Part shown: positions 1 through 64,000 of the stretch, piece by piece
Numbering within the stretch: position 1 is the stretch's first letter
Layout of the letters: the number at the start of each line of letters is the position of its first letter
Assembly (NCBI GenBank): GCA_019419865.1
Contig: JAHZIG010000008.1
Coordinates: 58,061 to 122,060 of the forward strand
Direction: 5' to 3'
Origin: Clostridiales bacterium
Lineage (GTDB): Bacteria; Bacillota; Clostridia; Monoglobales; Monoglobaceae
Length of the DNA: 64,000 bases
The notes under the pieces: generated by a model
What the model saw: the letters and a program-made list of their open reading frames with translations, nothing else
Databases searched by the model: none
What the model was told of the DNA's origin: nothing
Translations under genes and position numbers: made by a program

Positions 1-2
1 GT

Positions 3-236
3 CTAAGAAGCGGGAAGGCGGTTCTGCTGCTCCTTTCAAACGACGCTTCGGAAAATTCGGTCAGAAAGTTCACAAATATCTGCGCCGCCAAAAACGTTCC
101 CATACTTACTCTAAGGCGCGGCAGAGACGAACTGGGGCGCGTTCTCGGAAGGCGCGAAGCCGCGGCCGCGGCGGTTCTCGATACCGGGTTCGCCGAACGT
201 ATCCTTAAGTTCGACAGGGATATAAACGGCGGATGA
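3..236 (+). CDS. ylxQ: L7Ae-family RNA-binding protein YlxQ, 3' part only
   Basis: The reading frame is open from the window edge to a TGA at 234-236, giving 77 residues of the C-terminal part. The translation has the core of the L7Ae/L30e/Gadd45 fold: a hydrophobic strand followed by LSNDASENS, a second strand VPILTL, and the terminal GFAERILKF helix. Proteins of this type bind kink-turn RNA. The position just before infB is that of ylxQ in the nusA-ylxR-ylxQ-infB operon of Firmicutes, which supports the call. A competing arginine-rich frame over the same bases (ending near 207) has no family resemblance and is taken as spurious. The 5' end lies outside the window. Confidence 0.85.
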   Translation, partial: LRSGKAVLLLLSNDASENSVRKFTNICAAKNVPILTLRRGRDELGRVLGRREAAAAAVLDTGFAERILKFDRDINGG

Positions 237-424
237 GCCGGATATGAACTAAAATACAGCTTTGATACAGCTTTAAAATATATCGCGGCGGAGCAAACCG
301 CGCCGCTTAGCAATCGGAGGACGGATACGTTCCGCTTTGACGGATAATCAAACGTCATATTTGAAGAGACGCATCCGTAAGTTCAGTTATATTGGTAAAC
401 GATTTTGGAAAGGAAGGGTTAATG

Positions 425-2698
425 ATGGAGAAAATAAGAGCATACGAGCTATCCAAGGCTTTTGGGATACCGAGCAAAGAGATAGTGAAGGTATTGCATG
501 ATTATGGTGTTTCCAGCAAAAATCACATGAGCGCCTTAACCGAAGAAGAATTGAACGTAATATTTGAGTACTACACGCAGAAAAATCAGGTAAAGGACTT
601 CTCTATATTCGAGCCGAAGCCGAAAGAGGAACCGAAGCCGGAGCCGTCTAAGGACAAGGCGAACGATCCCGATAAGGACGGCGGCGAATTCTCCTACAAA
701 GAAGAAGCCGCTCCATCCATGGAGATGGGCAGAAAGACTCGTACCGTAGACACAAGAGTCAACACCGTCGATCTCGACCGGCTCGACGACTCAAAAATCG
801 AGGAGCTTATCCCGGAGCACGTAAGACAGGGCGAGAAAAAGCAAAAGATAAACCAGAAAAAGCGTCAAAAAGGTCAAGGCTCTAAGCAAAAGCGCAAGCC
901 TGATCATACTCTTGAGAAAAAGAGCAAGAAGGCGAAAGAGGAAAAACCTCTTCACGTACTTATTCCAAGCGAGATCACCGTCGGTGAACTGGCTGAAAGA
1001 ATGAAGAAACCGGCCGCTGAAATAATAAAGAAGCTGATGCTTTTAGGAATAATGGCTTCCGTGAACGAGAACCTCGACTTTGACACCGCCTCGCTCATAG
1101 TAGAGGATATGGGCGGCACGGTCGAGAAGGAGATAATCCTGACCGAGGAAGAAAAACTCTTTAACGACGTCGAGGACGATCCCGCGTCGCTCGTACCGCG
1201 TTCGCCGGTCGTCGTAGTAATGGGCCACGTCGATCACGGCAAGACCTCCCTGCTCGACACCATAAGAAACACGAACGTGACAAGCGGCGAGTTTGGCGGT
1301 ATCACTCAGCATATAGGAGCTCACCGCGTAAGAGTCGGCGACAAGAAGATAACCTTCCTTGACACCCCGGGTCACGAAGCGTTTACAGCTATGCGCGCCC
1401 GCGGCGCTCTCGTTACGGACATCGCGATACTGGTAGTGGCGGCCGACGACGGTATAATGCCGCAGACGGTCGAGGCTATCAACCACGCAAAGGCCGCAAA
1501 CCTCTCGATCATCGTCGCGATCAACAAGATAGACAAGGAAGGCGCGAATCCCGACAGGGTTAAGCAGGAGCTTACCGAATACGGACTCGTTCCGGAGGAC
1601 TGGGGCGGCGACACCATATGCGTAGAGGTGTCGGCTAAGAAGAATATAAATATAGATAAACTTTTAGACATGGTTCTGCTCGTAGCGGAGATGAAGGAAC
1701 TTAAGGCGAACCCGAACCGTCCGGCAAAAGGCACGGTCATAGAGGCTCAGCTCGACAAAAACAGAGGTCCGGTAGCTACCGTGCTCGTTCAAAACGGCAC
1801 TCTTAAAGTCGGCGATATAGTCATAGCGGGCATGAGCGAGGGCAGAGTCCGCGCGATGAACAACGACAAGGGCAAGCAGGTCAAGAAGGCCGGTCCGTCT
1901 ATCCCGGTCGAGATCCTCGGCCTTTCGGACGTTCCGGAGGGCGGAGATCTGTTCTATGTGGTAGACGACGAGCGCAAGGCCCGCGAGGTCGTAGAGAACA
2001 GAAAGTTCCAGGCTAAGCAGGAACGCCTGAAGGCGACGACGGCCGTCTCTCTCGACAACCTGTTCGAGCAGATAGAAGCCGGCAAGATGAAAGATCTCAA
2101 CATCATAGTCAAGGCGGACGTAAACGGCAGCGTCGAGGCCGTCAAGCAGTCGCTCGAGAGAATAGCCAACGACGAAGTTCAGGTAAAGGTCATCCACGGC
2201 GCGGTCGGCGCGATCAACGAATCCGACGTGCTTCTCGCAAGCGCGTCCAACGCGATAATAGTAGGCTTTAACGTAAGACCTACGCCGGGCGCCGTAGACG
2301 CGGCCGCGTCCTCGGACGTAGATATGCGTATGTACAGAGTAATCTACGACGCTATCGAAGATATTGAAAAGGCTATAAAGGGTATGCTGGCTCCGACGTT
2401 CAGAGAGGAGATCACCGGACACGTGGAGATAAGAACGACCTTTAAGGTATCCGGAGTCGGAACCATAGGCGGCGGCTACGTGCTGGACGGGAAGATCATG
2501 CGCAACAGCCTGATCCGCGTAGTCCGCGACGGAATAGTAATCCACGAGGGCGTTTTAGCGTCGCTTAAGAGATTTAAAGACGACGTCAAGGAAGTCAGCG
2601 CCGGCTACGAATGCGGACTCAGCATAGAAAACTACAACGATATAAAAGACGGCGACGTTTTAGAGGTTTATATAATGCAGCAGGTAGAGCCTGAATAA
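425..2698 (+). CDS. infB: Translation initiation factor IF-2
   Basis: GTPase that brings fMet-tRNA to the 30S subunit and promotes subunit joining. At 757 residues it has the usual plan: an IF2_N domain at the N-terminus ([12 protein letters not shown]), a charged Lys/Glu-rich linker, a second IF2_N ([14 protein letters not shown]), then the G domain. G1 is GHVDHGKT at about residue 267, G2 is GITQHIGA, G3 is DTPGH, G4 is NKID and G5 is SAK, followed by the IF2 beta-barrel domains and C-terminal tRNA-binding domain. ATG 425 is preferred because AGGAAGG ends seven bases upstream; ATG 422 and TTG 392 are possible alternatives. It follows ylxQ and is followed by rbfA after 76 bp, as in the conserved operon. 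Confidence 0.98.
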
Positions 2699-2774
2699 AA
2701 CCTCGCGCGGCGTCTAAACTAAATACCGGAGCCGCGATCGGCTCCGGATCTAAGCGTCAAAAGGAGGTGGACGT

Positions 2775-3113
2775 ATGGCCGGTTACAACAGGATGGATCG
2801 AGTATCCGAAGAGGTCAAGAGAGAACTGGCGGCGGTTATACGGGAACTTAAAGACCCAAGGCTCAGCGGTATGGTCTCGGTAATATCCGTAAAGGTCACC
2901 AAAGACCTTAAGTACGCCAAGGCCGGCATAAGCGTTCTCGGCGACGAGAAAAAGAAAAAGGACGCGCTGAGCGCTCTTAAGAGCGCTTCCGGTCATATCC
3001 GAAAGGAGATCGGACGCAGGCTGAATCTGAGAAATACTCCTGAATTCAGTTTTGTGGAGGACGACAGCATAGAATACGGAGCGCATATAAACGAACTTCT
3101 TAAAAAGCTCTGA
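2775..3113 (+). CDS. rbfA: 30S ribosome-binding factor A
   Basis: Late-stage 30S maturation factor and cold-shock protein that binds near helix 1 of 16S rRNA. The 112-residue length is normal. The family signature is visible: an N-terminal RMDRVSEEVKREL helix, the KDPRLSGMVSVISVKVTKDL stretch with the KH-like strand order, and a C-terminal RNTPEFSFVEDDSIE motif. A strong AAGGAGGTGG ribosome binding site precedes the ATG. It lies between infB and nrnA and is very probably cotranscribed with them. Confidence 0.97.
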   Translation: MAGYNRMDRVSEEVKRELAAVIRELKDPRLSGMVSVISVKVTKDLKYAKAGISVLGDEKKKKDALSALKSASGHIRKEIGRRLNLRNTPEFSFVEDDSIEYGAHINELLKKL

Positions 3114-3168
3114 GACAGAAATAAAATATCCACAAAATTATCCAAAGCAAAAGGAGGCGCATTAAACA

Positions 3169-4155
3169 TTGGAAAAAGGGTTTGAAAAAATCATATCGGC
3201 TTTGAAAAGCGCGAAGAACGTCGGGATATTTACTCACGAACACCCCGACGGCGACGCGGTCGGAAGCGCGTATTCGCTAAAGCTCGCGCTTAAGGCTATC
3301 GGAAAAAACGCGGAGGTCTTTCTAAACGATCCGCCCGACCGCGAGGTCGGAAAAGTAGCGCATACCGGCGATAAATCGGAACTGAAAATAGACGACTGCG
3401 ATCTATTGGCCGCTCTCGATTCCGCCGACTCGCATCGCCTCGGCAGATATGAAGAAACGTTTTTAAAGCATAACAACACCATAGCTATAGATCACCATAT
3501 AACCCATAAACCCTACGCCTCTTTTGCGTCGGCCGTAATGGACGTCAGCTCCACGTGCGAGATGATGTATACTCTCTACGCGGAGATGGGGATAGAGATC
3601 GACAAGAATATCGCAAGAGACCTGTATATAGGGCTTTTGACCGATACCGGCAGTTTTAAATACGAGTGCGCGACAAGCGACACTCTGCGTATAGCGGCGG
3701 CGCTTCTGGATACCGGCATAGATTTTTCGGGAATAGCCAGGGCGTTGTTCAATACCAAAACCAGGGAATACTACAAACTCATGGAGACGGCGCTCGGCAA
3801 GCTCGAATATTACCTCGACGGTAAGGTAGCGGCCTTATATATCTCTAAGGCCGACTTTGAAAACTGCGGCCTCGACGAGACCGGAGCTATGGGCATAGTT
3901 ACTATCCCCAACAGCGTCGAGGGAGTAGAGGTCGGCGCGTATATCCGCCAAAGAGGCGAAAACAACTACAAGGTCAGCCTCCGCTCCAACGAATACGTAA
4001 ACGTCGCCAAGATCGCCGAAAGCTTTGGCGGCGGCGGTCACATCAGGGCGGCCGGATATTCAAAGATATTCGACTCTCCGCCCGGGGACTGCGACCAAGC
4101 TTACCGGGAGATCATGAGCGAACTTACGGCTGAAATAAAAAAGTATCTTAACTAA
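3169..4155 (+). CDS. nrnA: DHH/DHHA1 phosphoesterase, NrnA type (oligoribonuclease/pAp phosphatase)
   Basis: Degrades short RNA oligonucleotides (nanoRNA) and dephosphorylates 3'-phosphoadenosine 5'-phosphate in Firmicutes that lack Orn. The 328-residue protein has the manganese-binding motifs of the DHH family: HEHPDGD (residues 23-29), DSADSHR near residue 85, DHH at 108-110 and, in the DHHA1 domain, GGGGHIRAAGY near residue 290. The start is TTG 3169, eleven bases after AAGGAGG; no ATG fits. The place between rbfA and truB is the standard one for this gene. Confidence 0.93.
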   Translation: MEKGFEKIISALKSAKNVGIFTHEHPDGDAVGSAYSLKLALKAIGKNAEVFLNDPPDREVGKVAHTGDKSELKIDDCDLLAALDSADSHRLGRYEETFLKHNNTIAIDHHITHKPYASFASAVMDVSSTCEMMYTLYAEMGIEIDKNIARDLYIGLLTDTGSFKYECATSDTLRIAAALLDTGIDFSGIARALFNTKTREYYKLMETALGKLEYYLDGKVAALYISKADFENCGLDETGAMGIVTIPNSVEGVEVGAYIRQRGENNYKVSLRSNEYVNVAKIAESFGGGGHIRAAGYSKIFDSPPGDCDQAYREIMSELTAEIKKYLN

Positions 4156-4224
4156 ACAGATAGGCGATACCCGCCGTCTTTGCGGCGGAAAGCCCGTCTT
4201 ATAAAAAACAAAGGGGGTTGCGAC

Positions 4225-5169
4225 ATGAACGATGCAGACAAACAAAACCTGAACTCGCCGCCCGCAATAAACGGAATAATCAATATCAATAAGCCGGCGG
4301 GAATGACTTCTCACGACGTAGTATACAGGCTGAGAAAGCTGTTCGGTATCAAAAAGATCGGACACACAGGAACGCTCGACCCGGACGCGACCGGCGTTTT
4401 GCCGATGTGCATAGGCAAGGCGACAAGGACTTCGGATATGCTGACCGCGACCGATAAAAGATATACCGCAGAGGTTACCCTCGGCGCGGCGACGGACACT
4501 CAGGACTCGTCTGGAAAAGTTATAAAGTCCGCGGACGTCAAAGATTTCGGCATAACCGAAGCTAAGATCATGGATACGCTAAACGAGTTCGTTGGCGAGA
4601 TCAGTCAAACGCCTCCTATGTATTCGGCGATCAAAGTAAACGGCAAAAAGCTCTACGAGCTCGCCAGAGAGGGCAAGGAAGTCGAGAGAAAGCCGCGAAT
4701 AGTTACCGTATACAGCATCGAACCGCTTGGTTTCGATCTTGAAAACAACAAGTTTACGATAGACGTGTCCTGCTCAAAGGGAACCTATATACGCACGCTG
4801 TGCAACGACATAGGCGAAAAGCTCGGCTGCTTCGCGCACATGTCTTCGCTGAAACGCACGGCGAGCGGAAGATTTACCATAGACGACTCCTATACGCTCG
4901 AAGAGGTCGAGCGGATGTACGCGGCCGGAGACAGATCGTTTTTGGTCAGTCTCGACGAGATATTCGACGACTTCGAAAAAATAATAGTTTCGGAAAATAA
5001 GGCCAGAGCGATATGCAACGGCAAGCTCGTAACTACGAGCGGTATAGAGGAAGGCCATATCTATAAGGTTTTCAGCGAGAGCGGAGACTTTTTGACTATA
5101 TCCGAGGTCAGAAACGGAAAGCTGAAGATCCTCAAGACGTTCTTCCAGCAGAAGCTGAACGGAAAATAA
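4225..5169 (+). CDS. truB: tRNA pseudouridine(55) synthase
   Basis: Makes the universal pseudouridine 55 in the T-loop of tRNA. The 314-residue protein carries the TruB catalytic motif GHTGTLDPDATGVLP with catalytic Asp52, the INKPAGMTSHDVV N-terminal motif, QTPPMYSAIKVNGKKLYELAR, and the CSKGTYIRTL motif, followed by a PUA-like C-terminal region. ATG 4225 is chosen because AAAGGGGG ends seven bases upstream; an in-frame upstream extension to 4180 has no ribosome site. It lies between nrnA and ribF in the same orientation. Confidence 0.97.
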   Translation: MNDADKQNLNSPPAINGIININKPAGMTSHDVVYRLRKLFGIKKIGHTGTLDPDATGVLPMCIGKATRTSDMLTATDKRYTAEVTLGAATDTQDSSGKVIKSADVKDFGITEAKIMDTLNEFVGEISQTPPMYSAIKVNGKKLYELAREGKEVERKPRIVTVYSIEPLGFDLENNKFTIDVSCSKGTYIRTLCNDIGEKLGCFAHMSSLKRTASGRFTIDDSYTLEEVERMYAAGDRSFLVSLDEIFDDFEKIIVSENKARAICNGKLVTTSGIEEGHIYKVFSESGDFLTISEVRNGKLKILKTFFQQKLNGK

Positions 5170-5276
5170 CGGCGCGGCTCGCGCATGAGAGAAAGCGCCG
5201 GGCGCAAGGCTGAAATAATTTATATGGCGGTCCGCGCGCCTAAAATTTATGAGATCAACAGAAGGGTGGATTTAAG

Positions 5277-6224
5277 TTGAATTATTATGCAAGAGATCCG
5301 TTATTTGACCGTAACGATCTGGAAAACCTCAAACTAAAGGACAGCGCGGTCGCTTTAGGCGTATTCGACGCTATGCATTTGGGTCATCAAGAGATAATAA
5401 AATATACGGTCAAATACGCAAAAGAACACAATTTAAACTCCGTGGTATATATGTTCAGAAATCTGCCCAAAGGCGTGCTTACGGGGAAGGACATAAAAAA
5501 CGTCAATCTCTTTAAAAAGCGGCTTAAATTGATACAACAGCTCGGCGTGGATACCGTCGTAGCCGAACGGTTCAACACCGAATATATGAAGATCGGATAC
5601 AGGGAATTTATCGATAAGATCCTGATAGAAAAGCTGGACGCAAAATTCGTATGCGCGGGATTTAACTACCACTTCGGCTACAAGGGCGAGGGAAACACCG
5701 AAAACCTGACGCAAATTTGCGGCGAACGCGGCATAGCAGTACATATCGCCGAATGTAAGTCGCTCGATAAGCCCGTCTCCAGCACTCTTATCAGAAAACT
5801 TATCGCAGACGGCGAGATGGAGGAAGCCGCAAAATATCTTGGCAGATACTTCTCGGTCACAAGACGCGTCGAGAAAGGCGACCGGCTCGGACATCGGCTC
5901 GGTTTTCCGACGGCCAACATAAATCTTCCCGATTTTCATGTGGTTCCAAAATTCGGCGTCTATATCTCAAGAGCCAGGGTCGGCGACAAGTGGTATCCCT
6001 CTATAACCAACGTCGGCGGAAAACCAACCGTGAGCGAGAAGGCGCCTTGTATAGAGACCCATCTGCTCAATTTCAGCGGCGACCTCTACGGCAAAGAGAT
6101 AGAGATCGAATTCCATAAATATCTACGCGAGATATCCAGGTTTGAGAGCGTAGACGCGCTAAAAGCTCGGCTTGAGAAAGACAAAAAGCTCGCCGCGGAA
6201 TACTTTGAAAATAAAAAACTCTAA
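5277..6224 (+). CDS. ribF: Bifunctional riboflavin kinase/FAD synthetase
   Basis: Phosphorylates riboflavin to FMN and adenylates FMN to FAD. The 315-residue protein has an N-terminal nucleotidyltransferase domain with HLGH (within GVFDAMHLGHQ) and the SSTLIR motif, and a C-terminal flavokinase domain with GHRLGFPTANINLP and the GKEIEIEFHKYLRE region. Two usually strict N-terminal motifs differ: FDGVH reads FDAMH, and the TFDPHP-like strand reads YMFRNLP. The HxGH and SSTxxR motifs are intact, so activity is plausible but not assured. TTG 5277 is the only suitable start and follows GAAGGGTGGA. It ends the infB cluster before a terminator. Confidence 0.93.
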   Translation: MNYYARDPLFDRNDLENLKLKDSAVALGVFDAMHLGHQEIIKYTVKYAKEHNLNSVVYMFRNLPKGVLTGKDIKNVNLFKKRLKLIQQLGVDTVVAERFNTEYMKIGYREFIDKILIEKLDAKFVCAGFNYHFGYKGEGNTENLTQICGERGIAVHIAECKSLDKPVSSTLIRKLIADGEMEEAAKYLGRYFSVTRRVEKGDRLGHRLGFPTANINLPDFHVVPKFGVYISRARVGDKWYPSITNVGGKPTVSEKAPCIETHLLNFSGDLYGKEIEIEFHKYLREISRFESVDALKARLEKDKKLAAEYFENKKL

Positions 6225-6265
6225 GCTTACAAAACTTTCAATATAACAAAATCGTTAACCTAAAA

Positions 6266-6304
6266 ATCCCGAAGCGTTCTTCCGCGCTTCGGGATATATT
6301 TTTG
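6266..6304 (+). terminator. Intrinsic terminator after ribF
   Basis: An 11-bp perfect stem (ATCCCGAAGCG at 6266-6276 with CGCTTCGGGAT at 6285-6295) closes an 8-base loop and is followed by ATATTTTTG. It closes the infB-ribF cluster. Confidence 0.85.
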
Positions 6305-6374
6305 CGCGTTATATAATTCCGCAGTTCAAACGCGCGCCCGCTTTATTTTACGTACGTCTTATATTCAAATATTC

Positions 6375-7757
6375 CTATTTACACGCCGGGAGTTTTACCG
6401 TAAATTCCACATACTCTCCGCTCTTGCTGTATACCTTTATATCCCCCTTATGCTCCTCGACGATCGATTTGGCTATCGCCAGGCCGAGGCCGTGTCCGCC
6501 GCTTCTTCGCGCCCTCGATTTATCGGTCCGGTAAAACCTGTCGAACAGCCGCTCTATATCCTCGTCCTTTATTCCCTCGCTGCTGTTTTTCACCTTTAAG
6601 AAAGCGTGTTTCTCGTTTTTCAGAAGCTCTACGCGGACGATCCTTCTCGAATCGACGTATTTGACGGCGTTATCCAGTAAGATCACGACAAGCTGCTTTA
6701 TTTTTGACGGGTCGCCCTTGATATTTATCCCCTGCGCGATCCGATCCGAATATACGATATTGTTTTCAAACATCACGGCTTCCATCGTAAGCAGGACGTT
6801 CTCCACCGTCTCCGAATACGAGAAAACTATCGGCGTAGTCTGCCGCCCGTCTATATCGTTGTCGGCTCTTGCAAGATACAGCAGATCATTTGTGAGTTTA
6901 GACATCCGCTCCGCCTCGTTCTTTATATAAATAAGCCACTTTTTCTCATCCTGTATAAGACTGTCGGGGTGAGACAGAAGCACGTCTATGTTGGTGTTTA
7001 TCGTAGTCAGCGGCGTTCTCAGCTCGTGCGACGCGTCGGCGATAAACTGGGTCTGCTTGTTCCACGAATCCTCGATAGGCCTGACCACGCGACCCGCGAA
7101 ATACCTGCTTATCAAAAAGATCAAAACCAAAGCCAGCAGCGCGACGAGCATAAACGTCACCGCCAATCTTGTAAGCATAGCGGTTTGCAGGCTTACGTCG
7201 ATCGCGGATATCCTATATCCCGAATCCCTCTGCGGGATTATTTTATACATCCACACCGCGTCTTCGGTATCAAGCTTTCCGGTCTCGCCCATTCCGCTCT
7301 CTTCGTCTCCGGCCGCGTATCTCTCCGACGCCGCGGCTACTATACTGTTATAAAAATCGTCTCCGTAGTCGTAAGACGACCGGACGTTAAGGATGTTTTT
7401 ATCCGTATCTATAAATATGGTTATGCCCTCGTTAAGCCTCGGCGGCTCGTTGTTAAACTCTCCATATCCCGGCTCTAAAGCCCCGGTCTCCGTGTCCGCT
7501 CCGCTCTGTTCCTCGCCGGCCGGGTCGCCCTCGCCCGGACTGAAAGCTCCCGCGCCGTCGTTTTCCGGACGGCGATCTCCTCCAAACCCGAACGGCGCGT
7601 TAAAGATCTCGAACAGCGTTCTGTCCAACACCCGTTCAATAGAACTGTACGTATTGTTATAGGTTATTATGTAAACGGCTCCAAACGCCGAAAACAGCAA
7701 TACCGTTATCATAAGCATATTGATCAGCAGAAATTTCGATTTTAGTTTCTTAAACAT
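6375..7757 (-). CDS. Two-component sensor histidine kinase
   Basis: Membrane kinase of 460 residues. A first membrane segment spans about residues 11-31 and a second 197-217, enclosing an extracytoplasmic sensor region of about 165 residues that is rich in Gly, Glu and Pro. The cytoplasmic part has the HisKA motif DASHELRTPL with His244, an N box (LLDNAVKYV), the F box FDRFYRTDKSR and the G box GGHGLGLAIAKSI. The linker after the second membrane segment is short, so a full HAMP domain is doubtful. It follows the response regulator gene with a 240-bp gap and is probably its partner. The signal it senses cannot be read from the sequence. Confidence 0.93.
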   Translation of the reverse strand: MFKKLKSKFLLINMLMITVLLFSAFGAVYIITYNNTYSSIERVLDRTLFEIFNAPFGFGGDRRPENDGAGAFSPGEGDPAGEEQSGADTETGALEPGYGEFNNEPPRLNEGITIFIDTDKNILNVRSSYDYGDDFYNSIVAAASERYAAGDEESGMGETGKLDTEDAVWMYKIIPQRDSGYRISAIDVSLQTAMLTRLAVTFMLVALLALVLIFLISRYFAGRVVRPIEDSWNKQTQFIADASHELRTPLTTINTNIDVLLSHPDSLIQDEKKWLIYIKNEAERMSKLTNDLLYLARADNDIDGRQTTPIVFSYSETVENVLLTMEAVMFENNIVYSDRIAQGINIKGDPSKIKQLVVILLDNAVKYVDSRRIVRVELLKNEKHAFLKVKNSSEGIKDEDIERLFDRFYRTDKSRARRSGGHGLGLAIAKSIVEEHKGDIKVYSKSGEYVEFTVKLPACK

Positions 7758-7997
7758 ATCTTTTTTCTCCTAAGTCTGTCCCCGTTTTAACAAACGGCTT
7801 TGATCCGTATATCCGCCGCGCTATTATTTTAAGCCAAAAATCCCGCCGCAGTCAATATTAAATGCGCTCGCCGTGAAGCCCAAAAAGTCCGTCCGACAGT
7901 CTTATTATATTACTTTTACTGGAAGCGCCGCATACGGATCATCTGACCGAACGCCTGTTATTCTGTTTCATGCGTTATCCTCGCGCGCGTATTCATA

Positions 7998-8672
7998 TCA
8001 CGAATAGGACAGGCTGTATCCTATCCCGCGCACGGTGTTTATCGCGACCTTGGAGCCGACGTACTTCAGCTTTTTACGAATAAACGAAATATACACCTCG
8101 ACGTGGTTCGCCTCCGCGTCCGAATCATATCCCCAAAGCTTTTCAATTATACGCTCCTTTACCGAAACCATCTCGCCGTTGTTCATCAAAAACTCAAGCA
8201 GTTCCGACTCCTTAAGCGTCAGCGTTATCTCCTTGGCGCCGCAGGTCAGCGACAGCTTTGAAACGTCCAGCGTTATATCTCCGTACTCGAGGCTGTTATC
8301 GGCGCTCACCGAACCTCTGCGGCGCGATATAGCCCGTATCCGCGCGAGCAGTTCCTCGGTGTTGAACGGCTTCGCCAAATAGTCGTCGGCGCCGCTGTCA
8401 AGGCCTATGACCTTGTCTCTTACCTCGCCCTTCGCGGTCAGCAGCAGCACCGGCGTGTCTATCCCTTCGCGTCTAAGGCTTTTTACTATGCTTATCCCGT
8501 CCAGTTTGGGGAGCATTATATCCAGGACTATCACGTCGTATATGTTGCTGAGCGCATAATCGAGCCCCGCCTCGCCGTCGTATACGCTGTCGACCGTATA
8601 ATTGTGTTTTTTAAGGATGTGCGTCAGCGCTTCGGCAAGATGCGTCTCGTCCTCGACAATAAGTATTCTCAT
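7998..8672 (-). CDS. OmpR/PhoB-family response regulator
   Basis: Cytoplasmic DNA-binding response regulator of 224 residues. The receiver domain shows the acidic pocket (VEDE), phospho-acceptor Asp51 in VLDIMLP, a switch Thr in LLLTAKG, and Lys in AKPF. The C-terminal winged helix has TLKESELLEFLM and the IRKKLKYV...VRGIGYSL ending of the OmpR class. A promoter 150 bp upstream carries an 11-bp-spaced TTAAGG repeat typical of OmpR-family sites, so autoregulation is likely. The partner kinase gene lies directly downstream. Confidence 0.95.
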   Translation of the reverse strand: MRILIVEDETHLAEALTHILKKHNYTVDSVYDGEAGLDYALSNIYDVIVLDIMLPKLDGISIVKSLRREGIDTPVLLLTAKGEVRDKVIGLDSGADDYLAKPFNTEELLARIRAISRRRGSVSADNSLEYGDITLDVSKLSLTCGAKEITLTLKESELLEFLMNNGEMVSVKERIIEKLWGYDSDAEANHVEVYISFIRKKLKYVGSKVAINTVRGIGYSLSYS

Positions 8673-8819
8673 TTTTCCTCCTCCGCTTTCTTACGGCAAG
8701 ACTCTCCCGCCCTATCCGGCGTCTTATTCTAACCGTTTTAATTAATAAGCCGCCTCCGCGGCGCGATTTTTTTAATTTTTTTCAAAAAAGACTTGCCTTT
8801 AACTTAATTTTATTGTATA

Positions 8820-8851
8820 ATTATATCATAATAATCTTAAATTGTCCTTAA
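8820..8851 (-). promoter_or_regulatory. Promoter and direct-repeat box of the two-component operon
   Basis: Read on the minus strand: TTAAGG (8851-8846), five bases, TTAAGA (8840-8835), nine bases, TATAAT (8825-8820). The hexamers are 11 bp apart, one helical turn, as for OmpR/PhoB dimers. The repeat covers the -35 region, which suggests activation by the regulator encoded just downstream. The same arrangement occurs on the other strand at 8991-9022. Confidence 0.75.
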
Positions 8852-8990
8852 TTTATTCAATAATAACCGCAGGGACAGAAAAATAATCGTATCCGATACC
8901 GCAAAGGCGGCAAGGACGTAATATAAAACGATTCGATTATATTTCGGCGGAAAACGCATGATAAAAATTTTTTAAAAAATTATTGGATTT

Positions 8991-9022
8991 TTAAGGTTCA
9001 TTTAAGGAAACAGCTCTATAAT
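8991..9022 (+). promoter_or_regulatory. Promoter with the same direct-repeat box, driving a + strand transcript
   Basis: TTAAGG (8991-8996), five bases, TTAAGG (9002-9007), nine bases, TATAAT (9017-9022). Element lengths and spacings match the two-component promoter at 8820-8851 exactly. No protein gene of normal size lies downstream before the terminator at 9302. Confidence 0.75.
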
Positions 9023-9028
9023 GAGGTT

Positions 9029-9302
9029 GTCGGTGTAAGAAATCATAGTATAAATTATATCGAATTCCCACTAAAACGGCTTTAGGGTAATGATTATCCC
9101 GCTGAGTTTCGATATATCTACGCTATGGGATAATCGTTACTGCTGAAGCTGAGATAAATAACCCGACAATGATATCCATATTATACTTAATATTGTGCAA
9201 AATACGTATGCGCGCCTATTTCATAGGCGACCCTCTTCTCCATCTTTATATTATGGATATCAAATTAATTTGTTAATTGCTTAATCAAGCAATTAAGTTT
9301 TT
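9029..9302 (+). ncRNA. Putative structured small RNA, response-regulator controlled
   Basis: A transcript starting about seven bases after the TATAAT at 9017-9022 and ending at the terminator at 9302 would be about 274 nt. Paired elements: TTGTCGG (9027-9033, at the very 5' end) with CCGACAA (9163-9169); a 13-bp arm pair 9088-9100/9127-9139 with one G-T pair; GATATCCATA (9171-9180) with TATGGATATC (9252-9261); and a hairpin CGCCTAT/ATAGGCG (9213-9229). The longest start-to-stop frame I found is 18 codons (ATG 9090 to TGA 9146), preceded by AGGG only three bases away. I do not recognise a known RNA family. A short peptide gene is the main alternative. Confidence 0.5.
9273..9302 (+). terminator. 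Intrinsic terminator of the putative small RNA
   Basis: A 10-bp perfect stem (TTAATTGCTT 9273-9282, AAGCAATTAA 9287-9296) with a 4-base loop is followed by GTTTTT on the plus strand. The minus-strand side lacks a comparable T run. Confidence 0.65.
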
Positions 9303-9318
9303 CATATAATCCATTCAC

Positions 9319-9351
9319 CAAAAGGGCGGTTCGGTCTACTCCGGCCGCCCT
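9319..9351 (-). terminator. Possible terminator after the alpha-mannosidase gene
   Basis: AGGGCGG (9323-9329) pairs with CCGCCCT (9345-9351). On the minus strand the stem is followed by TTTGG, a short T run, so termination may be inefficient. It lies 12 bp past the mannosidase stop codon. Confidence 0.5.
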
Positions 9352-9363
9352 ACTATTTTATGT

Positions 9364-12300
9364 TTATACCGTTATCCTTATCGTTTTTATCTCGTACGGC
9401 TTCATCTTAAAACTAAGCTTATTCTTATCCGCGCGTATTGCCGCCGCGCCGTCCGACCCGCTTAGTTCGTTCTCAAGCAGATCGCATTCTACCGCCCTTT
9501 TGATAGGCTTATAAAAATCAAGTTCTGCCTCCGCCCTCTTATTCTTATATTCATAGAGGCGGATTATAATATCGTCGCCGCGCTCGGCCTTTTTTATCGC
9601 CTCGACCTGAACGTTATCCGCATTTACGGACAGAACTTCAAGTTTAGGCGGCAGCTTCCCGTCCTTAACGCCGCCTATCGAGTAAAGCATAGGCGCGTTT
9701 AGATTATACGCGTACTCTACAGTCTTCGCCTCCCTGAACGCGCCCTTATGCGGATACAGCGAATACGTAAACTCATGTTTCTCTTTGTCGGCTTCGGGGT
9801 TCGGATAAATCGCCGACTTGAGCATAGCCAGCTCGATCGCGCCGTTCTTCACGCTGAAACCGTATTTGCAATCGTTTAAAAGCGACAACCCGTAGCCGTA
9901 CTCCGACAGGTCTATCCATTTGTGGGCGCAGACCTCGAACTTGGCCTGATCCCATGACGTATTATTATGAGTCGGACGCTCCAGATTTCCGTACTGTATC
10001 TCAAACGACGCTTTGTCGCTGTGGATATCCGCCGGGAAGGACGCGCGCAGATGCGTCTGTTTTTCCTTCCAGTCTATCTCGGTCTTAAAGTCTATTCTGT
10101 CCACGTCGTTATAGAACCAGATCTCCTGCTTGATACGCGAACTCATATACTCGCGGACGATCTCTACGACCGTGCATACCGCTCCCGACTCCTTTATCTT
10201 TACGGACGATACGTTATCCACAGGATAAGCTTTTTCTTTATAATATTCGCTAAGCTCCCACGCCTCGAAATATTCGGGTTTATCCTCGTAGGCGCTTAGC
10301 CTATTAATCCGCGCTCCGTCCGGAACCAGCTCGCGGTCGTTGTTCTTGTCAAACAACGACTCTATCTCCATGTTCTCGTCAAATCTTACTCTGAAATACG
10401 GAGTTTCTATCTCTCTTTCGGACGAACTTATCTCCGCTCCGCTCGGGGCGGGGACGCCGCTAAACGAAAACGTCTTATAGCCGAAAGCCGGAATGTTTTC
10501 CGCGTAAAACGCCGCGTTCCCGTCGGACAGCTTCTGGATCGGATAGCGCTTTCCCTCGTCGTCGATTACCGACTCTGCATAATCGGGCGTCTTTGCGATC
10601 AAAACGTCGCTTCTTACCTTTCCGCTGTCGTTGAATACGGTAATCCCTTCGCCGTCCAGTTTTATATTATCGGATATGGCGCGGATCGCTTTATCGGTCA
10701 GACCGCGTATATCGGATATAACCGCCTCGTACTGCTCTTTTGAATCGTCGTAGACCCCTTTTATGGACGAACCCGGAATAATATCGTGGAACTGGTTGAG
10801 CAGTACTACCTCCCACGCTTTATTCAGTTCCTCCGCCGGGTAATCCGATCTTTCGAGCAGTTTATCTCCCGCTATGCTCAGATACTCCAAAGAGCGCAGC
10901 GACGTCTCGCATCTGCGGTTATACTTCTTATTTCTCGCCATCGACGTATACGTTCCGCGATGAAATTCGAGATACAGTTCTCCGACCCATTTGGGAAGAC
11001 GCTTCTTATTCTTTACGTTCTTCTCTACGCTCCGCATAAAATCGCGCATTCCGCCCAGCTTCACAGCCGGAACCGCGCCGAGTCCGTTTTTGAGCCGCTT
11101 CGCGTATTCTATCTGTTCTTTCGTGGGGCCTCCGCCGCCGTCGCCCCAGCCGTAAGAGAGCATGACCTCGTTATTTATATCCTTATTCCGATATCTTTGC
11201 CACGTTCCCAACACGACGTCCGGACACACGACCGCGTTATAGGTCGCAATATAATACTCCTTAGCCTGCCCCGGATCCGGCGCGGTATGAAAATACGACA
11301 ATATCTCCGTTCCGTCTATTCCCTGCCATAGGAACGTGTCGTTCGGCATATGATTGGTATCGTTCCAACTTATTTTAGAGGTGACGAAATACTTTATCCC
11401 CGCCTTTTTAAGTATCTGCGGCATAGCCGCGCTGTAGCCGAAAACGTCGGGCAGCCATAACACCTCCGACTCCGCGCCGAACTCCTCTTTAAAGAAACGT
11501 TTGCCGAACATCAACTGACGAACCATCGACTCGCCCGAGATAAGATTGCAGTCGGCTTCAAGCCACATGCCGCCCTCCGGCTCGAACCGTCCTTCCTTGA
11601 CCCTCTCCTTGATCTGCGAATAAAGCTCGGGGCAGTCCTCTTTAACAAACTTATACAACTGCGGCTGGCTCGAGGAAAATATATACTCCGGATACCTGTT
11701 CATATAATCGAGCGCCGTAGAAAAACTCCTCTGCGCCTTAAGCCGCGTATGCTTGAGCCGCCAAAGCCAAGCGACGTCTATATGGGTATGAGCGATCGCC
11801 CACGCCTTGACGTCGCTATTTCCGTATTTGTTATACAGATTCTCCTCGATAAATCTATTTGCGTTTGCAACGCTCTCGTCGAATTCGCGGCTGTACGGTC
11901 TGCGCAGGTCCAGCATATTAAGAGCGTCGAGCAAAACGCTTTTCATTCCGGCGTATCTACCGTCGTTTTCATCCATGACCGCGAGCGTCTCATACCCGAC
12001 CGCGAAGTTATAATAGAGCCTCTCCGCCTCTCTATGGATATTCCCGATCGCGACCCTTAACACACACTCGTGCCTCTCTACTCCCGGCCAGCCTTCGAGC
12101 GTCAGGTCGTAGCTTTCGCCGAGCTTCGCCTCCTCCGTAAGCAAGATCTCTCTGTGGTTTATATCGAGGCCCTGCTTGACCGCGCCGTTTACATAGACGA
12201 GATACTGCGGATTCTCCAGCGTAGAACCTTTATAGAAATACGAATCGATCAACAACGCGAGCGGCTTTCCCGCAAGCTCTTCATCGGCCGCCGCGGAAAA

Positions 12301-12492
12301 CTTGAACGTCTTCATCTCGCCGTCCCGTCCCCAAATCTTGTCTTTAGGATACGGCGAATATCCGTCCATATCCGTAACGTCGCCCGCGCCGCCGTCTTTG
12401 TAGTAGATCTCCTCGAGCGGCTTTAAATTATAGTAAATATAACTCCTCAGTTCCTCTTTCATACGCGCTAATCTTTGTAGATCGCGAGCCAT
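9364..12492 (-). CDS. Alpha-mannosidase, glycoside hydrolase family 38
   Basis: Zinc-dependent retaining alpha-mannosidase of 1042 residues, the usual length for bacterial GH38 enzymes. The zinc-binding HTHID motif lies at residues 235-239, the nucleophile Asp349 in WLPDVFGYS, and a further zinc His in NQFHDIIPGSS at about residue 575. The C-terminal half is the beta-sandwich expected of the family. There is no signal peptide, so it should act in the cytoplasm on imported oligosaccharides. It stands alone between a terminator and an AT-rich upstream region; AAGAAGGGA precedes the ATG. The natural substrate is not evident. Confidence 0.95.
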   Translation of the reverse strand: MARDLQRLARMKEELRSYIYYNLKPLEEIYYKDGGAGDVTDMDGYSPYPKDKIWGRDGEMKTFKFSAAADEELAGKPLALLIDSYFYKGSTLENPQYLVYVNGAVKQGLDINHREILLTEEAKLGESYDLTLEGWPGVERHECVLRVAIGNIHREAERLYYNFAVGYETLAVMDENDGRYAGMKSVLLDALNMLDLRRPYSREFDESVANANRFIEENLYNKYGNSDVKAWAIAHTHIDVAWLWRLKHTRLKAQRSFSTALDYMNRYPEYIFSSSQPQLYKFVKEDCPELYSQIKERVKEGRFEPEGGMWLEADCNLISGESMVRQLMFGKRFFKEEFGAESEVLWLPDVFGYSAAMPQILKKAGIKYFVTSKISWNDTNHMPNDTFLWQGIDGTEILSYFHTAPDPGQAKEYYIATYNAVVCPDVVLGTWQRYRNKDINNEVMLSYGWGDGGGGPTKEQIEYAKRLKNGLGAVPAVKLGGMRDFMRSVEKNVKNKKRLPKWVGELYLEFHRGTYTSMARNKKYNRRCETSLRSLEYLSIAGDKLLERSDYPAEELNKAWEVVLLNQFHDIIPGSSIKGVYDDSKEQYEAVISDIRGLTDKAIRAISDNIKLDGEGITVFNDSGKVRSDVLIAKTPDYAESVIDDEGKRYPIQKLSDGNAAFYAENIPAFGYKTFSFSGVPAPSGAEISSSEREIETPYFRVRFDENMEIESLFDKNNDRELVPDGARINRLSAYEDKPEYFEAWELSEYYKEKAYPVDNVSSVKIKESGAVCTVVEIVREYMSSRIKQEIWFYNDVDRIDFKTEIDWKEKQTHLRASFPADIHSDKASFEIQYGNLERPTHNNTSWDQAKFEVCAHKWIDLSEYGYGLSLLNDCKYGFSVKNGAIELAMLKSAIYPNPEADKEKHEFTYSLYPHKGAFREAKTVEYAYNLNAPMLYSIGGVKDGKLPPKLEVLSVNADNVQVEAIKKAERGDDIIIRLYEYKNKRAEAELDFYKPIKRAVECDLLENELSGSDGAAAIRADKNKLSFKMKPYEIKTIRITV

Positions 12493-12680
12493 ATCGATCC
12501 CTTCTTTCTTTTCCCAAATATTTTTCCAAACTAACTCTTTAATTTATTTATCTTTAAGCTTCTTATAACATATTAATTTTTACATATCAATATTAAATTT
12601 ATTGCATTTTTCTCAATGCATATAAAAAAAATAACATGAGTAATAATAATCTCGCTGAATATTTCACTATCAAATTTAAC
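12493..12680. other. AT-rich intergenic region
   Basis: Spacer between the divergent mannosidase and phosphodiesterase genes. It is strongly AT-rich and must hold the mannosidase promoter, but no single hexamer pair stands out on the minus strand. No gene is seen. Confidence 0.5.
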
Positions 12681-12709
12681 TTGTATTCTAATCTGCGGTA
12701 TGGTATAAT
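12681..12709 (+). promoter_or_regulatory. Sigma-A type promoter upstream of the phosphodiesterase gene
   Basis: TTGTAT (12681-12686), 17-bp spacer, TATAAT (12704-12709). The transcript would carry a leader of about 235 nt before the ATG at 12951, including the hairpin and short frame at 12754-12807. Confidence 0.65.
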
Positions 12710-12753
12710 TTGCTCAAAGTTAGCCGTATGAAACGGTCTGACTAAAATAACAC

Positions 12754-12807
12754 GGAGGTAGATATAACGTGAAAGTTTCTTTCACGTTAGCCTCCGGCAG
12801 AATTTAA
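12754..12807 (+). other. Hairpin leader with a possible 12-residue peptide frame
   Basis: GGAGG (12754-12758) is followed after ten bases by GTG 12769 and a 12-codon frame ending in TAA at 12807. The first codons form one arm of a 10-bp perfect hairpin (AACGTGAAAG 12766-12775, CTTTCACGTT 12779-12788, loop TTT). The bases CGGAGG and a following CCTCCG (12791-12796) could pair as an outer stem and mask the ribosome site. There is no T run, so it is not a terminator. It may be a leader peptide or only an RNA structure; nothing supports a particular function. Confidence 0.35.
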
Positions 12808-12950
12808 GCGCCCGCGCGAATTTTTCCTCGCATATAGCGCTCGGAAACGCGCATGGGCGTATAATAATCTCTTATCATTCCTTGCCCTGCGGATAAGAGA
12901 AATTTAATACTTATATTATGCCGGCGCAGGGCGGCGGAATGGAGATTATT

Positions 12951-13493
12951 ATGAGACTTATGATAGCGTCCGATATACACGGCTCGGAATATTATTGCAA
13001 ACTCATGCTGAGCGCCTTTGAAAGAGAGGGCGCGGACAGGCTGCTCCTGCTCGGCGATATTCTGTATCACGGTCCGAGAAACGAACTGCCCAGAGATTAC
13101 GCCCCGAAAAAGGTGATAGAGCTTCTTAATCCGCTCAAAGACAAGCTATTTTGCGTAAGGGGCAACTGCGACACCGAAGTAGACCAAATGGTTCTCGACT
13201 TTCCCATAATGGCGGACTACGCGATAATTCCCGCAGGCGATCGGCTTATATACGCGACGCACGGCCACCATTTTTCCGAAACGGCCCCGCCGCCGCTTTC
13301 CAAGGGGGATATCCTTTTAAACGGACACACTCACGTCCCTAAATTTGTCGAATACGAGGATTATATTTATATGAACCCCGGCTCCGTTTCTATCCCCAAA
13401 GAGGACAGCCCTCATTCGTATATGATACTCGACGGCGCCGATCTGCAGTGGAAAGACCTCGACGGAAACGTATACATGACAAAAAATATCTAA
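12951..13493 (+). CDS. yfcE: Metallophosphoesterase, YfcE/MJ0936 type phosphodiesterase
   Basis: Cytoplasmic phosphodiesterase of 180 residues in the calcineurin-like superfamily. Its two-metal site motifs are all present: DIHGS near the N-terminus, GDILYHGPRN, GNCD, HGHHF and GHTHVP, then the NPGSVSIPK ending typical of YfcE. ATG 12951 is chosen because GGAG ends six bases before it and translation then begins with the first strand (MRLMIASDIHGS); in-frame starts at 12918 and 12939 are alternatives. The physiological substrate of YfcE proteins is unknown. Upstream is a hairpin leader. Confidence 0.92.
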   Translation: MRLMIASDIHGSEYYCKLMLSAFEREGADRLLLLGDILYHGPRNELPRDYAPKKVIELLNPLKDKLFCVRGNCDTEVDQMVLDFPIMADYAIIPAGDRLIYATHGHHFSETAPPPLSKGDILLNGHTHVPKFVEYEDYIYMNPGSVSIPKEDSPHSYMILDGADLQWKDLDGNVYMTKNI

Positions 13494-13595
13494 ATATTCC
13501 GGCGCGGGTTTTGGGGCTATCATCCCGCGTCTCCGTATATACGGGAATAATTCAATAAAATTAATCGCGATTTTGATCTAAAAGGATGGAGATAT

Positions 13596-14534
13596 ATGCA
13601 GACGAAAAAAGACGTATCGATAAGCGGACTGAACCTTGAGTTTATAAAAGATTACAAAGCCGACGATAAGCTTCGGAAAAGTTTAAACCGCATGACGGAG
13701 AAAATATTTGGATTCAGCTTTGAAAACTGGTACAAAGCCGGATACTGGAGCGGCTCCTGTATCCCATATTCACTCGTAAAGGACGGAGAGGTCGTATCGC
13801 ACGTAACCGTGTCCGAGATCGATTTCATAATAGACGGAAAGGCAAAAAAATGCGTTCAGTTAGGCACGGTAATGACCGATAAGCGCTATAGGAACATGGG
13901 ACTTAGCGCATATCTCTTAAATGAAATCAAAAGAGAATATGCGGGCGACCGCTTCATGATCTTCCTGTACGCAAGTAAAATGGCGCTGAGCTTTTATCCC
14001 AAATTCGGGTTTATTAAGAAAGACGAATACAAGGTCGATATTCCGATCCCCGCCGACAGGCCGCATACAAAAATAAGGAAGCTGGACATGAGTTACGAAG
14101 CCGACCGATCGACTCTGCTTCGGCTCGCAGAAAAACCGTATCCGATCCACAGGATGTCCATGCAGAACAATCCCGGGCTTATCGCGTTCTATTCCATGGA
14201 TTTTTGCAGCGTTATCTCGTTTTCCGACTCGCTGTATTACTCCGATGAGGAAGACGCCGCGATCGTTATGGAGACCGGCGACGGCGGCCGAAAGCTGACC
14301 GTGTACGACATATATTCGTCAAAAGACGCGGACCCGCTCTCTCTTGTGGAAAAAACGGCGCCCGAAGGCGTCGACCGCGCCGAACTGCTGTTTACGCCTT
14401 TCAACGCGCCGGATACCTATATGAGCAAATATAAAGACGAGGGCGCGTGGTTCGTTATGCTAAATCCAAACGATCCCGACGGACAAAAGTTTATCGAGAG
14501 CAAGCTGATGTGTCCGATACCATCGCATACTTAG
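13596..14534 (+). CDS. GNAT family N-acetyltransferase
   Basis: 312-residue protein with an N-terminal GNAT domain. Beta-4 is KCVQLGTVMTDKRYRNMGLSA, where the acetyl-CoA pyrophosphate loop (RYRNMG) is of the Q/RxxGxG/A type in weak form, followed by ASKMALSFYPKFGF, the usual late GNAT segment. The C-terminal 150 residues look like the second domain of larger, Eis-like acetyltransferases but are not clearly assignable. AAAGGATGGAG precedes the ATG. The gene follows yfcE by 102 bp and ends before a terminator. The acceptor substrate is unknown. Confidence 0.8.
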   Translation: MQTKKDVSISGLNLEFIKDYKADDKLRKSLNRMTEKIFGFSFENWYKAGYWSGSCIPYSLVKDGEVVSHVTVSEIDFIIDGKAKKCVQLGTVMTDKRYRNMGLSAYLLNEIKREYAGDRFMIFLYASKMALSFYPKFGFIKKDEYKVDIPIPADRPHTKIRKLDMSYEADRSTLLRLAEKPYPIHRMSMQNNPGLIAFYSMDFCSVISFSDSLYYSDEEDAAIVMETGDGGRKLTVYDIYSSKDADPLSLVEKTAPEGVDRAELLFTPFNAPDTYMSKYKDEGAWFVMLNPNDPDGQKFIESKLMCPIPSHT

Positions 14535-14550
14535 AGTATATAATTAATTT

Positions 14551-14588
14551 AAGCGGCCTGATCGTCGTAATGTTCAAGCCGCTTTTTA
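14551..14588 (+). terminator. Intrinsic terminator after the GNAT gene
   Basis: AAGCGGC (14551-14557) pairs with GCCGCTT (14578-14584) around a 20-base loop and is followed by TTTAC. The remaining part of the 14535-14848 gap shows no gene. Confidence 0.7.
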
Positions 14589-14848
14589 CGTTTTGCGGAC
14601 GCTTGGATAAAGACGTGATTTGTGCTCGCGGCTATAATAGATTCGAACGTTATCCAAAAGCTCTCCGACAAAACGTAGCTCTTATGCAAAGACTGAAAAA
14701 TAGTTTTTTTCCCATTCGATCCGAAGCGCTCCCCTACCGATAATCATTGGATTTACTCCATCTCCCGATTTAGCGGTTATCAAAACTCTGTTTTTGCGAA
14801 TTGGTGATCTCGTTGGCGAAAGCAAATATTTTCAGCTCGCGCTTCATT

Positions 14849-15262
14849 TTAAAAATCTCCGTCCAGCTTTACAATTGTTTCTCTAAGCTTATTGATATTA
14901 ACGTCTATCTTATCTATTATCTCCAGAAACTTCTCGTCGCCCTGTCCGGTCGGATCGTCCAAGCCCCAGTTTAAATTCAGCTTGTTCGGAACGTACGGGC
15001 AGACCACGTTACAGCCCATCGAAACTACGATATCCGGCTCGGGGATATCCGAGATCAATTTGGAATATTGGTCTTTATCCATATCTATGCCGTAGATCCG
15101 CTTCATCAAGCGAACCGCGTCCCGGTTGATCTCCGGCTTGGTCTCCGTACCCGCGGAGTAGCAGTCGCAGATATCGGAAAGATATTTCTTACCCAACGCT
15201 TCCGCTATCTGACTCCGGCATGAATTATGGACGCAGATAAACGCTACTTTTGTTTTGTTCAT
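14849..15262 (-). CDS. arsC: Arsenate reductase, low-molecular-weight phosphatase fold
   Basis: 137-residue cytoplasmic reductase that converts arsenate to arsenite. The P-loop CX5R is CVHNSCR (Cys10 to Arg16). The resolving cysteines are in MGCNVVCPYVP (Cys84, Cys88), and the NWGLDDPTGQGDEKF segment is typical of ArsC rather than of tyrosine phosphatases. The GGAGAA ribosome site lies inside the upstream GrpB-family gene, whose 3' end overlaps by 38 bp, so the two are cotranscribed. No arsR or arsenite efflux gene is adjacent; the nearest permease is 3.4 kb away. Confidence 0.9.
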   Translation of the reverse strand: MNKTKVAFICVHNSCRSQIAEALGKKYLSDICDCYSAGTETKPEINRDAVRLMKRIYGIDMDKDQYSKLISDIPEPDIVVSMGCNVVCPYVPNKLNLNWGLDDPTGQGDEKFLEIIDKIDVNINKLRETIVKLDGDF

Positions 15263-15839
15263 AGTATTTCTCCTCTATATTTTTCTCTATATTTCTTCTT
15301 TGTAAATTTGCCGATTCCGATCTCCAAATAGCGGCTTCCGCCAACAAACGCCGTATAATTTCTTCCTTGCCCGCCGTGTAACTCTTCCGGTCGTTAGAAA
15401 ACCGCGCCGCCAATTTCTGTTTGCAAGCATCGTACGCCGCCGCTTTTTCGGGATATGCGTTCAAATAGTCCCGAAAGTTGATATAGTTATTCCATTCCGT
15501 TCCGTTCCGCTTAACGACATGGATATGATGCGTTCGCATGTCGTTATCTCCCATTACAAATAACGCCTCTCCCGCAACAACTTCTCCGCGAAAAATGATA
15601 TTATGCCGCTTTAGCGCTTCAATATAATGGGATACATCGTCTAAGTCGCGAACCGCAACGGCGATATCGATAATCGGCTTTGCGTGGATCGAGCCGACGG
15701 CCGTGCTTCCGATATGTTGGATATCGACAGCCGTATCCCCTAAAAGTTGTTTTAATAATTCGACTGTATTTTCAGCGTTCTCGCTCCACTCCTTCTGACG
15801 AGGGAGTAACGCTACCGTTCCTCTTTTTAATCCTATCAT
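15225..15839 (-). CDS. GrpB family nucleotidyltransferase-fold protein
   Basis: 204-residue protein of the GrpB/UPF0157 family, which has a nucleotidyltransferase-like fold. Visible motifs are DIQHIGSTAVGSIHAKPIIDI, the core GSTAV...KPxIDI signature, and RTHHIHVV with FRDYL downstream. Function is not established for the family. The last 30 or so residues run past the usual end, are rich in Arg, Asn and Lys, and overlap the start of arsC, so the extension may be recent. The start at 15839 follows GGAGGA by 11 bases. Confidence 0.8.
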   Translation of the reverse strand: MIGLKRGTVALLPRQKEWSENAENTVELLKQLLGDTAVDIQHIGSTAVGSIHAKPIIDIAVAVRDLDDVSHYIEALKRHNIIFRGEVVAGEALFVMGDNDMRTHHIHVVKRNGTEWNNYINFRDYLNAYPEKAAAYDACKQKLAARFSNDRKSYTAGKEEIIRRLLAEAAIWRSESANLQRRNIEKNIEEKYYEQNKSSVYLRP

Positions 15840-15892
15840 AATATATGTATCCTCCGCGAAATTCAATCATACAATCCGTTAAATAGAACCGG

Positions 15893-16108
15893 TCAATCCT
15901 TATCCGAAAGCTCCATCGCCTGTATGTCCGATATTTTTATGATCTTCACATCAGAGTCAAAAGCGCTTATAAGTATCGACTCGTCTTCAAAAAATTCATC
16001 GTACCAGCCGCCTTCGACCGTCGCGCCGTCTTTTAACGTAACAACTACGATATGCTCGTACAAGTTCTCATATTTATCATGAAAGTCCCGGCTTACATTA
16101 TAAGCCAT
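15893..16108 (-). CDS. Small conserved-looking hypothetical protein
   Basis: 71-residue acidic protein. After a short helix (SRDFHDKYENLYEH) the rest is beta-strand-like: IVVVTLKDGATVEGGWYDEFFEDESILIS and a final IKISDIQAMEL. This strand pattern resembles a small Sm-like or SH3-like barrel, but I do not recognise a family. ATG 16108 follows GGAGG by six bases. It lies 53 bp upstream of the GrpB-family gene on the same strand. Confidence 0.6.
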   Translation of the reverse strand: MAYNVSRDFHDKYENLYEHIVVVTLKDGATVEGGWYDEFFEDESILISAFDSDVKIIKISDIQAMELSDKD

Positions 16109-16129
16109 AGTCCGCCTCCGCCGCACGGG

Positions 16130-16321
16130 CTATTTCTTTAAATTATTTAATATTCCCGAAACGGCCGCAAATAGCCAGCATATACCTATGATGATAAGCG
16201 CTATCTTCCAGCCTATACCGTTGTCAAAAACAAAGATAAAGGTGTAGATGGCAAAAATACTTATCAGCGCTCCGATACTGTATAATATCAGATTCAATTT
16301 TCTGCGTTTTTCTTTATCCAT
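16130..16321 (-). CDS. Small two-pass membrane protein
   Basis: 63-residue protein with a basic N-terminus (MDKEKRRKLN), then two hydrophobic segments at about residues 9-29 and 36-55 separated by DNGIGWK. No family is recognised. AGGAGA eight bases before ATG 16321 fixes the start; the frame continues upstream into the hydrolase gene but without a ribosome site. Confidence 0.6.
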   Translation of the reverse strand: MDKEKRRKLNLILYSIGALISIFAIYTFIFVFDNGIGWKIALIIIGICWLFAAVSGILNNLKK

Positions 16322-16379
16322 TTTGTTTCTCCTTTTGTGTCGATTTTGCGGCTTGTTTGAGCTTATGATAAACTGGGAT

Positions 16380-17081
16380 TTAATTAAGTCTTTCTCTAAT
16401 CCAGTTTCTGAAAAAATCCAGTTCAAAATCCGTATGAAACCAATGTTCTCCACCTTTTTGTTCTGTGAGTTCACAGCCAAAATTATCTGCAAAAGTTTTT
16501 ACATAATCGTATTCACACAAAATATCATTTTCTCCTCGCAGAATAAATGTTTTGTGGTTCCATGTATTAATCGGATGATTTTTAACATATTTATAATACG
16601 GAAAATATAAAGGTTCTATATCATTCTCTACCTTTACTCTTTCTTGAAACTCTTTTTCTGTAATATGGCAGTATTTCATGAGATTATGAATGATTCGTTC
16701 CATATCTGTTACAGGAGAGAGAAACCACGCACGTTCTATTTCAATATCTGCAAATGCAAGTAATTCAAAATAAGCGCCCATACTACACCCAAATATTGAA
16801 ACTTCCTCGCCTTGATTTACTGCAAAAGAGTACATAGCTTTCAACTCTCGAACACATTCGTCCGGCATAATAAAATCTGTTTCATATACTCTTTCTCCAT
16901 GCTGCGGCAGGTCAAAGCTAAGAACCTGATAGCCGTTTGCCGTCGCTTCTTCCGCAAGCGCCCAAATGCAGTCGTCAATTTTTGAAGAATGACTTCCATG
17001 CGCCGCAATTATAATTTTATCGCTTGGCTCTCCCCATAAAATAGAAGGAATACCGTCAATTCTGATTTTACTTAAATTCAT
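16380..17081 (-). CDS. Alpha/beta hydrolase
   Basis: 233-residue hydrolase. The oxyanion region HGSHSS follows the third strand, the nucleophile elbow is GCSMG (serine in FGCSMGAY), an acid lies after ILRGEND, and the catalytic His is in GGEHWFH near the C-terminus. It has no signal peptide. The coding sequence uses A/T-ending codons far more than neighbouring genes, consistent with later acquisition. The substrate cannot be inferred. Confidence 0.85.
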   Translation of the reverse strand: MNLSKIRIDGIPSILWGEPSDKIIIAAHGSHSSKIDDCIWALAEEATANGYQVLSFDLPQHGERVYETDFIMPDECVRELKAMYSFAVNQGEEVSIFGCSMGAYFELLAFADIEIERAWFLSPVTDMERIIHNLMKYCHITEKEFQERVKVENDIEPLYFPYYKYVKNHPINTWNHKTFILRGENDILCEYDYVKTFADNFGCELTEQKGGEHWFHTDFELDFFRNWIRERLN

Positions 17082-17144
17082 ACTATTTACCTATGTAAAT
17101 CCCAAATTATCTTCCTATTTATCCGCTTGCCTAAACCTGAATTA

Positions 17145-17558
17145 TCATTTCCGATTCGGTTTTCTTTTAATAGCCAACAATTTCATATAATCGTCAAATT
17201 CAGCGATATCGGTCGGTTCGAACATCACCCATTTTCCATCGCGATAGGTCTTCGCCTCGTCATACCGCCTGCAAACGGCGTCGGAAAGAGAGCCTCTTAT
17301 ATTCTCAAATTTGGCTCTTTCATCTTTCCCGAAGATGATCATGAAACCGACGCAATTACTTTTTGCGTACAGGCCGCAAAGCGTTTTGCCGCCTCGTCGG
17401 TATTTGTACTCGTAAGTCCAATTCTTGCCGCCGGTATTCCATATTCGTTCCATTTCGTATTTTTTATCGATAGCCGAACATAACGCTTGCCAGACTTCAA
17501 ACAGAGATTGTCCGAGCAATTCAGTCATAGTCGATTGAGACGGTATATTTTCAAGCAT
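17145..17558 (-). CDS. DUF3788 family protein
   Basis: 137-residue protein. The pattern WNTGGKNWTYEYKYRRGGK followed by TLCGLYAKSNCVGFMIIFGKDE is characteristic of DUF3788 proteins, which are small soluble proteins common in Clostridia with no assigned function. The start codon follows GGAGG. The gene lies in a same-strand run of small accessory genes. Confidence 0.8.
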   Translation of the reverse strand: MLENIPSQSTMTELLGQSLFEVWQALCSAIDKKYEMERIWNTGGKNWTYEYKYRRGGKTLCGLYAKSNCVGFMIIFGKDERAKFENIRGSLSDAVCRRYDEAKTYRDGKWVMFEPTDIAEFDDYMKLLAIKRKPNRK

Positions 17559-17601
17559 TGTATTTCCTCCGTAATTATAAATTCATTTAACGCGCTAATT
17601 T

Positions 17602-18123
17602 TCAGCGCTTATAAAAATATATATCATATTTCCCCGACTGCTTTGTATTTTCATATATTTTTGTATCAAGTCCGCCAATTTCAAAACCGCAGGCTAAATA
17701 AAACAAGCAAGCGTTCAGATTGTTGTCCTGGCCGACAGTATACAAACCCGCGTACCCATTCGCTATAGCGTATTGATAGGACGCCTTAATTAGCCGTTTA
17801 CCAACGCCTTTACCGCGCATTTTGCCTTTGACCTTCAAGTCGTATAAAAAAAGACAGGGATTGAATACGGGAGTCAATATCGCTAATCCAATACACTCCT
17901 CGCCCTCATACGCTCCAACAAAAACATAGTTTTTCATTTCGTGATAATTGTAGTTTTCGTCGGGGAATGTCATTTCTTCAATCTGTCCAGCGGGAAATAG
18001 CCTTTCTGTATGTTCCCAGCCGTCTCCATTATAGGTAACGACCATTCGACCCATAATGGGAAAAGGTTCGTTGGGAATATTTATGTCCGCGGCGTGTTCT
18101 TCATCAATAAATCTAATTTTCAA
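17602..18123 (-). CDS. GNAT acetyltransferase, streptothricin acetyltransferase-like
   Basis: 173-residue acetyltransferase. The acetyl-CoA binding motif A is LKVKGKMRGKGVGKRLI, with RGKGVG as the pyrophosphate loop. The C-terminal part, VGQDNNLNACLFYLACGFEIGG then DTKIY, matches the layout of Sat/SatA streptothricin acetyltransferases. Activity on streptothricin is only a family-level suggestion; similar enzymes act on other amines. It lies 43 bp downstream of the DUF3795 remnant on the same strand. Confidence 0.8.
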   Translation of the reverse strand: MKIRFIDEEHAADINIPNEPFPIMGRMVVTYNGDGWEHTERLFPAGQIEEMTFPDENYNYHEMKNYVFVGAYEGEECIGLAILTPVFNPCLFLYDLKVKGKMRGKGVGKRLIKASYQYAIANGYAGLYTVGQDNNLNACLFYLACGFEIGGLDTKIYENTKQSGKYDIYFYKR

Positions 18124-18167
18124 TCTTACACCTCATTAAATTCCAATTTGTTACTCTATCTATTCTA

Positions 18168-18495
18168 TCATTTCAAATTCTCCAAAGCGGACGGATTATT
18201 TGAGACGATCGCCCCAACAGTTGAACACGTCTCCAATTCCGGACAGTCGCCGCAAGTAGCCATATCCTTTTTCATCGCGCATTTGCGGATCTCGCACATA
18301 TTTTCGCAAAATACAGTTTTAGCGCCGTCCGAGCGGCACCCCTCGCAGTTGATATGTTCGGGCAGAATAGGGGCGTTGTTCAACTCCGCCCATAGTCGCC
18401 GTTTTCTCGCGCAGCGCTTGATCGCCGCTGATAGTCGCGATATATGCGTCGCATTTCTTGCAATCGAGTCCGCAGTATCCAATTATTTCTTTCAT
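18168..18495 (-). pseudogene. DUF3795 family gene with a frameshift
   Basis: From ATG 18495 the frame reads MKEIIGYCGLDCKKCDAYIA, then SGDQALREKTA, the normal DUF3795 N-terminus with its CxxxCxxC cysteines. It then leaves the family frame. The rest of the family sequence, LWAELNNAPILPEHINCEGC through GDCPELETCS, continues in another frame to the stop at 18168. The shift lies near 18391-18400, and a two-base loss (or one-base gain) would explain it. A sequencing error is possible. GGGAGG lies nine bases before the ATG, and the ATG overlaps the stop of the upstream DUF6440 gene (ATGA). Confidence 0.75.
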
Positions 18496-18683
18496 TGTCG
18501 TCTACCTCCCTCAAGTTCTTGTTTCGTTACTACAGGTTTTCCGTCCTTGTCGAGCAGGGGCGTAAAACCCGCCGCGTTTCCGTTTCTGTGAAATACGTAA
18601 TTTACGCCTGTTTCGGTATCGGCCCGGATCTCTGTCGCGTCGTGATCCAAAACGCTTATAAATATCGATACGTCTAAAAGCAT
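18492..18683 (-). CDS. DUF6440 family protein
   Basis: 63-residue protein. TETGVNYVFHRNGNAAGFTP and LLDKDGKPVV form the recognisable DUF6440 core, in which a bound or buried acidic TGV turn precedes a small beta hairpin. Function is unknown. The stop codon overlaps the ATG of the next gene by four bases, which points to translational coupling with the DUF3795 gene. The N-terminus is not supported by a clear ribosome site and could differ. Confidence 0.6.
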   Translation of the reverse strand: MLLDVSIFISVLDHDATEIRADTETGVNYVFHRNGNAAGFTPLLDKDGKPVVTKQELEGGRRQ

Positions 18684-18708
18684 CGCGCCGGCGCCTAATG
18701 CTAAATCC

Positions 18709-19836
18709 TCAATACAATATCATATTAAGCGCGCACAGAGCCGCCAGGAACGCGATATTAAGCGCAGTGAATACAAGCATGTATTTGCCCTTATTCGCGC
18801 TCTCGGACCTCGCGTATATCTTGTAAGATATCAGGCTCGCCATCGAGGCTATGAGCGTGCCGAGCCCGCCGACGTTTACGCCTTTCAGTATCTCCGCGTA
18901 ATTATCCGTAAAGCCGCTGATCAGGAGCGCCGCAGGCACGTTGCTTATTATCTGGCTTGCTCCGACGGATACCGCGAACGGATACGAATCCGCAAGCGAC
19001 GAGACAAAGCCGTATACCGCGGGGATCCTCGCAAGGTTTCCCACAAGGACGAAGAGCGCCGCAAAAGTCAGGAGCAGTCCGTAATCGATCCGCGCGAATA
19101 TACGCCTGTCAAACAGCGCCAGACCGACGACGACCGCGGCGAGCGCGCAGTGGTGCGGTATCAGCTTTAAAACCGCGCAGAGGCATATAACGAAGAGCGC
19201 TATGTACAACCCTAATCTCTTTCGGCTGATCGCCGGATATATCTCCTTCCGTTTCGGCAGCTCCACAGGTTCCTTCTTCACAAACACGAGCGAAGCGCAC
19301 AGCAATACGAAGGAAAGCAGAGTAAACGGCAGCATGACCGAAACAAATTCGGCCATTCCCATTCCCGATACCGAGTACAGGTACAGGTTCTGCGGATTTC
19401 CAGGCGGAATGAGCATACTGCCGAGGTTCGCCGCTATCGTCTGAAGCGCTACCGTTATCAGCGCCTGTTTTTGCCTGCCGCACATCTTAAACAACTCGAC
19501 GGCGAACGGTACAAACGTTATAAGCGCAACGTCGTTTGTCACAAACATGCTCAAGAAAAAGCAGAGCATAACCAGCGCCGCCGCAAGCTGGACGGTATTG
19601 CTCGTCTTGGCAAGCAGAATCCCGCCTATCCGGCGGAACACAAACATGCTCTGGAATCCCGCCATTACCGCCATCAGCGAAAACAGCAACGAAATAGTTT
19701 TTAGATCGATATAACTTGCATACTCGGCGTCCGGCGGTACAAAAAAACAGGAGACGACCGCAAGCGCCGCCGAAATAACGAGCACGCTTTCGGATTTTAT
19801 AAACCCAATTACGTTTTTCATATTTGTTGTTTCCAT
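18709..19836 (-). CDS. SLC13/ArsB-NhaD superfamily anion permease
   Basis: 375-residue membrane protein with about ten hydrophobic segments in two halves, as in the ion transporter superfamily. The hairpin motifs SMFVTNDVALITFVPFA and SQIISNVPAALLISGF (each with an Asn-Asp or Asn-Val-Pro centre) and the GSMLIPPGNPQNLYLY loop are typical of SLC13/CitMHS/ArsB-like permeases. The substrate could be a dicarboxylate, sulfate or arsenite. An arsenite role would fit the arsC gene 3.4 kb away, but that is speculation. No good ribosome site precedes either candidate ATG (19836, 19821). Confidence 0.8.
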   Translation of the reverse strand: METTNMKNVIGFIKSESVLVISAALAVVSCFFVPPDAEYASYIDLKTISLLFSLMAVMAGFQSMFVFRRIGGILLAKTSNTVQLAAALVMLCFFLSMFVTNDVALITFVPFAVELFKMCGRQKQALITVALQTIAANLGSMLIPPGNPQNLYLYSVSGMGMAEFVSVMLPFTLLSFVLLCASLVFVKKEPVELPKRKEIYPAISRKRLGLYIALFVICLCAVLKLIPHHCALAAVVVGLALFDRRIFARIDYGLLLTFAALFVLVGNLARIPAVYGFVSSLADSYPFAVSVGASQIISNVPAALLISGFTDNYAEILKGVNVGGLGTLIASMASLISYKIYARSESANKGKYMLVFTALNIAFLAALCALNMILY

Positions 19837-20094
19837 AGTTTTCAGTTCATTCCATTTTCAATATATTTTATCTATCTCTGTAAACAACCCGGCGAGCGAT
19901 AGCGCCTGTTTTGGGCTTTGATTGGCGGATAAGAGCGGCGTTACGAATTTATAAGCGTCATCGCAGCGATAATTTATATTTTTGCATTTCGGATCCCCGC
20001 GCGGTATTGCGATAAGATTTTGTCGTCGTTGTCTCAGCCCGTATCAGTCGCAAAAAATCGGCGATTTCGCATTTTATATTATTCGCTCCGTAGT

Positions 20095-20574
20095 TCAACG
20101 CCGTAGATCTACAGCCATAATATATTCTTCAGCGTTTTCATATGCGACGGTAAAACCGACTTTCTCATACATCTTTACCGCGTAATTTGCTTTCTGAACG
20201 GACAGCGACGCTTTCGCATAGCCGTTTGATCTTAAAACGTCCAGTAACCGCTTAAGCGCCGACGTTCCGATCCCCAACCCTCTGTATTCTTTATGTACCG
20301 ACATAGCGATAGACGGCGTCTTGTCGTCGATGTGTCCGTAATCGTTCATTATCCGCGCCCAGACGGCGCCTACGATCTTTCCGTCTATCTCCGCCGCCAC
20401 AGCTTTGTCGTGTTCCCGCTTTCCGAACCCGGATATATATTCTTGCAGTTCCGGAGAATTTATTATCGATCTGGGCGGCGGATCGGCTCCGTCGGGGATA
20501 TAGATCGCCTCATACAAAAAGTCGCTCAGAAGCGGATATTCTTCCTTTGTCATTTCTCTTATTATATAATCCAT
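20095..20574 (-). CDS. GNAT family N-acetyltransferase
   Basis: 159-residue acetyltransferase in the RimI-like size class. Motif A is SVHKEYRGLGIGTSALKRLL, with YRGLGIG as the acetyl-CoA loop, followed by SVQKANYAVKMYEKVGF, the standard motif B. The acceptor is unknown. It starts 22 bp downstream of the flavin reductase-like gene on the same strand and may be cotranscribed. Confidence 0.88.
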   Translation of the reverse strand: MDYIIREMTKEEYPLLSDFLYEAIYIPDGADPPPRSIINSPELQEYISGFGKREHDKAVAAEIDGKIVGAVWARIMNDYGHIDDKTPSIAMSVHKEYRGLGIGTSALKRLLDVLRSNGYAKASLSVQKANYAVKMYEKVGFTVAYENAEEYIMAVDLRR

Positions 20575-20596
20575 AACTTATCTCCAAATATGGTAT

Positions 20597-21244
20597 CTAA
20601 TCATACATTTTTATGTCTATATTGGCGATCGCGGATCGATTCGGCTCGCCTGTGACAAGATCCTGCGGAGCCGGGATCAGCGTCATAAAGCCGTCCTCGC
20701 CGTACCGCTTCTCATATCCGCGCGCGTATTTTTCATCAACCGAAACCTGCTGAACCCGACCTATGACCATAGCGGTTATCCCCGCGCCGCTCAGGTCTTG
20801 GATATCCTTTAAGGCGCATTCCATATTGATAAACGCCTCGTCGATTACCGGCGCGTTTATGGTCTTGGCGCGGGAGAGCGTAAAACCTCCGGTCTCAAAT
20901 TCATCGTCTTCATATCCGTTACGGTCGATAGTAGCGACTAACTTATCGTAGCAGCTCGTCGGAAGGAAGTTGATACAAAAACATTTATCTCTTTCGATAT
21001 TGGCAAAGGTGTGCGTATGCCTGTACAGATTCCCCATAACGGCAAAGAATGCGGTCTTATCCCCGTGAAAACAGCTCCATGCGTGAAAGCATACGTTTGG
21101 TTTACCGTTTTCCTTCCATGTGGTTATCGCGAATAATACCGTCGGTATCCCCGCCGTTACTTCAAAATGCGAAAACAGTTCAAACTCCTCAGGGTACGAG
21201 GGTTTAAAATACTTGGGAAAATCTTTTCCGATCTCTATTTTCAT
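20597..21244 (-). CDS. Flavin reductase family protein (FMN-binding split barrel)
   Basis: 215-residue protein with the FMN-binding split-barrel pattern of the flavin reductase/DIM6-NTAB group: an N-terminal TVLFAITTW strand, a NVCFHAWSCFHGD turn where FMN phosphate usually binds, HTHTFANI, and FCINFLP. Members reduce flavins or act as FMN-dependent oxidoreductases; the partner is unknown. The start at 21244 follows AGGAGG by seven bases; the frame extends upstream to 21280 without support. Confidence 0.8.
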   Translation of the reverse strand: MKIEIGKDFPKYFKPSYPEEFELFSHFEVTAGIPTVLFAITTWKENGKPNVCFHAWSCFHGDKTAFFAVMGNLYRHTHTFANIERDKCFCINFLPTSCYDKLVATIDRNGYEDDEFETGGFTLSRAKTINAPVIDEAFINMECALKDIQDLSGAGITAMVIGRVQQVSVDEKYARGYEKRYGEDGFMTLIPAPQDLVTGEPNRSAIANIDIKMYD

Positions 21245-21322
21245 TACAGCTCCTCCTCGCAATATCAAATAACTGCGCATCGCAGGGGACGCGCGTCCCC
21301 CGCAACGCCAACCGTCAACTAC

Positions 21323-21958
21323 TTATTGTAGGTCATGTATATTCCCGCTCTGAATCGCAAAAATATTCTCTTTAATTTTCTCATCTGGCCATTCCCACCA
21401 CTTGATTTCAAGCAGACGTGAAATTATCTCGTCGGAAAATCTTTTCCTGATCGGCTTTGCCGGAACGCCGCCGACGATCGTATAGGGCGGAATATCCTTT
21501 GTAACTACCGCGCGGGCGCCGATAATCGCGCCGTCGCCGATCGTTACGCCTTGCATAACGACCGCTTCATATCCTATCCACACGTCGTTTCCGATCGCAA
21601 TATCGCCTTTATTATCCCACGAGTCCGTTAGGTTCGCCTTATCCAGATCCCACTCTTCAAAGAACAGCGGAAAGGGATATGTGGACAGCGAACCCAGCTT
21701 ATGGTTAGCGCTTGTAAAAATAAATTTCGCCCCGCACGCGATCGAGCAGAATTTCCCGATTCTCAGCCTGTCGCGGTTGATTGGATAATGATACAATACG
21801 TTGTTCTTTTGAAAGTCTCTTGGATCGTTCACGAAATCGTTGTACATGGTATATTCGCCGACTTCGACGTTCGCGTCCGTAACGACACGCTTTAAATAAA
21901 CGGTCTGCGTATCGCCCGTACGCGGATATGTTGTTTTTGTTTTCTCCGATATAGTCAT
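21323..21958 (-). CDS. Vat-type xenobiotic O-acetyltransferase (left-handed beta helix)
   Basis: 211-residue hexapeptide-repeat acetyltransferase. KFCSIACGAKFIFTSANHK contains the catalytic His of the Vat/CatB family, STYPF and GDIAIGNDVWIG follow, and the coil ends with GARAVVTKDIPPYTIVGGVP. The layout is that of streptogramin A acetyltransferases, so virginiamycin-type resistance is possible, but chromosomal homologues often have unknown substrates. It is the first gene of the minus-strand accessory run. Confidence 0.85.
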   Translation of the reverse strand: MTISEKTKTTYPRTGDTQTVYLKRVVTDANVEVGEYTMYNDFVNDPRDFQKNNVLYHYPINRDRLRIGKFCSIACGAKFIFTSANHKLGSLSTYPFPLFFEEWDLDKANLTDSWDNKGDIAIGNDVWIGYEAVVMQGVTIGDGAIIGARAVVTKDIPPYTIVGGVPAKPIRKRFSDEIISRLLEIKWWEWPDEKIKENIFAIQSGNIHDLQ

Positions 21959-22333
21959 TATAAAAACCTCCGTTTGTATTTTTATTATTTAACTATACCG
22001 GCGACTGCAATGCAGCGCTTCACCTCTACCGCCTCCCAATAATCTATTCCGGAGCGTCGTCAGCTCCTGCGCCTCCGTTAAAATATGCTCTTTATTTACG
22101 CCTATATACGCATAATACCACATGCGCCGTAAATATTCAACTCAGATCGAAAATAATTATATTAGAAAATAAGAAGCCCAAAAGGCTTTTCAGCGTAAGG
22201 ATAATTAAAAATTAGTGATTTTTTTCGCGCTGTACTCCTTTAATATATTTTTTATATTTATTTATTATTTTTTTATTTTATTTTACGGTATTAAAAAAAA
22301 TATCACTTATATCACCACGGAGCTTGCAAACTA
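21959..22333. other. Intergenic region without a recognised gene
   Basis: AT-rich spacer upstream of the Vat-like gene. Short AT-rich frames are present but have no ribosome site, coding bias or family resemblance. The repeats described next begin at 22334. Confidence 0.5.
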
Positions 22334-22365
22334 CCGTGAAAACGTTGTTTTTCCTAGTGACTTTT
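22334..22365 (+). repeat. Copy 1 of an AACGTT-centred dispersed repeat
   Basis: A 32-bp segment beginning CCGTGAAAACG and ending CTAGTGACTTTT recurs at 22505-22535 with one base missing. The left arm that pairs with CTAGTGACTTTT in copy 2 is not preserved here. Further GTCACTA fragments lie between the copies (about 22377-22437), suggesting decayed members. Confidence 0.7.
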
Positions 22366-22479
22366 GCCAAAAAAACATCACTAAACAGTCACTAAAACCG
22401 TCTGAAAACTCACTAGAGAATTTTACGCGTCACTGACATATGCGACCTTTAATGCAATTGTAATAATGGAAAATTTTAG

Positions 22480-22535
22480 AAAAGTCACTAGAAATCCTGA
22501 AAGCCCGTGAAAACGTTGTTTTTCTAGTGACTTTT
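22480..22535. repeat. Copy 2: palindromic element with 15-bp perfect arms
   Basis: AAAAGTCACTAGAAA (22480-22494) is the exact reverse complement of TTTCTAGTGACTTTT (22521-22535), with a 26-base loop that holds the repeated CCGTGAAAACG segment. This is the form of a REP/MITE-like hairpin. It lies in a gene-free 850-bp region. No transposase is nearby. Confidence 0.75.
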
Positions 22536-22749
22536 ATTTTATGATAATATTCGGAACGCAAAAATGCGACAGATATATTATATAATATAATATTATAGTT
22601 AAAATAACTCCTTGATAATATTATTAATTTCATCATAAAATATAAATTCATAAAATATTCTCAATAACATATCTTATTTTCATAAAGCGAAACCGTAAGG
22701 ATAGAAATACCGGCGCGGGCGGCGTTTGCGATTTGCGTTAAAATGGAGC

Positions 22750-22776
22750 GGGCGGAGCCTGATATTGGCTCCGCCC
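22750..22776 (-). terminator. Strong hairpin after the first pectate lyase gene
   Basis: GGGCGGAGCC (22750-22759) pairs perfectly with GGCTCCGCCC (22767-22776). On the minus strand it is followed by GCTCCATTTT, so the T run is delayed by six bases. It is probably the transcript end of the gene that stops at 22809. Confidence 0.55.
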
Positions 22777-22808
22777 TGATATTGAAGGATTATTTATTAT
22801 TTTGCTTT

Positions 22809-25451
22809 TTACAAACCTATCGCTATGCACGGACTCATATCGTTAGGGTATAGGAAGGTCTTCACCGTTCCGGCTTCGGCGTTTACGCTAAGGTCTACGT
22901 CCATAGTCTCGGTATTGGCCGGTATCAGATCGAACGACGCGTCCGCTACGTTTCCGTTCTCGTCGTATACCGCCGCGATAAAGACCGCGGACTCCGCGCC
23001 CAGGTTGGTTATCCGAGCCTGAACCGAACCGTTTGTAAGCTGCGGTTTTGAAGTATAGTACAGCTCGTCGGTCGCTTCAGTATTGCCGTTTAGCGTTATA
23101 TTTCCGTATTTGACCTCGGCCATATAGTCCTTTGTAGGAGTTCCTTCGACCGAATCGACCGCTATACCTACGTACAGCGTATCCGCAAGCCCCTCTATCG
23201 TGACGCTCTGCGGCTGTCTTGGGTTATTCGTCCAATCCTCTCCGTCGTCGGATACGTAGAACGTCAGCGTATCTCCCACTCTCTGGATACGCATATACTT
23301 CGGAACTCTGAAGGCTTCCTCGCTCGTGTCGTAGCCGTCCGCGTCGTTTGAAAGATCCGAACCGTCCGCGCCTGTGAAGAAGGATACGGCCGCTTCTCCG
23401 CCGACGGTATCTCTATATACGGCTCTGACGTTCTCGCCGTACTTGAGCCAGCCGTCCGCGAGCATAGCCATTCTCGAATCCGGGTCTAAGCTCTCTCTCA
23501 GCATGAGTCCGCTTATCTGTCCGTTTTCAAACTTAGCTATCTCCACCATCTCGGCGCTTATATCAAAATCGCCCGTTACCTCTTTATACATAAAGTCGCA
23601 GCTGTCGCTCGTTCCGCCGATCAGACCGCTTCCGAAGATGTCGTATACTCCGTTAACTTCCATCCCGGCTCCGCCTTCTCCGTCGAACGACGGCGTTCCT
23701 ATCTGCGTATGCGTATATCCTTCCGCGTCGCTTGAGTTCTTGACGTACACTATCGACGTCGGGCTTCCCGTACTCTCGCCCTCGTTATTATACGCTCTCG
23801 ACGTTAGGTAATGCGTCCCCGCTTCAAGCGTTATATTGTCGTCTATCTCGCTCGCGCCCTCGTACGTGCGTATAAGCTCGTTCCCGTCGTAGAGCTCCAT
23901 CTTGGTTATCTCGGTTCCGTCAACCGGCAAAGCTACGGCGCTGTAATTCAGCTCCTCGTTATCGCTGATGACCGCCCAGTTGCCGTTGTCCACCGCGTAG
24001 CCGTTTATCTCGTCGCTGAGCGACGCTATAGCCGGAGACGTTACCACTATATCGGGGTTGCTCGGCGCGTCTTGGCTCTCGGTCCAGTCGTTTACATACG
24101 CCTCTATCCAGGTATAGCCGGCCCATTCGCCGCTCTCTACTATATCGGTCTCTGACGCGCTTCCCATGTTGTTCGCGTTTTTCCAGTCCTCAGGGATCTC
24201 GAATACGCGGCTGGTCTCTTCCATCTCTATCAGGCCGCCGGTCTCGTTCGCGTTGTTTACTATCCTGCCCGTGCCGTTCTTGACGTCCGCGACTATTCTC
24301 GCGTCTATGCTATCCCGTCTCGGCAGAGTAGCGCCCGCGTTGCTTAGTACTTCCTCGTACGCGTCCTCCGCGCTCTGCTCGGGCAGCGCGTATTCGCCCA
24401 TATCTATAGGCTCGCTCAGCATATTGCCAAGTTCGCTCTTGTAAACGCCCTCTACGTTGTTAGCGGTCGTTTCGGGATCGCCGAATACATAGTTGCCCGC
24501 GAAGTAGAAATTGGACATATTCTCTTCGGGCTTTGCATTAGTGACCTCGAACAGTCTGCTTCTTAATATTTCCGCTGTAGACGGTCCGTATTTATAGTAG
24601 TTGTTCATCCAGTTCACGTTTGAATCGTTAAACGTTATGCTGTTATACGAATACGGTTCCGCGCCGTACGCCGAATTTGTTATACCCCAGTCGTATATGA
24701 CGTTGTTGACTATATCCGTGCCGCCAAGCTCGCGGTCGAGTCTCGGGCTTCTGCTGTCGTGATGCGCGAGCAGGTTGTGATGGTAGCTGGCGTTCGTACC
24801 GCCCCATATAGCGCCGTAGCCGTGCGCGCCCTTAAAATGATCGGACATTCTAAGACTCTCGGAGCCTATGCAGTTCTGCATGGTGATCTCGCTCGCAGGC
24901 GTATACTCTTCTCTCTCGCTTGAACCGGCGTACAGGGTCAGACCCTCGTCCACGCTCCAGCTCACGCTGCAATGGTCGATGATTATGTTATGGTTCCAGC
25001 GGCCGCCGAGTCCGTCCGGTTCGCCGTCGCTCATATCGGTCGGTCTTATTCTGAGGTAGCGCATTATTATATTGGAAACTCCGTGCGCCAGCAAAAGATC
25101 CGACCCAGCGAAGGTTATGCCGTCGCCCGGAGCCGTCTGTCCGAGTATGGTCAGGTTATCGCTCGGGATCTGGAGCGTCTCGTTTAGCCATATGGTTCCG
25201 CCTACGTCGAATACGATTATGCGTCCCGGCTGAGATACCGCGTCCGCAAACGAACCCGCTCCCGACTCGTTTAAGTTTGTAACATGGTATACCTCGATAC
25301 TCTCCGCGCCTCTCGCGCCCGTGGTATATTTACCGCCGCCTTCGGCTCCAGGGAACGCTAAGAGCTCGTCCGCCGCGTAACCGGTAAATCCAAAACAGGA
25401 GCACGCCATGACCAGAACAGTGACAAGCGCGATTATCTTTTTTAGTTTCAT
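22809..25451 (-). CDS. Secreted pectate lyase, polysaccharide lyase family 1 (copy A)
   Basis: 880-residue exported enzyme that cleaves polygalacturonate by beta-elimination. A signal peptide covers about residues 1-27 (cleavage after GYAA). The PL1 parallel beta-helix spans about 30-400, with AFPGAEGGGKYTTGARG, DNLTILGQTAPGDGITFAG, IIIDHCSVSWSVDE and YHHNLLAHHDSRSPR matching the PL1_2-like group. A bacterial Ig/FN3-like part follows, then a jelly-roll module (DFDISAEMVEIAKFENGQ to VGIAVDS) and a short terminal beta domain. It has no SLH or dockerin, so it is likely free in the medium. GGGAGG precedes the ATG. Bases 23677-24407 are shared with copy B. Confidence 0.93.
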   Translation of the reverse strand: MKLKKIIALVTVLVMACSCFGFTGYAADELLAFPGAEGGGKYTTGARGAESIEVYHVTNLNESGAGSFADAVSQPGRIIVFDVGGTIWLNETLQIPSDNLTILGQTAPGDGITFAGSDLLLAHGVSNIIMRYLRIRPTDMSDGEPDGLGGRWNHNIIIDHCSVSWSVDEGLTLYAGSSEREEYTPASEITMQNCIGSESLRMSDHFKGAHGYGAIWGGTNASYHHNLLAHHDSRSPRLDRELGGTDIVNNVIYDWGITNSAYGAEPYSYNSITFNDSNVNWMNNYYKYGPSTAEILRSRLFEVTNAKPEENMSNFYFAGNYVFGDPETTANNVEGVYKSELGNMLSEPIDMGEYALPEQSAEDAYEEVLSNAGATLPRRDSIDARIVADVKNGTGRIVNNANETGGLIEMEETSRVFEIPEDWKNANNMGSASETDIVESGEWAGYTWIEAYVNDWTESQDAPSNPDIVVTSPAIASLSDEINGYAVDNGNWAVISDNEELNYSAVALPVDGTEITKMELYDGNELIRTYEGASEIDDNITLEAGTHYLTSRAYNNEGESTGSPTSIVYVKNSSDAEGYTHTQIGTPSFDGEGGAGMEVNGVYDIFGSGLIGGTSDSCDFMYKEVTGDFDISAEMVEIAKFENGQISGLMLRESLDPDSRMAMLADGWLKYGENVRAVYRDTVGGEAAVSFFTGADGSDLSNDADGYDTSEEAFRVPKYMRIQRVGDTLTFYVSDDGEDWTNNPRQPQSVTIEGLADTLYVGIAVDSVEGTPTKDYMAEVKYGNITLNGNTEATDELYYTSKPQLTNGSVQARITNLGAESAVFIAAVYDENGNVADASFDLIPANTETMDVDLSVNAEAGTVKTFLYPNDMSPCIAIGL
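23677..24407. repeat. 731-bp tract identical to 26695-27425
   Basis: By direct comparison I found no difference between this tract and 26695-27425 (offset 3018). The first flanking differences are at 23676/26694 and 24408/27426. It covers the end of the catalytic domain and the Ig-like module of both pectate lyases. Confidence 0.9.
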
Positions 25452-25550
25452 TTATGTTACCTCCCTGCAAAGATATTTTTCTTTTGATATGCCTTCTATT
25501 TTATCATAATCCTTAAACTATTTTAACAGATTTTATAGCTTTTTTACAAT

Positions 25551-25566
25551 GCTATTTTGTCATTTT
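25551..25566 (-). promoter_or_regulatory. 16-bp motif shared upstream of both pectate lyase genes
   Basis: Read on the minus strand as AAAATGACAAAATAGC, 100 bp before the start codon. The same motif with one change is 97 bp before the other lyase gene (28557-28572). It may be an operator or simply conserved ancestral sequence. Confidence 0.4.
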
Positions 25567-25616
25567 GCTTAAATATATTAATAAATCAGGGATCGCGTTA
25601 TTATTCAAGCGCGGCG

Positions 25617-28460
25617 CTATACCGAAAACGGCTTCGTAAGAGGCTGCATTTTTTCGTTCCACAACATTATTCTTATATCTCCGAAGTCCCGAAGCTCCCT
25701 TACTTCGAGCCTGTACTCCGCCTTTCCGCTCTCGACCGCGAACCTTACGACCTCGCAGTCGAGCAACATCCCGTCGTCGCCGTAGGACGCTATCAACGCG
25801 CTGTTTACGCCGCCCGTCTCCGCGTTCTCCGGCGCGGCTATCGCAAGTTCTCCGTCATTGTATCCGACTATGCTCCACTCGTCGCTAAACCCGGGCGTCG
25901 CTGTCGGAGTCGCCGTTGGCGCAGCCGTAGGTATCGGCGTCGCGGTTGGAGACGGCGTAGGAGGCGCCGTAGCCGTAGGCGCCGCAGTCGCGCTCGGCGT
26001 AGGAGTCGCCGTTGGTATAGGCGTCGCCGTGGGAGCCGCGGTTGGAGTTGCGGCGGGCGTCGCTGTTGGCGTAGGCGCAGCGGTCGGCGGCGCGACTTCC
26101 GTTCCTTCAAAATCGATATCGCCGTATTTGACCTCGGCCATGTAGTCCTTCGTCGGAGTACCTTCGGCTGAATCGACCGCTATACCTACGTACAGCGTAT
26201 CCGCAAGCCCCTCTATCGTAACGCTCTGCGGCTGTCTCGGGTTATTCGTCCAATCCTCTCCGTCGTCCGATACATAGAATGTTATCCTGTCTCCCACTCT
26301 CTGGATCCGCATATACTTCGGAACTCTATATTCGTCTTTGCTCGTGTCGTAGCCGCCGTCGTTGTCGATCGTTCCGCCTCTTTCGTTCTTAAAAAACAGG
26401 TCGTCCTCCGCGTTTTCGCCCGTCTCCGCCCTGTACAACACTCTGACGTTCTCGCCGTACTTGAGCCAGCCGTCCGCGAGCATAGCCATCCTCGAATCCG
26501 GGTCTAAGCTCTCTCTAAGCATAAGCCCGCTTATCTGTCCGTCCTCAAACTTAGCTATCTCCACCGTCTCGGCGCTTATATCAAAGTCGCCGGTAACAGT
26601 CTTATACATGAAGTCGCAGTTGTCGTTCTTTCTACCTATCTTACCGCTTCCGAAGATATCGTATACTCCGTTATCTTCCATCCCGGCTCCGCCCTCTCCG
26701 TCGAACGACGGCGTTCCTATCTGCGTATGCGTATATCCTTCCGCGTCGCTTGAGTTCTTGACGTACACTATCGACGTCGGGCTTCCCGTACTCTCGCCCT
26801 CGTTATTATACGCTCTCGACGTTAGGTAATGCGTCCCCGCTTCAAGCGTTATATTGTCGTCTATCTCGCTCGCGCCCTCGTACGTGCGTATAAGCTCGTT
26901 CCCGTCGTAGAGCTCCATCTTGGTTATCTCGGTTCCGTCAACCGGCAAAGCTACGGCGCTGTAATTCAGCTCCTCGTTATCGCTGATGACCGCCCAGTTG
27001 CCGTTGTCCACCGCGTAGCCGTTTATCTCGTCGCTGAGCGACGCTATAGCCGGAGACGTTACCACTATATCGGGGTTGCTCGGCGCGTCTTGGCTCTCGG
27101 TCCAGTCGTTTACATACGCCTCTATCCAGGTATAGCCGGCCCATTCGCCGCTCTCTACTATATCGGTCTCTGACGCGCTTCCCATGTTGTTCGCGTTTTT
27201 CCAGTCCTCAGGGATCTCGAATACGCGGCTGGTCTCTTCCATCTCTATCAGGCCGCCGGTCTCGTTCGCGTTGTTTACTATCCTGCCCGTGCCGTTCTTG
27301 ACGTCCGCGACTATTCTCGCGTCTATGCTATCCCGTCTCGGCAGAGTAGCGCCCGCGTTGCTTAGTACTTCCTCGTACGCGTCCTCCGCGCTCTGCTCGG
27401 GCAGCGCGTATTCGCCCATATCTATCGGCTCGCTAAGCATAACGCCGAGATAGCCGTTATACACGCCGCTTAAATTATCGTTGGTTACAGCGTCGTTCTC
27501 AAAAACGTAGTTGCCGGCGAAGTAGAAGTTTGATTTACTTCTGTTTTCGTTATTGCTTACTTCAAACAATCTGCCGAATAATTTACTCGCTGTTGATGGA
27601 CCATGCTTATAATAGTTATTCACCCAATTCACATTTGAGGGATTATATGTTTCGCTGTTATACGAATACGGCTCGGCTCCGTACGCCGAGTTGGTTATTC
27701 CCCAATCGTATATGACGTTGTTTCTGATGTCGGTCCCTTGGAGTTCGCGGTCGAGTCTTGGACTTCGGCTGTCGTGGTGGGCGAGCAGATTGTGGTGATA
27801 GCTGGAGTTCGTTCCTCCCCATATCGCCCCGTAACCGTGAGAGCCTTTGAAATGATTCGACATCTTAAGGCTTTCCGCGCCTATGGTATTCTGGATAGTC
27901 AAATTACCGCCCTGAGTTCGATCCTCGCTCGAACCCGCGTACAGGGTCAGTCCCTCGTCCACGCTCCAGCTCACGCTGCAATGGTCGACGATTATATTAT
28001 GATTCCAGCGGCCGCCGATCCCGTCCGGCTCCCCGCCGTTTTGATCCGTGGGTCTTACTCTAAGATACCGCATTATTATGTTGGACGCGCCGCTCGCAAA
28101 CAAAATATCCGACCCGGCGAACGTAATACCGTCGCCCGGAGCCGTCTGGCCGAGTATGGTCAAATCGTCTCTCGATATAGTAAGCGTATTATTGAGCCAA
28201 ATCGTTCCGCCGACGTCGAAAACTATTATTCGCCCGGAACGGGATACCGCGTCCGCAAACGAACCCGAACCCGATTCGTTTAGGTTGGTAACATGATATA
28301 CCTCGATATTATCCGCGCCTCTCGCTCCGGTAGTATACTTACCGCCGCCCTCGGCTCCCGGAAACGCCAAGAGTCCGTCGTCGGCGTATACCTCTAAGCT
28401 GAAGCATGAAAATATAAAGATTATACTCGTTAAGAAAACCGCCGCTCTCTTCAACTTCAT
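25617..28460 (-). CDS. Secreted pectate lyase, polysaccharide lyase family 1 (copy B)
   Basis: 947-residue paralogue of the lyase encoded downstream. The signal peptide covers about residues 1-26. The PL1 domain has the same motifs (GQTAPGDGITFAGSD, DHCSVSWSVDEGLTLYAGS, HHNLLAHHDSRSPRLDREL). The Ig-like and jelly-roll modules follow. Unlike copy A, it then has a Pro/Thr/Ala-rich linker of about 70 residues (PTATPTP type) and an extra C-terminal beta domain (WSIVGYNDGELAIAAPENAE onward). This linker makes it modular but there is no SLH or dockerin. Both copies are read in the same direction, 165 bp apart. Confidence 0.93.
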   Translation of the reverse strand: MKLKRAAVFLTSIIFIFSCFSLEVYADDGLLAFPGAEGGGKYTTGARGADNIEVYHVTNLNESGSGSFADAVSRSGRIIVFDVGGTIWLNNTLTISRDDLTILGQTAPGDGITFAGSDILFASGASNIIMRYLRVRPTDQNGGEPDGIGGRWNHNIIVDHCSVSWSVDEGLTLYAGSSEDRTQGGNLTIQNTIGAESLKMSNHFKGSHGYGAIWGGTNSSYHHNLLAHHDSRSPRLDRELQGTDIRNNVIYDWGITNSAYGAEPYSYNSETYNPSNVNWVNNYYKHGPSTASKLFGRLFEVSNNENRSKSNFYFAGNYVFENDAVTNDNLSGVYNGYLGVMLSEPIDMGEYALPEQSAEDAYEEVLSNAGATLPRRDSIDARIVADVKNGTGRIVNNANETGGLIEMEETSRVFEIPEDWKNANNMGSASETDIVESGEWAGYTWIEAYVNDWTESQDAPSNPDIVVTSPAIASLSDEINGYAVDNGNWAVISDNEELNYSAVALPVDGTEITKMELYDGNELIRTYEGASEIDDNITLEAGTHYLTSRAYNNEGESTGSPTSIVYVKNSSDAEGYTHTQIGTPSFDGEGGAGMEDNGVYDIFGSGKIGRKNDNCDFMYKTVTGDFDISAETVEIAKFEDGQISGLMLRESLDPDSRMAMLADGWLKYGENVRVLYRAETGENAEDDLFFKNERGGTIDNDGGYDTSKDEYRVPKYMRIQRVGDRITFYVSDDGEDWTNNPRQPQSVTIEGLADTLYVGIAVDSAEGTPTKDYMAEVKYGDIDFEGTEVAPPTAAPTPTATPAATPTAAPTATPIPTATPTPSATAAPTATAPPTPSPTATPIPTAAPTATPTATPGFSDEWSIVGYNDGELAIAAPENAETGGVNSALIASYGDDGMLLDCEVVRFAVESGKAEYRLEVRELRDFGDIRIMLWNEKMQPLTKPFSV
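26695..27425. repeat. 731-bp tract identical to 23677-24407
   Basis: Second copy of the identical tract within the paired lyase genes. Flanking coding sequence on both sides is clearly diverged, including silent positions. Confidence 0.9.
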
Positions 28461-28556
28461 CTATACGACCTCCAAACGCATATTCTAAACTCAATTATAA
28501 CATATTTTAACACAAGTTCCCATATAATTAAACAGATATAATCGTCATTTTAAAGC

Positions 28557-28572
28557 GCTTTTTTGTCATTTT
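28557..28572 (-). promoter_or_regulatory. 16-bp motif shared upstream of both pectate lyase genes
   Basis: Read on the minus strand as AAAATGACAAAAAAGC, 97 bp before the copy B start codon; one mismatch to the motif at 25551-25566. Confidence 0.4.
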
Positions 28573-28715
28573 CTCACAAAACGCTTAACAAAATAATTTT
28601 TCTTCGCAAACGCCGCCGCTCTTAACAAAGTCTACGATATTATTAAAAATCTATCGACACGCGCCTGTTCCGCGCTTCGCTTCTATAAAAAGCAAACGCC
28701 AATATAATAAACGCG

Positions 28716-28749
28716 CAAAAAAACAGACTACGCATTCGGCATAGTCTGT
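28716..28749 (-). terminator. Intrinsic terminator after htrA
   Basis: ACAGACTA (28723-28730) pairs with TAGTCTGT (28742-28749); on the minus strand the stem is followed by six or more T residues (28722-28717). The rest of the 28461-28934 gap holds the upstream region of pectate lyase copy B and no further gene. Confidence 0.85.
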
Positions 28750-28934
28750 GTATATATAAATCGGGAGCTCTCCGATGATCGCTATATTTAAGTCAAATTT
28801 TTAAATCGATTTTATTTACCGCGTATCCGAATATATGATCGCAGCGCGTCTGTCTAATATATCTTCCACAGGGAGGGCGAAACCTTAGCTCCGCCGCTCC
28901 CCGCAATTATACCAACTCCTTTATCTATTGATTA

Positions 28935-30548
28935 TTAATCAGGAATTTGTTCAGATAAGACGACTCTTACCGTCTCAGTCGTTCCCGTCGCATATTTATA
29001 GACCTGAAGTTCTATTTCATCGCCGGGTGATTTTGTATCTTTATACTCTGTCAAGTCGCTGCCGCTTGTAATGGTGTTACCGTCTACGGCTGTGATTATA
29101 TCGCCCTGCTGCAAGCCCGCGTTCTGAGCGTTCTCGCTGGTGACCGCCATTACCTGAGCGCCCTGCGGCCAGTTATACTGGGTCGCCATATACTCGGTGA
29201 CGTCTCTGGTCGATATACCTATTACCGGTCTGCCGGTTACGTATCCGTATTCAAGCAGGTCGGAGATTATCGGTCTCGCCTGAGAGATCGGGATAGCGAA
29301 TCCCATGCCCTCGACGCCGGTGGTCGAGACTTTAACAGTGTTGATACCTATAACTTCGCCTCTTGCGTTTACAAGAGCTCCGCCCGAGTTACCCGAGTTG
29401 ATAGCCGCGTCGGTCTGTATAACGTTCATGGTCCTGTTGTCCACGTCGATCGTTCTGTTGACCGCGCTGATTATTCCCTGCGTTACGCTTCCGAAGAACT
29501 CGAGTCCCATCGGGTTACCGATAGCTACCGCGCGTTCGCCGACTACTACGCTATCCGAATCGCCCAGCGTCGCGACCGTCAGCTCTTCAGTAGGCTCGAT
29601 CTTTATTACTGCGATATCGCTCTCCGAGTCAGCGCCGATAACCGTAGCCGTAAATTCGGAACCTGTGTTAAGTATTACGCTTACGGCCGAAGCGCCTTCG
29701 ATTACGTGATTATTTGTAACGATATAGCCGTCTTCGCTAAGTATTATGCCCGAACCCTCGGCGGTAGACGTCTGAACTCCGCCGAATATGCTCATCTGGC
29801 CTTGGATCGTGCTTCTTATACCTACTACCGCGGGTCCTACCTTCTGAGCTATCTCGGTCGTGTCGAGCTCGCCTTCAGTAGACGCCGCAGTCTCCATGCC
29901 GGAGCCGGAACTGCTGCCGGAGCCGCTCGAACCGGAGGACGAATCCTGGTTTATGCTGTCCACAAGCGAGGCTCTCGAGTCGATCGAATCAGACTGTTTC
30001 CCAAACGATACGCCTAATCCGAAAGCTCCGCCGAGTATCGCTAAGTTAAGTACCGCGGCGCCCGTAAGTCCCGCGATCCATCTCTTTGCGGTCTTATTCT
30101 TATCGCCTTTCTTGCGTTTAGCCTTTTTTATATGTTCGTTATACGGAACCCCGTTGAAGCTGTGCGACGAAGAATCGCTTTGAGACGTTTGCGCCTGATA
30201 CGTATGACTTTCGCCGGTCGGTTCGCTCGTCCGAGCCTCCGCGTTTGAGTTTGAATCGTGTCCGACGCTTTGCTGTTCGGCGTTTAAGTTTATCTTAAGC
30301 GGTTTAAACGTCTCTTTCATATACGCCGGATCCATCTTCGAGGTGTTATACACGGAATCCTCGCTCTGCTCGCTTTCCGTCTTATTGATCTCAATCTGCG
30401 CCTGCGCCTCGCTCGGACTGTTTATATCTTCCGCGGCCGCGGCGCTTACGTTAAACTCTACTTCCTGCTCGTTCATTTTAGAATCCATAGGTTTCGGTTC
30501 TTGGTTATCTTCAAGGTTGTTAAAATTTGTTTCATTGAAATCTTTCAT
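28935..30548 (-). CDS. htrA: HtrA-like membrane serine protease with PDZ domain
   Basis: Envelope quality-control protease of 537 residues. A long hydrophilic cytoplasmic N-terminus (about 155 residues, rich in Ser, Gln, Glu and Asn) precedes one membrane segment at about 157-182. After a Ser/Gly-rich linker comes the trypsin-like domain with His in TNNHVIEG, Asp in SDIAVIKI and the nucleophile Ser in NSGNSGGALVN, and a C-terminal PDZ domain (VTSENAQNAGLQQGDIITAV). ATG 30548 is chosen because GAGGAGG lies eight bases upstream. The N-terminal extension is much longer than in DegP and typical of Firmicute HtrA. Confidence 0.95.
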   Translation of the reverse strand: MKDFNETNFNNLEDNQEPKPMDSKMNEQEVEFNVSAAAAEDINSPSEAQAQIEINKTESEQSEDSVYNTSKMDPAYMKETFKPLKINLNAEQQSVGHDSNSNAEARTSEPTGESHTYQAQTSQSDSSSHSFNGVPYNEHIKKAKRKKGDKNKTAKRWIAGLTGAAVLNLAILGGAFGLGVSFGKQSDSIDSRASLVDSINQDSSSGSSGSGSSSGSGMETAASTEGELDTTEIAQKVGPAVVGIRSTIQGQMSIFGGVQTSTAEGSGIILSEDGYIVTNNHVIEGASAVSVILNTGSEFTATVIGADSESDIAVIKIEPTEELTVATLGDSDSVVVGERAVAIGNPMGLEFFGSVTQGIISAVNRTIDVDNRTMNVIQTDAAINSGNSGGALVNARGEVIGINTVKVSTTGVEGMGFAIPISQARPIISDLLEYGYVTGRPVIGISTRDVTEYMATQYNWPQGAQVMAVTSENAQNAGLQQGDIITAVDGNTITSGSDLTEYKDTKSPGDEIELQVYKYATGTTETVRVVLSEQIPD

Positions 30549-30612
30549 TTTATATACCTCCTCAAAATTCATATTAGATAATTTCTATAAACCAAACCGA
30601 CACTCTCAATTC

Positions 30613-30681
30613 AAACTCGAAGCTTAAAATCAATTTCACGATCTTCATCGCATGGAGCGCTCAATTTTAAACTTCGAGTTT
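30613..30681. repeat. Inverted repeat in the htrA upstream region
   Basis: An 18-base arm (30613-30630) pairs with 30664-30681 at 17 of 18 positions around a 33-base loop, 65-133 bp upstream of the htrA start. It could be a leader hairpin or an operator. The wider 30549-31121 gap has no supportable gene. Confidence 0.55.
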
Positions 30682-30972
30682 AATCAATGCGCACGGTTTG
30701 GAGATATAGTTCGTAGCTTTTATGTTCTTTCTTTATCTCCTTGCTACGGTTACTATTATAGAACGTTCTTATTACAAAACTGTGAATAAAGTGTAAAAGA
30801 ATTAGCCGAATTTGTAAAACAATTATGAACATATAAACGCCGTTATAAGCGGCTTTAAGCTCGCTCCAGCCGAACGTTAAAAGGCGTTCAACGGGTATGG
30901 GAAATACGTATATAAAACGCAAAAGAGCCCCAAATACGCGGCGGCCGGGTCTTTGGCGCGTATATCAAACGT

Positions 30973-31004
30973 TAAAAACCGCCGAAGGCCTAAGCCCTCG
31001 GCGG
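30973..31004 (-). terminator. Intrinsic terminator after the GH39 gene
   Basis: A GC-rich stem (CCGCCGA at 30979-30985 with TCGGCGG at 30998-31004, continued inward by GGC/GCC) is followed on the minus strand by TTTTT (30978-30974). It lies 118 bp past the GH39 stop. Confidence 0.85.
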
Positions 31005-31121
31005 CAGATATAATTCTAATCGATAACGTCCTGTTTTTTGTCCAACCCGGCTCCGAATACGGCGATCTTTAAGCCGGCCGCAGGCCGTCGCCGTAGTCGC
31101 TTCGCAGTTTATCCCTCCGGG

Positions 31122-32675
31122 CTATATCTCGCTGATAAGTTCGATCGCCCACGGACCAAGGTTGCGCTTTAATTTCATCGTTCCCGTCTCGTCCGCGCTC
31201 AGAACTTCGGTTCTTAAACGCTCGCTCACGTTTTTCAACACTCTGAGTTCGCCGAAATTCGGCTCGGTCGGATAACCGAGTTCCTTGTACGCTTTCATAA
31301 CGTTGCCGGAATTCGTATCGCAGATCTCGGCTGAGAACTTTGCGCCGGGTCTACATTCAAGCTCAAATTCCACGCATTTTTCCGAACCTCTCGAGGTCAA
31401 CTCTTCCGCGGCTTCGTATGTGTTGCTGATCGGAAGCGCGCCGTCCATAGCCTTCTCGTCGTAGTTATACAGCAAAGCGATAAGTTTTCCGCTCTCGGAA
31501 TCCCGCGTTACTATATAACCGTCTCCGCGCTCTATTTCCACGTCGCCCAGACGGTTCAAAAATTCATAAGCGTGATACGACGGTTTTTTAATCCCTTGGT
31601 AATTTACCATACCGAAGCCGCCGTGGAACGCCTTGTTACCCGCGCCGAGTTCCTCGAACACGTCGCTGAACGTCCAGTAGGACAGCGACTCGGCCAATCC
31701 GCTGCACTCCAAGTTCGACATAACGATATACGCCGCCTCGTTGCTGGTATCGTGGCTCATGTCTCTCGACGACGGGCTGCTGCTCCATTCGGTGAGGTGT
31801 ATCGGCGCGCCTTTATATTTCGTCGCGTCTATGATCTTTCTCAGCGTCCCTATATCGGTCTTGGTAGAGTGCGCGCCCCTGCTTCTGCCGGAGCTCTTGC
31901 CGTGTCCGTCGAGCGCGAAATCTGTCGGATAAGGGTGGCAGGACACAAAGTCGAGCGGAAGATCGTTCTCTTCGCAGAATGCCAAGAATTCCGCCATCCA
32001 AACCGGTTTCCACGGAACCGAGTCCAGATCCTCTATTTGATGCGTCATATGCTTGCTCGTATCCTCTATATCGCCGTCGAATCTCTCGTCGGGTACGAAA
32101 TTACTCGTCGCGGGACCTCCGACCCTAAACTCGTCGCCGAAACTCTTGACTGCGAGCGAAGTCGCACGGTACAGCTCGAAATACTTCGCTTTTCCGCCCG
32201 ACCAAAACGCGTTGTGCAGGTTAGGCTCGTTCCAGACTTCGAAGTACCAATTGCTGACCTCGGCTCTACCGTATCTTGCGATCCAGCGCTCCATCAATTT
32301 CTTTATAAGCGTCTCCCACTTAGCCATGTCCTTAGGCGGCGTGATATTGCCTTTCCACCAGAATTGGTACTTCTGTCCTTCGGCCATATCCTCGGGCATG
32401 AATCCAAACTCGACAAACGGGCGTATATTTATACTGAGTAAAAAGTCGAACACGTCGTCGATATACTGGAAGTTATATACTTCCTCGCCGTTTATAACCC
32501 TGTACACGCACATATCGTCATGCAGCAGACCGTGGAACCTTATGTACTCAAACCCGCATTCTTCTACGGCTCTCTTAAGTTGCTTTCGCCATCCTTCTCT
32601 AAGCCCTTCGGCCGCCCTTCCCGCGCCTACGCATTTGCTCCAAATACGCGCTAATTGTTTCTCTTGATTTTTCAT
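31122..32675 (-). CDS. Glycoside hydrolase family 39 (beta-xylosidase-like)
   Basis: 517-residue retaining glycosidase. The acid/base Glu150 lies in FEVWNEPN and the nucleophile Glu296 in PIHLTEWSSS, the standard GH39 pair, with FVSCHPYP between them. The N-terminal segment ECGFEYIRFHGLLHDDM is also typical. Length equals known beta-xylosidases. There is no signal peptide, so it should act on imported oligosaccharides. It follows the transporter genes in the same direction but sits after the terminator at 33003-33034, so it may have its own promoter. GH39 also contains other specificities, so xylosidase activity is probable rather than certain. Confidence 0.9.
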   Translation of the reverse strand: MKNQEKQLARIWSKCVGAGRAAEGLREGWRKQLKRAVEECGFEYIRFHGLLHDDMCVYRVINGEEVYNFQYIDDVFDFLLSINIRPFVEFGFMPEDMAEGQKYQFWWKGNITPPKDMAKWETLIKKLMERWIARYGRAEVSNWYFEVWNEPNLHNAFWSGGKAKYFELYRATSLAVKSFGDEFRVGGPATSNFVPDERFDGDIEDTSKHMTHQIEDLDSVPWKPVWMAEFLAFCEENDLPLDFVSCHPYPTDFALDGHGKSSGRSRGAHSTKTDIGTLRKIIDATKYKGAPIHLTEWSSSPSSRDMSHDTSNEAAYIVMSNLECSGLAESLSYWTFSDVFEELGAGNKAFHGGFGMVNYQGIKKPSYHAYEFLNRLGDVEIERGDGYIVTRDSESGKLIALLYNYDEKAMDGALPISNTYEAAEELTSRGSEKCVEFELECRPGAKFSAEICDTNSGNVMKAYKELGYPTEPNFGELRVLKNVSERLRTEVLSADETGTMKLKRNLGPWAIELISEI

Positions 32676-33002
32676 ATTATTTCACCTCGACTTATATATT
32701 TTACGAGCCCACTCTTTCAACCTTACAAAAAGAGTCGACTCAAATTTAAATTTCCATCCGCTTCGCTCGAACTGTTTCATTTCCGCGTAAGTCGAAAACT
32801 TTTATTCGGCGATCAATTTAACTCTATTATATACTCCTTCAATATATAAGTCTTGGCAAATAATACTATAATATAAAAATTTTATGGATTATATTGCTAA
32901 AACATCTAATTTAACATTATCCGCTGAAAACAGCGTCGATCGACGTATTTCAAATAATAGACAAAAAATTACATAGGCCGCGTAAAAAGCGTCGCCGGCA
33001 AG
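32676..33002. other. AT-rich upstream region of the GH39 gene
   Basis: No gene is seen. It contains a 12-bp perfect palindrome, CGTCGATCGACG (32934-32945), which could be a repressor site for GH39, and AT-rich stretches where a minus-strand promoter must lie. Confidence 0.4.
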
Positions 33003-33034
33003 AAAAAGACCCCCGCCCAAAATTATGGGCAGGG
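33003..33034 (-). terminator. Intrinsic terminator after the solute-binding protein gene
   Basis: CCCCGCCCA (33011-33019) pairs with TGGGCAGGG (33026-33034) with one wobble; on the minus strand the stem leads into GTCTTTTTC. It separates the transporter operon from GH39. Confidence 0.8.
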
Positions 33035-33068
33035 TTCTCATAAATTCAAAACCGTTCAAAACTCAAGC

Positions 33069-34646
33069 TTAGAAATCCTTATTTGCCAGGAATTCGTTGA
33101 TCTGTCTTTCAAGCTCGTCTCTTATGACGTTGATATGCTCAATAACTTCGGCTCTGTTTTCCTGAATCTTGGTAACAGGATCGTCGAGAGTTCCGTGAGC
33201 CAGCGAGTTTGTGACCTTATCGGCCGTCTCCTTAACTATCTGAGCCTCGGTCGTAACCGGAGTTACGTCGAAGTTGAAACCGGCCAGCGGCGATATATAA
33301 TACGCGTCCTTTTCAAGATCGTATTTCTTATACGCCAATATATCGTCCGGCAGCGTATCCGGGAACTTAACGTAGTTAGGATTCCACGTGAGCACGTAAC
33401 CCGGGAACGTATATGTTTGCGCGGCTGTCTCGCCCTCGATAACTCTGTACTGATCCTCGCCTACCGGTTCCCAATCTTCGCCCTCTATACCAAGCTCGAA
33501 CAAATCGTGATTCTCCTCGCTTGAGAACAACCAATCGAGGAATTTCATTGTCAGGTCAACCTTTGAACTGGAAATCGGAACGCATACGAAGTTGTTCGCC
33601 ATAAGAGTCGTGACTCTCGCCTCCGGCTCCATTCTCTGAGCAGCCTCGGGATATACGTATACGCCGAGCTTCATATAGTCTCTCGTCATCTTAGACGCTA
33701 CGTTCTCGTACGCGTCCAGAGTGTCTATATGCGCCGCGAATTTTTCTCCCGCCATACCGCCGAGAGAGTCTTTCTGGCTGATAGAATCCTGCTCGAGATA
33801 CTTATTCCACTCGTGGCGCTTATTAAGCGCGTCGCCGTACAAGTCGGTGGTGTTATAAGGCGCCGGTAAGTTGTCGAAATCCGACTGCGGAGCGCCTTCA
33901 TACGCGATAGACTCGACCGCCGTATTGGTCTCGTTCGTCTGAATATACCAGGTCAGGTTAGCCGCCGATAGCTTAACAAGGTTAACCTTTGCCATACCTA
34001 CCTCGTCGATCGGGAACATCGTGTAGAAACCTCTCGTGTTTGTAACGCCGAGCGGGGTCATATCCGGCTCGTTCGCCAAGATAGCCTCAAAGTACGCCTG
34101 AAGCTGTTCCTCCGTCGTTATCTGACCGATTCCGTATTTGTCGGCGAGATCCTGTCTGTAATATACGCAGGGGATACCCGAACCATAAGTTCTCATCATC
34201 GGCACCGAATACAGATGTCCGTAATAGTAGTTCGCCTTTATAACGTCTTCTTCAAACGATTTCTTAAGTCCCGGGTACTCGTCGTTGTTAAAATAACTCT
34301 CCAGCGGCTGATATACGCCCGCCGCCGCAAGCGTTCTCAGATTATAGAACGGCGCGTCGAATACGAGATCGTACTCCTCGCCCGTATTCATTCTGAGTTT
34401 GAGCGTATCTTTCATATCGCCCGACGCTACCCATTCCACGTTGAGCTTGATATTTAACGTGTCCGCGGTCAACTCTTCAAAACGCGCGACTACGTCGTCA
34501 AAGCCGGCCGGTTTTGAACCGACGAGCAATATCTTAAGCGTGTTCGATCCAACGCTCATATTGCTTGAGGAGCAACCTGACACAACCGAACTCATTACAA
34601 TTATGCAGAGCAATAGCCCTAATATTCTGGTTAGTCTGCCTTTCAT
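33069..34646 (-). CDS. Sugar ABC transporter substrate-binding lipoprotein (LplA/YtcQ type)
   Basis: 525-residue extracellular lipoprotein. The signal peptide ends in a lipobox VSGC with Cys25. The mature part has the LKILLVGSKPAGFDDVVARF start and YDLVFDAPFYNLRTLAAAGV segment of family 1 binding proteins, and the long C-terminal region of the LplA/YtcQ group that serves oligosaccharide importers. AAGGAGATGA precedes the ATG. It is the third gene after the two permeases. The ligand is probably a pectin- or hemicellulose-derived oligosaccharide, judged from neighbours. Confidence 0.93.
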   Translation of the reverse strand: MKGRLTRILGLLLCIIVMSSVVSGCSSSNMSVGSNTLKILLVGSKPAGFDDVVARFEELTADTLNIKLNVEWVASGDMKDTLKLRMNTGEEYDLVFDAPFYNLRTLAAAGVYQPLESYFNNDEYPGLKKSFEEDVIKANYYYGHLYSVPMMRTYGSGIPCVYYRQDLADKYGIGQITTEEQLQAYFEAILANEPDMTPLGVTNTRGFYTMFPIDEVGMAKVNLVKLSAANLTWYIQTNETNTAVESIAYEGAPQSDFDNLPAPYNTTDLYGDALNKRHEWNKYLEQDSISQKDSLGGMAGEKFAAHIDTLDAYENVASKMTRDYMKLGVYVYPEAAQRMEPEARVTTLMANNFVCVPISSSKVDLTMKFLDWLFSSEENHDLFELGIEGEDWEPVGEDQYRVIEGETAAQTYTFPGYVLTWNPNYVKFPDTLPDDILAYKKYDLEKDAYYISPLAGFNFDVTPVTTEAQIVKETADKVTNSLAHGTLDDPVTKIQENRAEVIEHINVIRDELERQINEFLANKDF

Positions 34647-34769
34647 TAGCTTTCATCTCCTTTATAATGTGCGTGTTGTTTGCTGTTGTGTTTATTGTTG
34701 TATTTATATTATTATACCCGCGCCGTACCCGCAACCAAATACGACGCGAATGATAATATCTATCCGATC

Positions 34770-35654
34770 TTAACCCTTTACGGAACCGACCGTAAGTCCT
34801 GTTACGAAGTACTTCTGCAGGAACGGATACAGGAAGATGATAGGACCTATCGTGATTACCGCCGTCGCCATCTGAGACGAATATGCAGGCGGATTCTCGG
34901 TGACCGTTCCTCCCATCGAAGCCAATTCTTCCGCGAATCTTATATTACGCGTTATCTGCATGATTATGTACTGAAGCGGATACTTCCACTCTGTTCTGAG
35001 ATAGAGCATCGCCTTATACCATTCGTTCCAATACGCTAACGCATAGAACAACCCAACCGTTGCAAGACCGGGCAGAGAGATAGGCAGTATGATCTTAAAG
35101 AGTATAACCAGATCGTTCGCGCCGTCTATCTTAGCCGATTCTGCAAGCGACTCCGGAATGCCCGCGAAGAAGTTTCTAAGCAATAACACGTTCCACGGAT
35201 TTACCAGCGAGGGCAGTATCAATACCCATAAGCTATCCGTCAGTTTCAAATATTTTACTATCCATAAATATGTAGGAACCAATCCGCCGCTGAAAAGCAT
35301 CGTAAAGTATATGAAAAACGTTATTATATTTCTATAATAGAACGATTTCACCGAAAGCGAGTACGCGCACGCCGAACTTACCAGCATAGAAAGCGCCGTG
35401 CCCACTACTGTAACGAATATCGTTACGCCGTATGCATACAGCATCTTAGGGGTCGAGAACATCAGCTTATACGCTTCGAGCGAAAATTCTCTCGGCCACA
35501 TATTATATCCATATCTTAATATAGCGTCCTCAGATGTGAACGAGCTTGCGACAACCAGTATAAACGGCACCAAACATATAATGGAAAATAGCGTTATGAA
35601 ACCATAAAATACGATCGATACTGATTTATCGCTTGCAGTCTGTTTCATTTTCAT
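34770..35654 (-). CDS. Carbohydrate ABC transporter permease (LplC/YtcP type)
   Basis: 294-residue inner-membrane permease with six predicted membrane segments. The cytoplasmic EAA loop reads ESLAESAKIDGANDLVILFK, then ILPISLPG, which docks the ATPase. The C-terminus FVTGLTVGSVKG is characteristic of the LplC/YtcP group. It starts 20 bp after the other permease gene. No ATPase gene is present in the locus, so a shared MsmX-type ATPase encoded elsewhere is expected. Confidence 0.95.
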   Translation of the reverse strand: MKMKQTASDKSVSIVFYGFITLFSIICLVPFILVVASSFTSEDAILRYGYNMWPREFSLEAYKLMFSTPKMLYAYGVTIFVTVVGTALSMLVSSACAYSLSVKSFYYRNIITFFIYFTMLFSGGLVPTYLWIVKYLKLTDSLWVLILPSLVNPWNVLLLRNFFAGIPESLAESAKIDGANDLVILFKIILPISLPGLATVGLFYALAYWNEWYKAMLYLRTEWKYPLQYIIMQITRNIRFAEELASMGGTVTENPPAYSSQMATAVITIGPIIFLYPFLQKYFVTGLTVGSVKG

Positions 35655-35674
35655 AATTATTACCCTCCTCTTGC

Positions 35675-36655
35675 TTAGAATAACGCCGATTCCGGACTGA
35701 ATACCTTAGCCAGCTTGTTACATCCTATAACAAACAGGAATCCGAGACAGGACTGGATAAGACCAATAGCCGCCGTCGTTCCAAGATTATCAGCCGTCAT
35801 GAGCAAACGATATACGTACGTGTCGATAACGTCGGTCGTAGAGTAAAGCTGCGACTGATTGCCGACCAAAGCGTAGATCATACCGAAGTCGCCGTAGAAG
35901 ATCTTACCTACGGACATGATGGTCAGCATTATTATCGTGTTCTTAAGCAGAGGCAACGTAATCCTAAAGATCTGCTGCCAACGGTTAGCGCCGTCTATCC
36001 TCGCCGCTTCGTATATCTCCTGGTCGATACCTGTGATCGTAGCGAGATAAACGATGGAGCCGTAGCCCGCGCCCTGCCATATTCTCAGGCAGACCAGAAG
36101 CGGAGGCCAAGCCATAGGATTGTTATAAAAATCTATCCCGGCTTCCGGATTTCCGGTTATGGTGCGTATGATCTGGTTGATAGCTCCGTCCGACGCTATG
36201 ATAGCGACCGAGAAAAGCGCTACTATCGTCCATGACATAAAGTGAGGAAGAATAACGACAGACTGCGTTATCTTCTTGAACATTTTGTTTTTGACTTCAG
36301 AGAGCATTATGGCTATAACTATAGAGAAGAACGTGGTAAACAGAATAAACAACGCGTTCAAATACAGCGTATTAGCCGTTATTCTTATCCACGCATCCGT
36401 AGAGAAAAACGCTCTGAAATTTTCAAACCCTACAAACTCGCTGCCGAATATGCCGGTAGTGGATTTGTAATTAACAAAGGCCATATAAAGGCCTCCCATA
36501 GGAATATAAGCAAATATAATTAAAAGGATGATGACCGGAAGGCATAGAAGTATAAGCCACTTATTCCTCTTCGCATCCGCGATAAGCGACGGCTTTATCT
36601 CTTCAACTCTGCCTTCAGCGTTGACCTTCACCCTATTTTTCTTATTATTCGCCAT
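35675..36655 (-). CDS. Carbohydrate ABC transporter permease (LplB/YteP type)
   Basis: 326-residue permease and first gene of the transport operon. A basic cytoplasmic N-terminus leads to the first membrane segment (LILLCLPVIILLIIFAYIPM) and the GGLYMAFVNYKSTTGIFGS loop typical of LplB/YteP. The EAA loop is YEAARIDGANRWQQIFRITL. B. subtilis homologues import rhamnogalacturonan-derived disaccharides, which fits the pectin context here. GGAGG precedes the ATG. Its upstream region is shared with the divergent AraC regulator. Confidence 0.95.
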   Translation of the reverse strand: MANNKKNRVKVNAEGRVEEIKPSLIADAKRNKWLILLCLPVIILLIIFAYIPMGGLYMAFVNYKSTTGIFGSEFVGFENFRAFFSTDAWIRITANTLYLNALFILFTTFFSIVIAIMLSEVKNKMFKKITQSVVILPHFMSWTIVALFSVAIIASDGAINQIIRTITGNPEAGIDFYNNPMAWPPLLVCLRIWQGAGYGSIVYLATITGIDQEIYEAARIDGANRWQQIFRITLPLLKNTIIMLTIMSVGKIFYGDFGMIYALVGNQSQLYSTTDVIDTYVYRLLMTADNLGTTAAIGLIQSCLGFLFVIGCNKLAKVFSPESALF

Positions 36656-37401
36656 AATCTTCCCACCTCCATTAAGATTAATAATAAAATCTCGGTTCGG
36701 ATCATCCGTCCGTCAGATCTAAAACCGCGCGCGTCCGTACAAGCAAACAGACGGCGCAAGTCAAAAACTCCGCGGATGAATAATAGCGCCGCTTATTTTA
36801 TTATTGATGTGTGTGTATTTTAAATTTAATTATTTTTCCAAATAATTATAGGCTCTAAAAAGCGCGAGTCATAATCGGACTATAACTCGAATGCAATATC
36901 CGTCTATACAACATTGTCAACATTGTATAATATGATATCAACGCTATACATATTTACAAAAAAATATAGCCTATGATATTAAAATAATAGTACATTTTCC
37001 TGAAAAATTCAACTTTGATTATTATTAATAGTGTTCAATTTTTAACAATATTCATGAAAATTTAATAGTTCAAAAATTTTGTAATTTTTTTGAAACAAAA
37101 ATGTAATTTTAGAATTTTTTAAACTCGATACAACTTCGCGTCAATCGTCGTTACGCGCGCAGGAACGCGAGCTTTTCACACTTTTTACAAAAAAGCCCGT
37201 CTTTATTATTTACAAATATGCTTTATTATGTTAAAATATTATAGATAAATTTATACATATAATCATTACAAAACAAACCCCTGAGTTGGCAATTATGCTC
37301 AACGTCTCGGTTTTAAATACGTATACTCGACGCGCATCGCCGATACGACCGAAGCGGACGTCTCGGCCTTGCCAAAACTGAAGCTTAAAGAAGGTAATAA
37401 G
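36656..37401. other. Divergent regulatory region between transporter operon and AraC regulator
   Basis: A 746-bp very AT-rich region with no gene. It must hold both promoters and the regulator binding sites. The only clear organised element is the tandem 9-mer at 36909-36926. Confidence 0.6.
36909..36926. promoter_or_regulatory. Tandem 9-bp direct repeat, possible regulator site
   Basis: CAACATTGT occurs twice head to tail with no gap, followed at once by ATAATATGATATC. It lies 254 bp before the permease start and 476 bp before the regulator start. AraC-family proteins often bind direct repeats, though usually with longer spacing. Confidence 0.4.
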
Positions 37402-38652
37402 ATGTTTGAAAGACCATTTGTTATTAAATCCAGAAAACAGCAGCGCAGCGAAAGTTCGCACGTGCATACGCTGGAACACAAGAACATCTCCAATGAACGC
37501 GGCAGATTCATACGCCGACTGCTTTCCGGAGTCGCGCAGTTTAATCCGCGTATCGCCGCCGAGCTCGGAGTCTCCCTTGACAACGAATATTTCACCGTCG
37601 TTATTTTCAGAATAAACCGAACGGACGAGACCGATACCTCCGATCTATCGACGATAAATTACGCGGCGTATAATATCGGCTGCGAGCTGTTCGAAGCGAA
37701 CGCCTCGAACGTCTCCTGTTATGGGATCGAACAGGACAACGGCGACGTCGCGTTTTTAATAAATCACGGCGAAGTTTACAGCCCGCTCAAGTCGTTTATC
37801 GATCTTAAACGTCATATATACGAACTGTTCGGCGTCGGTTCGTCCATATCGTACTGCAGTATGAAAGCCGACGTATCCGAAATAAGCAAGGTATATCAAA
37901 ACGCCAAATACGCCATGCTCTATCGGCTGACGCGCAGCGCGGAAGAGAATATCGATTACAAGTACGCCGAAAAACGCGCGCAGAAGATATGCGAATACCC
38001 CAAATACCTCGAGCGGGAACTTCTTGAGGAGCTTAATTCCTCGAACGCCGACGCGGCTAAGAAAACTGTGGATAATTTTGTAAGCGCGATAATAAACGCT
38101 TCATATGATAATATAATGCTTAACACCGCGCGTCTTCTGATGGCGATATCGGCGGGTTCGCCGGCCGCGGCGGAAAACGTTCAAGACGGCGGCGCGAGCC
38201 ACAGTATCTTCGACGAGCTCAGCTCGGTCGAATCCGTAGAGGCGCTGAAAGATTTTATATTCGACAAATGCCGCGTTTTTATCAAAACGATAAACAGAAA
38301 TTCATCCGACTCCAAAAAGGAGCTTGTAGCCGCCAAAATGCTCAGCTTTATAGACGAGAATTACACAAGCCCCACCCTGTCGGTCGAAATGGTAGCCGCG
38401 CATGTAAACAAGAGCGCTAACTACACCCGCAGTATCTTCAAAAATGTGAAAGGCATTTCGCTGTCCGACTACATAGCCGAAAAACGATTCAACCGCGTAT
38501 GCAAACTTCTGATAGAGACCGACATGACCGCGCGCGATATAGGCAAGCAGGTCGGATTGAACTCCGGCAGTTATTTCTATACCGCGTTTAAAAGACGCAC
38601 CGGCTTTACGCCCGATCAATACAGAAAAGTACACCGCGCTAAAGCCAATTGA
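37402..38652 (+). CDS. AraC-family transcriptional regulator
   Basis: 416-residue regulator. The last 100 residues form two helix-turn-helix units: LSVEMVAAHVNKSANYTRSI with FKNVKGISLSDYIAEKR, and TARDIGKQVGLNSGSYFYTA with FKRRTGFTPDQYRK, the AraC signature. The preceding region (ERGRFIRRLLSG, then VVIFRI and AKYAMLYRL) corresponds to the middle part of large YesN-like membrane regulators. The N-terminal Cache/membrane part of those proteins is missing, so this version should be cytosolic. ATG 37402 follows AGAAGG by eight bases. Divergence from the transporter operon suggests it controls it. Confidence 0.9.
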   Translation: MFERPFVIKSRKQQRSESSHVHTLEHKNISNERGRFIRRLLSGVAQFNPRIAAELGVSLDNEYFTVVIFRINRTDETDTSDLSTINYAAYNIGCELFEANASNVSCYGIEQDNGDVAFLINHGEVYSPLKSFIDLKRHIYELFGVGSSISYCSMKADVSEISKVYQNAKYAMLYRLTRSAEENIDYKYAEKRAQKICEYPKYLERELLEELNSSNADAAKKTVDNFVSAIINASYDNIMLNTARLLMAISAGSPAAAENVQDGGASHSIFDELSSVESVEALKDFIFDKCRVFIKTINRNSSDSKKELVAAKMLSFIDENYTSPTLSVEMVAAHVNKSANYTRSIFKNVKGISLSDYIAEKRFNRVCKLLIETDMTARDIGKQVGLNSGSYFYTAFKRRTGFTPDQYRKVHRAKAN

Positions 38653-38689
38653 CCGAACGTTAAACAGCTTTATTCTAATTCAAATCATT

Positions 38690-38735
38690 AAGCGCCGAGA
38701 GTGTAATCGTTCTTTCGGCGCTTTGCGTTTGATAT
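38690..38735 (+). terminator. Probable terminator after the AraC regulator
   Basis: AAGCGCCGA (38690-38698) pairs with TCGGCGCTT (38715-38723). The following TGCGTTT is a weak T run. Confidence 0.5.
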
Positions 38736-38774
38736 GTAAACCGATATATTAAGTTTAAACTCTCTCGGCCGCCT

Positions 38775-41153
38775 TTAAATAGTTCTAATTTTCACTTTCC
38801 GCGGAAGCTCCCATTTCACAAATTTCAGCTTATCGGTTAGCGTGAACTCGGGCGCGTCGCTTTCGTCGGCGAAGTTCTTTATACCCGAATATTGAGATGG
38901 GCTGATAATATGCCGATCGCCCTTGTAATACCTATGCGGGCCGTAGCAATTAAACGTACTGGGGAAAAACGCGCACGCTATCCTATACTCTTCTCCGGCG
39001 AACGCGTCTCCTATCTCGATCGAATTATTATCTCCGTAGAGCCACTCTCTTCGGCCGTCTTCAAGCTCGATCTCCATAGCGTCCGTCCGGCTTAGATCGA
39101 ATTCCAAGACCGCCTTTTTAATATCCTCTTTCGCTCTCAGCGTCTTAAACGCCTCGACCGGCTCGATACAGTACGGAAATCCCGAACTTATAAGATCGAC
39201 GCCGAGCTTATAAATATTATCGATAACGAAATCCCCGTCGGTCTCTATCTGCCGTCCGTCGCCAAACTCCGAATACCCGGCTCTCGAAAATACGCCGAAA
39301 TTTCCAAGAAGGAAAATAAACGCGTCTCCGCCTTCGCCGATATCGATCTTCAATTCGTTTCGTCCGTTCACATATTCTCCCGCGGCGTAATAAAACCCGT
39401 ATTCGTCCGATTTTATAGCCTTTAGCTCCGCCCCGTTTAAGTATACTCCCCTGTTTTCGTCCGTAACCAAAACGGTAATATCTCCGTCAAAATCTCCGCC
39501 TATCTCAAATTCGGAAAAGATATAGATCCCGTCTTTCTTCGTATTAAGCAGTATTCGATTCTCCCTCGGCGGCTTTATCTCCCACTCGGTCTGATCAATA
39601 AAATATTCTTCGCCGCCGCTTTCGTCGGGCTTCTTAGTTTCTCTCATTGCGTCTTTAGCGTATGCGCTCGCATCTTTGACGATCCCGGCTCTTTGCGCCC
39701 GCTCCAATTTTTCTCTTCCCGTTTCGGAAAACATACATCCGGGCGGACATATCAAAGCCGAATATGAGCTTTTACCGAGATATAACTTATCGCCGCGTAT
39801 TTCCGCGTCCTCTTCAAATATTTTCTCGTCCGTCAGGTCGAACCTTATTCCGCGCTCATAGAGCCTGTCGCAAAGCTCGACGACGCCCCGGCTTACGGCG
39901 CAGCTCTTGTATCCGCCCTGTCCGGAACCGTCGTGTTCGTTCATACCCTCGGTCTGAGACGGAGTGAAGAGACTCTCTACCCCTCTGTCCGGCGATACGA
40001 CCAACAGATCCCTCCTTTTATTAGACTCAGCCTTGTATTTTTTCTTAAGCCTCTCGATTATCGCCGGGAACGCTCTCTTCCAGCTCAGATGCGTCGGTAT
40101 CGACGCGGGCCAGTCCGTTATTCCGCCATGATCTAAATGAAGTTGACTTATATGGAATATCAGCGTGTTTATCCCGCTCTCTATGAGCCATGACGCGTAA
40201 TTTTCAAGATCCTGCGGCGAAAGCCCCCAGCCCGCTCCGCCTATAGCTTCCGCCATCGCCGCTCCGTCTCCGAACTGCCGCGCAAGACTGGACGGTATGC
40301 ACGGGTAGTACTTATTCCCCGGATAACGCTCGAGCGCGTCTATCCCAGGAACGCTCACGGTCTTCAAGACCTGAAGACAGGAACCGCCGTAGCCTATCTG
40401 GAAAAACGGATTTTCTTCTCCCTTTAGATGCGCGGTGAATTTTTTGCCGTTCTCTCGGAGCCAATTATCGATCTGTAAATAAAACGATTCAGACAGCGCC
40501 CGGGTCAGATTCTCCCAATACCATACTCTAAATCCGCTCGCCTTGTCGCCGACGAACAGCTCCTTTAAGTATTCGTCTATATCCTCACCCTTTTCTTGTC
40601 CGAAGCGTTCTCTAAACTCTTCGAGCCAAGGTACGCCGTGAAATTCGTAGCTTGCGCCGTGTCCCCATAAAAATCCGACTTCGTCGCTGAAGAACCCCTC
40701 GACGTATTCAAACGCCTCCGCGCTCAGCTTATCTTTATACGCTTGATGCGTAAGCTCGATAAATTTTTTAACGCCGTTCTTATCCAGAGAATTGATACCG
40801 GGGCGCGATCTTTTGATAATTTCACCGCCGCGATACTCCAGCCATTCGCTCTTAAGCTCCGGCATAGCCAGTTCGACAAGACCGTCCGCGCTTCCCGACG
40901 GCCAGCCGTTCTCGTCGTAGAGCCAAAATGAGACGCCCAGCTCTTTGGCGTAGAGTATGACCTCGTCAACCGCCCTTATATAATCGTCGGACATGTACGG
41001 CGGGTCGCCCAAGTATCTGCGCGGATGAAAAACCAAGCCGTCGAAACCGAGATCCTTAAGCTCTCCGATCCTTCTCTTGATCAGCCCGACGTCGCGGACG
41101 TCGTCTACGGCAAACAGCGACATTATTCTAAGCTTAATATTTTTATCAGACAT
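38775..41153 (-). CDS. Putative glycoside hydrolase, GH106-like
   Basis: 792-residue protein without a signal peptide. The N-terminal half looks like a TIM barrel: KDLGFDGLVFHPRRYLGDPP, then GVSFWLYDENGWPSG with a typical substrate-pocket pattern, FFSDEVGFL with possible catalytic acids, and INTLIFHISQLHLDHGG. The C-terminal half contains beta domains with FDGDITVLVTDENRG. The pattern resembles GH106 and related rhamnosidase-like enzymes, which would suit rhamnogalacturonan, but I cannot fix the family. It converges with the AraC gene and is divergent from the isomerase gene. Confidence 0.6.
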   Translation of the reverse strand: MSDKNIKLRIMSLFAVDDVRDVGLIKRRIGELKDLGFDGLVFHPRRYLGDPPYMSDDYIRAVDEVILYAKELGVSFWLYDENGWPSGSADGLVELAMPELKSEWLEYRGGEIIKRSRPGINSLDKNGVKKFIELTHQAYKDKLSAEAFEYVEGFFSDEVGFLWGHGASYEFHGVPWLEEFRERFGQEKGEDIDEYLKELFVGDKASGFRVWYWENLTRALSESFYLQIDNWLRENGKKFTAHLKGEENPFFQIGYGGSCLQVLKTVSVPGIDALERYPGNKYYPCIPSSLARQFGDGAAMAEAIGGAGWGLSPQDLENYASWLIESGINTLIFHISQLHLDHGGITDWPASIPTHLSWKRAFPAIIERLKKKYKAESNKRRDLLVVSPDRGVESLFTPSQTEGMNEHDGSGQGGYKSCAVSRGVVELCDRLYERGIRFDLTDEKIFEEDAEIRGDKLYLGKSSYSALICPPGCMFSETGREKLERAQRAGIVKDASAYAKDAMRETKKPDESGGEEYFIDQTEWEIKPPRENRILLNTKKDGIYIFSEFEIGGDFDGDITVLVTDENRGVYLNGAELKAIKSDEYGFYYAAGEYVNGRNELKIDIGEGGDAFIFLLGNFGVFSRAGYSEFGDGRQIETDGDFVIDNIYKLGVDLISSGFPYCIEPVEAFKTLRAKEDIKKAVLEFDLSRTDAMEIELEDGRREWLYGDNNSIEIGDAFAGEEYRIACAFFPSTFNCYGPHRYYKGDRHIISPSQYSGIKNFADESDAPEFTLTDKLKFVKWELPRKVKIRTI

Positions 41154-41347
41154 TTTAATACCTCCAAAAATTTATCTTTATCCCGAGAATCTAATTTATC
41201 TTCTCCGTCTTATTTTAATCTAACTTAACCGCGCCCGTCATTAGACTTCTTCTCAAATACGGCCGGACTGAGATCAACCGGCCGAGCGCACGGATTTTTA
41301 GGTTTCGGCGGGCGCCCGATATCGGCGAGAAAACTTAGATCCTCAGG
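41154..41347. other. Spacer between divergent hydrolase and isomerase genes
   Basis: No gene. It contains a GC-rich hairpin, CGGCCGG (41260-41266) with CCGGCCG (41278-41284), without a T run on either side; this may be a regulatory site rather than a terminator. Confidence 0.4.
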
Positions 41348-41376
41348 TTGACAAACTATATTTCTATAAGTATACT
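41348..41376 (+). promoter_or_regulatory. Consensus sigma-A promoter of the isomerase-manA operon
   Basis: TTGACA (41348-41353), 17-bp spacer, TATACT (41371-41376). The leader to the ATG at 41460 is about 77 nt. Confidence 0.85.
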
Positions 41377-41459
41377 GTATATATAAATCGCTTGGTTTTA
41401 TCAGCCTGAAACGGCTTTTAAAACAAGTTAATATATTTTCCTAAAGGAGTGTTTTACAA

Positions 41460-42098
41460 ATGAAAATCGCATTAATCAACGAAAATTCACAGGCCGCTAA
41501 AAACGAGCTCATATGCAGTTCGCTTAAAAAGGTCGTCGAGCCTATGGGTCACGAAGTCTTAAACTTCGGCATGTATACCGCCGACGACGAGACCCAGCTC
41601 ACATATGTTATGAACGGTCTTTTGGCCGCTATACTGCTCAATTCCAAGGCCGTAGATTTTGTAATCACGGGCTGCGGCACCGGCGAAGGCGCGATGCTGG
41701 CGCTCAACTCGTTCCCCGGCGTGCTCTGCGGCCATGTGACGAATCCGTTGGACGCGTATTTGTTCAGCCAGGTAAATAACGGCAACGCTATAGCTATGCC
41801 GTTCGCACAGGGCTTCGGCTGGGGCGGAGAGCTCAACCTTGAATATACGTTCGAGAAGCTGTTCTCCTCCGAAATGGGTCAGGGCTATCCGAGAGAACGC
41901 GCCGTTCCCGAGCAGAGAAACAAGAAGATCCTCGACGAGGTAAAGAAGATCACGCATCAGGATATAATGTACGTTCTCAAAAACATCGATCAGGACTTCT
42001 TAAAGACGACCGTAAGCGGCGCTAAGTTCGGCGAGCTGTTCTTTGACAACTGCCAGGTTCCCGAGATCGCCGAATACATAAAGAATATCCTGGCGTAA
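41460..42098 (+). CDS. RpiB/LacA/LacB-family isomerase, DhuI-like
   Basis: 212-residue sugar isomerase. It starts MKIALINENSQAAKNELI and has VDFVITGCGTGEGAMLALNS, where the GCGTG loop is the RpiB-family active site, then FGWGGELNLEYTFEKLF and YPRERAVPEQRNKKILDE. These longer insertions are those of the Firmicute group that includes DhuI, an isomerase of 4-deoxy-L-threo-5-hexosulose uronate, rather than of ribose-5-phosphate isomerase B (about 150 residues). That fits degradation of pectate lyase products. AAAGGAGTG precedes the ATG. The activity is inferred from remembered family resemblance. Confidence 0.8.
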   Translation: MKIALINENSQAAKNELICSSLKKVVEPMGHEVLNFGMYTADDETQLTYVMNGLLAAILLNSKAVDFVITGCGTGEGAMLALNSFPGVLCGHVTNPLDAYLFSQVNNGNAIAMPFAQGFGWGGELNLEYTFEKLFSSEMGQGYPRERAVPEQRNKKILDEVKKITHQDIMYVLKNIDQDFLKTTVSGAKFGELFFDNCQVPEIAEYIKNILA

Positions 42099-42117
42099 GC
42101 CGCGCGGAGGTAACCAT

Positions 42118-43077
42118 ATGAAGCCTATCAAGTTATTACCCGCCTTCAAAGACTATCTTTGGGGCGGAACCAAGCTTAAAACCGACTTCGGCAAAAAGAG
42201 CGATCTCGATATCGTAGCCGAAAGCTGGGAGCTATCCACACACAAGGACGGCCAGAGCGTCGTCGCCGATGGGCCGGACGCCGGTCTTACCCTGTCCGAA
42301 TATATCGACAAGCACGGCGAGGGGATATTGGGTTCAAACTCCCAAAAGTTCGATTACTTCCCGATACTTATAAAGCTGATCGACGCTAAGGACAACCTAT
42401 CCATACAGGTCCATCCGAGCGACGATTACGCCCTTAAAAACGAGGGCGAGTACGGCAAGACCGAGATGTGGTACGTCTTGGACGCGAACGAAGGCGCGAG
42501 CCTGTACTACGGCTTTAAGTCGGAAATTACCAAGGACGAGTTCGAAGAGCGTATAAACAACAACACCCTCCTCGACGTTCTCAACAAAGTCGAGGTGCAT
42601 AAGGGCGATATGTTCTTTATCGAATCCGGGACCGTTCACGCTATAGGAAAGGGGATAGTTATCTGCGAGATCCAGCAGAACTCCAACACTACGTACCGCG
42701 TATACGACTACGACCGAAGAGACGCGAACGGGAATCCCCGAGAGCTGCACGTCAAAAAAGCGATCGACGTATCCAATTTGGCGCCCGCGGCTCAAAATCG
42801 CTCCGCGTCCGAAACCGTCGAACACGAAGGTTTTTCTGTAACCCGTCTCGCGGAGTGTAAATATTTCACGGTAGACAAGGTCGAAGTCGACTCCAAGGCG
42901 GATCTGACCGTCTCGACCGATAGTTTTAAATCGATCGTCGTCACCGACGGAAACGGCGTTTTGACCTTCGAAGGCGAGAGCGTGGATATTAATAAAGGCG
43001 ACAGTATCTTTATCCCCGCTCAGGACGCCGAGTACAGCGTCTCCGGCAAGTGCGAGCTTATAATCTCCTGCGTCTAA
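42118..43077 (+). CDS. manA: Type I mannose-6-phosphate isomerase
   Basis: Zinc enzyme interconverting mannose-6-phosphate and fructose-6-phosphate. The 319-residue length is that of the short Firmicute class. Zinc-binding residues lie in LSIQVHPSDDYA and KTEMWYV, and in GTVHAIGKG; the N-terminal LPAFKDYLWGGTKL is standard. It follows the isomerase gene by 19 bp with CGGAGG before the ATG, so both share the promoter at 41348. Mannose released by the GH38 enzyme elsewhere in the window could feed it, though that link is loose. Confidence 0.95.
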   Translation: MKPIKLLPAFKDYLWGGTKLKTDFGKKSDLDIVAESWELSTHKDGQSVVADGPDAGLTLSEYIDKHGEGILGSNSQKFDYFPILIKLIDAKDNLSIQVHPSDDYALKNEGEYGKTEMWYVLDANEGASLYYGFKSEITKDEFEERINNNTLLDVLNKVEVHKGDMFFIESGTVHAIGKGIVICEIQQNSNTTYRVYDYDRRDANGNPRELHVKKAIDVSNLAPAAQNRSASETVEHEGFSVTRLAECKYFTVDKVEVDSKADLTVSTDSFKSIVVTDGNGVLTFEGESVDINKGDSIFIPAQDAEYSVSGKCELIISCV

Positions 43078-43130
43078 TGATATTATTATTCGGGAGAATA
43101 TTCAATAATTAATATTGCTGAAAAATATAA

Positions 43131-43166
43131 AAAAATTGCGTTCTCATATGTAACGCAATTTTTTTG
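43131..43166. terminator. Bidirectional intrinsic terminator between manA and the PBP gene
   Basis: AAATTGCGTT (43133-43142) pairs with AACGCAATTT, with seven T residues on the plus side and a matching run of T on the minus side. It can end both converging transcripts. Confidence 0.88.
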
Positions 43167-43236
43167 TTTCAACTATAAAATTTAATTTCAAAACACCGCT
43201 AATCCGCGCTTTTATAAGACCGGTAAATCTTTAAGC

Positions 43237-44637
43237 TTAATAATCGTAACCGCTTATATCCAAAAATCTTCTCATAACGTCGCGCGCTATAGGACCCGCG
43301 GTGGTTCCGCCCGCGTTGCCGTCGTTTTCAAGGACGACCGCGACGCATATCTTAGGATCGTCGGCCGGAGCGTAGCCCACAAACCAAGCGTGATCCTCGC
43401 CCGAATCCGTCTCCGCCGTTCCCGTCTTACCCGCTACGTCTATCCCTCTGATCTGCGCGCTTCTTCCCGTTCCGTTACTCTCCTCGACGACGCCCGTCAT
43501 CATATCCTGCAAGAACGCCGCGCAGTCGGCGCTCATAACGTTATAGAGCGGCGTTACTTCGTGCTGATACATGATCGTGCCCGACGACGTCACGACCTGC
43601 TCGACAATGTATGGCTGGAGCATGATCCCGTTGTTCGCAACGGAGGAACCTATCATAGCCACTTGAAGAGGGGTCATTACAAGACCGCCCTGACCGATAG
43701 AAACCAGCGCCGCGTCCAAGTCGCTCATATTGCTGTATTGTATCTCGCTCTTTGAGACGGGTATATCAAATGAAAACTCCTTGTTAACGCCAAACTTCTC
43801 CGCCGCGCTCCTTACCCTGTCGGCTCCAAGCTCGTAGCCGAGTTCGCAAAATACCTGGTTGCTCGATACTATAAACGCTTCTCTTACGTCTACCGTACCG
43901 TATACCGAGCCGCCGTAGTTATCCACGCTGACGTCGCCCTGTCTGAACCCTCCGGTATCCTCGAACACCTCGTCGCTCATGCCGTTTTCGTACGCCGCGG
44001 AGGCGGTAACTATCTTATATGTCGAACCGGGCGGATACAACCCCTGAGTCGCTCTCGGCAAGAACGGCGAATTTTCCTGCTCCACCATCTCCGACCATTC
44101 CTGTTCAAGACTCGAGGTATTCGGGTCGAAGTCGGGCAAACTCACCATCGCGAGTATCTGGCCGGTAGTCGGCTCCATCGCGACCACCGCGCCTCTGCGG
44201 CCGTCCATTAACTCATACGCGTATTCCTGAAGTTCGTCTATCACCGACAGATACAGGTCGTAGCCGGAGCGCATCTCGTTGATCGTCAGGTTTATATCGC
44301 CCTTGCCCATAAGCTCGTCGTCGTAACTCATCTCAAGCTCGCTCTTTCCGTATACCTGAGAATAGTAGCCGATAATATGACAATATAGATTTCCTCTCGG
44401 GTAGTTGCGTATCCGGCTGTCGCCGTCCACGATCGTCTCCGCCAGCAGATTGCCTTCGGAGGAATATATATTGCCCCTTTTTACGTATCTCTCGTCCTCC
44501 CACTGACGCTTATTATACGGACTGCTCGCCACCTCGTCCGCCTGAAACATGTTGAACCAGACCAGATAGGTCATCAGCGACAAAAACAGCAGACATATAA
44601 CTACGAGCGCTCTGATTATACGTTTATTTGTATTCAA
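43237..44637 (-). CDS. Class B penicillin-binding protein (transpeptidase)
   Basis: 466-residue peptidoglycan transpeptidase with one N-terminal membrane anchor (about residues 8-28). The catalytic motifs are STYK (Ser205 to Lys208, in YPPGSTYKIV), SSN in FIVSSNQVF and KTGTAE near residue 405. It is short for a class B enzyme and matches the PbpA group encoded next to an SEDS protein. Its ATG overlaps the stop of the SEDS gene by four bases (ATGA), implying coupled synthesis of a glycosyltransferase-transpeptidase pair. Confidence 0.95.
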   Translation of the reverse strand: MNTNKRIIRALVVICLLFLSLMTYLVWFNMFQADEVASSPYNKRQWEDERYVKRGNIYSSEGNLLAETIVDGDSRIRNYPRGNLYCHIIGYYSQVYGKSELEMSYDDELMGKGDINLTINEMRSGYDLYLSVIDELQEYAYELMDGRRGAVVAMEPTTGQILAMVSLPDFDPNTSSLEQEWSEMVEQENSPFLPRATQGLYPPGSTYKIVTASAAYENGMSDEVFEDTGGFRQGDVSVDNYGGSVYGTVDVREAFIVSSNQVFCELGYELGADRVRSAAEKFGVNKEFSFDIPVSKSEIQYSNMSDLDAALVSIGQGGLVMTPLQVAMIGSSVANNGIMLQPYIVEQVVTSSGTIMYQHEVTPLYNVMSADCAAFLQDMMTGVVEESNGTGRSAQIRGIDVAGKTGTAETDSGEDHAWFVGYAPADDPKICVAVVLENDGNAGGTTAGPIARDVMRRFLDISGYDY

Positions 44638-45884
44638 TTATTTTGCCTCGCTTTCCGTTCCGTCTTTGCCGATATTGCCTGTATTATCCCGAGCGACATA
44701 AAACTGATGATCATGGACGTTCCGCCGTAGCTCACGAACGGGAGCGTTATTCCGGTCAGCGGAATGAACTTTGTGACCCCGCCTATTATTATAAACGTCT
44801 GGATCGCGAACATCACCGTGACCCCGTAGCTGACCGCCTTATCGAACGGATCGTCAGCCATTATCGCTATTTTAAAACAGCGGTAGGCTATGAGGAAGAA
44901 CAGCAGTATGACCGCCATACCTCCGAAGATCCCCATCTCCTCGCAGATCGCGGCGAATATGAAGTCCGAATGTACTTCGGGAATATAGTACGGCGAACCG
45001 TTTCCAAGTCCGCGTCCAAAATATCCGCCCGACGCTATCGCCATAAGCGACTGGGTTATTTGGTAACCCTTATTCGACACGTCCGCCCACGGGTCGAGCC
45101 AAGTCGATACTCTGACCTGGATATGCGACAAAAATCTATAGCCGAGCAAAGCGACGACGCAGGCCGCGCCTAAATTCAAGAACAGGAACTTCTTATCCTT
45201 CTCGTAGACGTACATCATAAACAGGTATATCGAATACATGACAAGAATGGTTCCCCAGTCTCTCTGAAGGACGAGAAAGCCTATAAACATATACGATATC
45301 GCCAGCGTCTGCCATTTTACGCTTATTTTGTTAAAGAGCGGCTTCTTCCACGACTCGGAATAATAGCACGCAAGACACATTATATAGAGTATCTTTATTA
45401 TCTCGGAAGGCTGAAAAGTCACCGGTCCGAGCGATACCCAGTTCTTCGAGCCGTTTACCGTGTTTCCGAACAACAGCGTAAATACGAACAAAAACGTCCC
45501 GACCAAGAAATACAACAGCCACAGCTTGTTCCATATCTTCACGTTATAATAGACGATATACGCGGCAAAAAACGCGACGCCGCCCACTATTATCCACACT
45601 ATCTGCCTGAACCCGTACTCGATATTGATCCTGCACAACATCAAAACGCCGATCATAAGCAGCATGAACACCATCAGGATTATGAATTTATCGCCCATAT
45701 TAAGGCGCACCAAAATAGTATACATGATGCTGAACAGCGCCAGTATGGCCAACCCCGTATATATAATATTAATATTATAATCGTTTGAGACGTACAGCAA
45801 ACAGAATCCGAGTATATCCATCAATATCAACAGATACGCGGGTCTTCTGTAATTAGCCTTGCCTCTTAAAGCTCCTATCCCCAT
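44634..45884 (-). CDS. FtsW/RodA/SpoVE family SEDS glycosyltransferase
   Basis: 416-residue polytopic membrane protein that polymerises lipid II. The SEDS signatures are NGSKNWVSLGPVTFQPSEI, LQRDWGTILVM, RVSTWLDPWAD, GRGLGNGSPYYIPEVHSDFI and GITLPFVSYGGTSMI. About ten membrane segments are apparent. ATG 45884 is chosen, nine bases after AAGGTG; GTG 45896 is the alternative. It works with the penicillin-binding protein encoded directly after it. Which process (division, elongation or sporulation) it serves cannot be told from the sequence. Confidence 0.95.
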   Translation of the reverse strand: MGIGALRGKANYRRPAYLLILMDILGFCLLYVSNDYNINIIYTGLAILALFSIMYTILVRLNMGDKFIILMVFMLLMIGVLMLCRINIEYGFRQIVWIIVGGVAFFAAYIVYYNVKIWNKLWLLYFLVGTFLFVFTLLFGNTVNGSKNWVSLGPVTFQPSEIIKILYIMCLACYYSESWKKPLFNKISVKWQTLAISYMFIGFLVLQRDWGTILVMYSIYLFMMYVYEKDKKFLFLNLGAACVVALLGYRFLSHIQVRVSTWLDPWADVSNKGYQITQSLMAIASGGYFGRGLGNGSPYYIPEVHSDFIFAAICEEMGIFGGMAVILLFFLIAYRCFKIAIMADDPFDKAVSYGVTVMFAIQTFIIIGGVTKFIPLTGITLPFVSYGGTSMIISFMSLGIIQAISAKTERKARQNN

Positions 45885-46036
45885 AAATAACACCACCTTG
45901 CGACAAAACCTTACGTCGGCTTTGTTTAATGCCGAAAGCGCTAAGCGCCGCTATCAACTCGCCGCCGCGTCAACATAACTTCCGACCGTCTTAACAATAA
46001 GCTCATAGTTTTAGCGTCCGGCTCCGCGATCCGCGT

Positions 46037-46483
46037 TTATATATCGAACACAAAATTTAATCCGCCGATACTTATAACGTCCTGAGGCTCCAAAACTACC
46101 TCCTGCTTAATACGCTGACCGTTTACCTGAGTTCCGTTGCGGGAGCCTAAATCGTCCAGATACCACTCGTCGTCCTCGCGCCAAATTATAGCGTGCTTTA
46201 TAGACACAAACTTTTCGTTTATTACAATATCGCAGTCTTTTCCGCGGCCTATTACCGCTTCGTCATATATAGTATAACGGCGGTGGAGTTCGTGCGTCAG
46301 CGGAACTTTAGACTTGATCGGTCTCAAGCTCGCGCATTCCGTATCCTCGACGCTGTTTTCCTCAAAACGGCTCATCTTCTTCACATCCATGTAAATCAAT
46401 CTGATCACAAGGAAGATGAATACGTATATAATAAAAGTAAATACATAGCTCAGTATTGATGAAATAAAGTTAAATATTGTCAT
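46037..46483 (-). CDS. Membrane-anchored FHA-domain protein
   Basis: 148-residue protein with one N-terminal membrane segment (about residues 5-30) and a C-terminal FHA domain. The phosphothreonine-binding residues are in VIGRGKDCDIVI, SIKHAIIW and DLGSRNGTQVNG. FHA proteins next to FtsW/PBP pairs are common in Gram-positives and link wall synthesis to Ser/Thr kinases. Start 46483 follows GGAGTG by six bases. It is the first gene of the FHA-SEDS-PBP set, with 152 bp before the SEDS gene. Confidence 0.9.
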   Translation of the reverse strand: MTIFNFISSILSYVFTFIIYVFIFLVIRLIYMDVKKMSRFEENSVEDTECASLRPIKSKVPLTHELHRRYTIYDEAVIGRGKDCDIVINEKFVSIKHAIIWREDDEWYLDDLGSRNGTQVNGQRIKQEVVLEPQDVISIGGLNFVFDI

Positions 46484-46778
46484 CCGTTTCACTCCCGTCA
46501 ATTCAGTAAAAGGCGCCTCGCCGTTTTATAAGCGGCGCTTATCGTCTCCGTCCGGCAAAGAAATAATATTCCGCCGGATTATATACCGCGCCGCTAAAAG
46601 CTTTCCCATGCGCCCGCCTATCTAATACCTATATCGATATTTGAACCATCCGATCCTGTTAATATTTTACTAAGATTATACCCCAAAATCCCGCGTTAGT
46701 AAATATCTATAATCAATAAAATAATTTTGATTTTTTATGCTCTGCGGTTTATTTATAACATAACGCTTTAATCCCAAA

Positions 46779-46817
46779 CAAAAACCAAAGGGACAGAGAA
46801 TCAATCCCCATCCCTTT
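46779..46817 (-). terminator. Intrinsic terminator after the PrsA-like gene
   Basis: AAAGGGA (46787-46793) pairs with TCCCTTT (46811-46817); the minus strand continues GGTTTTTG. It separates this gene from the FHA gene. The remaining 46484-46778 spacer shows no gene. Confidence 0.7.
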
Positions 46818-46839
46818 AAACTATTCCGACATAAAATCT

Positions 46840-48285
46840 TTATGCTGCGGGAACCGCAGTTGCAGCGGTAGCGTCTGCCGCGGCCGCGTCGGCCGGAGCC
46901 TCCGTAGCCGCCGGAGCTTCCGTCGCAGGAGCTTCGGTAGCCGACGCTTCTTCCTCAGCGGCAAGTTCGTCGTTTGCAGCCTGGATATCGTCCATTATCT
47001 CCTTAACGGAAATATCCGCAAGACGGCTTTCGTTTATCTTAACGTTAGCCTGCTCTCTCCAGTATCCCTGGAGTTCGTAAAGACCCGCGTTTCTCTTGAT
47101 GATATGATAGCCGTAATCGCTCTTTACCGGCTGACTTATCTCGCCTATACCCAGCGCGAACGCAGCCTCTTCAAATTCGGGAACCATCTGGCCCGAAGTG
47201 AAAGTATATCCCGTCTCGTCCTCGCCGGTATCCTCGTTGTACTGCGTCATCAGATCCTCAAACGACTGAGTTCCGCTTATCGCAGCCTGGTATACCGTGT
47301 CGGCGGTAGCCTTTACCGCGGCGTCGTCCGCCTGTATAGCCGCCTCGTCCGTGAGAGTCGAGTCGGTCATAAGCAGTATGTGTTGTACCGTAGCGCGGTC
47401 GTCTCTGGTGTAGGCCGACATATCCACGCCCTCCGGCATATACTGGTCGAGATTCTCTTCAACTATCGACTGAGCCGTCTGAGACTTGATAGCCGTCGCG
47501 TACATTCTCTGATACTGTCTCGGCGACGAAATACCCATCGTTCTCGCTCTGAGCTCGAATCCGTCCTCGCCGAACTGGCTTACATAACCGTCTACCGTAG
47601 ACTTAACAGACTCGTCGTCCGATTCCGTCCACTGCTCGTCGTCCGCCGCGTGTTCGTAACCGTACTGTATCAGCAGTTCTGCGTCTATAGCCTCGTTAAG
47701 AGCGTCCGTTTTTATCTGATCCGCCATCGTCTCGCCGTTTTCCATCGTCTGATCCCAATCATAATCGGTCAGATCGCCGTCCGCCATATCGCCCTCTACC
47801 TCGTAGTACGTGTTCATAGCCGTAGCGTAGATGTAGTAGCTGAGATCCTGATCGGTCACAACGCCGTCGCCTACGTCCGCTATAGTACTGCCCTGAGGTC
47901 TCGCAACCGGGCTGTTCATGTAGTTGTTTATAGCCCAGAATATAAGGAAGATCGCCACAACCGCGGCAACGCAGCCTACGATTATGCCGACGAGCGCTCC
48001 TACGCTGAGGTTAACGCTCTTTTTCTCCTTTACGGGAGCCTTCTCAACGTTCTCGGCAAACTTGCTGAAATCCTCGTTCTCGGCAGACTTGCTCGGATCG
48101 TCGTCGATATCCGGCTTCTGATAGTCGTCCTGGCTCTTTATAGCGTCGACGCGCTCCGACGCCTCGTTGATCTCGTCTTTGATCTCGTCGGCGGCCGCTT
48201 TGATGTTAGAGCTAACGCCGTCTTTCATCTGTTTCAGCATTTCGTCGCCGCTAACAGACTCGTTCTTCTTGTTTTCGCTTTCCAA
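46840..48285 (-). CDS. Membrane-anchored peptidyl-prolyl isomerase (PrsA/SurA-like)
   Basis: 481-residue extracytoplasmic foldase. An acidic cytoplasmic N-terminus of about 95 residues precedes a single membrane segment (VGALVGIIVGCVAAVVAIFL), so it is tethered by a membrane helix instead of the lipid anchor of PrsA. The external part has an N-terminal chaperone-like helical region and a parvulin domain (VQHILLMTD, SGQMVPEFEEAAFALGIGEI, VKSDYGYHIIKR). The C-terminus is a low-complexity Ala/Thr/Glu/Pro tail of about 35 residues. The place after mfd is usual in Clostridia. Confidence 0.88.
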   Translation of the reverse strand: MESENKKNESVSGDEMLKQMKDGVSSNIKAAADEIKDEINEASERVDAIKSQDDYQKPDIDDDPSKSAENEDFSKFAENVEKAPVKEKKSVNLSVGALVGIIVGCVAAVVAIFLIFWAINNYMNSPVARPQGSTIADVGDGVVTDQDLSYYIYATAMNTYYEVEGDMADGDLTDYDWDQTMENGETMADQIKTDALNEAIDAELLIQYGYEHAADDEQWTESDDESVKSTVDGYVSQFGEDGFELRARTMGISSPRQYQRMYATAIKSQTAQSIVEENLDQYMPEGVDMSAYTRDDRATVQHILLMTDSTLTDEAAIQADDAAVKATADTVYQAAISGTQSFEDLMTQYNEDTGEDETGYTFTSGQMVPEFEEAAFALGIGEISQPVKSDYGYHIIKRNAGLYELQGYWREQANVKINESRLADISVKEIMDDIQAANDELAAEEEASATEAPATEAPAATEAPADAAAADATAATAVPAA

Positions 48286-48465
48286 TTTCTTTACTCTCCT
48301 TTACCTAAACTATAAATATGCAGTTAATTTATTTTGTAAACCTATAGCTACTTAAAAAACTCAGGTTCATAACATGAATTAACTTAATATTTCTGTCTAT
48401 TATACTATAACTTCTCTAAAACTTCCATACCTGTTGCAAAATTTTCTTATAAAATTTACATTTTA

Positions 48466-51400
48466 TTAATAGTTAACCGCAGATTCCATTATACTTTTGA
48501 GTTCCTTCAAGTATTCTCGGCCGCTAAAATCTTTTTTATCCTTTTTTATTCTAAAATTTATTTTCATTAATTTCGGATTTCTCATGTAAATTTTACCGTT
48601 TGACTTCTGCATAAGGTCCAGCCATACCTCCGGCTTTACCAATGTATCGCTCTCGTCCGGATCGAACTTGGCCGTAACCTCCTCGCTTCCGCCGATCAGT
48701 TCTACGATCCCGCAATTTTTAGCGTATTCCTTTATAAGCGCTATCTCCATAAGGTTCTCGACCGGCTGCGGAACCGTGCCGTACCGGTCTTCTATCTCGT
48801 CGTAAGCGTCGAACAGCTCTTCCTGCGATCTTATCGCGGCGATACGCTTATACGCCGACAATCTCTGGCTGTGGTTGGATATATACGAATCGCTTATAAA
48901 AGCGTTGACCGGCAGATCGATCTGGGTCTGGACGTCCTTCTCGACCTCCTCGCCCTTAAGTTCCTTGGCCGCTTCTTCAAGCAATTTGCAGTACATCTCG
49001 TAGCCGACCGACTCCATATGTCCGTGCTGCTGCACGCCTATCAGGTTCCCGGTACCGCGGATCTCCAGATCGCGCATGGCTATTTTAAAGCCGCTGCCGA
49101 ACTCGGTAAACTCCTTTATCGCCAAGAGCCGCTTTTCCGCGTCCTCAGTCAGCGTCTTATTGCGTCTGTAGGTCAGATACGCGTACGCCAGCCTGTTAGA
49201 GCGTCCTACGCGCCCTCTGAGCTGATAGAGCTGAGCGAGTCCCAGTTTATCCGAATTCTCCATTATGATCGTATTCACGTTGGGTATATCGAGCCCCGTC
49301 TCTATTATCGTCGTACAGACGAGCACGTCTATCCTGCCCTCCTGAAGATCCATCATGATCTGCTCAAGCTCGCTCTCGTGCATCTTTCCGTGAGCCGCCG
49401 CCACTCTCGCCTCGGGAACCAGTTCGGCTATCCTCGCCGCTATCTTAAATATTCCGTCCACGCGGTTATACAGATAATATACCTGACCGCCCCGGCCAAG
49501 CTCCTTGTTTATCGCCTCGCGCACCACGTCCTCGTCGTATTCAAGCACGTAGGTCGCGACCGGATACCGCTCGTTAGGCGGCTGGCTTATCACGCTCATA
49601 TCCCTTATCCCCGAAAGCGACATATACAGAGTCCTGGGTATCGGCGTCGCGGATAGGGTCAGCACGTCTATATCCTTTCGCATCTCCTTCAGCTTTTCCT
49701 TATGCGCTACGCCGAACCGCTGTTCCTCGTCTATTATCAAAAGTCCCAGTTTATTGAACTTCACATTTTTCCCAAGCAGCTTATGCGTGCCTATAACTAT
49801 GTCCGTCTCGCCTGTTCCAAGCTCCTTTATTACCCGTTTTTCCTCGGAACCGGTACAAAATCTCGACAGCATCGCTATATTCACAGGATAATCCTTCATC
49901 CGCTGTTTGAACGTATTATAATGCTGAGCGGCCAAAATAGTCGTCGGCGCCAGATACGCGACCTGGTACCCGCTCGTCACCGCCTTGAACGCCGCCCTGA
50001 GCGCGACCTCCGTCTTTCCGTAGCCGACGTCGCCGCAGAGCAGTCTGTCCATGGGATGCGGCTTTTCCATATCCTCTTTTACTTCGTCGATACTCCTTAG
50101 CTGATCGTCCGTCTCCTCATATGGAAACGCCGCCTCGAAATCGCGCTGCCATTCGCTGTCCTTATCGAACGCTATACCCGGCGAATTCGCTCGCTTAGCG
50201 TAAAGCTCTATCAGCTCCTTAGCCATATCCGCGGCCGCGGCCTTGACGCGCTGTTTCGTCTTGCTCCACTCGCCCGAGCCGAGCTTGTTGAGGCGAACCG
50301 CCGACCCTTCTTTGCCGACGTGCTTATACACCAGATCCATTTGATCGGTCGGAACATACAGAAAATCCTCGCCCCTGAACCTTATCTTCAAATAATCCTT
50401 TCTGACGTTCTCGACCGAAAGACTCTCGATACCTATATACTGACCTATGCCGTAGTTCTGGTGGACCACGTAATCGCCCGCCTTAAGATCGGTAAAGCTG
50501 TCGATCTTCTCGGCGTTTTTGGGTCGGTATTTTCTTCTCTTTTTCTTATCGCCGCCGAATATCTCCCTGTCGCTTATCACTACGGTTCTGATCAGCGGCA
50601 GTTCGAAGCCGTGATGCAGACTTCCGTGGGTTATGGATATAACGCCCGGCTCCGGCTCTTCGTCGAGTTCGGCGCAGTAATTGCAGCTCATCCCCTGTTC
50701 TATTATCCGCTTTTTTAGGTTTTCGGCTCGGACGTCGGAGCCGCCTAAGATTATTATCCGATAATTCCCCGAACGGTAAAAATCCAGGGTCTCGTAAAAA
50801 TACTCCATCCTGCCCTGAAACCCGCCGAGGCTTTTCGTCATAAAGTCGATCGTCTTTAACGCCTTATACTCGCCGCCGCTCGAGCTTAGAGCGCTCAGCC
50901 CTATAAACGGACGCTTGGTAAGCCGCGCGAGCGCTTTTCTCAGCGGATAGTAATACTCTCCCGAAGCGTCCGGGATTATGCCGCGTCCCGCCATATCTGT
51001 CAGGTCCTGAGCAAAACGCTCGCTCTCGGCCTGATACGCCTCGCTTATCCTTGCCCCGTCGTCCCAGAACACGATATAGTTTTCGGAGATATAATCTATA
51101 AGCGTAGGCTTTTCGTTATAAATATACGGAATATACTTATCTATCGACGGAAAGGCGATGTTGTTTCTGAGCCGCTCGATATCCCGCCTTAAATTAGCGC
51201 ATATCTTTCCCGACACGCCCTCCTCGTCCTCCTTTTGCTCCTTGATCTCGGACAGTCGGGCTATGAGTTTATCCCGCGTTTCGTCGTCTAAGATAAGTTC
51301 GCCCGCCGGGGTTATTTTGGCGGAGTCGAGTCGATCGAGCGTACGCTGGCTCGCGGGATCAAAAGTTCTGACCGAATCTATCTCGGTGTCAAAAAATTCG

Positions 51401-51996
51401 AGCCTTATCGGGTAGTCGCTGTAATACGGGAAAAAGTCGAGGATACCTCCTCTTACGCTGAATTGTCCCGCGCCCTCGACCAGCTCCTCCCGCCTGTACC
51501 CCATCGCGGTCAGCCGCTTTATTATCTCTTCAAGCTCTATATCGTCGCCCACGCTCAGCTCGAGCATATTTTCTACGTACTTATCGTGCGGCGGCGTTAC
51601 GCCGAGCGCCGCGCCGAGCGTCGTCACCACGCTGCAAGAATCTTTATCAGAGACGAGCCGGTCGAGCACAGTAAGCCGCCGTCTGCTCACGTCGTTCGCC
51701 TTGGCCTCAATGTCGTAGAACATCAGATCGTTTGGCGGAAAATACAACGCGTTATCCTCGTCGTCATAGCCGCCGAAAAAATATTTCAGATCGTCGCGCA
51801 GTTCCTTGGCCGCGGTCTCGCTGTGGGATACGACAAACGCCGGTTTTTTCAGCTCTTTACACAGACAAAAAATCAGACACGCCCTAAGCGAGCCCGATAC
51901 TCCGGTCAGATTAACCGGGAATAGGCCTTTTTTTAAGCTGTCCTTTAATTCGGCGAAGTCCGCCGTCTCGTTTAAAATATCAATAAATCCTTTCAT
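48466..51996 (-). CDS. mfd: Transcription-repair coupling factor
   Basis: 1176-residue ATP-dependent translocase that removes stalled RNA polymerase and recruits UvrA. It has the UvrB-like N-terminal module, the RNA polymerase-interacting domain (DLKAGDYVVHQNYGIGQYIG), and the helicase core with Walker A GDVGYGKTE, DEEQ (LIIDEEQRFGV), TATPIPRTL as motif III and the RecG-like motif VI region QLRGRVGRS. The TRCF C-terminal domain follows. Start 51996 reads MKGFIDILNE and is preceded by an AGGT-type site; an upstream in-frame start at 52038 is less likely. Confidence 0.97.
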   Translation of the reverse strand: MKGFIDILNETADFAELKDSLKKGLFPVNLTGVSGSLRACLIFCLCKELKKPAFVVSHSETAAKELRDDLKYFFGGYDDEDNALYFPPNDLMFYDIEAKANDVSRRRLTVLDRLVSDKDSCSVVTTLGAALGVTPPHDKYVENMLELSVGDDIELEEIIKRLTAMGYRREELVEGAGQFSVRGGILDFFPYYSDYPIRLEFFDTEIDSVRTFDPASQRTLDRLDSAKITPAGELILDDETRDKLIARLSEIKEQKEDEEGVSGKICANLRRDIERLRNNIAFPSIDKYIPYIYNEKPTLIDYISENYIVFWDDGARISEAYQAESERFAQDLTDMAGRGIIPDASGEYYYPLRKALARLTKRPFIGLSALSSSGGEYKALKTIDFMTKSLGGFQGRMEYFYETLDFYRSGNYRIIILGGSDVRAENLKKRIIEQGMSCNYCAELDEEPEPGVISITHGSLHHGFELPLIRTVVISDREIFGGDKKKRRKYRPKNAEKIDSFTDLKAGDYVVHQNYGIGQYIGIESLSVENVRKDYLKIRFRGEDFLYVPTDQMDLVYKHVGKEGSAVRLNKLGSGEWSKTKQRVKAAAADMAKELIELYAKRANSPGIAFDKDSEWQRDFEAAFPYEETDDQLRSIDEVKEDMEKPHPMDRLLCGDVGYGKTEVALRAAFKAVTSGYQVAYLAPTTILAAQHYNTFKQRMKDYPVNIAMLSRFCTGSEEKRVIKELGTGETDIVIGTHKLLGKNVKFNKLGLLIIDEEQRFGVAHKEKLKEMRKDIDVLTLSATPIPRTLYMSLSGIRDMSVISQPPNERYPVATYVLEYDEDVVREAINKELGRGGQVYYLYNRVDGIFKIAARIAELVPEARVAAAHGKMHESELEQIMMDLQEGRIDVLVCTTIIETGLDIPNVNTIIMENSDKLGLAQLYQLRGRVGRSNRLAYAYLTYRRNKTLTEDAEKRLLAIKEFTEFGSGFKIAMRDLEIRGTGNLIGVQQHGHMESVGYEMYCKLLEEAAKELKGEEVEKDVQTQIDLPVNAFISDSYISNHSQRLSAYKRIAAIRSQEELFDAYDEIEDRYGTVPQPVENLMEIALIKEYAKNCGIVELIGGSEEVTAKFDPDESDTLVKPEVWLDLMQKSNGKIYMRNPKLMKINFRIKKDKKDFSGREYLKELKSIMESAVNY

Positions 51997-52075
51997 ATCC
52001 AATAACCTGCCAATAAAGTAAGCGGCCGCGCCGATCATAAGCGCGCCGCAAACATTCTATTACTAACGATACGTT

Positions 52076-52642
52076 TTAACAGTTATATTTATTCATAGCG
52101 GAATCGACGTTCGCTGTCAAAATTTCCTCGATCGCGCCGACCGCGCTCACCACCGTCTTGATCAGGATCTCGGTCTCCTCTTTAGAGAATTTGCCCAGCA
52201 CATAATCCGCAAGGTCGTGATCCTTATGCTCGGGCGCGCCAACGCCTATCTTGACTCTCGGGAATTCGTCGCTTCCAAGGTTTAGAATTATGCTTTTTAT
52301 CCCGTTGTGTCCGCCCGCGCTGCCCTTTCTTCTGATCCTGAGCCGCCCGGTCTCCATCGATATGTCGTCGTATACCACTATTATGTTCTCGTTTTCAATA
52401 TCGTAGTAGTCCGCGATCTCCAAGACCGCTTCTCCGCTAAGATTCATATACGTCATCGGCTTGACCGCTATCACTTTCTCGCCGCCGACGCGTCCCTTAC
52501 CGGTATCCGCCCTAAATCTCCTGCTCGACTTGAGCTTTATATCGTGCTTTGAGCAAAACGCGTCGAGCGCGTCGAAGCCTATATTATGCCGCGTATTTAC
52601 ATATTTGGCTCCGGGATTTCCCAGCCCCACGACCATATACAT
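52076..52642 (-). CDS. pth: Peptidyl-tRNA hydrolase
   Basis: 188-residue enzyme that recycles peptidyl-tRNA. VVGLGNPGAKYVNTRHNIGF contains the family Asn9 and catalytic His19. VKPMTYMNLSGEAV and DDISMETGRLRIRRKGSAGG are the other conserved blocks, with VYDDI providing the catalytic Asp. Start 52642 follows AAGGCGG by nine bases; the frame extends 40 codons upstream without support. It sits between glmU and mfd as in many Firmicutes. Confidence 0.97.
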   Translation of the reverse strand: MYMVVGLGNPGAKYVNTRHNIGFDALDAFCSKHDIKLKSSRRFRADTGKGRVGGEKVIAVKPMTYMNLSGEAVLEIADYYDIENENIIVVYDDISMETGRLRIRRKGSAGGHNGIKSIILNLGSDEFPRVKIGVGAPEHKDHDLADYVLGKFSKEETEILIKTVVSAVGAIEEILTANVDSAMNKYNC

Positions 52643-52862
52643 ACAGTTTTGCCGCCTTTCCTCTAAATTTACGCCTAAATCCATCTTGTAAAAAATTCGT
52701 TTTAGGCAAAATTGCGGCGGTTTATACTTCGATAAACTCCGCCGTCGGTTTTTATTCAGCAAGACAGGAGCCTTTCCGACCGCAGACGGTATCGCGTCCG
52801 CTCGCGCGGCAAGGCTCCGTTAATTATTCTTATTTTTTACTTACTTCTATTATATCGATACG

Positions 52863-54233
52863 TTATTTCTGTTCTTTTTCCTTCTTGGCGACCCAATCCT
52901 GCTTTATGACCTCGCGCGATCTTGCTATAGCCAAAGAATTTTCGGGAACTTCCTTGGTTATGGTCGAACCGGCCGCGGTATACGCGCCCTTCCTTACGAG
53001 CACCGGGGATACGAGATTCGTGTTGCAGCCGATAAAGCAGTCGTCCTCGATGACGCTTCTGTGCTTACTGTGTCCGTCGTAGTTGACGACCACCGTGCCG
53101 CAGCCGAAGTTTACTCTCTTGCCAACGTCGGCGTCGCCTATATACGTAAGATGCGACACCTTTGTGCCGTCGCCCACGGACGAATTTTTTATCTCTACAA
53201 AGTCGCCTATCTTAACGTCCGCGCCTATCCTTGAACCCGGCCTTAAATAAGCGAACGGACCCACGTGCGTCTTCTCGCCTACCGCGCTCTCTATACCAAC
53301 CGTCTTTATAACCTCGGTATTGTTTCCTATCGTGCAATTCGTCAAATTCGTATCCGGACCTATGACGCAGTTCTCGCCGATCTCAGTCTTACCGTCCAGG
53401 CTTGTGTTTGGATATATCACGGTATCCCTTCCGATCTTAACGTCGGCGCCGATATATGTCGCGTCCGGATCGATAATGGTAACGCCGTCCAACATTACCT
53501 GTTTGTTCTTACGCATATACAGTATCTTACTCACCTGAGCGAGCTGCAAACGGTCGTTTACGCCGAGAATCTGATCCTCGCCCGTTATATACACGCCGAC
53601 TTTTTCGCCGTCGCCGAGCAATATCTCTATCACGTCGGTTATATAGTACTCGCCCTGAGCGTTGTCGTTGGTCACTCTCTTGAGCGCGCCTAAGAGTTTT
53701 TGTATATCGAAGAAATACATTCCCGAATTTACCTCTTTGATCAGCTTCTGCTCGTCGCTCGCGTCCTTTTGCTCGACTATTTTAGCTATGCTCCCGTTCT
53801 CTCTTACGATCCTTCCATAGCCGAACGGCTCGTCCACTACCGCGGTTATGACCGTAGCCGCCGCGTTCTCGGACATATGCTGGGCGTACGCCGCCTTTAG
53901 GACGTCCGCCTCGATCAAAGGCGCGTCGCCGTAGAGGACCACGACCGTACCTTCCTTTGAAGATATAGCGTCGATACCTTGCATGACCGCATGACCCGTG
54001 CCAAGCTGCTCGTACTGGTAACGATAGGTAACCCTATCTCCGAAATACTCCTTAACGTCCTCGGCCTTATGCCCCACGACCATTATATTCTCCACGGAAC
54101 CGGCCGCGGTCGCCGTATCCGCTACCCACTCCGCAAGCGGTTTTCCCGCCGCTATCTGAAGCGGTTTCGCTATGTTGGATTTCATTCTCTTGCCTTCGCC
54201 CGCGGCTAAAATTATACTGTATAAATCTGACAT
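52863..54233 (-). CDS. glmU: Bifunctional GlmU (GlcN-1-P acetyltransferase/UDP-GlcNAc pyrophosphorylase)
   Basis: 456-residue enzyme producing UDP-N-acetylglucosamine for the cell wall. The uridyltransferase domain begins ILAAGEGKRMKSNIAKPLQ and has LYGDAPLI and GYGRIVRE. From about residue 250 a left-handed beta helix of hexapeptide repeats follows (IGENCVIGPDTNL, VGDGTKVSHLTYIGDADVG), with FGCGTVVVNYDG and RSVIEDDCFIG near the active site. The gene precedes pth by 220 bp on the same strand. Usual length and complete. Confidence 0.98.
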   Translation of the reverse strand: MSDLYSIILAAGEGKRMKSNIAKPLQIAAGKPLAEWVADTATAAGSVENIMVVGHKAEDVKEYFGDRVTYRYQYEQLGTGHAVMQGIDAISSKEGTVVVLYGDAPLIEADVLKAAYAQHMSENAAATVITAVVDEPFGYGRIVRENGSIAKIVEQKDASDEQKLIKEVNSGMYFFDIQKLLGALKRVTNDNAQGEYYITDVIEILLGDGEKVGVYITGEDQILGVNDRLQLAQVSKILYMRKNKQVMLDGVTIIDPDATYIGADVKIGRDTVIYPNTSLDGKTEIGENCVIGPDTNLTNCTIGNNTEVIKTVGIESAVGEKTHVGPFAYLRPGSRIGADVKIGDFVEIKNSSVGDGTKVSHLTYIGDADVGKRVNFGCGTVVVNYDGHSKHRSVIEDDCFIGCNTNLVSPVLVRKGAYTAAGSTITKEVPENSLAIARSREVIKQDWVAKKEKEQK

Positions 54234-54429
54234 CTTATATCCCCTCGCATTTTTAACTACTTATTCTGTCTCTTAACTCTTTAAAGGGCGCTGTCGAGCC
54301 TTCCTCGCGCGCAAATATGTTTTCAGGAAATACCTGTAAAACGTCATAATATAATTATAATACATTTGACCGAGTTGTCAATGTAAAAGCATACCAAAAA
54401 TACCGTCGCCGCCGCCGCTATTCGGGTAT

Positions 54430-55242
54430 TTAGTAACCATAAATCTCACGGCGGCCGCTGAAATTCGCGTCCAGACCATCTATATACCTTCCGTTCGTCG
54501 TGAAAGTTATCCCGTAGACCTTCGCCGCGCCGCCCGCTTTAAGAGCGCGGGCGCATTCGTCTATCGTCGCCCCGGTCGTGAACACGTCGTCTACCACGAG
54601 GATATTCCCGTTCCTGATCGCGCTTGAATCGACTACCGCCATGCTGCCGTCAAGATTGGTTCTCCTCTCAGGACTACTAAGATATTTTTGTTTGTTTCTC
54701 GCTTCGCGCGTTACTATAATTCCGGGAACATATTCAAGTCCGACTTTCCCGCTAAGCGCGCGGCAGAGCGCGGCGCTGTGATTATCCTCTAAATTCCCCG
54801 AAGTCGGGACGGAAGTCGCTATCTCGATGCCAAGCCGCGAGTAACGTTTTTTATATACGCCCGCCATTAGATCGGTCATATAATCCAAAGGCGACGCGTC
54901 TCCCGATTTTAATTTCAATACCGGATTATTTGTCAGATCGTCGTGAACGACCGCGGATACGGCTCGGTCGTAGTTAAAAGGCGCATACTTCTCGCAAACG
55001 TCGCATAACGCGTAGACTCCGTCGCCATTATCGCCTTTGCGCGGGCGCAGAGGAGTCCCGCAGACGCCGCAGCAGACATAATCCTCGGTAAGTCTTAAAA
55101 TACTTTCGCACGCGTCGCATACATACTTCTTAAGGCGCAAATCCTCGTATTCAAATATATTTATAACTTCGCCGCAAAGTTTACACTTATGCGCGTATAA
55201 AATATTTTTCAAAAAATTAAAAACGCTTTTCTTATCTTCCAT
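54430..55242 (-). CDS. comF: ComF family phosphoribosyltransferase-like protein
   Basis: 270-residue protein. The N-terminal zinc-finger-like region has four CxxC pairs (CKLCGE, CDAC, CCGVCG, CDVC). The C-terminal phosphoribosyltransferase fold shows the PRPP loop ILVVDDVFTTGATIDECA. ComF homologues are linked to DNA uptake in competent Firmicutes. Here no other competence gene is adjacent. No Shine-Dalgarno sequence is visible; the ATG lies six bases after the TAA of the alpha-galactosidase gene, suggesting translational reinitiation. Confidence 0.9.
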   Translation of the reverse strand: MEDKKSVFNFLKNILYAHKCKLCGEVINIFEYEDLRLKKYVCDACESILRLTEDYVCCGVCGTPLRPRKGDNGDGVYALCDVCEKYAPFNYDRAVSAVVHDDLTNNPVLKLKSGDASPLDYMTDLMAGVYKKRYSRLGIEIATSVPTSGNLEDNHSAALCRALSGKVGLEYVPGIIVTREARNKQKYLSSPERRTNLDGSMAVVDSSAIRNGNILVVDDVFTTGATIDECARALKAGGAAKVYGITFTTNGRYIDGLDANFSGRREIYGY

Positions 55243-55248
55243 TACAAT

Positions 55249-57354
55249 TTATTTGAACGCGATCTTATACAAAGCGGCTGAAACGTTTTTATCTATGGTC
55301 GTCTTTACGCCGCCGTCCGCGATCTCTATCGTTCCCTCTCTATAAGACGGGTAGATCGTCTCCGCCTTATCTATGACCCTGTCTTTCAGTCTGAGCGGTA
55401 TAAACTTCTCGCTCTCGTCCGAATTTACCCGCCAAACCGCAAGATACAGCTTGTCGCCCGCGTCTATCCCAAACGCCGAATACGGATCGCCGAGATTTGT
55501 AAGGCCAAGAGGAAATACCGGATACCCGATCTTTATATCGTCGCGTATAGACTTGTATACGTCGATCCCCTCTTTGACCAGCGCGAGCCTGTCTTTGGAT
55601 ATTTCGCCTAAATGACCGCTCTGATGCACTCTGAGCAGCATCGCGTTTACCATATTGAAAACGACCTCGTCGCGGTCGCCGTCTCTTTGAGGATAGGACC
55701 ACATAGCCGCCTGCTCGGGAGTCAGCGCGGTCGCGCAAGCCGAAGCGATAGACGCCATGTTCCTGTAGTCCTCCTGATCCGTCACGCTCTGTATGCTATG
55801 CTTTGAGAGGTACGCGTATGTCATACGCTGTCCGCCGCTGCCGCAGTTTTCTATGATCAGATCCGGATACCTTTCAAATACGCCGTCCAGCCAGTCGAGA
55901 TACGCGTCGGCGTGCTGTCTGAGCCCGTCGCCGAAACTGTCCGCGTCTATCTCGGTCCCGACGCCCGCGTTTATGTTATAATCCATTTTTATATAGCCCA
56001 CGCCGTACTCGCCGACCAGTCTGTCTATTACCGAATCCGCATACGCCCTGACTTCGGGGTTTCTGTAATCGAGCTGATACCTGGAATGGTCTATCACCCG
56101 TTTGCCGTTTCGCACAAAGAACCAGTTATCCGGGACCTTTTTCGCCATCGGACAGTTTATCCCCATTACCTCGAGTTCCAGCCACAGTCCCGGGACCATG
56201 CCTTTTTGGGTTATGTATTTTATCGGTTCCTCTATACCGCCCGGGAATCTACCCTTTGCGGGGAGCCATTCGCCTACGCCGTCCCACCAGGGTCCGTCGT
56301 CGTACCAGCCCGCGTCTATGCAGAAATATTCGCAGCCGGTCTCAGCCGCCGCGTCGATCAGCGGGATCAACTTCTCGGTGGTAGCGTCTCCTACAAGACA
56401 ATTCATAAAATCGTTGAATATGACCGCCATGCTTTCGTTGTCGGCGTTTTTGCGGCGGATAATTCTTCTATATTTCGTCATCTCGATATTCGCGTCCTGC
56501 CAGTCGCCTTTGACGAACGCCACGGCCGTTTTATCCGATACAAACCTGTCGCCCGCCCTCAGCGTCTTATACCAGCCGTTATCCGAAAACGTCGCGCCGC
56601 AGAGCGATAAATACAGGCGCTGAGCCATAGCGCTTATCTCCCACTCCCAGGAGCAGGCCGTCTCGATCTGCCAGAATACCGTACTCTCGGTCTCGGTATT
56701 GGTTATATACCCGATCGGAAGATACTCGGCGCTCGGCCAGGTTCCTGTTCCCGAAGCCGTTATCCGCTTGAGCGAAAAGCTGTAGGGCTTGTATAGACCC
56801 AACTCCTGAGGGGTATATTCCCGCCATTGACATTCCGACTGCCAGGTATTATGCGCGATCCCAATACGCGTTTTATCCGGCCAATCGCGCTCTCCCTCTT
56901 TATCTATCCCCACGAGGTTGAAAGAGGTGACGAATTCTATCGTCCGATCCTCCGCGCCCTTGTTTTCAAGCTCCGTCCAGCTCCTTACTACGGAAACTCC
57001 GTCGTAGAACTGCATATGCGCTACGGCGCAAAGCCCTTTTTCGTCCTGAGCGGTTATCTCGAGCTTGGTTCCGTATTGGTTTTTATAGAGCTTATGTCCG
57101 ACGTATTTCATATCCTTGCCCGGACTGGAGCCGGTTTTTTTGTTGCCGTGGTGATCGTTCTGATTTCCGCCGGATTCCTGGATCTCGAAAAGGCGATACC
57201 ACTTATGCTTGCGCTCCGGGATCAAACTATCGTCGTAATCCAGCGCCGACATATGAAGCAGATTTATATCGCCCTCGTCGGTTACTTTGATCAAAAGATT
57301 TATTCCGTTTTCATTTACGCAAATTGTTTTACACTGTTTTAAATTAGCTTCCAT
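55249..57354 (-). CDS. Alpha-galactosidase, glycoside hydrolase family 36
   Basis: 701-residue retaining alpha-galactosidase. The nucleophile Asp458 lies in GVGYIKMDYN, and the acid/base region is SVTDQEDYR (526-529). CIDAGWYDDGPWWDGVGEW and ENCGSGGQRM are GH36 substrate-pocket motifs, and the N-terminal beta-supersandwich is present. No signal peptide, so it acts inside the cell on galactosides such as raffinose-family sugars or side chains. AGGAAGGA precedes the ATG. It is cotranscribed with comF, an unusual pairing. Confidence 0.95.
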   Translation of the reverse strand: MEANLKQCKTICVNENGINLLIKVTDEGDINLLHMSALDYDDSLIPERKHKWYRLFEIQESGGNQNDHHGNKKTGSSPGKDMKYVGHKLYKNQYGTKLEITAQDEKGLCAVAHMQFYDGVSVVRSWTELENKGAEDRTIEFVTSFNLVGIDKEGERDWPDKTRIGIAHNTWQSECQWREYTPQELGLYKPYSFSLKRITASGTGTWPSAEYLPIGYITNTETESTVFWQIETACSWEWEISAMAQRLYLSLCGATFSDNGWYKTLRAGDRFVSDKTAVAFVKGDWQDANIEMTKYRRIIRRKNADNESMAVIFNDFMNCLVGDATTEKLIPLIDAAAETGCEYFCIDAGWYDDGPWWDGVGEWLPAKGRFPGGIEEPIKYITQKGMVPGLWLELEVMGINCPMAKKVPDNWFFVRNGKRVIDHSRYQLDYRNPEVRAYADSVIDRLVGEYGVGYIKMDYNINAGVGTEIDADSFGDGLRQHADAYLDWLDGVFERYPDLIIENCGSGGQRMTYAYLSKHSIQSVTDQEDYRNMASIASACATALTPEQAAMWSYPQRDGDRDEVVFNMVNAMLLRVHQSGHLGEISKDRLALVKEGIDVYKSIRDDIKIGYPVFPLGLTNLGDPYSAFGIDAGDKLYLAVWRVNSDESEKFIPLRLKDRVIDKAETIYPSYREGTIEIADGGVKTTIDKNVSAALYKIAFK

Positions 57355-57561
57355 AACGTTGTTTTCCTTCCTGATTTTATGTGCGTGTAATTTACGTCTA
57401 TTTTATAATAGATCATGGAATTTTTCAATAGATTATTTAGGTTTAAGCAATATTTATACGGCAAATCTTGCGAAAGCTCCGTTAAGGTTCGCTATCCGCC
57501 GATCGGCGCCGGAACCGTACTCAAACTTGATTTCGATTTTGGCGCAAGGGCGTTTTAACGT

Positions 57562-57592
57562 TAAAAAGCCGCCTACCAAATCGGTAGGCGGC
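57562..57592 (-). terminator. Intrinsic terminator after the SLH protein gene
   Basis: A 10-bp perfect stem, GCCGCCTACC (57568-57577) with GGTAGGCGGC (57583-57592), is followed by TTTTT on the minus strand. It ends the dockerin-SLH operon. Confidence 0.92.
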
Positions 57593-57635
57593 GATATATC
57601 AAATTATTCAGTTTTAAACTGTCTTAATCCGATAA

Positions 57636-59843
57636 TTATTCAGCGTCAGCCGTTGCCGTAGCCTCGGGAGAAGCGGTTGCCTCCGCGTCTGCCGTAGCTT
57701 CCGGAGAAGCCGTTGTCTCAGGAGCAGCCGTTGCTTCAGCGTCTGCAGTAGCTTCCGGAGAAGCCGTAGCTTCAGCCTCGTCAGCGCTCATAACTCTTGC
57801 GAGTATTGCAGCAGCCTCAGCTCTTGTAGCGTTGTTCTTCGGCAGGAACGTGCCGTCCTCATAACCTGTGAGGTATCCAGCTTCTACCATGCCTGCAACG
57901 TAACCTGCAGCGTAGTCCGCTATATCAGCGCTGTCTGTGAAGGACGAAGCCGAATTAGAGGACAGGTTGAGGTAACGTCCAACTATTGTGCAGATATCTT
58001 CACGCGTGATCGTGTTGTTAGCGTCGAACCACTCGTCGGATACGCCCGTTACGATACCAGCTTCGCTTGCAGCGATTACGTACGGTGTGTACCAGTCGCT
58101 TGCCGTACAATCAAGGAATGCGGACGTCGTAGCCGTGTTGGTGAGTCCGAACAGCTCAACCGCCATCTTTGTGAACTCAGCTCTGGTTACCGTGTTATCG
58201 GGCAGGAATGTGCCGTCCGGATAACCGTTGATTATACCAGCTTCATAGAGATCCATGATGTACTCGTAGCCCCAGTATGACGAAGGAACGTCGGTGAATA
58301 TCTGCTCGTCGTCCGTTCCGGGAGTAGCCGTAGCGTCAGGATCCGCCGTTGCCGAAGGAGTAGCCGTCGGGGTCGTCGTACCGCTGCCGCCGGACCAGCC
58401 GGGAGCGCCGCCAGAACCGCCGCTCGGTCTAACTGTAGTCCAGGTTATGGTAACGTCCTCAGCCGGCATATCGAACGAACCGCTAAATCCTGTGCCATTG
58501 TAAGAGAGATTTCTTACGTAGTAGCCTGTAGCCGCGTCAACGTCTACCTCTACTACGGAAGCCGGGTAGATCGTATCGCCGGAAGCTATCTCAGCGCCGT
58601 TAACCGTAACTGTCGCCGAATCTGTGTTCTGCGGAACCGTCCAAGAAACTGTGTAAGGTACTACGTTCTTAGCAGCCTCTACCAGATCCTGACCAGCGCT
58701 GATAACAGCCTGGAGGTTCTCGTCCGTAGGATCAGCCTGATAAGCTTCTACAGCGTTATCCAAAGCCGTCTTAGCGTTATTAGCATTGTTTATGTTCTCC
58801 TGCTGAGCGTCGTTGATGTAAGACTCGCCTTCCTCAGGAGTGAGAGCGTCTGTCATCGCATTGATGTCAGCCTGAACACCGTTAGAGAGCTCTGTAGCCT
58901 CTGTGATAACGTCCGCAGCTTCCATCTGTCTGAACTCAGCTACGATCGTAACGTCGGACGCCGGCATTACAAACGTGTTGTCCGTAACCGCTACGGCCTC
59001 TTCACCGGCCGTTACAGCGAGCGTACCGTCAACGTACTGATAACCAAAGTCAGGTACTACTGTAAGAGTAACTGTGTCGCCAGCCTCAGGAGCCGCGGGC
59101 GTATACTCAACAGTACCGTTCTCAGCCTCTACCGTGATTCCGTATGTAGGAGCTGTCGTAGGAGCCGCTGTCGGAGCCGCCGTTGCGGTAGCTACAGGTT
59201 CAGATGTCGGCTCGCCGGGCTCTGTTGTAGGAGCTGTCGTAGGTTCTGCCGTTGCAGGAGCTGTGGGCTCTGCAGTAGGTTCAGCCGTCGGCTCTGCAGT
59301 AGGCTCAGCTGTCGGAGGAGCTTCTGTTAAGTTAACAGTAATGTCTGAACCGCCTTCAACTGTTGCATTATCATCGGTTATAAAATCGCCTACTCCATCC
59401 AAGAAGGATAATTTACTAATTGAAATGTTTGTAGAAGATACATCCACACCCTCATTAACAGTAAAGGTTATTTTTGCAAGGGTTCCCTCAAAGTAATCTT
59501 GGAGTTTTGCCATCTTAATCAAGCCCGGCTCTTGAGTACTAACCGTAACCGCTCTATTAAAGAACATATCTCTGTCAGTACTATCAGTAGCCGTCAAAAC
59601 CTCAGGATCAAACGTAATCTCAATTCCCGAGCTATTAAGATATGTCTCATCAGAACCGTTATCTGTAACAGAACCAGCCTCTAATGTTAAATCAAATGAA
59701 TTATTTACTACATCTGATACAGTATATTTAACTGATACTTTGGCAGCACTATCAGCAGCAAATACCGATGTGCTAACCATCATTAGACTCATAACCATTG
59801 CGACAACAAGGGTTATAGCCGTAACTTTTTTTATACTTTTCAT
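57636..59843 (-). CDS. Cohesin-like SLH-domain surface protein
   Basis: 735-residue exported protein. A signal peptide (about 1-29, ending VFAA) precedes a cohesin-like beta-sandwich at about 33-172, with GIEITFDPEVLTATD, GLIKMAKLQDYFEGTLAKIT and SISKLSFLDG. A Pro/Thr/Ala/Glu linker, an InlB-repeat-like domain (YGITVEAENGTVEYTPAAPE), a helical FIVAR-like segment and a second beta domain follow. Three SLH domains (starting FTDVPSSYWG, FLDCTASDWY and FTDSADIADY, with GYPDGTFLP and TRAEF/TRAEA) anchor it to the wall. A 45-residue Ala/Thr/Glu tail follows the SLH domains, which is unusual. It lies 33 bp after the dockerin-protein gene. Confidence 0.85.
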   Translation of the reverse strand: MKSIKKVTAITLVVAMVMSLMMVSTSVFAADSAAKVSVKYTVSDVVNNSFDLTLEAGSVTDNGSDETYLNSSGIEITFDPEVLTATDSTDRDMFFNRAVTVSTQEPGLIKMAKLQDYFEGTLAKITFTVNEGVDVSSTNISISKLSFLDGVGDFITDDNATVEGGSDITVNLTEAPPTAEPTAEPTAEPTAEPTAPATAEPTTAPTTEPGEPTSEPVATATAAPTAAPTTAPTYGITVEAENGTVEYTPAAPEAGDTVTLTVVPDFGYQYVDGTLAVTAGEEAVAVTDNTFVMPASDVTIVAEFRQMEAADVITEATELSNGVQADINAMTDALTPEEGESYINDAQQENINNANNAKTALDNAVEAYQADPTDENLQAVISAGQDLVEAAKNVVPYTVSWTVPQNTDSATVTVNGAEIASGDTIYPASVVEVDVDAATGYYVRNLSYNGTGFSGSFDMPAEDVTITWTTVRPSGGSGGAPGWSGGSGTTTPTATPSATADPDATATPGTDDEQIFTDVPSSYWGYEYIMDLYEAGIINGYPDGTFLPDNTVTRAEFTKMAVELFGLTNTATTSAFLDCTASDWYTPYVIAASEAGIVTGVSDEWFDANNTITREDICTIVGRYLNLSSNSASSFTDSADIADYAAGYVAGMVEAGYLTGYEDGTFLPKNNATRAEAAAILARVMSADEAEATASPEATADAEATAAPETTASPEATADAEATASPEATATADAE

Positions 59844-59876
59844 ATTTATGATTTTCCCCTTTCTAAATCACAGGTA

Positions 59877-60845
59877 TTATTCAAAAGATGTAATACGTTC
59901 AAGATAATAACTTAATATAGTATTAACATCATCTATATTAACCGACCCTTTCTCAGCCGCCACATCTGCTGCTTTCATTTGATCATCGGTAAGTGTAGTT
60001 CTTTCAAGATAATAAGATAATACCAAATTAACGTCATCTATATTGACAATACCATCGCCGTTTACATCACCTAATGTTACGTCGCCGCCTTCTTCTGCAT
60101 CAGCAAGCGCATACGACTTAGCGTCAGGAACATCGACGCCAGTACCGCCGGCTTTTACAACTATAACAGAATTCGTGTTGTAACCGTTAGTAGCCGTGGT
60201 CTCGCCTGTCTCGCCTTTCGGAAGGTTAAATACAAGCGTACCCGAAGCCGCGCCGGCCTGCTGGTCTATGTAACCTGCCGGAGTAGTAGCCGTGAAACCG
60301 CTCTGGTTATTGCCGTCTGTGATGCTTGTGATATCGTAAACGAAGAACGTCATCTGCTCGGGAGCGTTCTCTACCGAAAACGGAACAGATACCGTGTAGT
60401 AATCGCCCGCGTCCGTAGCGCTGATATCGCCTATTGTTATAACGGAACCGGTAGCTACGTCCTCAGCCGCAAGCTCTACCTCTTCCTCGGTTACGCCTTC
60501 AGTAACTTCCATAGGAACAACTACTTCAGTCGGAACTTCTGCGTCTTCTGCCGGAGCTTCGACGTCCTCAGCCGGAGCTTCTACATCTTCCGCGGGAGCT
60601 TCAACGTCCTCAGCCGGAACTTCTGCGTCTTCCGCAGGAGCTTCAACGTCTTCAGCCGGAGCTTCTACGTCTTCAGCGGGGGTCTCAACGTCCTCTGCGG
60701 GAGCCTCCGTATCGGCAGTTTCAACAACCGCCGGCGCTTCTTCCACCGCGTCTACCTCGTCGGCAAACGCTACGGCGCTGAGTGCGGAGAATACCATTAA
60801 AGCCGCTGTTAAAGCCGCGCCAAATTTAAAAAAGTTATTTTTCAT
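59877..60845 (-). CDS. Exported protein with acidic repeats and C-terminal dockerin
   Basis: 322-residue exported protein. Signal peptide about 1-28, then nine 7-residue acidic repeats (EAPAEDV type), a beta-rich domain of about 110 residues with no recognised family, and a type I dockerin at about 258-322. The first calcium loop is intact (GDVNGDGIVNIDDVNLVLSY). The second is degenerate (DVAAEKGSVNIDDVNTIL): the NGDG of the loop reads AAEKG. No enzyme domain is present, so it is not a standard cellulosomal enzyme. GGAGG lies ten bases before ATG 60845. It is first in the operon with the SLH protein and has a leader of about 335 nt. Confidence 0.85.
   Translation of the reverse strand: MKNNFFKFGAALTAALMVFSALSAVAFADEVDAVEEAPAVVETADTEAPAEDVETPAEDVEAPAEDVEAPAEDAEVPAEDVEAPAEDVEAPAEDVEAPAEDAEVPTEVVVPMEVTEGVTEEEVELAAEDVATGSVITIGDISATDAGDYYTVSVPFSVENAPEQMTFFVYDITSITDGNNQSGFTATTPAGYIDQQAGAASGTLVFNLPKGETGETTATNGYNTNSVIVVKAGGTGVDVPDAKSYALADAEEGGDVTLGDVNGDGIVNIDDVNLVLSYYLERTTLTDDQMKAADVAAEKGSVNIDDVNTILSYYLERITSFE
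60519..60707 (-). repeat. Nine 21-bp coding repeats in the dockerin-protein gene
   Basis: Nine in-frame copies of a 7-codon unit, EAPAEDV with E-T/V-P and EDA variants. Base changes between units are mostly silent or conservative. The extended, negatively charged stretch would act as a spacer across the cell wall. Confidence 0.9.
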
Positions 60846-61187
60846 TATCAAATTGCCTCCTAAAAATTTAAGTTCTTTATAAATATGTTCGATTTCTTCC
60901 CAATTAAATCTACAATTTTATAAGCCATATTAAATTTGAAGGCCTCTATCCTCCTTTCCCCAAATACTTATATAAAGAAATACGCCGATCGCTTTAAGCC
61001 GCTTAAACATGTCCGCAATCTCAAAAAATATCATGCATAGATAACAAAGACTGACAAACAATCCAATCAACCCGTAAACGGTCGTGGCATATTTAATTAT
61101 TTTTCTGTTTAAAGTATGCCAGGACAAGTCCCAAATAGCGCAATCCTAATAATATGCATAAATAGACTATTATTATGATTTGTATCC
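60846..61187 (-). other. Long 5' leader of the dockerin-SLH operon
   Basis: About 335 nt lie between the promoter at 61188-61216 and ATG 60845. A TTG-started 65-codon frame (61127-60930) has no ribosome site; AAGGAGG at about 60950 could serve a short frame further down, but the spacing is too long. No known riboswitch is recognised. Confidence 0.5.
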
Positions 61188-61216
61188 ATTATACTATGGT
61201 TTAGAAAAAATTGCAA
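61188..61216 (-). promoter_or_regulatory. Sigma-A promoter of the dockerin-SLH operon
   Basis: On the minus strand TTGCAA (61216-61211), 17-bp spacer, TATAAT (61193-61188). Confidence 0.75.
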
Positions 61217-61414
61217 GGGGGTTTGGGAAAGTTTTTATGTAAATTTATAACAAAATATGAACTTACATACGTTTTTATGTTATTTTATTATAATGATCTT
61301 TTACGCTTCAGCTCGATTTTATATGAAACCGGCGCCTTAAACTCGGATCCGAAGTTTAACAAATTACTAATTTTCCTATTTTGATAATCATATCCTAACT
61401 TTTTTCCAAATAGA

Positions 61415-61442
61415 TTGACAAATTTTTATTCTTTTGTATACT
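61415..61442 (+). promoter_or_regulatory. Sigma-A promoter of the amidohydrolase gene
   Basis: TTGACA (61415-61420), 16-bp spacer, TATACT (61437-61442), about 54 nt before the ATG at 61502. Confidence 0.75.
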
Positions 61443-61501
61443 ATTTTTAAGAAACGGTTTTAGGCCGATATTTAGACACGAGCAAGCGAGGTAATATTAA
61501 G

Positions 61502-62677
61502 ATGGTAATAACAAACGCTCAAATCATAAACCCCGAAAACGGAAATATCAGAACCGGATTCGTTGAATTTAAAGCCGGAAAGATAACCAGGACCGGAGAT
61601 ATGAAGGATTTTAAATACGACGTACCCAAATCGGAGATCATAAACGCGGATTTCAAATATCTTACTCCGGGGCTGATAGACGCGCATTCCCATATAGGAA
61701 TGTGGGAGGACAGCCTCGGCTTCGAGGGCGCGGACGGAAACGAGGAAACCGACCCGGCGACGCCGCAGCTTAGGGCTATAGACGCGATAAACCCCGCAGA
61801 CCCGGCATTCAAAGAAGCGTATACATACGGCGTGACGACCGTGGTCACAGGTCCGGGCAGCGCGAACCCGATAGGCGGGCAGCTCGCCGCGGTCAAAACA
61901 TACGGAAAGAGAATAGACAAGATGATAGTTAAGGCGCCGCTGGCCTTAAAGGTCGCGTTCGGAGAGAATCCCAAGACGGTATATAATGATAAAAATCAGA
62001 CCCCAATGACCCGAATGGCTACTGCCGCCATTATCCGCGAAGAGCTTTTTAAGGCGAAAGAGTACATGGAGAATTTAAAGAAATACAACGACAAGCCGGA
62101 CGAGGAGGACAAGCCCGATTTCGACATGAAACTTGCGGCTCTGCTTCCCGTACTCGAGAAAAAAATACCGCTGCACGCCCACGCTCACCGCTGCGACGAT
62201 ATTTTTACCGCGATAAGGATCGCCAAGGAATTCGACTTGGATCTGGTCATAGTCCACTGCACCGAGGGGCGTCTTATCGCCGACGAGCTCAAAGAGGACG
62301 GTTATCCGGCTCTTATCGGTCCTATAATGACGGACAGGAGCAAGCCGGAGCTCAAAAATCAGACAGTTAAAACGGCGGCCGCTCTGCAGAGCGCCGGAGT
62401 GGAGTTCGCAATAGTCAGCGATCATCCTGAAACGCCCGAAAGGTACCTTCTCCTGAGCGCGACAGCGGCCGAAGGACTTAGCGGAGCGCAGGCGCTTAAA
62501 GCCTTAACTACGGCTCCGGCGCATATTTTAGGCTTAGACGACCGCATAGGCGCTATAAAGCCGGGAATGGACGCGGATATGGTCGTATGGGACGCGATCC
62601 CCACCGACGCGCCGCTCGGCAAGCCGCGCATGGTGATTATCGACGGCAAAATAGCTGTTAATCAAGATAAAGATTAG
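61502..62677 (+). CDS. Amidohydrolase family protein (imidazolonepropionase-like)
   Basis: 391-residue metal-dependent hydrolase. The metal-binding HxH is in LTPGLIDAHSHIGMW, further His residues are in LHAHAHRCDD and VIVHCTEG, and the final catalytic Asp is in AIVSDHPETP. The C-terminal GAIKPGMDADMVVWD belongs to the beta-sandwich of the amidohydrolase superfamily. Close relatives are annotated as imidazolonepropionase-related or dihydroorotase-like, without a proven substrate. GAGGT precedes the ATG. It is a single-gene unit between its own promoter and a terminator. Confidence 0.88.
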   Translation: MVITNAQIINPENGNIRTGFVEFKAGKITRTGDMKDFKYDVPKSEIINADFKYLTPGLIDAHSHIGMWEDSLGFEGADGNEETDPATPQLRAIDAINPADPAFKEAYTYGVTTVVTGPGSANPIGGQLAAVKTYGKRIDKMIVKAPLALKVAFGENPKTVYNDKNQTPMTRMATAAIIREELFKAKEYMENLKKYNDKPDEEDKPDFDMKLAALLPVLEKKIPLHAHAHRCDDIFTAIRIAKEFDLDLVIVHCTEGRLIADELKEDGYPALIGPIMTDRSKPELKNQTVKTAAALQSAGVEFAIVSDHPETPERYLLLSATAAEGLSGAQALKALTTAPAHILGLDDRIGAIKPGMDADMVVWDAIPTDAPLGKPRMVIIDGKIAVNQDKD

Positions 62678-62785
62678 AGATCGCCTATAAATTTAGAAAT
62701 TCATCATATAAATAAAGACAGCGTCTATGGTCGGCTGACGGCCGCCGTAGATGGATATAAAGATATACAAACTATTTCTATATAG

Positions 62786-62830
62786 AAAACGCTCGGGTTC
62801 GCTTCAAATGGAGATCCGAGCGTTTTTATT
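62786..62830 (+). terminator. Intrinsic terminator between amidohydrolase and ogt
   Basis: AAACGCTCGG (62787-62796) pairs perfectly with CCGAGCGTTT (62816-62825), followed by TTATTT. The minus side has TTTTC, so it may work for ogt too. Confidence 0.82.
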
Positions 62831-62864
62831 TATATTTTGAAAAAATAAGGCTAATTAGAAAATA

Positions 62865-63365
62865 TTATTTTTTGTAGGCGCCTTCGATCTCAAGGAGCCG
62901 GATCTTTTTGTCGATACCTCCGGCATATCCGGTAAGGGAACCGTCGGCGCCTACGACTCTATGACACGGAACGATAATAGATATCGGATTGCGCCCCACG
63001 GCTCCGCCGACCGCTTGGGCCGACATTGAACTTCTTCCCAATTTTGCGGCCGCCAACTCCGCTATGGCGCCATAGGTCGTAGTTTTTCCGTATGGGATCC
63101 GTCTCAGTATCTCCCAGACAACAAGCTGGAACGGCGTTCCGCGAAGCGAGACCGGCGGCTGAAAATCGGGGATCTCTCCGCTAAAATAAAGATCCAGCCA
63201 TCGTTTCGCCTCCTCGAACACGTTCAGCGCTTTTTCCTCAAACTCTTCGGATAAAGTACGGGCGAAGTATTTCTGGCCGTCGAACCACAGGCCAGTCAGA
63301 TTCAAACCGTCGGCGGCCATTGTTACGCCGCCGAGCGGCGATCGATATTTGTATATATACTGCAT
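62865..63365 (-). CDS. ogt: Methylated-DNA--protein-cysteine methyltransferase
   Basis: 166-residue suicide repair enzyme that removes O6-alkyl groups from guanine. The acceptor Cys134 lies in IIVPCHRVVGADGSLTGYAGG, preceded by GTPFQLVVWEILRRIPYGKT and the helix-turn-helix AVGGAVGRNP. Length is normal. GGAGGAG precedes the ATG. It is a lone gene converging on the amidohydrolase gene. Confidence 0.95.
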   Translation of the reverse strand: MQYIYKYRSPLGGVTMAADGLNLTGLWFDGQKYFARTLSEEFEEKALNVFEEAKRWLDLYFSGEIPDFQPPVSLRGTPFQLVVWEILRRIPYGKTTTYGAIAELAAAKLGRSSMSAQAVGGAVGRNPISIIVPCHRVVGADGSLTGYAGGIDKKIRLLEIEGAYKK

Positions 63366-63866
63366 TTGATCTCCTCCGGCAATAAGTTTTAAGCGGATCC
63401 GGGTCTAATAGTACGCTTTTCTTCATATTATATAGCGATTATATAACAATTCGGCTTTGAGTCCGGCGCGCGTTTTCTCCGACCGGGCGGGCGCTCAACT
63501 TAAGTCCGTATAGATTTAAGCGGCAAAACGCTCCGAATAAACCAAAACCGCGTCCGCTCAGATAAAGCGATCGTCATAAAGCGCATGATCCGCCAACAAA
63601 TATAGTAACATATTACTCTATAAGTGTAAACTGATTTTAATATAACGCCGATTAATACTTTATCTTAAATGTAGCGGCGCCTCTAAACAAAACGGAGAGC
63701 TTATTCTTCGCCCGTTTTGCCGCCGCGCAAGCAAAAAAATCAAATTTGCGCGCCGGTTTCGCGGCATATAATCTTGTTATTCGACAGGCTTATTAAAAAG
63801 CGCCGCATAATTTACCGTATCCGCTGAAAACATGCACAAAAATAGGGAAAAAGTAAATAAAAGCGC
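63366..63866. other. Intergenic region without a recognised gene
   Basis: About 500 bp between ogt and the tRNA promoter. I see no supported reading frame, strong hairpin or repeat. The ogt promoter must lie in its first part. Confidence 0.5.
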
Positions 63867-63895
63867 TTGACAGGGGCATAAAACCGTGCTATAAT
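63867..63895 (+). promoter_or_regulatory. Consensus promoter of the tRNA-Trp gene
   Basis: TTGACA (63867-63872), exactly 17 bp, TATAAT (63890-63895), an ideal sigma-A promoter about 52 bp before the tRNA. Confidence 0.88.
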
Positions 63896-63947
63896 GGCAG
63901 AGTTCAAAATATTAATAAATTATTAACGCTATGTTAATAATATGTAT

Positions 63948-64000
63948 AGGGGTATAGCTCAGTTGGTAGAGCAGCGGTCTCCAAAACCGCGTGCCGTGAG
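63948..64000 (+). tRNA. tRNA-Trp (CCA), cut by the window end
   Basis: Acceptor strand AGGGGTA, D-arm GCTC...GAGC with AGTTGGTA in the loop, and anticodon arm GCGGT-CTCCAAA-ACCGC with anticodon CCA. The variable loop and first part of the T-arm are present; the 3' part is beyond the window. Confidence 0.93.

What the first reader, a model, noticed from the sequence alone, without database searches (positions are those of the whole stretch)
57636..60845. Cohesin-like SLH protein and dockerin protein in one operon
A protein with a cohesin-like N-terminal domain and three SLH domains is encoded 33 bp after an exported protein with a C-terminal dockerin. This is the minimal set for a surface-anchored cohesin-dockerin complex, in an organism with a pectin-directed gene content. 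The dockerin partner has no enzyme domain, so the complex may be structural or adaptor-like rather than a classical cellulosome.
Basis: partly seen in the sequence, partly recalled or inferred. Interest (0 to 1): 0.8.

Follow-up and report, generated by a model that had tools for sequence, protein, structure and literature searches.

The report
Swappable lock-and-key pair on bacterial surface
Two adjacent genes of a gut bacterium encode a dockerin "plug" and a predicted cohesin "socket" that likely bind each other on the cell surface, and comparison with relatives shows that the DNA for plug and socket has been exchanged as one block of about 0.7 kb while the rest of both genes stays, which would give each lineage its own private fit.

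Summary
In detail: an exported protein with a C-terminal dockerin (59877-60845, -) is followed after 33 bp by a protein with an N-terminal cohesin-fold domain and three SLH repeats (57636-59843, -). The cohesin fold is a confident model (pLDDT 85; 49 of the 50 best Foldseek rows listed are cohesins).

The larger finding: against the nearest held genome, G001, the SLH region is 97% identical, but one 729-bp stretch (59323-60051: dockerin, gene boundary, signal peptide, cohesin) has no alignable counterpart; the cohesins are 13% identical. Over 13 operons, dockerin and cohesin diverge together (Mantel r 0.72) but not with the rest of their own proteins. In G011 and G013 this block is 89-95% identical in DNA between flanks of 64-79%, so both halves moved together. 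Dockerins fall into 47 types among 109 proteins; variation is mirrored in both dockerin repeats at cohesin-facing positions. A second cohesin/dockerin protein of the same genomes does not behave so.

Best reading: a dedicated surface lock-and-key pair, likely private to a lineage, inherited as one recombining cassette that spans two genes. Binding and the selective reason are untested. One lineage (G006 type) shows a single allele.

The parts
59877..60845 (-). Gene 1: exported protein, signal peptide, acidic PAED repeats, Ig-like module, C-terminal dockerin
   Evidence: ORF and ribosome site; Pfam, PDB and fold matches of the dockerin
60096..60452 (-). Conserved body of gene 1: predicted beta-sandwich module of unknown function (residues 134-252 of the 324-aa reading)
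   Evidence: alignment of 18 close homologs; model; fold search unspecific
59880..60071 (-). Dockerin of gene 1, two F-hand repeats; second calcium loop degenerate
   Evidence: repeat comparison
59844..59876 (-). 33-bp intergenic stretch, part of the exchanged block
57636..59843 (-). Gene 2: signal peptide, cohesin, Pro/Thr linker, Flg_new_2 domain, three SLH repeats
59322..59753 (-). Cohesin-fold domain of gene 2 (about residues 31-174)
   Evidence: model and fold matches
58926..59144 (-). Flg_new_2 domain of gene 2
57762..58298 (-). Three SLH repeats of gene 2 (predicted wall anchor)
59323..60051 (-). Exchanged cassette: dockerin, gene boundary, signal peptide, cohesin; no blastn counterpart in G001
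   Evidence: same block shared by G011 and G013

Best explanation
Gene 1 makes a predicted exported protein ending in a dockerin and gene 2 a predicted wall-anchored SLH protein beginning with a cohesin-fold domain; the two likely bind each other, and the roughly 0.7-kb stretch of DNA that runs from the dockerin across the gene boundary to the end of the cohesin has been replaced as one unit between related genomes. Shown by comparison: replacement of the block between the window and G001; sharing of one block by G011 and G013 inside unlike flanks; co-divergence of the two modules; discrete dockerin types on near-identical bodies. Inferred: (1) the SLH repeats hold gene 2's product on the cell wall with its cohesin exposed on a Pro/Thr linker; (2) the dockerin docks there in either of two orientations and displays the conserved acidic/Ig-like body; (3) because the dockerin is last in gene 1 and the cohesin first in gene 2, homologous recombination in the conserved flanks swaps key and lock together and keeps the fit; (4) what is selected is a private fit, so that a cell's dockerin protein stays on its own kind and does not cross-dock to neighbours or to the genome's other dockerin systems. 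Step 4 is the least certain (about 0.4 on its own); the confidence given is for steps 1-3.
For: Window against G001: the only large unaligned window stretch in 36.9 kb is 59323-60051 (729 bp; next 89 bp); SLH 97%, dockerin 48%, cohesin 13% identical. Third cohesin type on a 98-99% identical SLH region (P0110). 13 operons: dockerin~cohesin r 0.72, p 2.5e-4; dockerin~own body r 0.00; cohesin~own SLH r 0.18, p 0.07. G011/G013: block 89-95% identical, flanks 64-79%; AU tests reject the two conflicting groupings. Control cohesin/dockerin protein follows its own backbone. Dockerin types: 47 among 109 sequences, 10 of 18 multi-member body clusters hold more than one, 5 types on more than one body. 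Mirrored recognition positions in the two repeats. A search of 38 genomes with the window's cohesin gave 4 matches, 3 of them operon cohesins of the same dockerin group.
Against: No binding data and no complex model. The window's cohesin is not found by Pfam; its dockerin is just under the cut-off and its second calcium loop is degenerate. The 97 database proteins show dockerin types without their linked cohesins. The G006-type body cluster (9 rows, one of which stands for 254 sequences) has a single dockerin type, and a 5-row cluster too. G012, of the same dockerin group, was not hit, and one hit there was another protein.
Confidence: 0.75

Rival explanations
1. The same lock-and-key pair and cassette exchange, but driven by phage or host-immune pressure on an exposed cohesin, with the dockerin changed along with it to keep binding, as with surface-protein cassettes that serve as phage receptors.
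For: The cohesin is predicted to be surface-exposed and changes over its whole length. Phage-receptor S-layer protein with cassette types is known in Clostridioides difficile (search listing and abstract starts only).
Against: The other predicted exposed parts, body of gene 1 and SLH region of gene 2, stay conserved; the dockerin varies at cohesin-facing positions. Neither excludes phages that bind the cohesin.
Confidence: 0.3
2. The operon dockerin and cohesin are not each other's partner: the cohesin holds other dockerin proteins and the dockerin goes to another scaffoldin.
For: G001 has other cohesins (6 matches) and dockerins (12 matches).
Against: Co-divergence and joint transfer of the operon pair. 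In G001 the operon dockerin is 25-39% identical to each of 10 other dockerins compared (of 11), but 59% to the operon dockerin of G014, whose cohesin is also the closest to G001's.
Confidence: 0.12
3. Ordinary fast drift of two surface domains, with assembly or binning errors making it look like exchange.
For: All but one of the compared genomes are drafts in many contigs, and G001 and those that carry a record title here are MAGs; G013's contig begins inside gene 1.
Against: Types are discrete: of 190 pairs 28 are at 90% or more and 162 below 70%. Shared blocks inside unlike flanks need two joins within about 0.7 kb. A protein with G013's dockerin and body has a longest contig of 174,281 bp, not G013's 46,194-bp contig (P0093). 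A control cohesin in the same genomes is not affected.
Confidence: 0.06

Closest known systems
ScaC adaptor scaffoldin of Ruminococcus flavefaciens
   Same: A cohesin/dockerin protein polymorphic within one gut species and used as a strain marker (PMC3197198, PMC4081043; passages).
   Different: Cohesin and dockerin are in one protein and bind different partners. One paper reports a conserved cohesin with variation mainly in the second dockerin repeat, the other finds the ScaC cohesins of three strains conspicuously different. In the passages seen, no matched pair exchanged as one block across two genes.
Cohesin-SLH anchoring proteins of Clostridium thermocellum (OlpA, OlpC, SdbA)
   Same: Cohesin on a cell-surface protein holding a dockerin protein. 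Architecture recalled; their cohesins are among the fold matches.
   Different: They hold enzymes or scaffoldins; here the partner is a non-enzymatic operon mate and the pair is hypervariable.
Amylosome of Ruminococcus bromii
   Same: Dockerin-cohesin surface complex in a gut bacterium outside cellulose (PMC5814915, passages).
   Different: Enzymes and scaffoldins are reported as remarkably conserved between strains.
S-layer (slpA) cassette types of Clostridioides difficile
   Same: Surface-protein allele cassettes exchanged by recombination (recalled; papers seen only as listing and abstract starts).
   Different: There one precursor protein; here a dockerin and a cohesin in two genes.

Membership tests
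Cohesin domain (PF00963) | Cohesin fold | tested here: met
Cohesin domain (PF00963) | Sequence profile over Pfam's cut-off | tested here: inconclusive
   Window's own domain: no match at E <= 1. Orthologous domain over the cut-off in 4 of 12 other operons
Cohesin domain (PF00963) | Binds a dockerin | not testable with these tools
   Inferred from co-divergence and joint transfer
Type I dockerin (PF00404) | Two F-hand repeats with dockerin sequence and fold | tested here: met
   E 7e-8 to a PDB dockerin; fold 2ccl_B 1.1 A; two matching repeats, 13 of 15 positions. Pfam 22.5 bits, just under the 22.9 cut-off
Type I dockerin (PF00404) | Calcium binding in both loops | not testable with these tools
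   First loop canonical, second degenerate by eye (recalled loop pattern)
S-layer homology anchor (PF00395) | Three SLH repeats | tested here: met
   135.6 bits, three stretches
Cellulosome | Dockerin-bearing enzymes on a multi-cohesin scaffoldin | tested here: not met
   In this operon: one cohesin, no enzyme domain. In G001 none of nine cohesin/dockerin proteins scanned has a catalytic Pfam domain over its cut-off; two further dockerin proteins there were not scanned. The window's own genome is not held.
Polymorphic ScaC-type adaptor | Cohesin and dockerin in one polypeptide | tested here: not met
   Two separate genes

The most novel reading that the evidence does not exclude
A bacterial self-recognition (private-key) surface system: gut bacteria of this family each carry one of dozens of mutually exclusive cohesin-dockerin lock-and-key types, kept diverse by selection for being different from neighbours and traded as a cassette that spans two genes and so never breaks the match.
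Probability: 0.35. Interest if true: 0.92.

Novelty: new variant of a known kind. Interest (0 to 1): 0.8.

Why it matters
Cohesin-dockerin pairs are the textbook strong protein plug, studied mostly as glue for enzymes. Here nature seems to run a specificity experiment: many pair types on one conserved scaffold, each with its own recognition positions, and a gene order that lets recombination swap both halves at once. If binding proves type-specific, it would give a lineage-level identity tag in gut bacteria, a library of orthogonal binding pairs, and a natural data set for the cohesin-dockerin code. It makes the question of how matched partners change specificity without losing each other directly testable.

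Tried and rejected
Classical cellulosome: rejected for this operon (no enzyme, single cohesin). Silent cassettes or phase variation within a genome: the window's cohesin has no match at E <= 0.01 in G001 and the dockerin protein has one match there at E <= 1e-5; not testable in the window's own genome. Viral carriage: no relative of the dockerin protein in the viral collection. Site-specific recombination: upstream crossover points differ between proteins (P0007, P0010, P0013, P0014), which fits homologous recombination better. Function of gene 1's body: fold search gave only unspecific matches, top row histone chaperone Asf1 at TM 0.31. A search for more anchor orthologs with a region of gene 2 returned only the 2 already known. 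Literature: eight searches for cohesins or dockerins in Monoglobus/Roslinia or for polymorphic or jointly exchanged pairs. Only the listed rows were seen. The two listed papers that hold both a Monoglobus-type name and 'dockerin' (PMC9554435, PMC13106777) hold 'dockerin' in their reference lists. The library is open-access papers only.

Full report

WHERE IT IS FROM. The window's own assembly is not held; the nearest held genome, G001, shares 25% of sampled 31-mers. A contig of the same length that carries the operon is named Candidatus Roslinia caecavium, a chicken MAG. Several relatives are named Monoglobus. G006 is a single contig of 2,757,678 bp, presumably M. pectinilyticus (size recalled). 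Two tandem genes of the window match a pectate lyase (E 3e-46 and 6e-47 to 9buj_A), though neither matches a Pfam family at E <= 1e-5.

THE OPERON IS CONSERVED. The dockerin protein was found in 28 of 38 genomes of the family at E <= 1e-5; in 13 of them the match is strong (E < 1e-60), elsewhere often little more than the dockerin. In 12 genomes (G001, G006-G016) I read both genes side by side, dockerin gene first and cohesin at the start of the next gene. G005's contig carries the dockerin gene near its end without the partner. Family-wide, Pfam cohesin matches (E <= 0.01) occur in 30 of 38 genomes and dockerin matches (E <= 0.001) in 32 of 38.

THE REPLACED BLOCK. Window and G001 are collinear from window position 27091 to 64000; the main 28-kb aligned piece is 91.9% identical, the others 86-96%. 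The largest window stretch without a counterpart is 59323-60051 (729 bp, facing 750 bp); the next is 89 bp, opposite a 4.8-kb insertion in G001. The block begins about 20 bp inside the dockerin and ends at the cohesin's end. SLH regions are 97% identical, gene 1 bodies 74%, dockerins 48%, cohesins 13%. A third cohesin type, 24% and 21% identical to these two, sits on a 98-99% identical SLH region (P0110). Elsewhere in the family G010 and G007 have flanks 88% and 92% identical with no aligned base in the block, while G010 and G012 align over the whole block at 79%.

LOCK AND KEY CHANGE TOGETHER. Over 13 operons (window, G001, G006-G016) the distance matrices of dockerin and cohesin correlate (r 0.72, p 2.5e-4). 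Dockerin and its own body do not (r 0.00), cohesin and its own SLH only weakly (r 0.18, p 0.07); partial correlations stay at 0.72-0.73. With only the first of G006's two cohesins r is 0.75; six sets of dropped rows give r from 0.38 (8 operons, p 0.046) to 0.76. Nearest neighbours agree in 6 of 13 (p 0.004), against 0-2 of 13 for comparisons with the backbone. Searching 38 genomes with the window's cohesin gave four matches: the operon cohesins of G010, G016 and G015, whose dockerins belong to the window's group, and one other protein of G007; G012, of the same group, was not found.

TRANSFER OF THE WHOLE CASSETTE. G011 and G013 belong to different subclades on a second, roughly 800-residue protein that also has a cohesin and a dockerin (59% identical over its length). 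Yet their operon cohesins are 93% and dockerins 84% identical. In DNA, identity is 73% upstream (64% of that stretch aligned), 89% over the dockerin, 95% over gene boundary and signal peptide, 95% over the cohesin, 64% just downstream and 79% at the 3' end. AU tests on nine genomes reject the control clade G008+G011+G014 on the cohesin tree (p 8.5e-9) and G011+G013 on the control tree (p 1e-47). The groups were named after the identities were seen, and the program flagged long branches. The MAGs carry different sample names (Lapin-012, Lapin-028). P0093, which shares body and dockerin type with G013, has a longest contig of 174,281 bp, not G013's 46,194-bp contig. A chimeric contig would need two joins within about 0.7 kb.

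CONTROL. Over 28 pairs of 8 genomes (10 fetched; G005 and G006 left out of the table) the cohesin of the 800-residue protein is 53% identical at the median and its dockerin 62%, close to its whole length (60%). The operon cohesin is 22% and dockerin 43%, with the SLH region at 90%. The operon cohesin is the less conserved in 27 of 28 pairs; the exception is G011-G013. So the hypervariability belongs to this pair and not to every cohesin of these genomes.

ALLELES AND CODE. Seventeen close homologs of gene 1 share a conserved body but carry seven dockerin types. Among 190 pairs of 20 sequences, dockerin identity is either 90% or more (28 pairs) or below 70% (162), with nothing between. The same type occurs on different bodies, with different crossover points. 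Taking 96 of the 109 database hits plus 13 operons (109 sequences, some genomes counted twice), there are 47 dockerin types; 10 of 18 multi-member body clusters hold more than one, and 5 types occur on more than one body. Six of the 8 single-type clusters are a genome and a database protein that may be the same sequence. Against the pattern, the nine-row G006-type cluster, one row of which stands for 254 sequences, has one type, and so has a five-row cluster. In 47 type representatives the first repeat matches its own second repeat (0.76) better than those of others (0.36; p 5e-5; own best or tied in 39 of 47). The match is strong at loop positions 10, 11, 14, 17, 18, 20, 21 and 22, no better than between types at 15 and 16, and weak at 19. 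Positions 10, 11, 17, 18 and 22 are dockerin recognition positions (recalled). Simple copying of one repeat onto the other would have evened out all positions, so selection for binding the same cohesin in two orientations is the simplest reading (inference).

MECHANISM. Most likely the anchor presents its cohesin on the wall and the dockerin protein docks on it, displaying its conserved body. The two modules lie next to each other in DNA, so recombination in conserved flanks (body of gene 1, linker and later parts of gene 2) swaps both. Why diversity is favoured is open: private fit would explain why variation sits in the interface modules and not in the rest; phage or immune pressure is the main rival. 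In G001 the operon dockerin is 25-39% identical to 10 of 11 other dockerin matches (the eleventh, a weak partial match, was not compared) and 59% to the G014 operon dockerin, which fits a dedicated pair.

LITERATURE. The nearest precedent is polymorphic ScaC in R. flavefaciens (PMC3197198, PMC4081043; passages). R. bromii amylosome parts are reported as conserved between strains (PMC5814915; passages). PMC11557425, a genomic survey of cellulosome bacteria, does not hold 'Monoglob' or 'Roslinia' in its main text (term search). No paper on these genes in this family, or on exchange of a matched pair as one block, was seen in the listings.

Noticed in passing
L003, L005-L009 (G001:C48, C71, C28, C6): Six large G001 proteins end in dockerin-like tails that are 76-95% identical to each other and unlike the operon dockerin; four scanned had no catalytic Pfam domain over its cut-off.
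   Followed up: partly
L050:2168-6094 and L050:6141-9521 (G001:C34): Two neighbouring proteins of 1309 and 1127 aa, each with two cohesins around a dockerin plus fn3 and Big_2 domains: scaffoldin-like.
   Followed up: no
L051:5334-7893 (G001:C29); L123-L132: In G001 a cohesin-SLH gene overlaps a dockerin gene; the dockerin protein is homologous to the C-terminal half of a roughly 800-aa protein with cohesin and dockerin in the other genus.
   Followed up: partly
L104:4027-8531 (G006): The G006 operon has two cohesins in its anchor and a third gene with cohesin and SLH.
   Followed up: no
window 22812-28460 (-): Two tandem pectate-lyase-like genes, found by PDB sequence match but without a Pfam match at E <= 1e-5.
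   Followed up: partly
G001 genome: The SLH protein query gave 99 six-frame matches at E <= 1, many of them to SLH repeats: a very large SLH surface repertoire.
   Followed up: no
window 30884/30974 and 62871/62879: G001 has extra stretches of about 4.8 kb and 1.4 kb at these two points relative to the window; content not examined.
   Followed up: no
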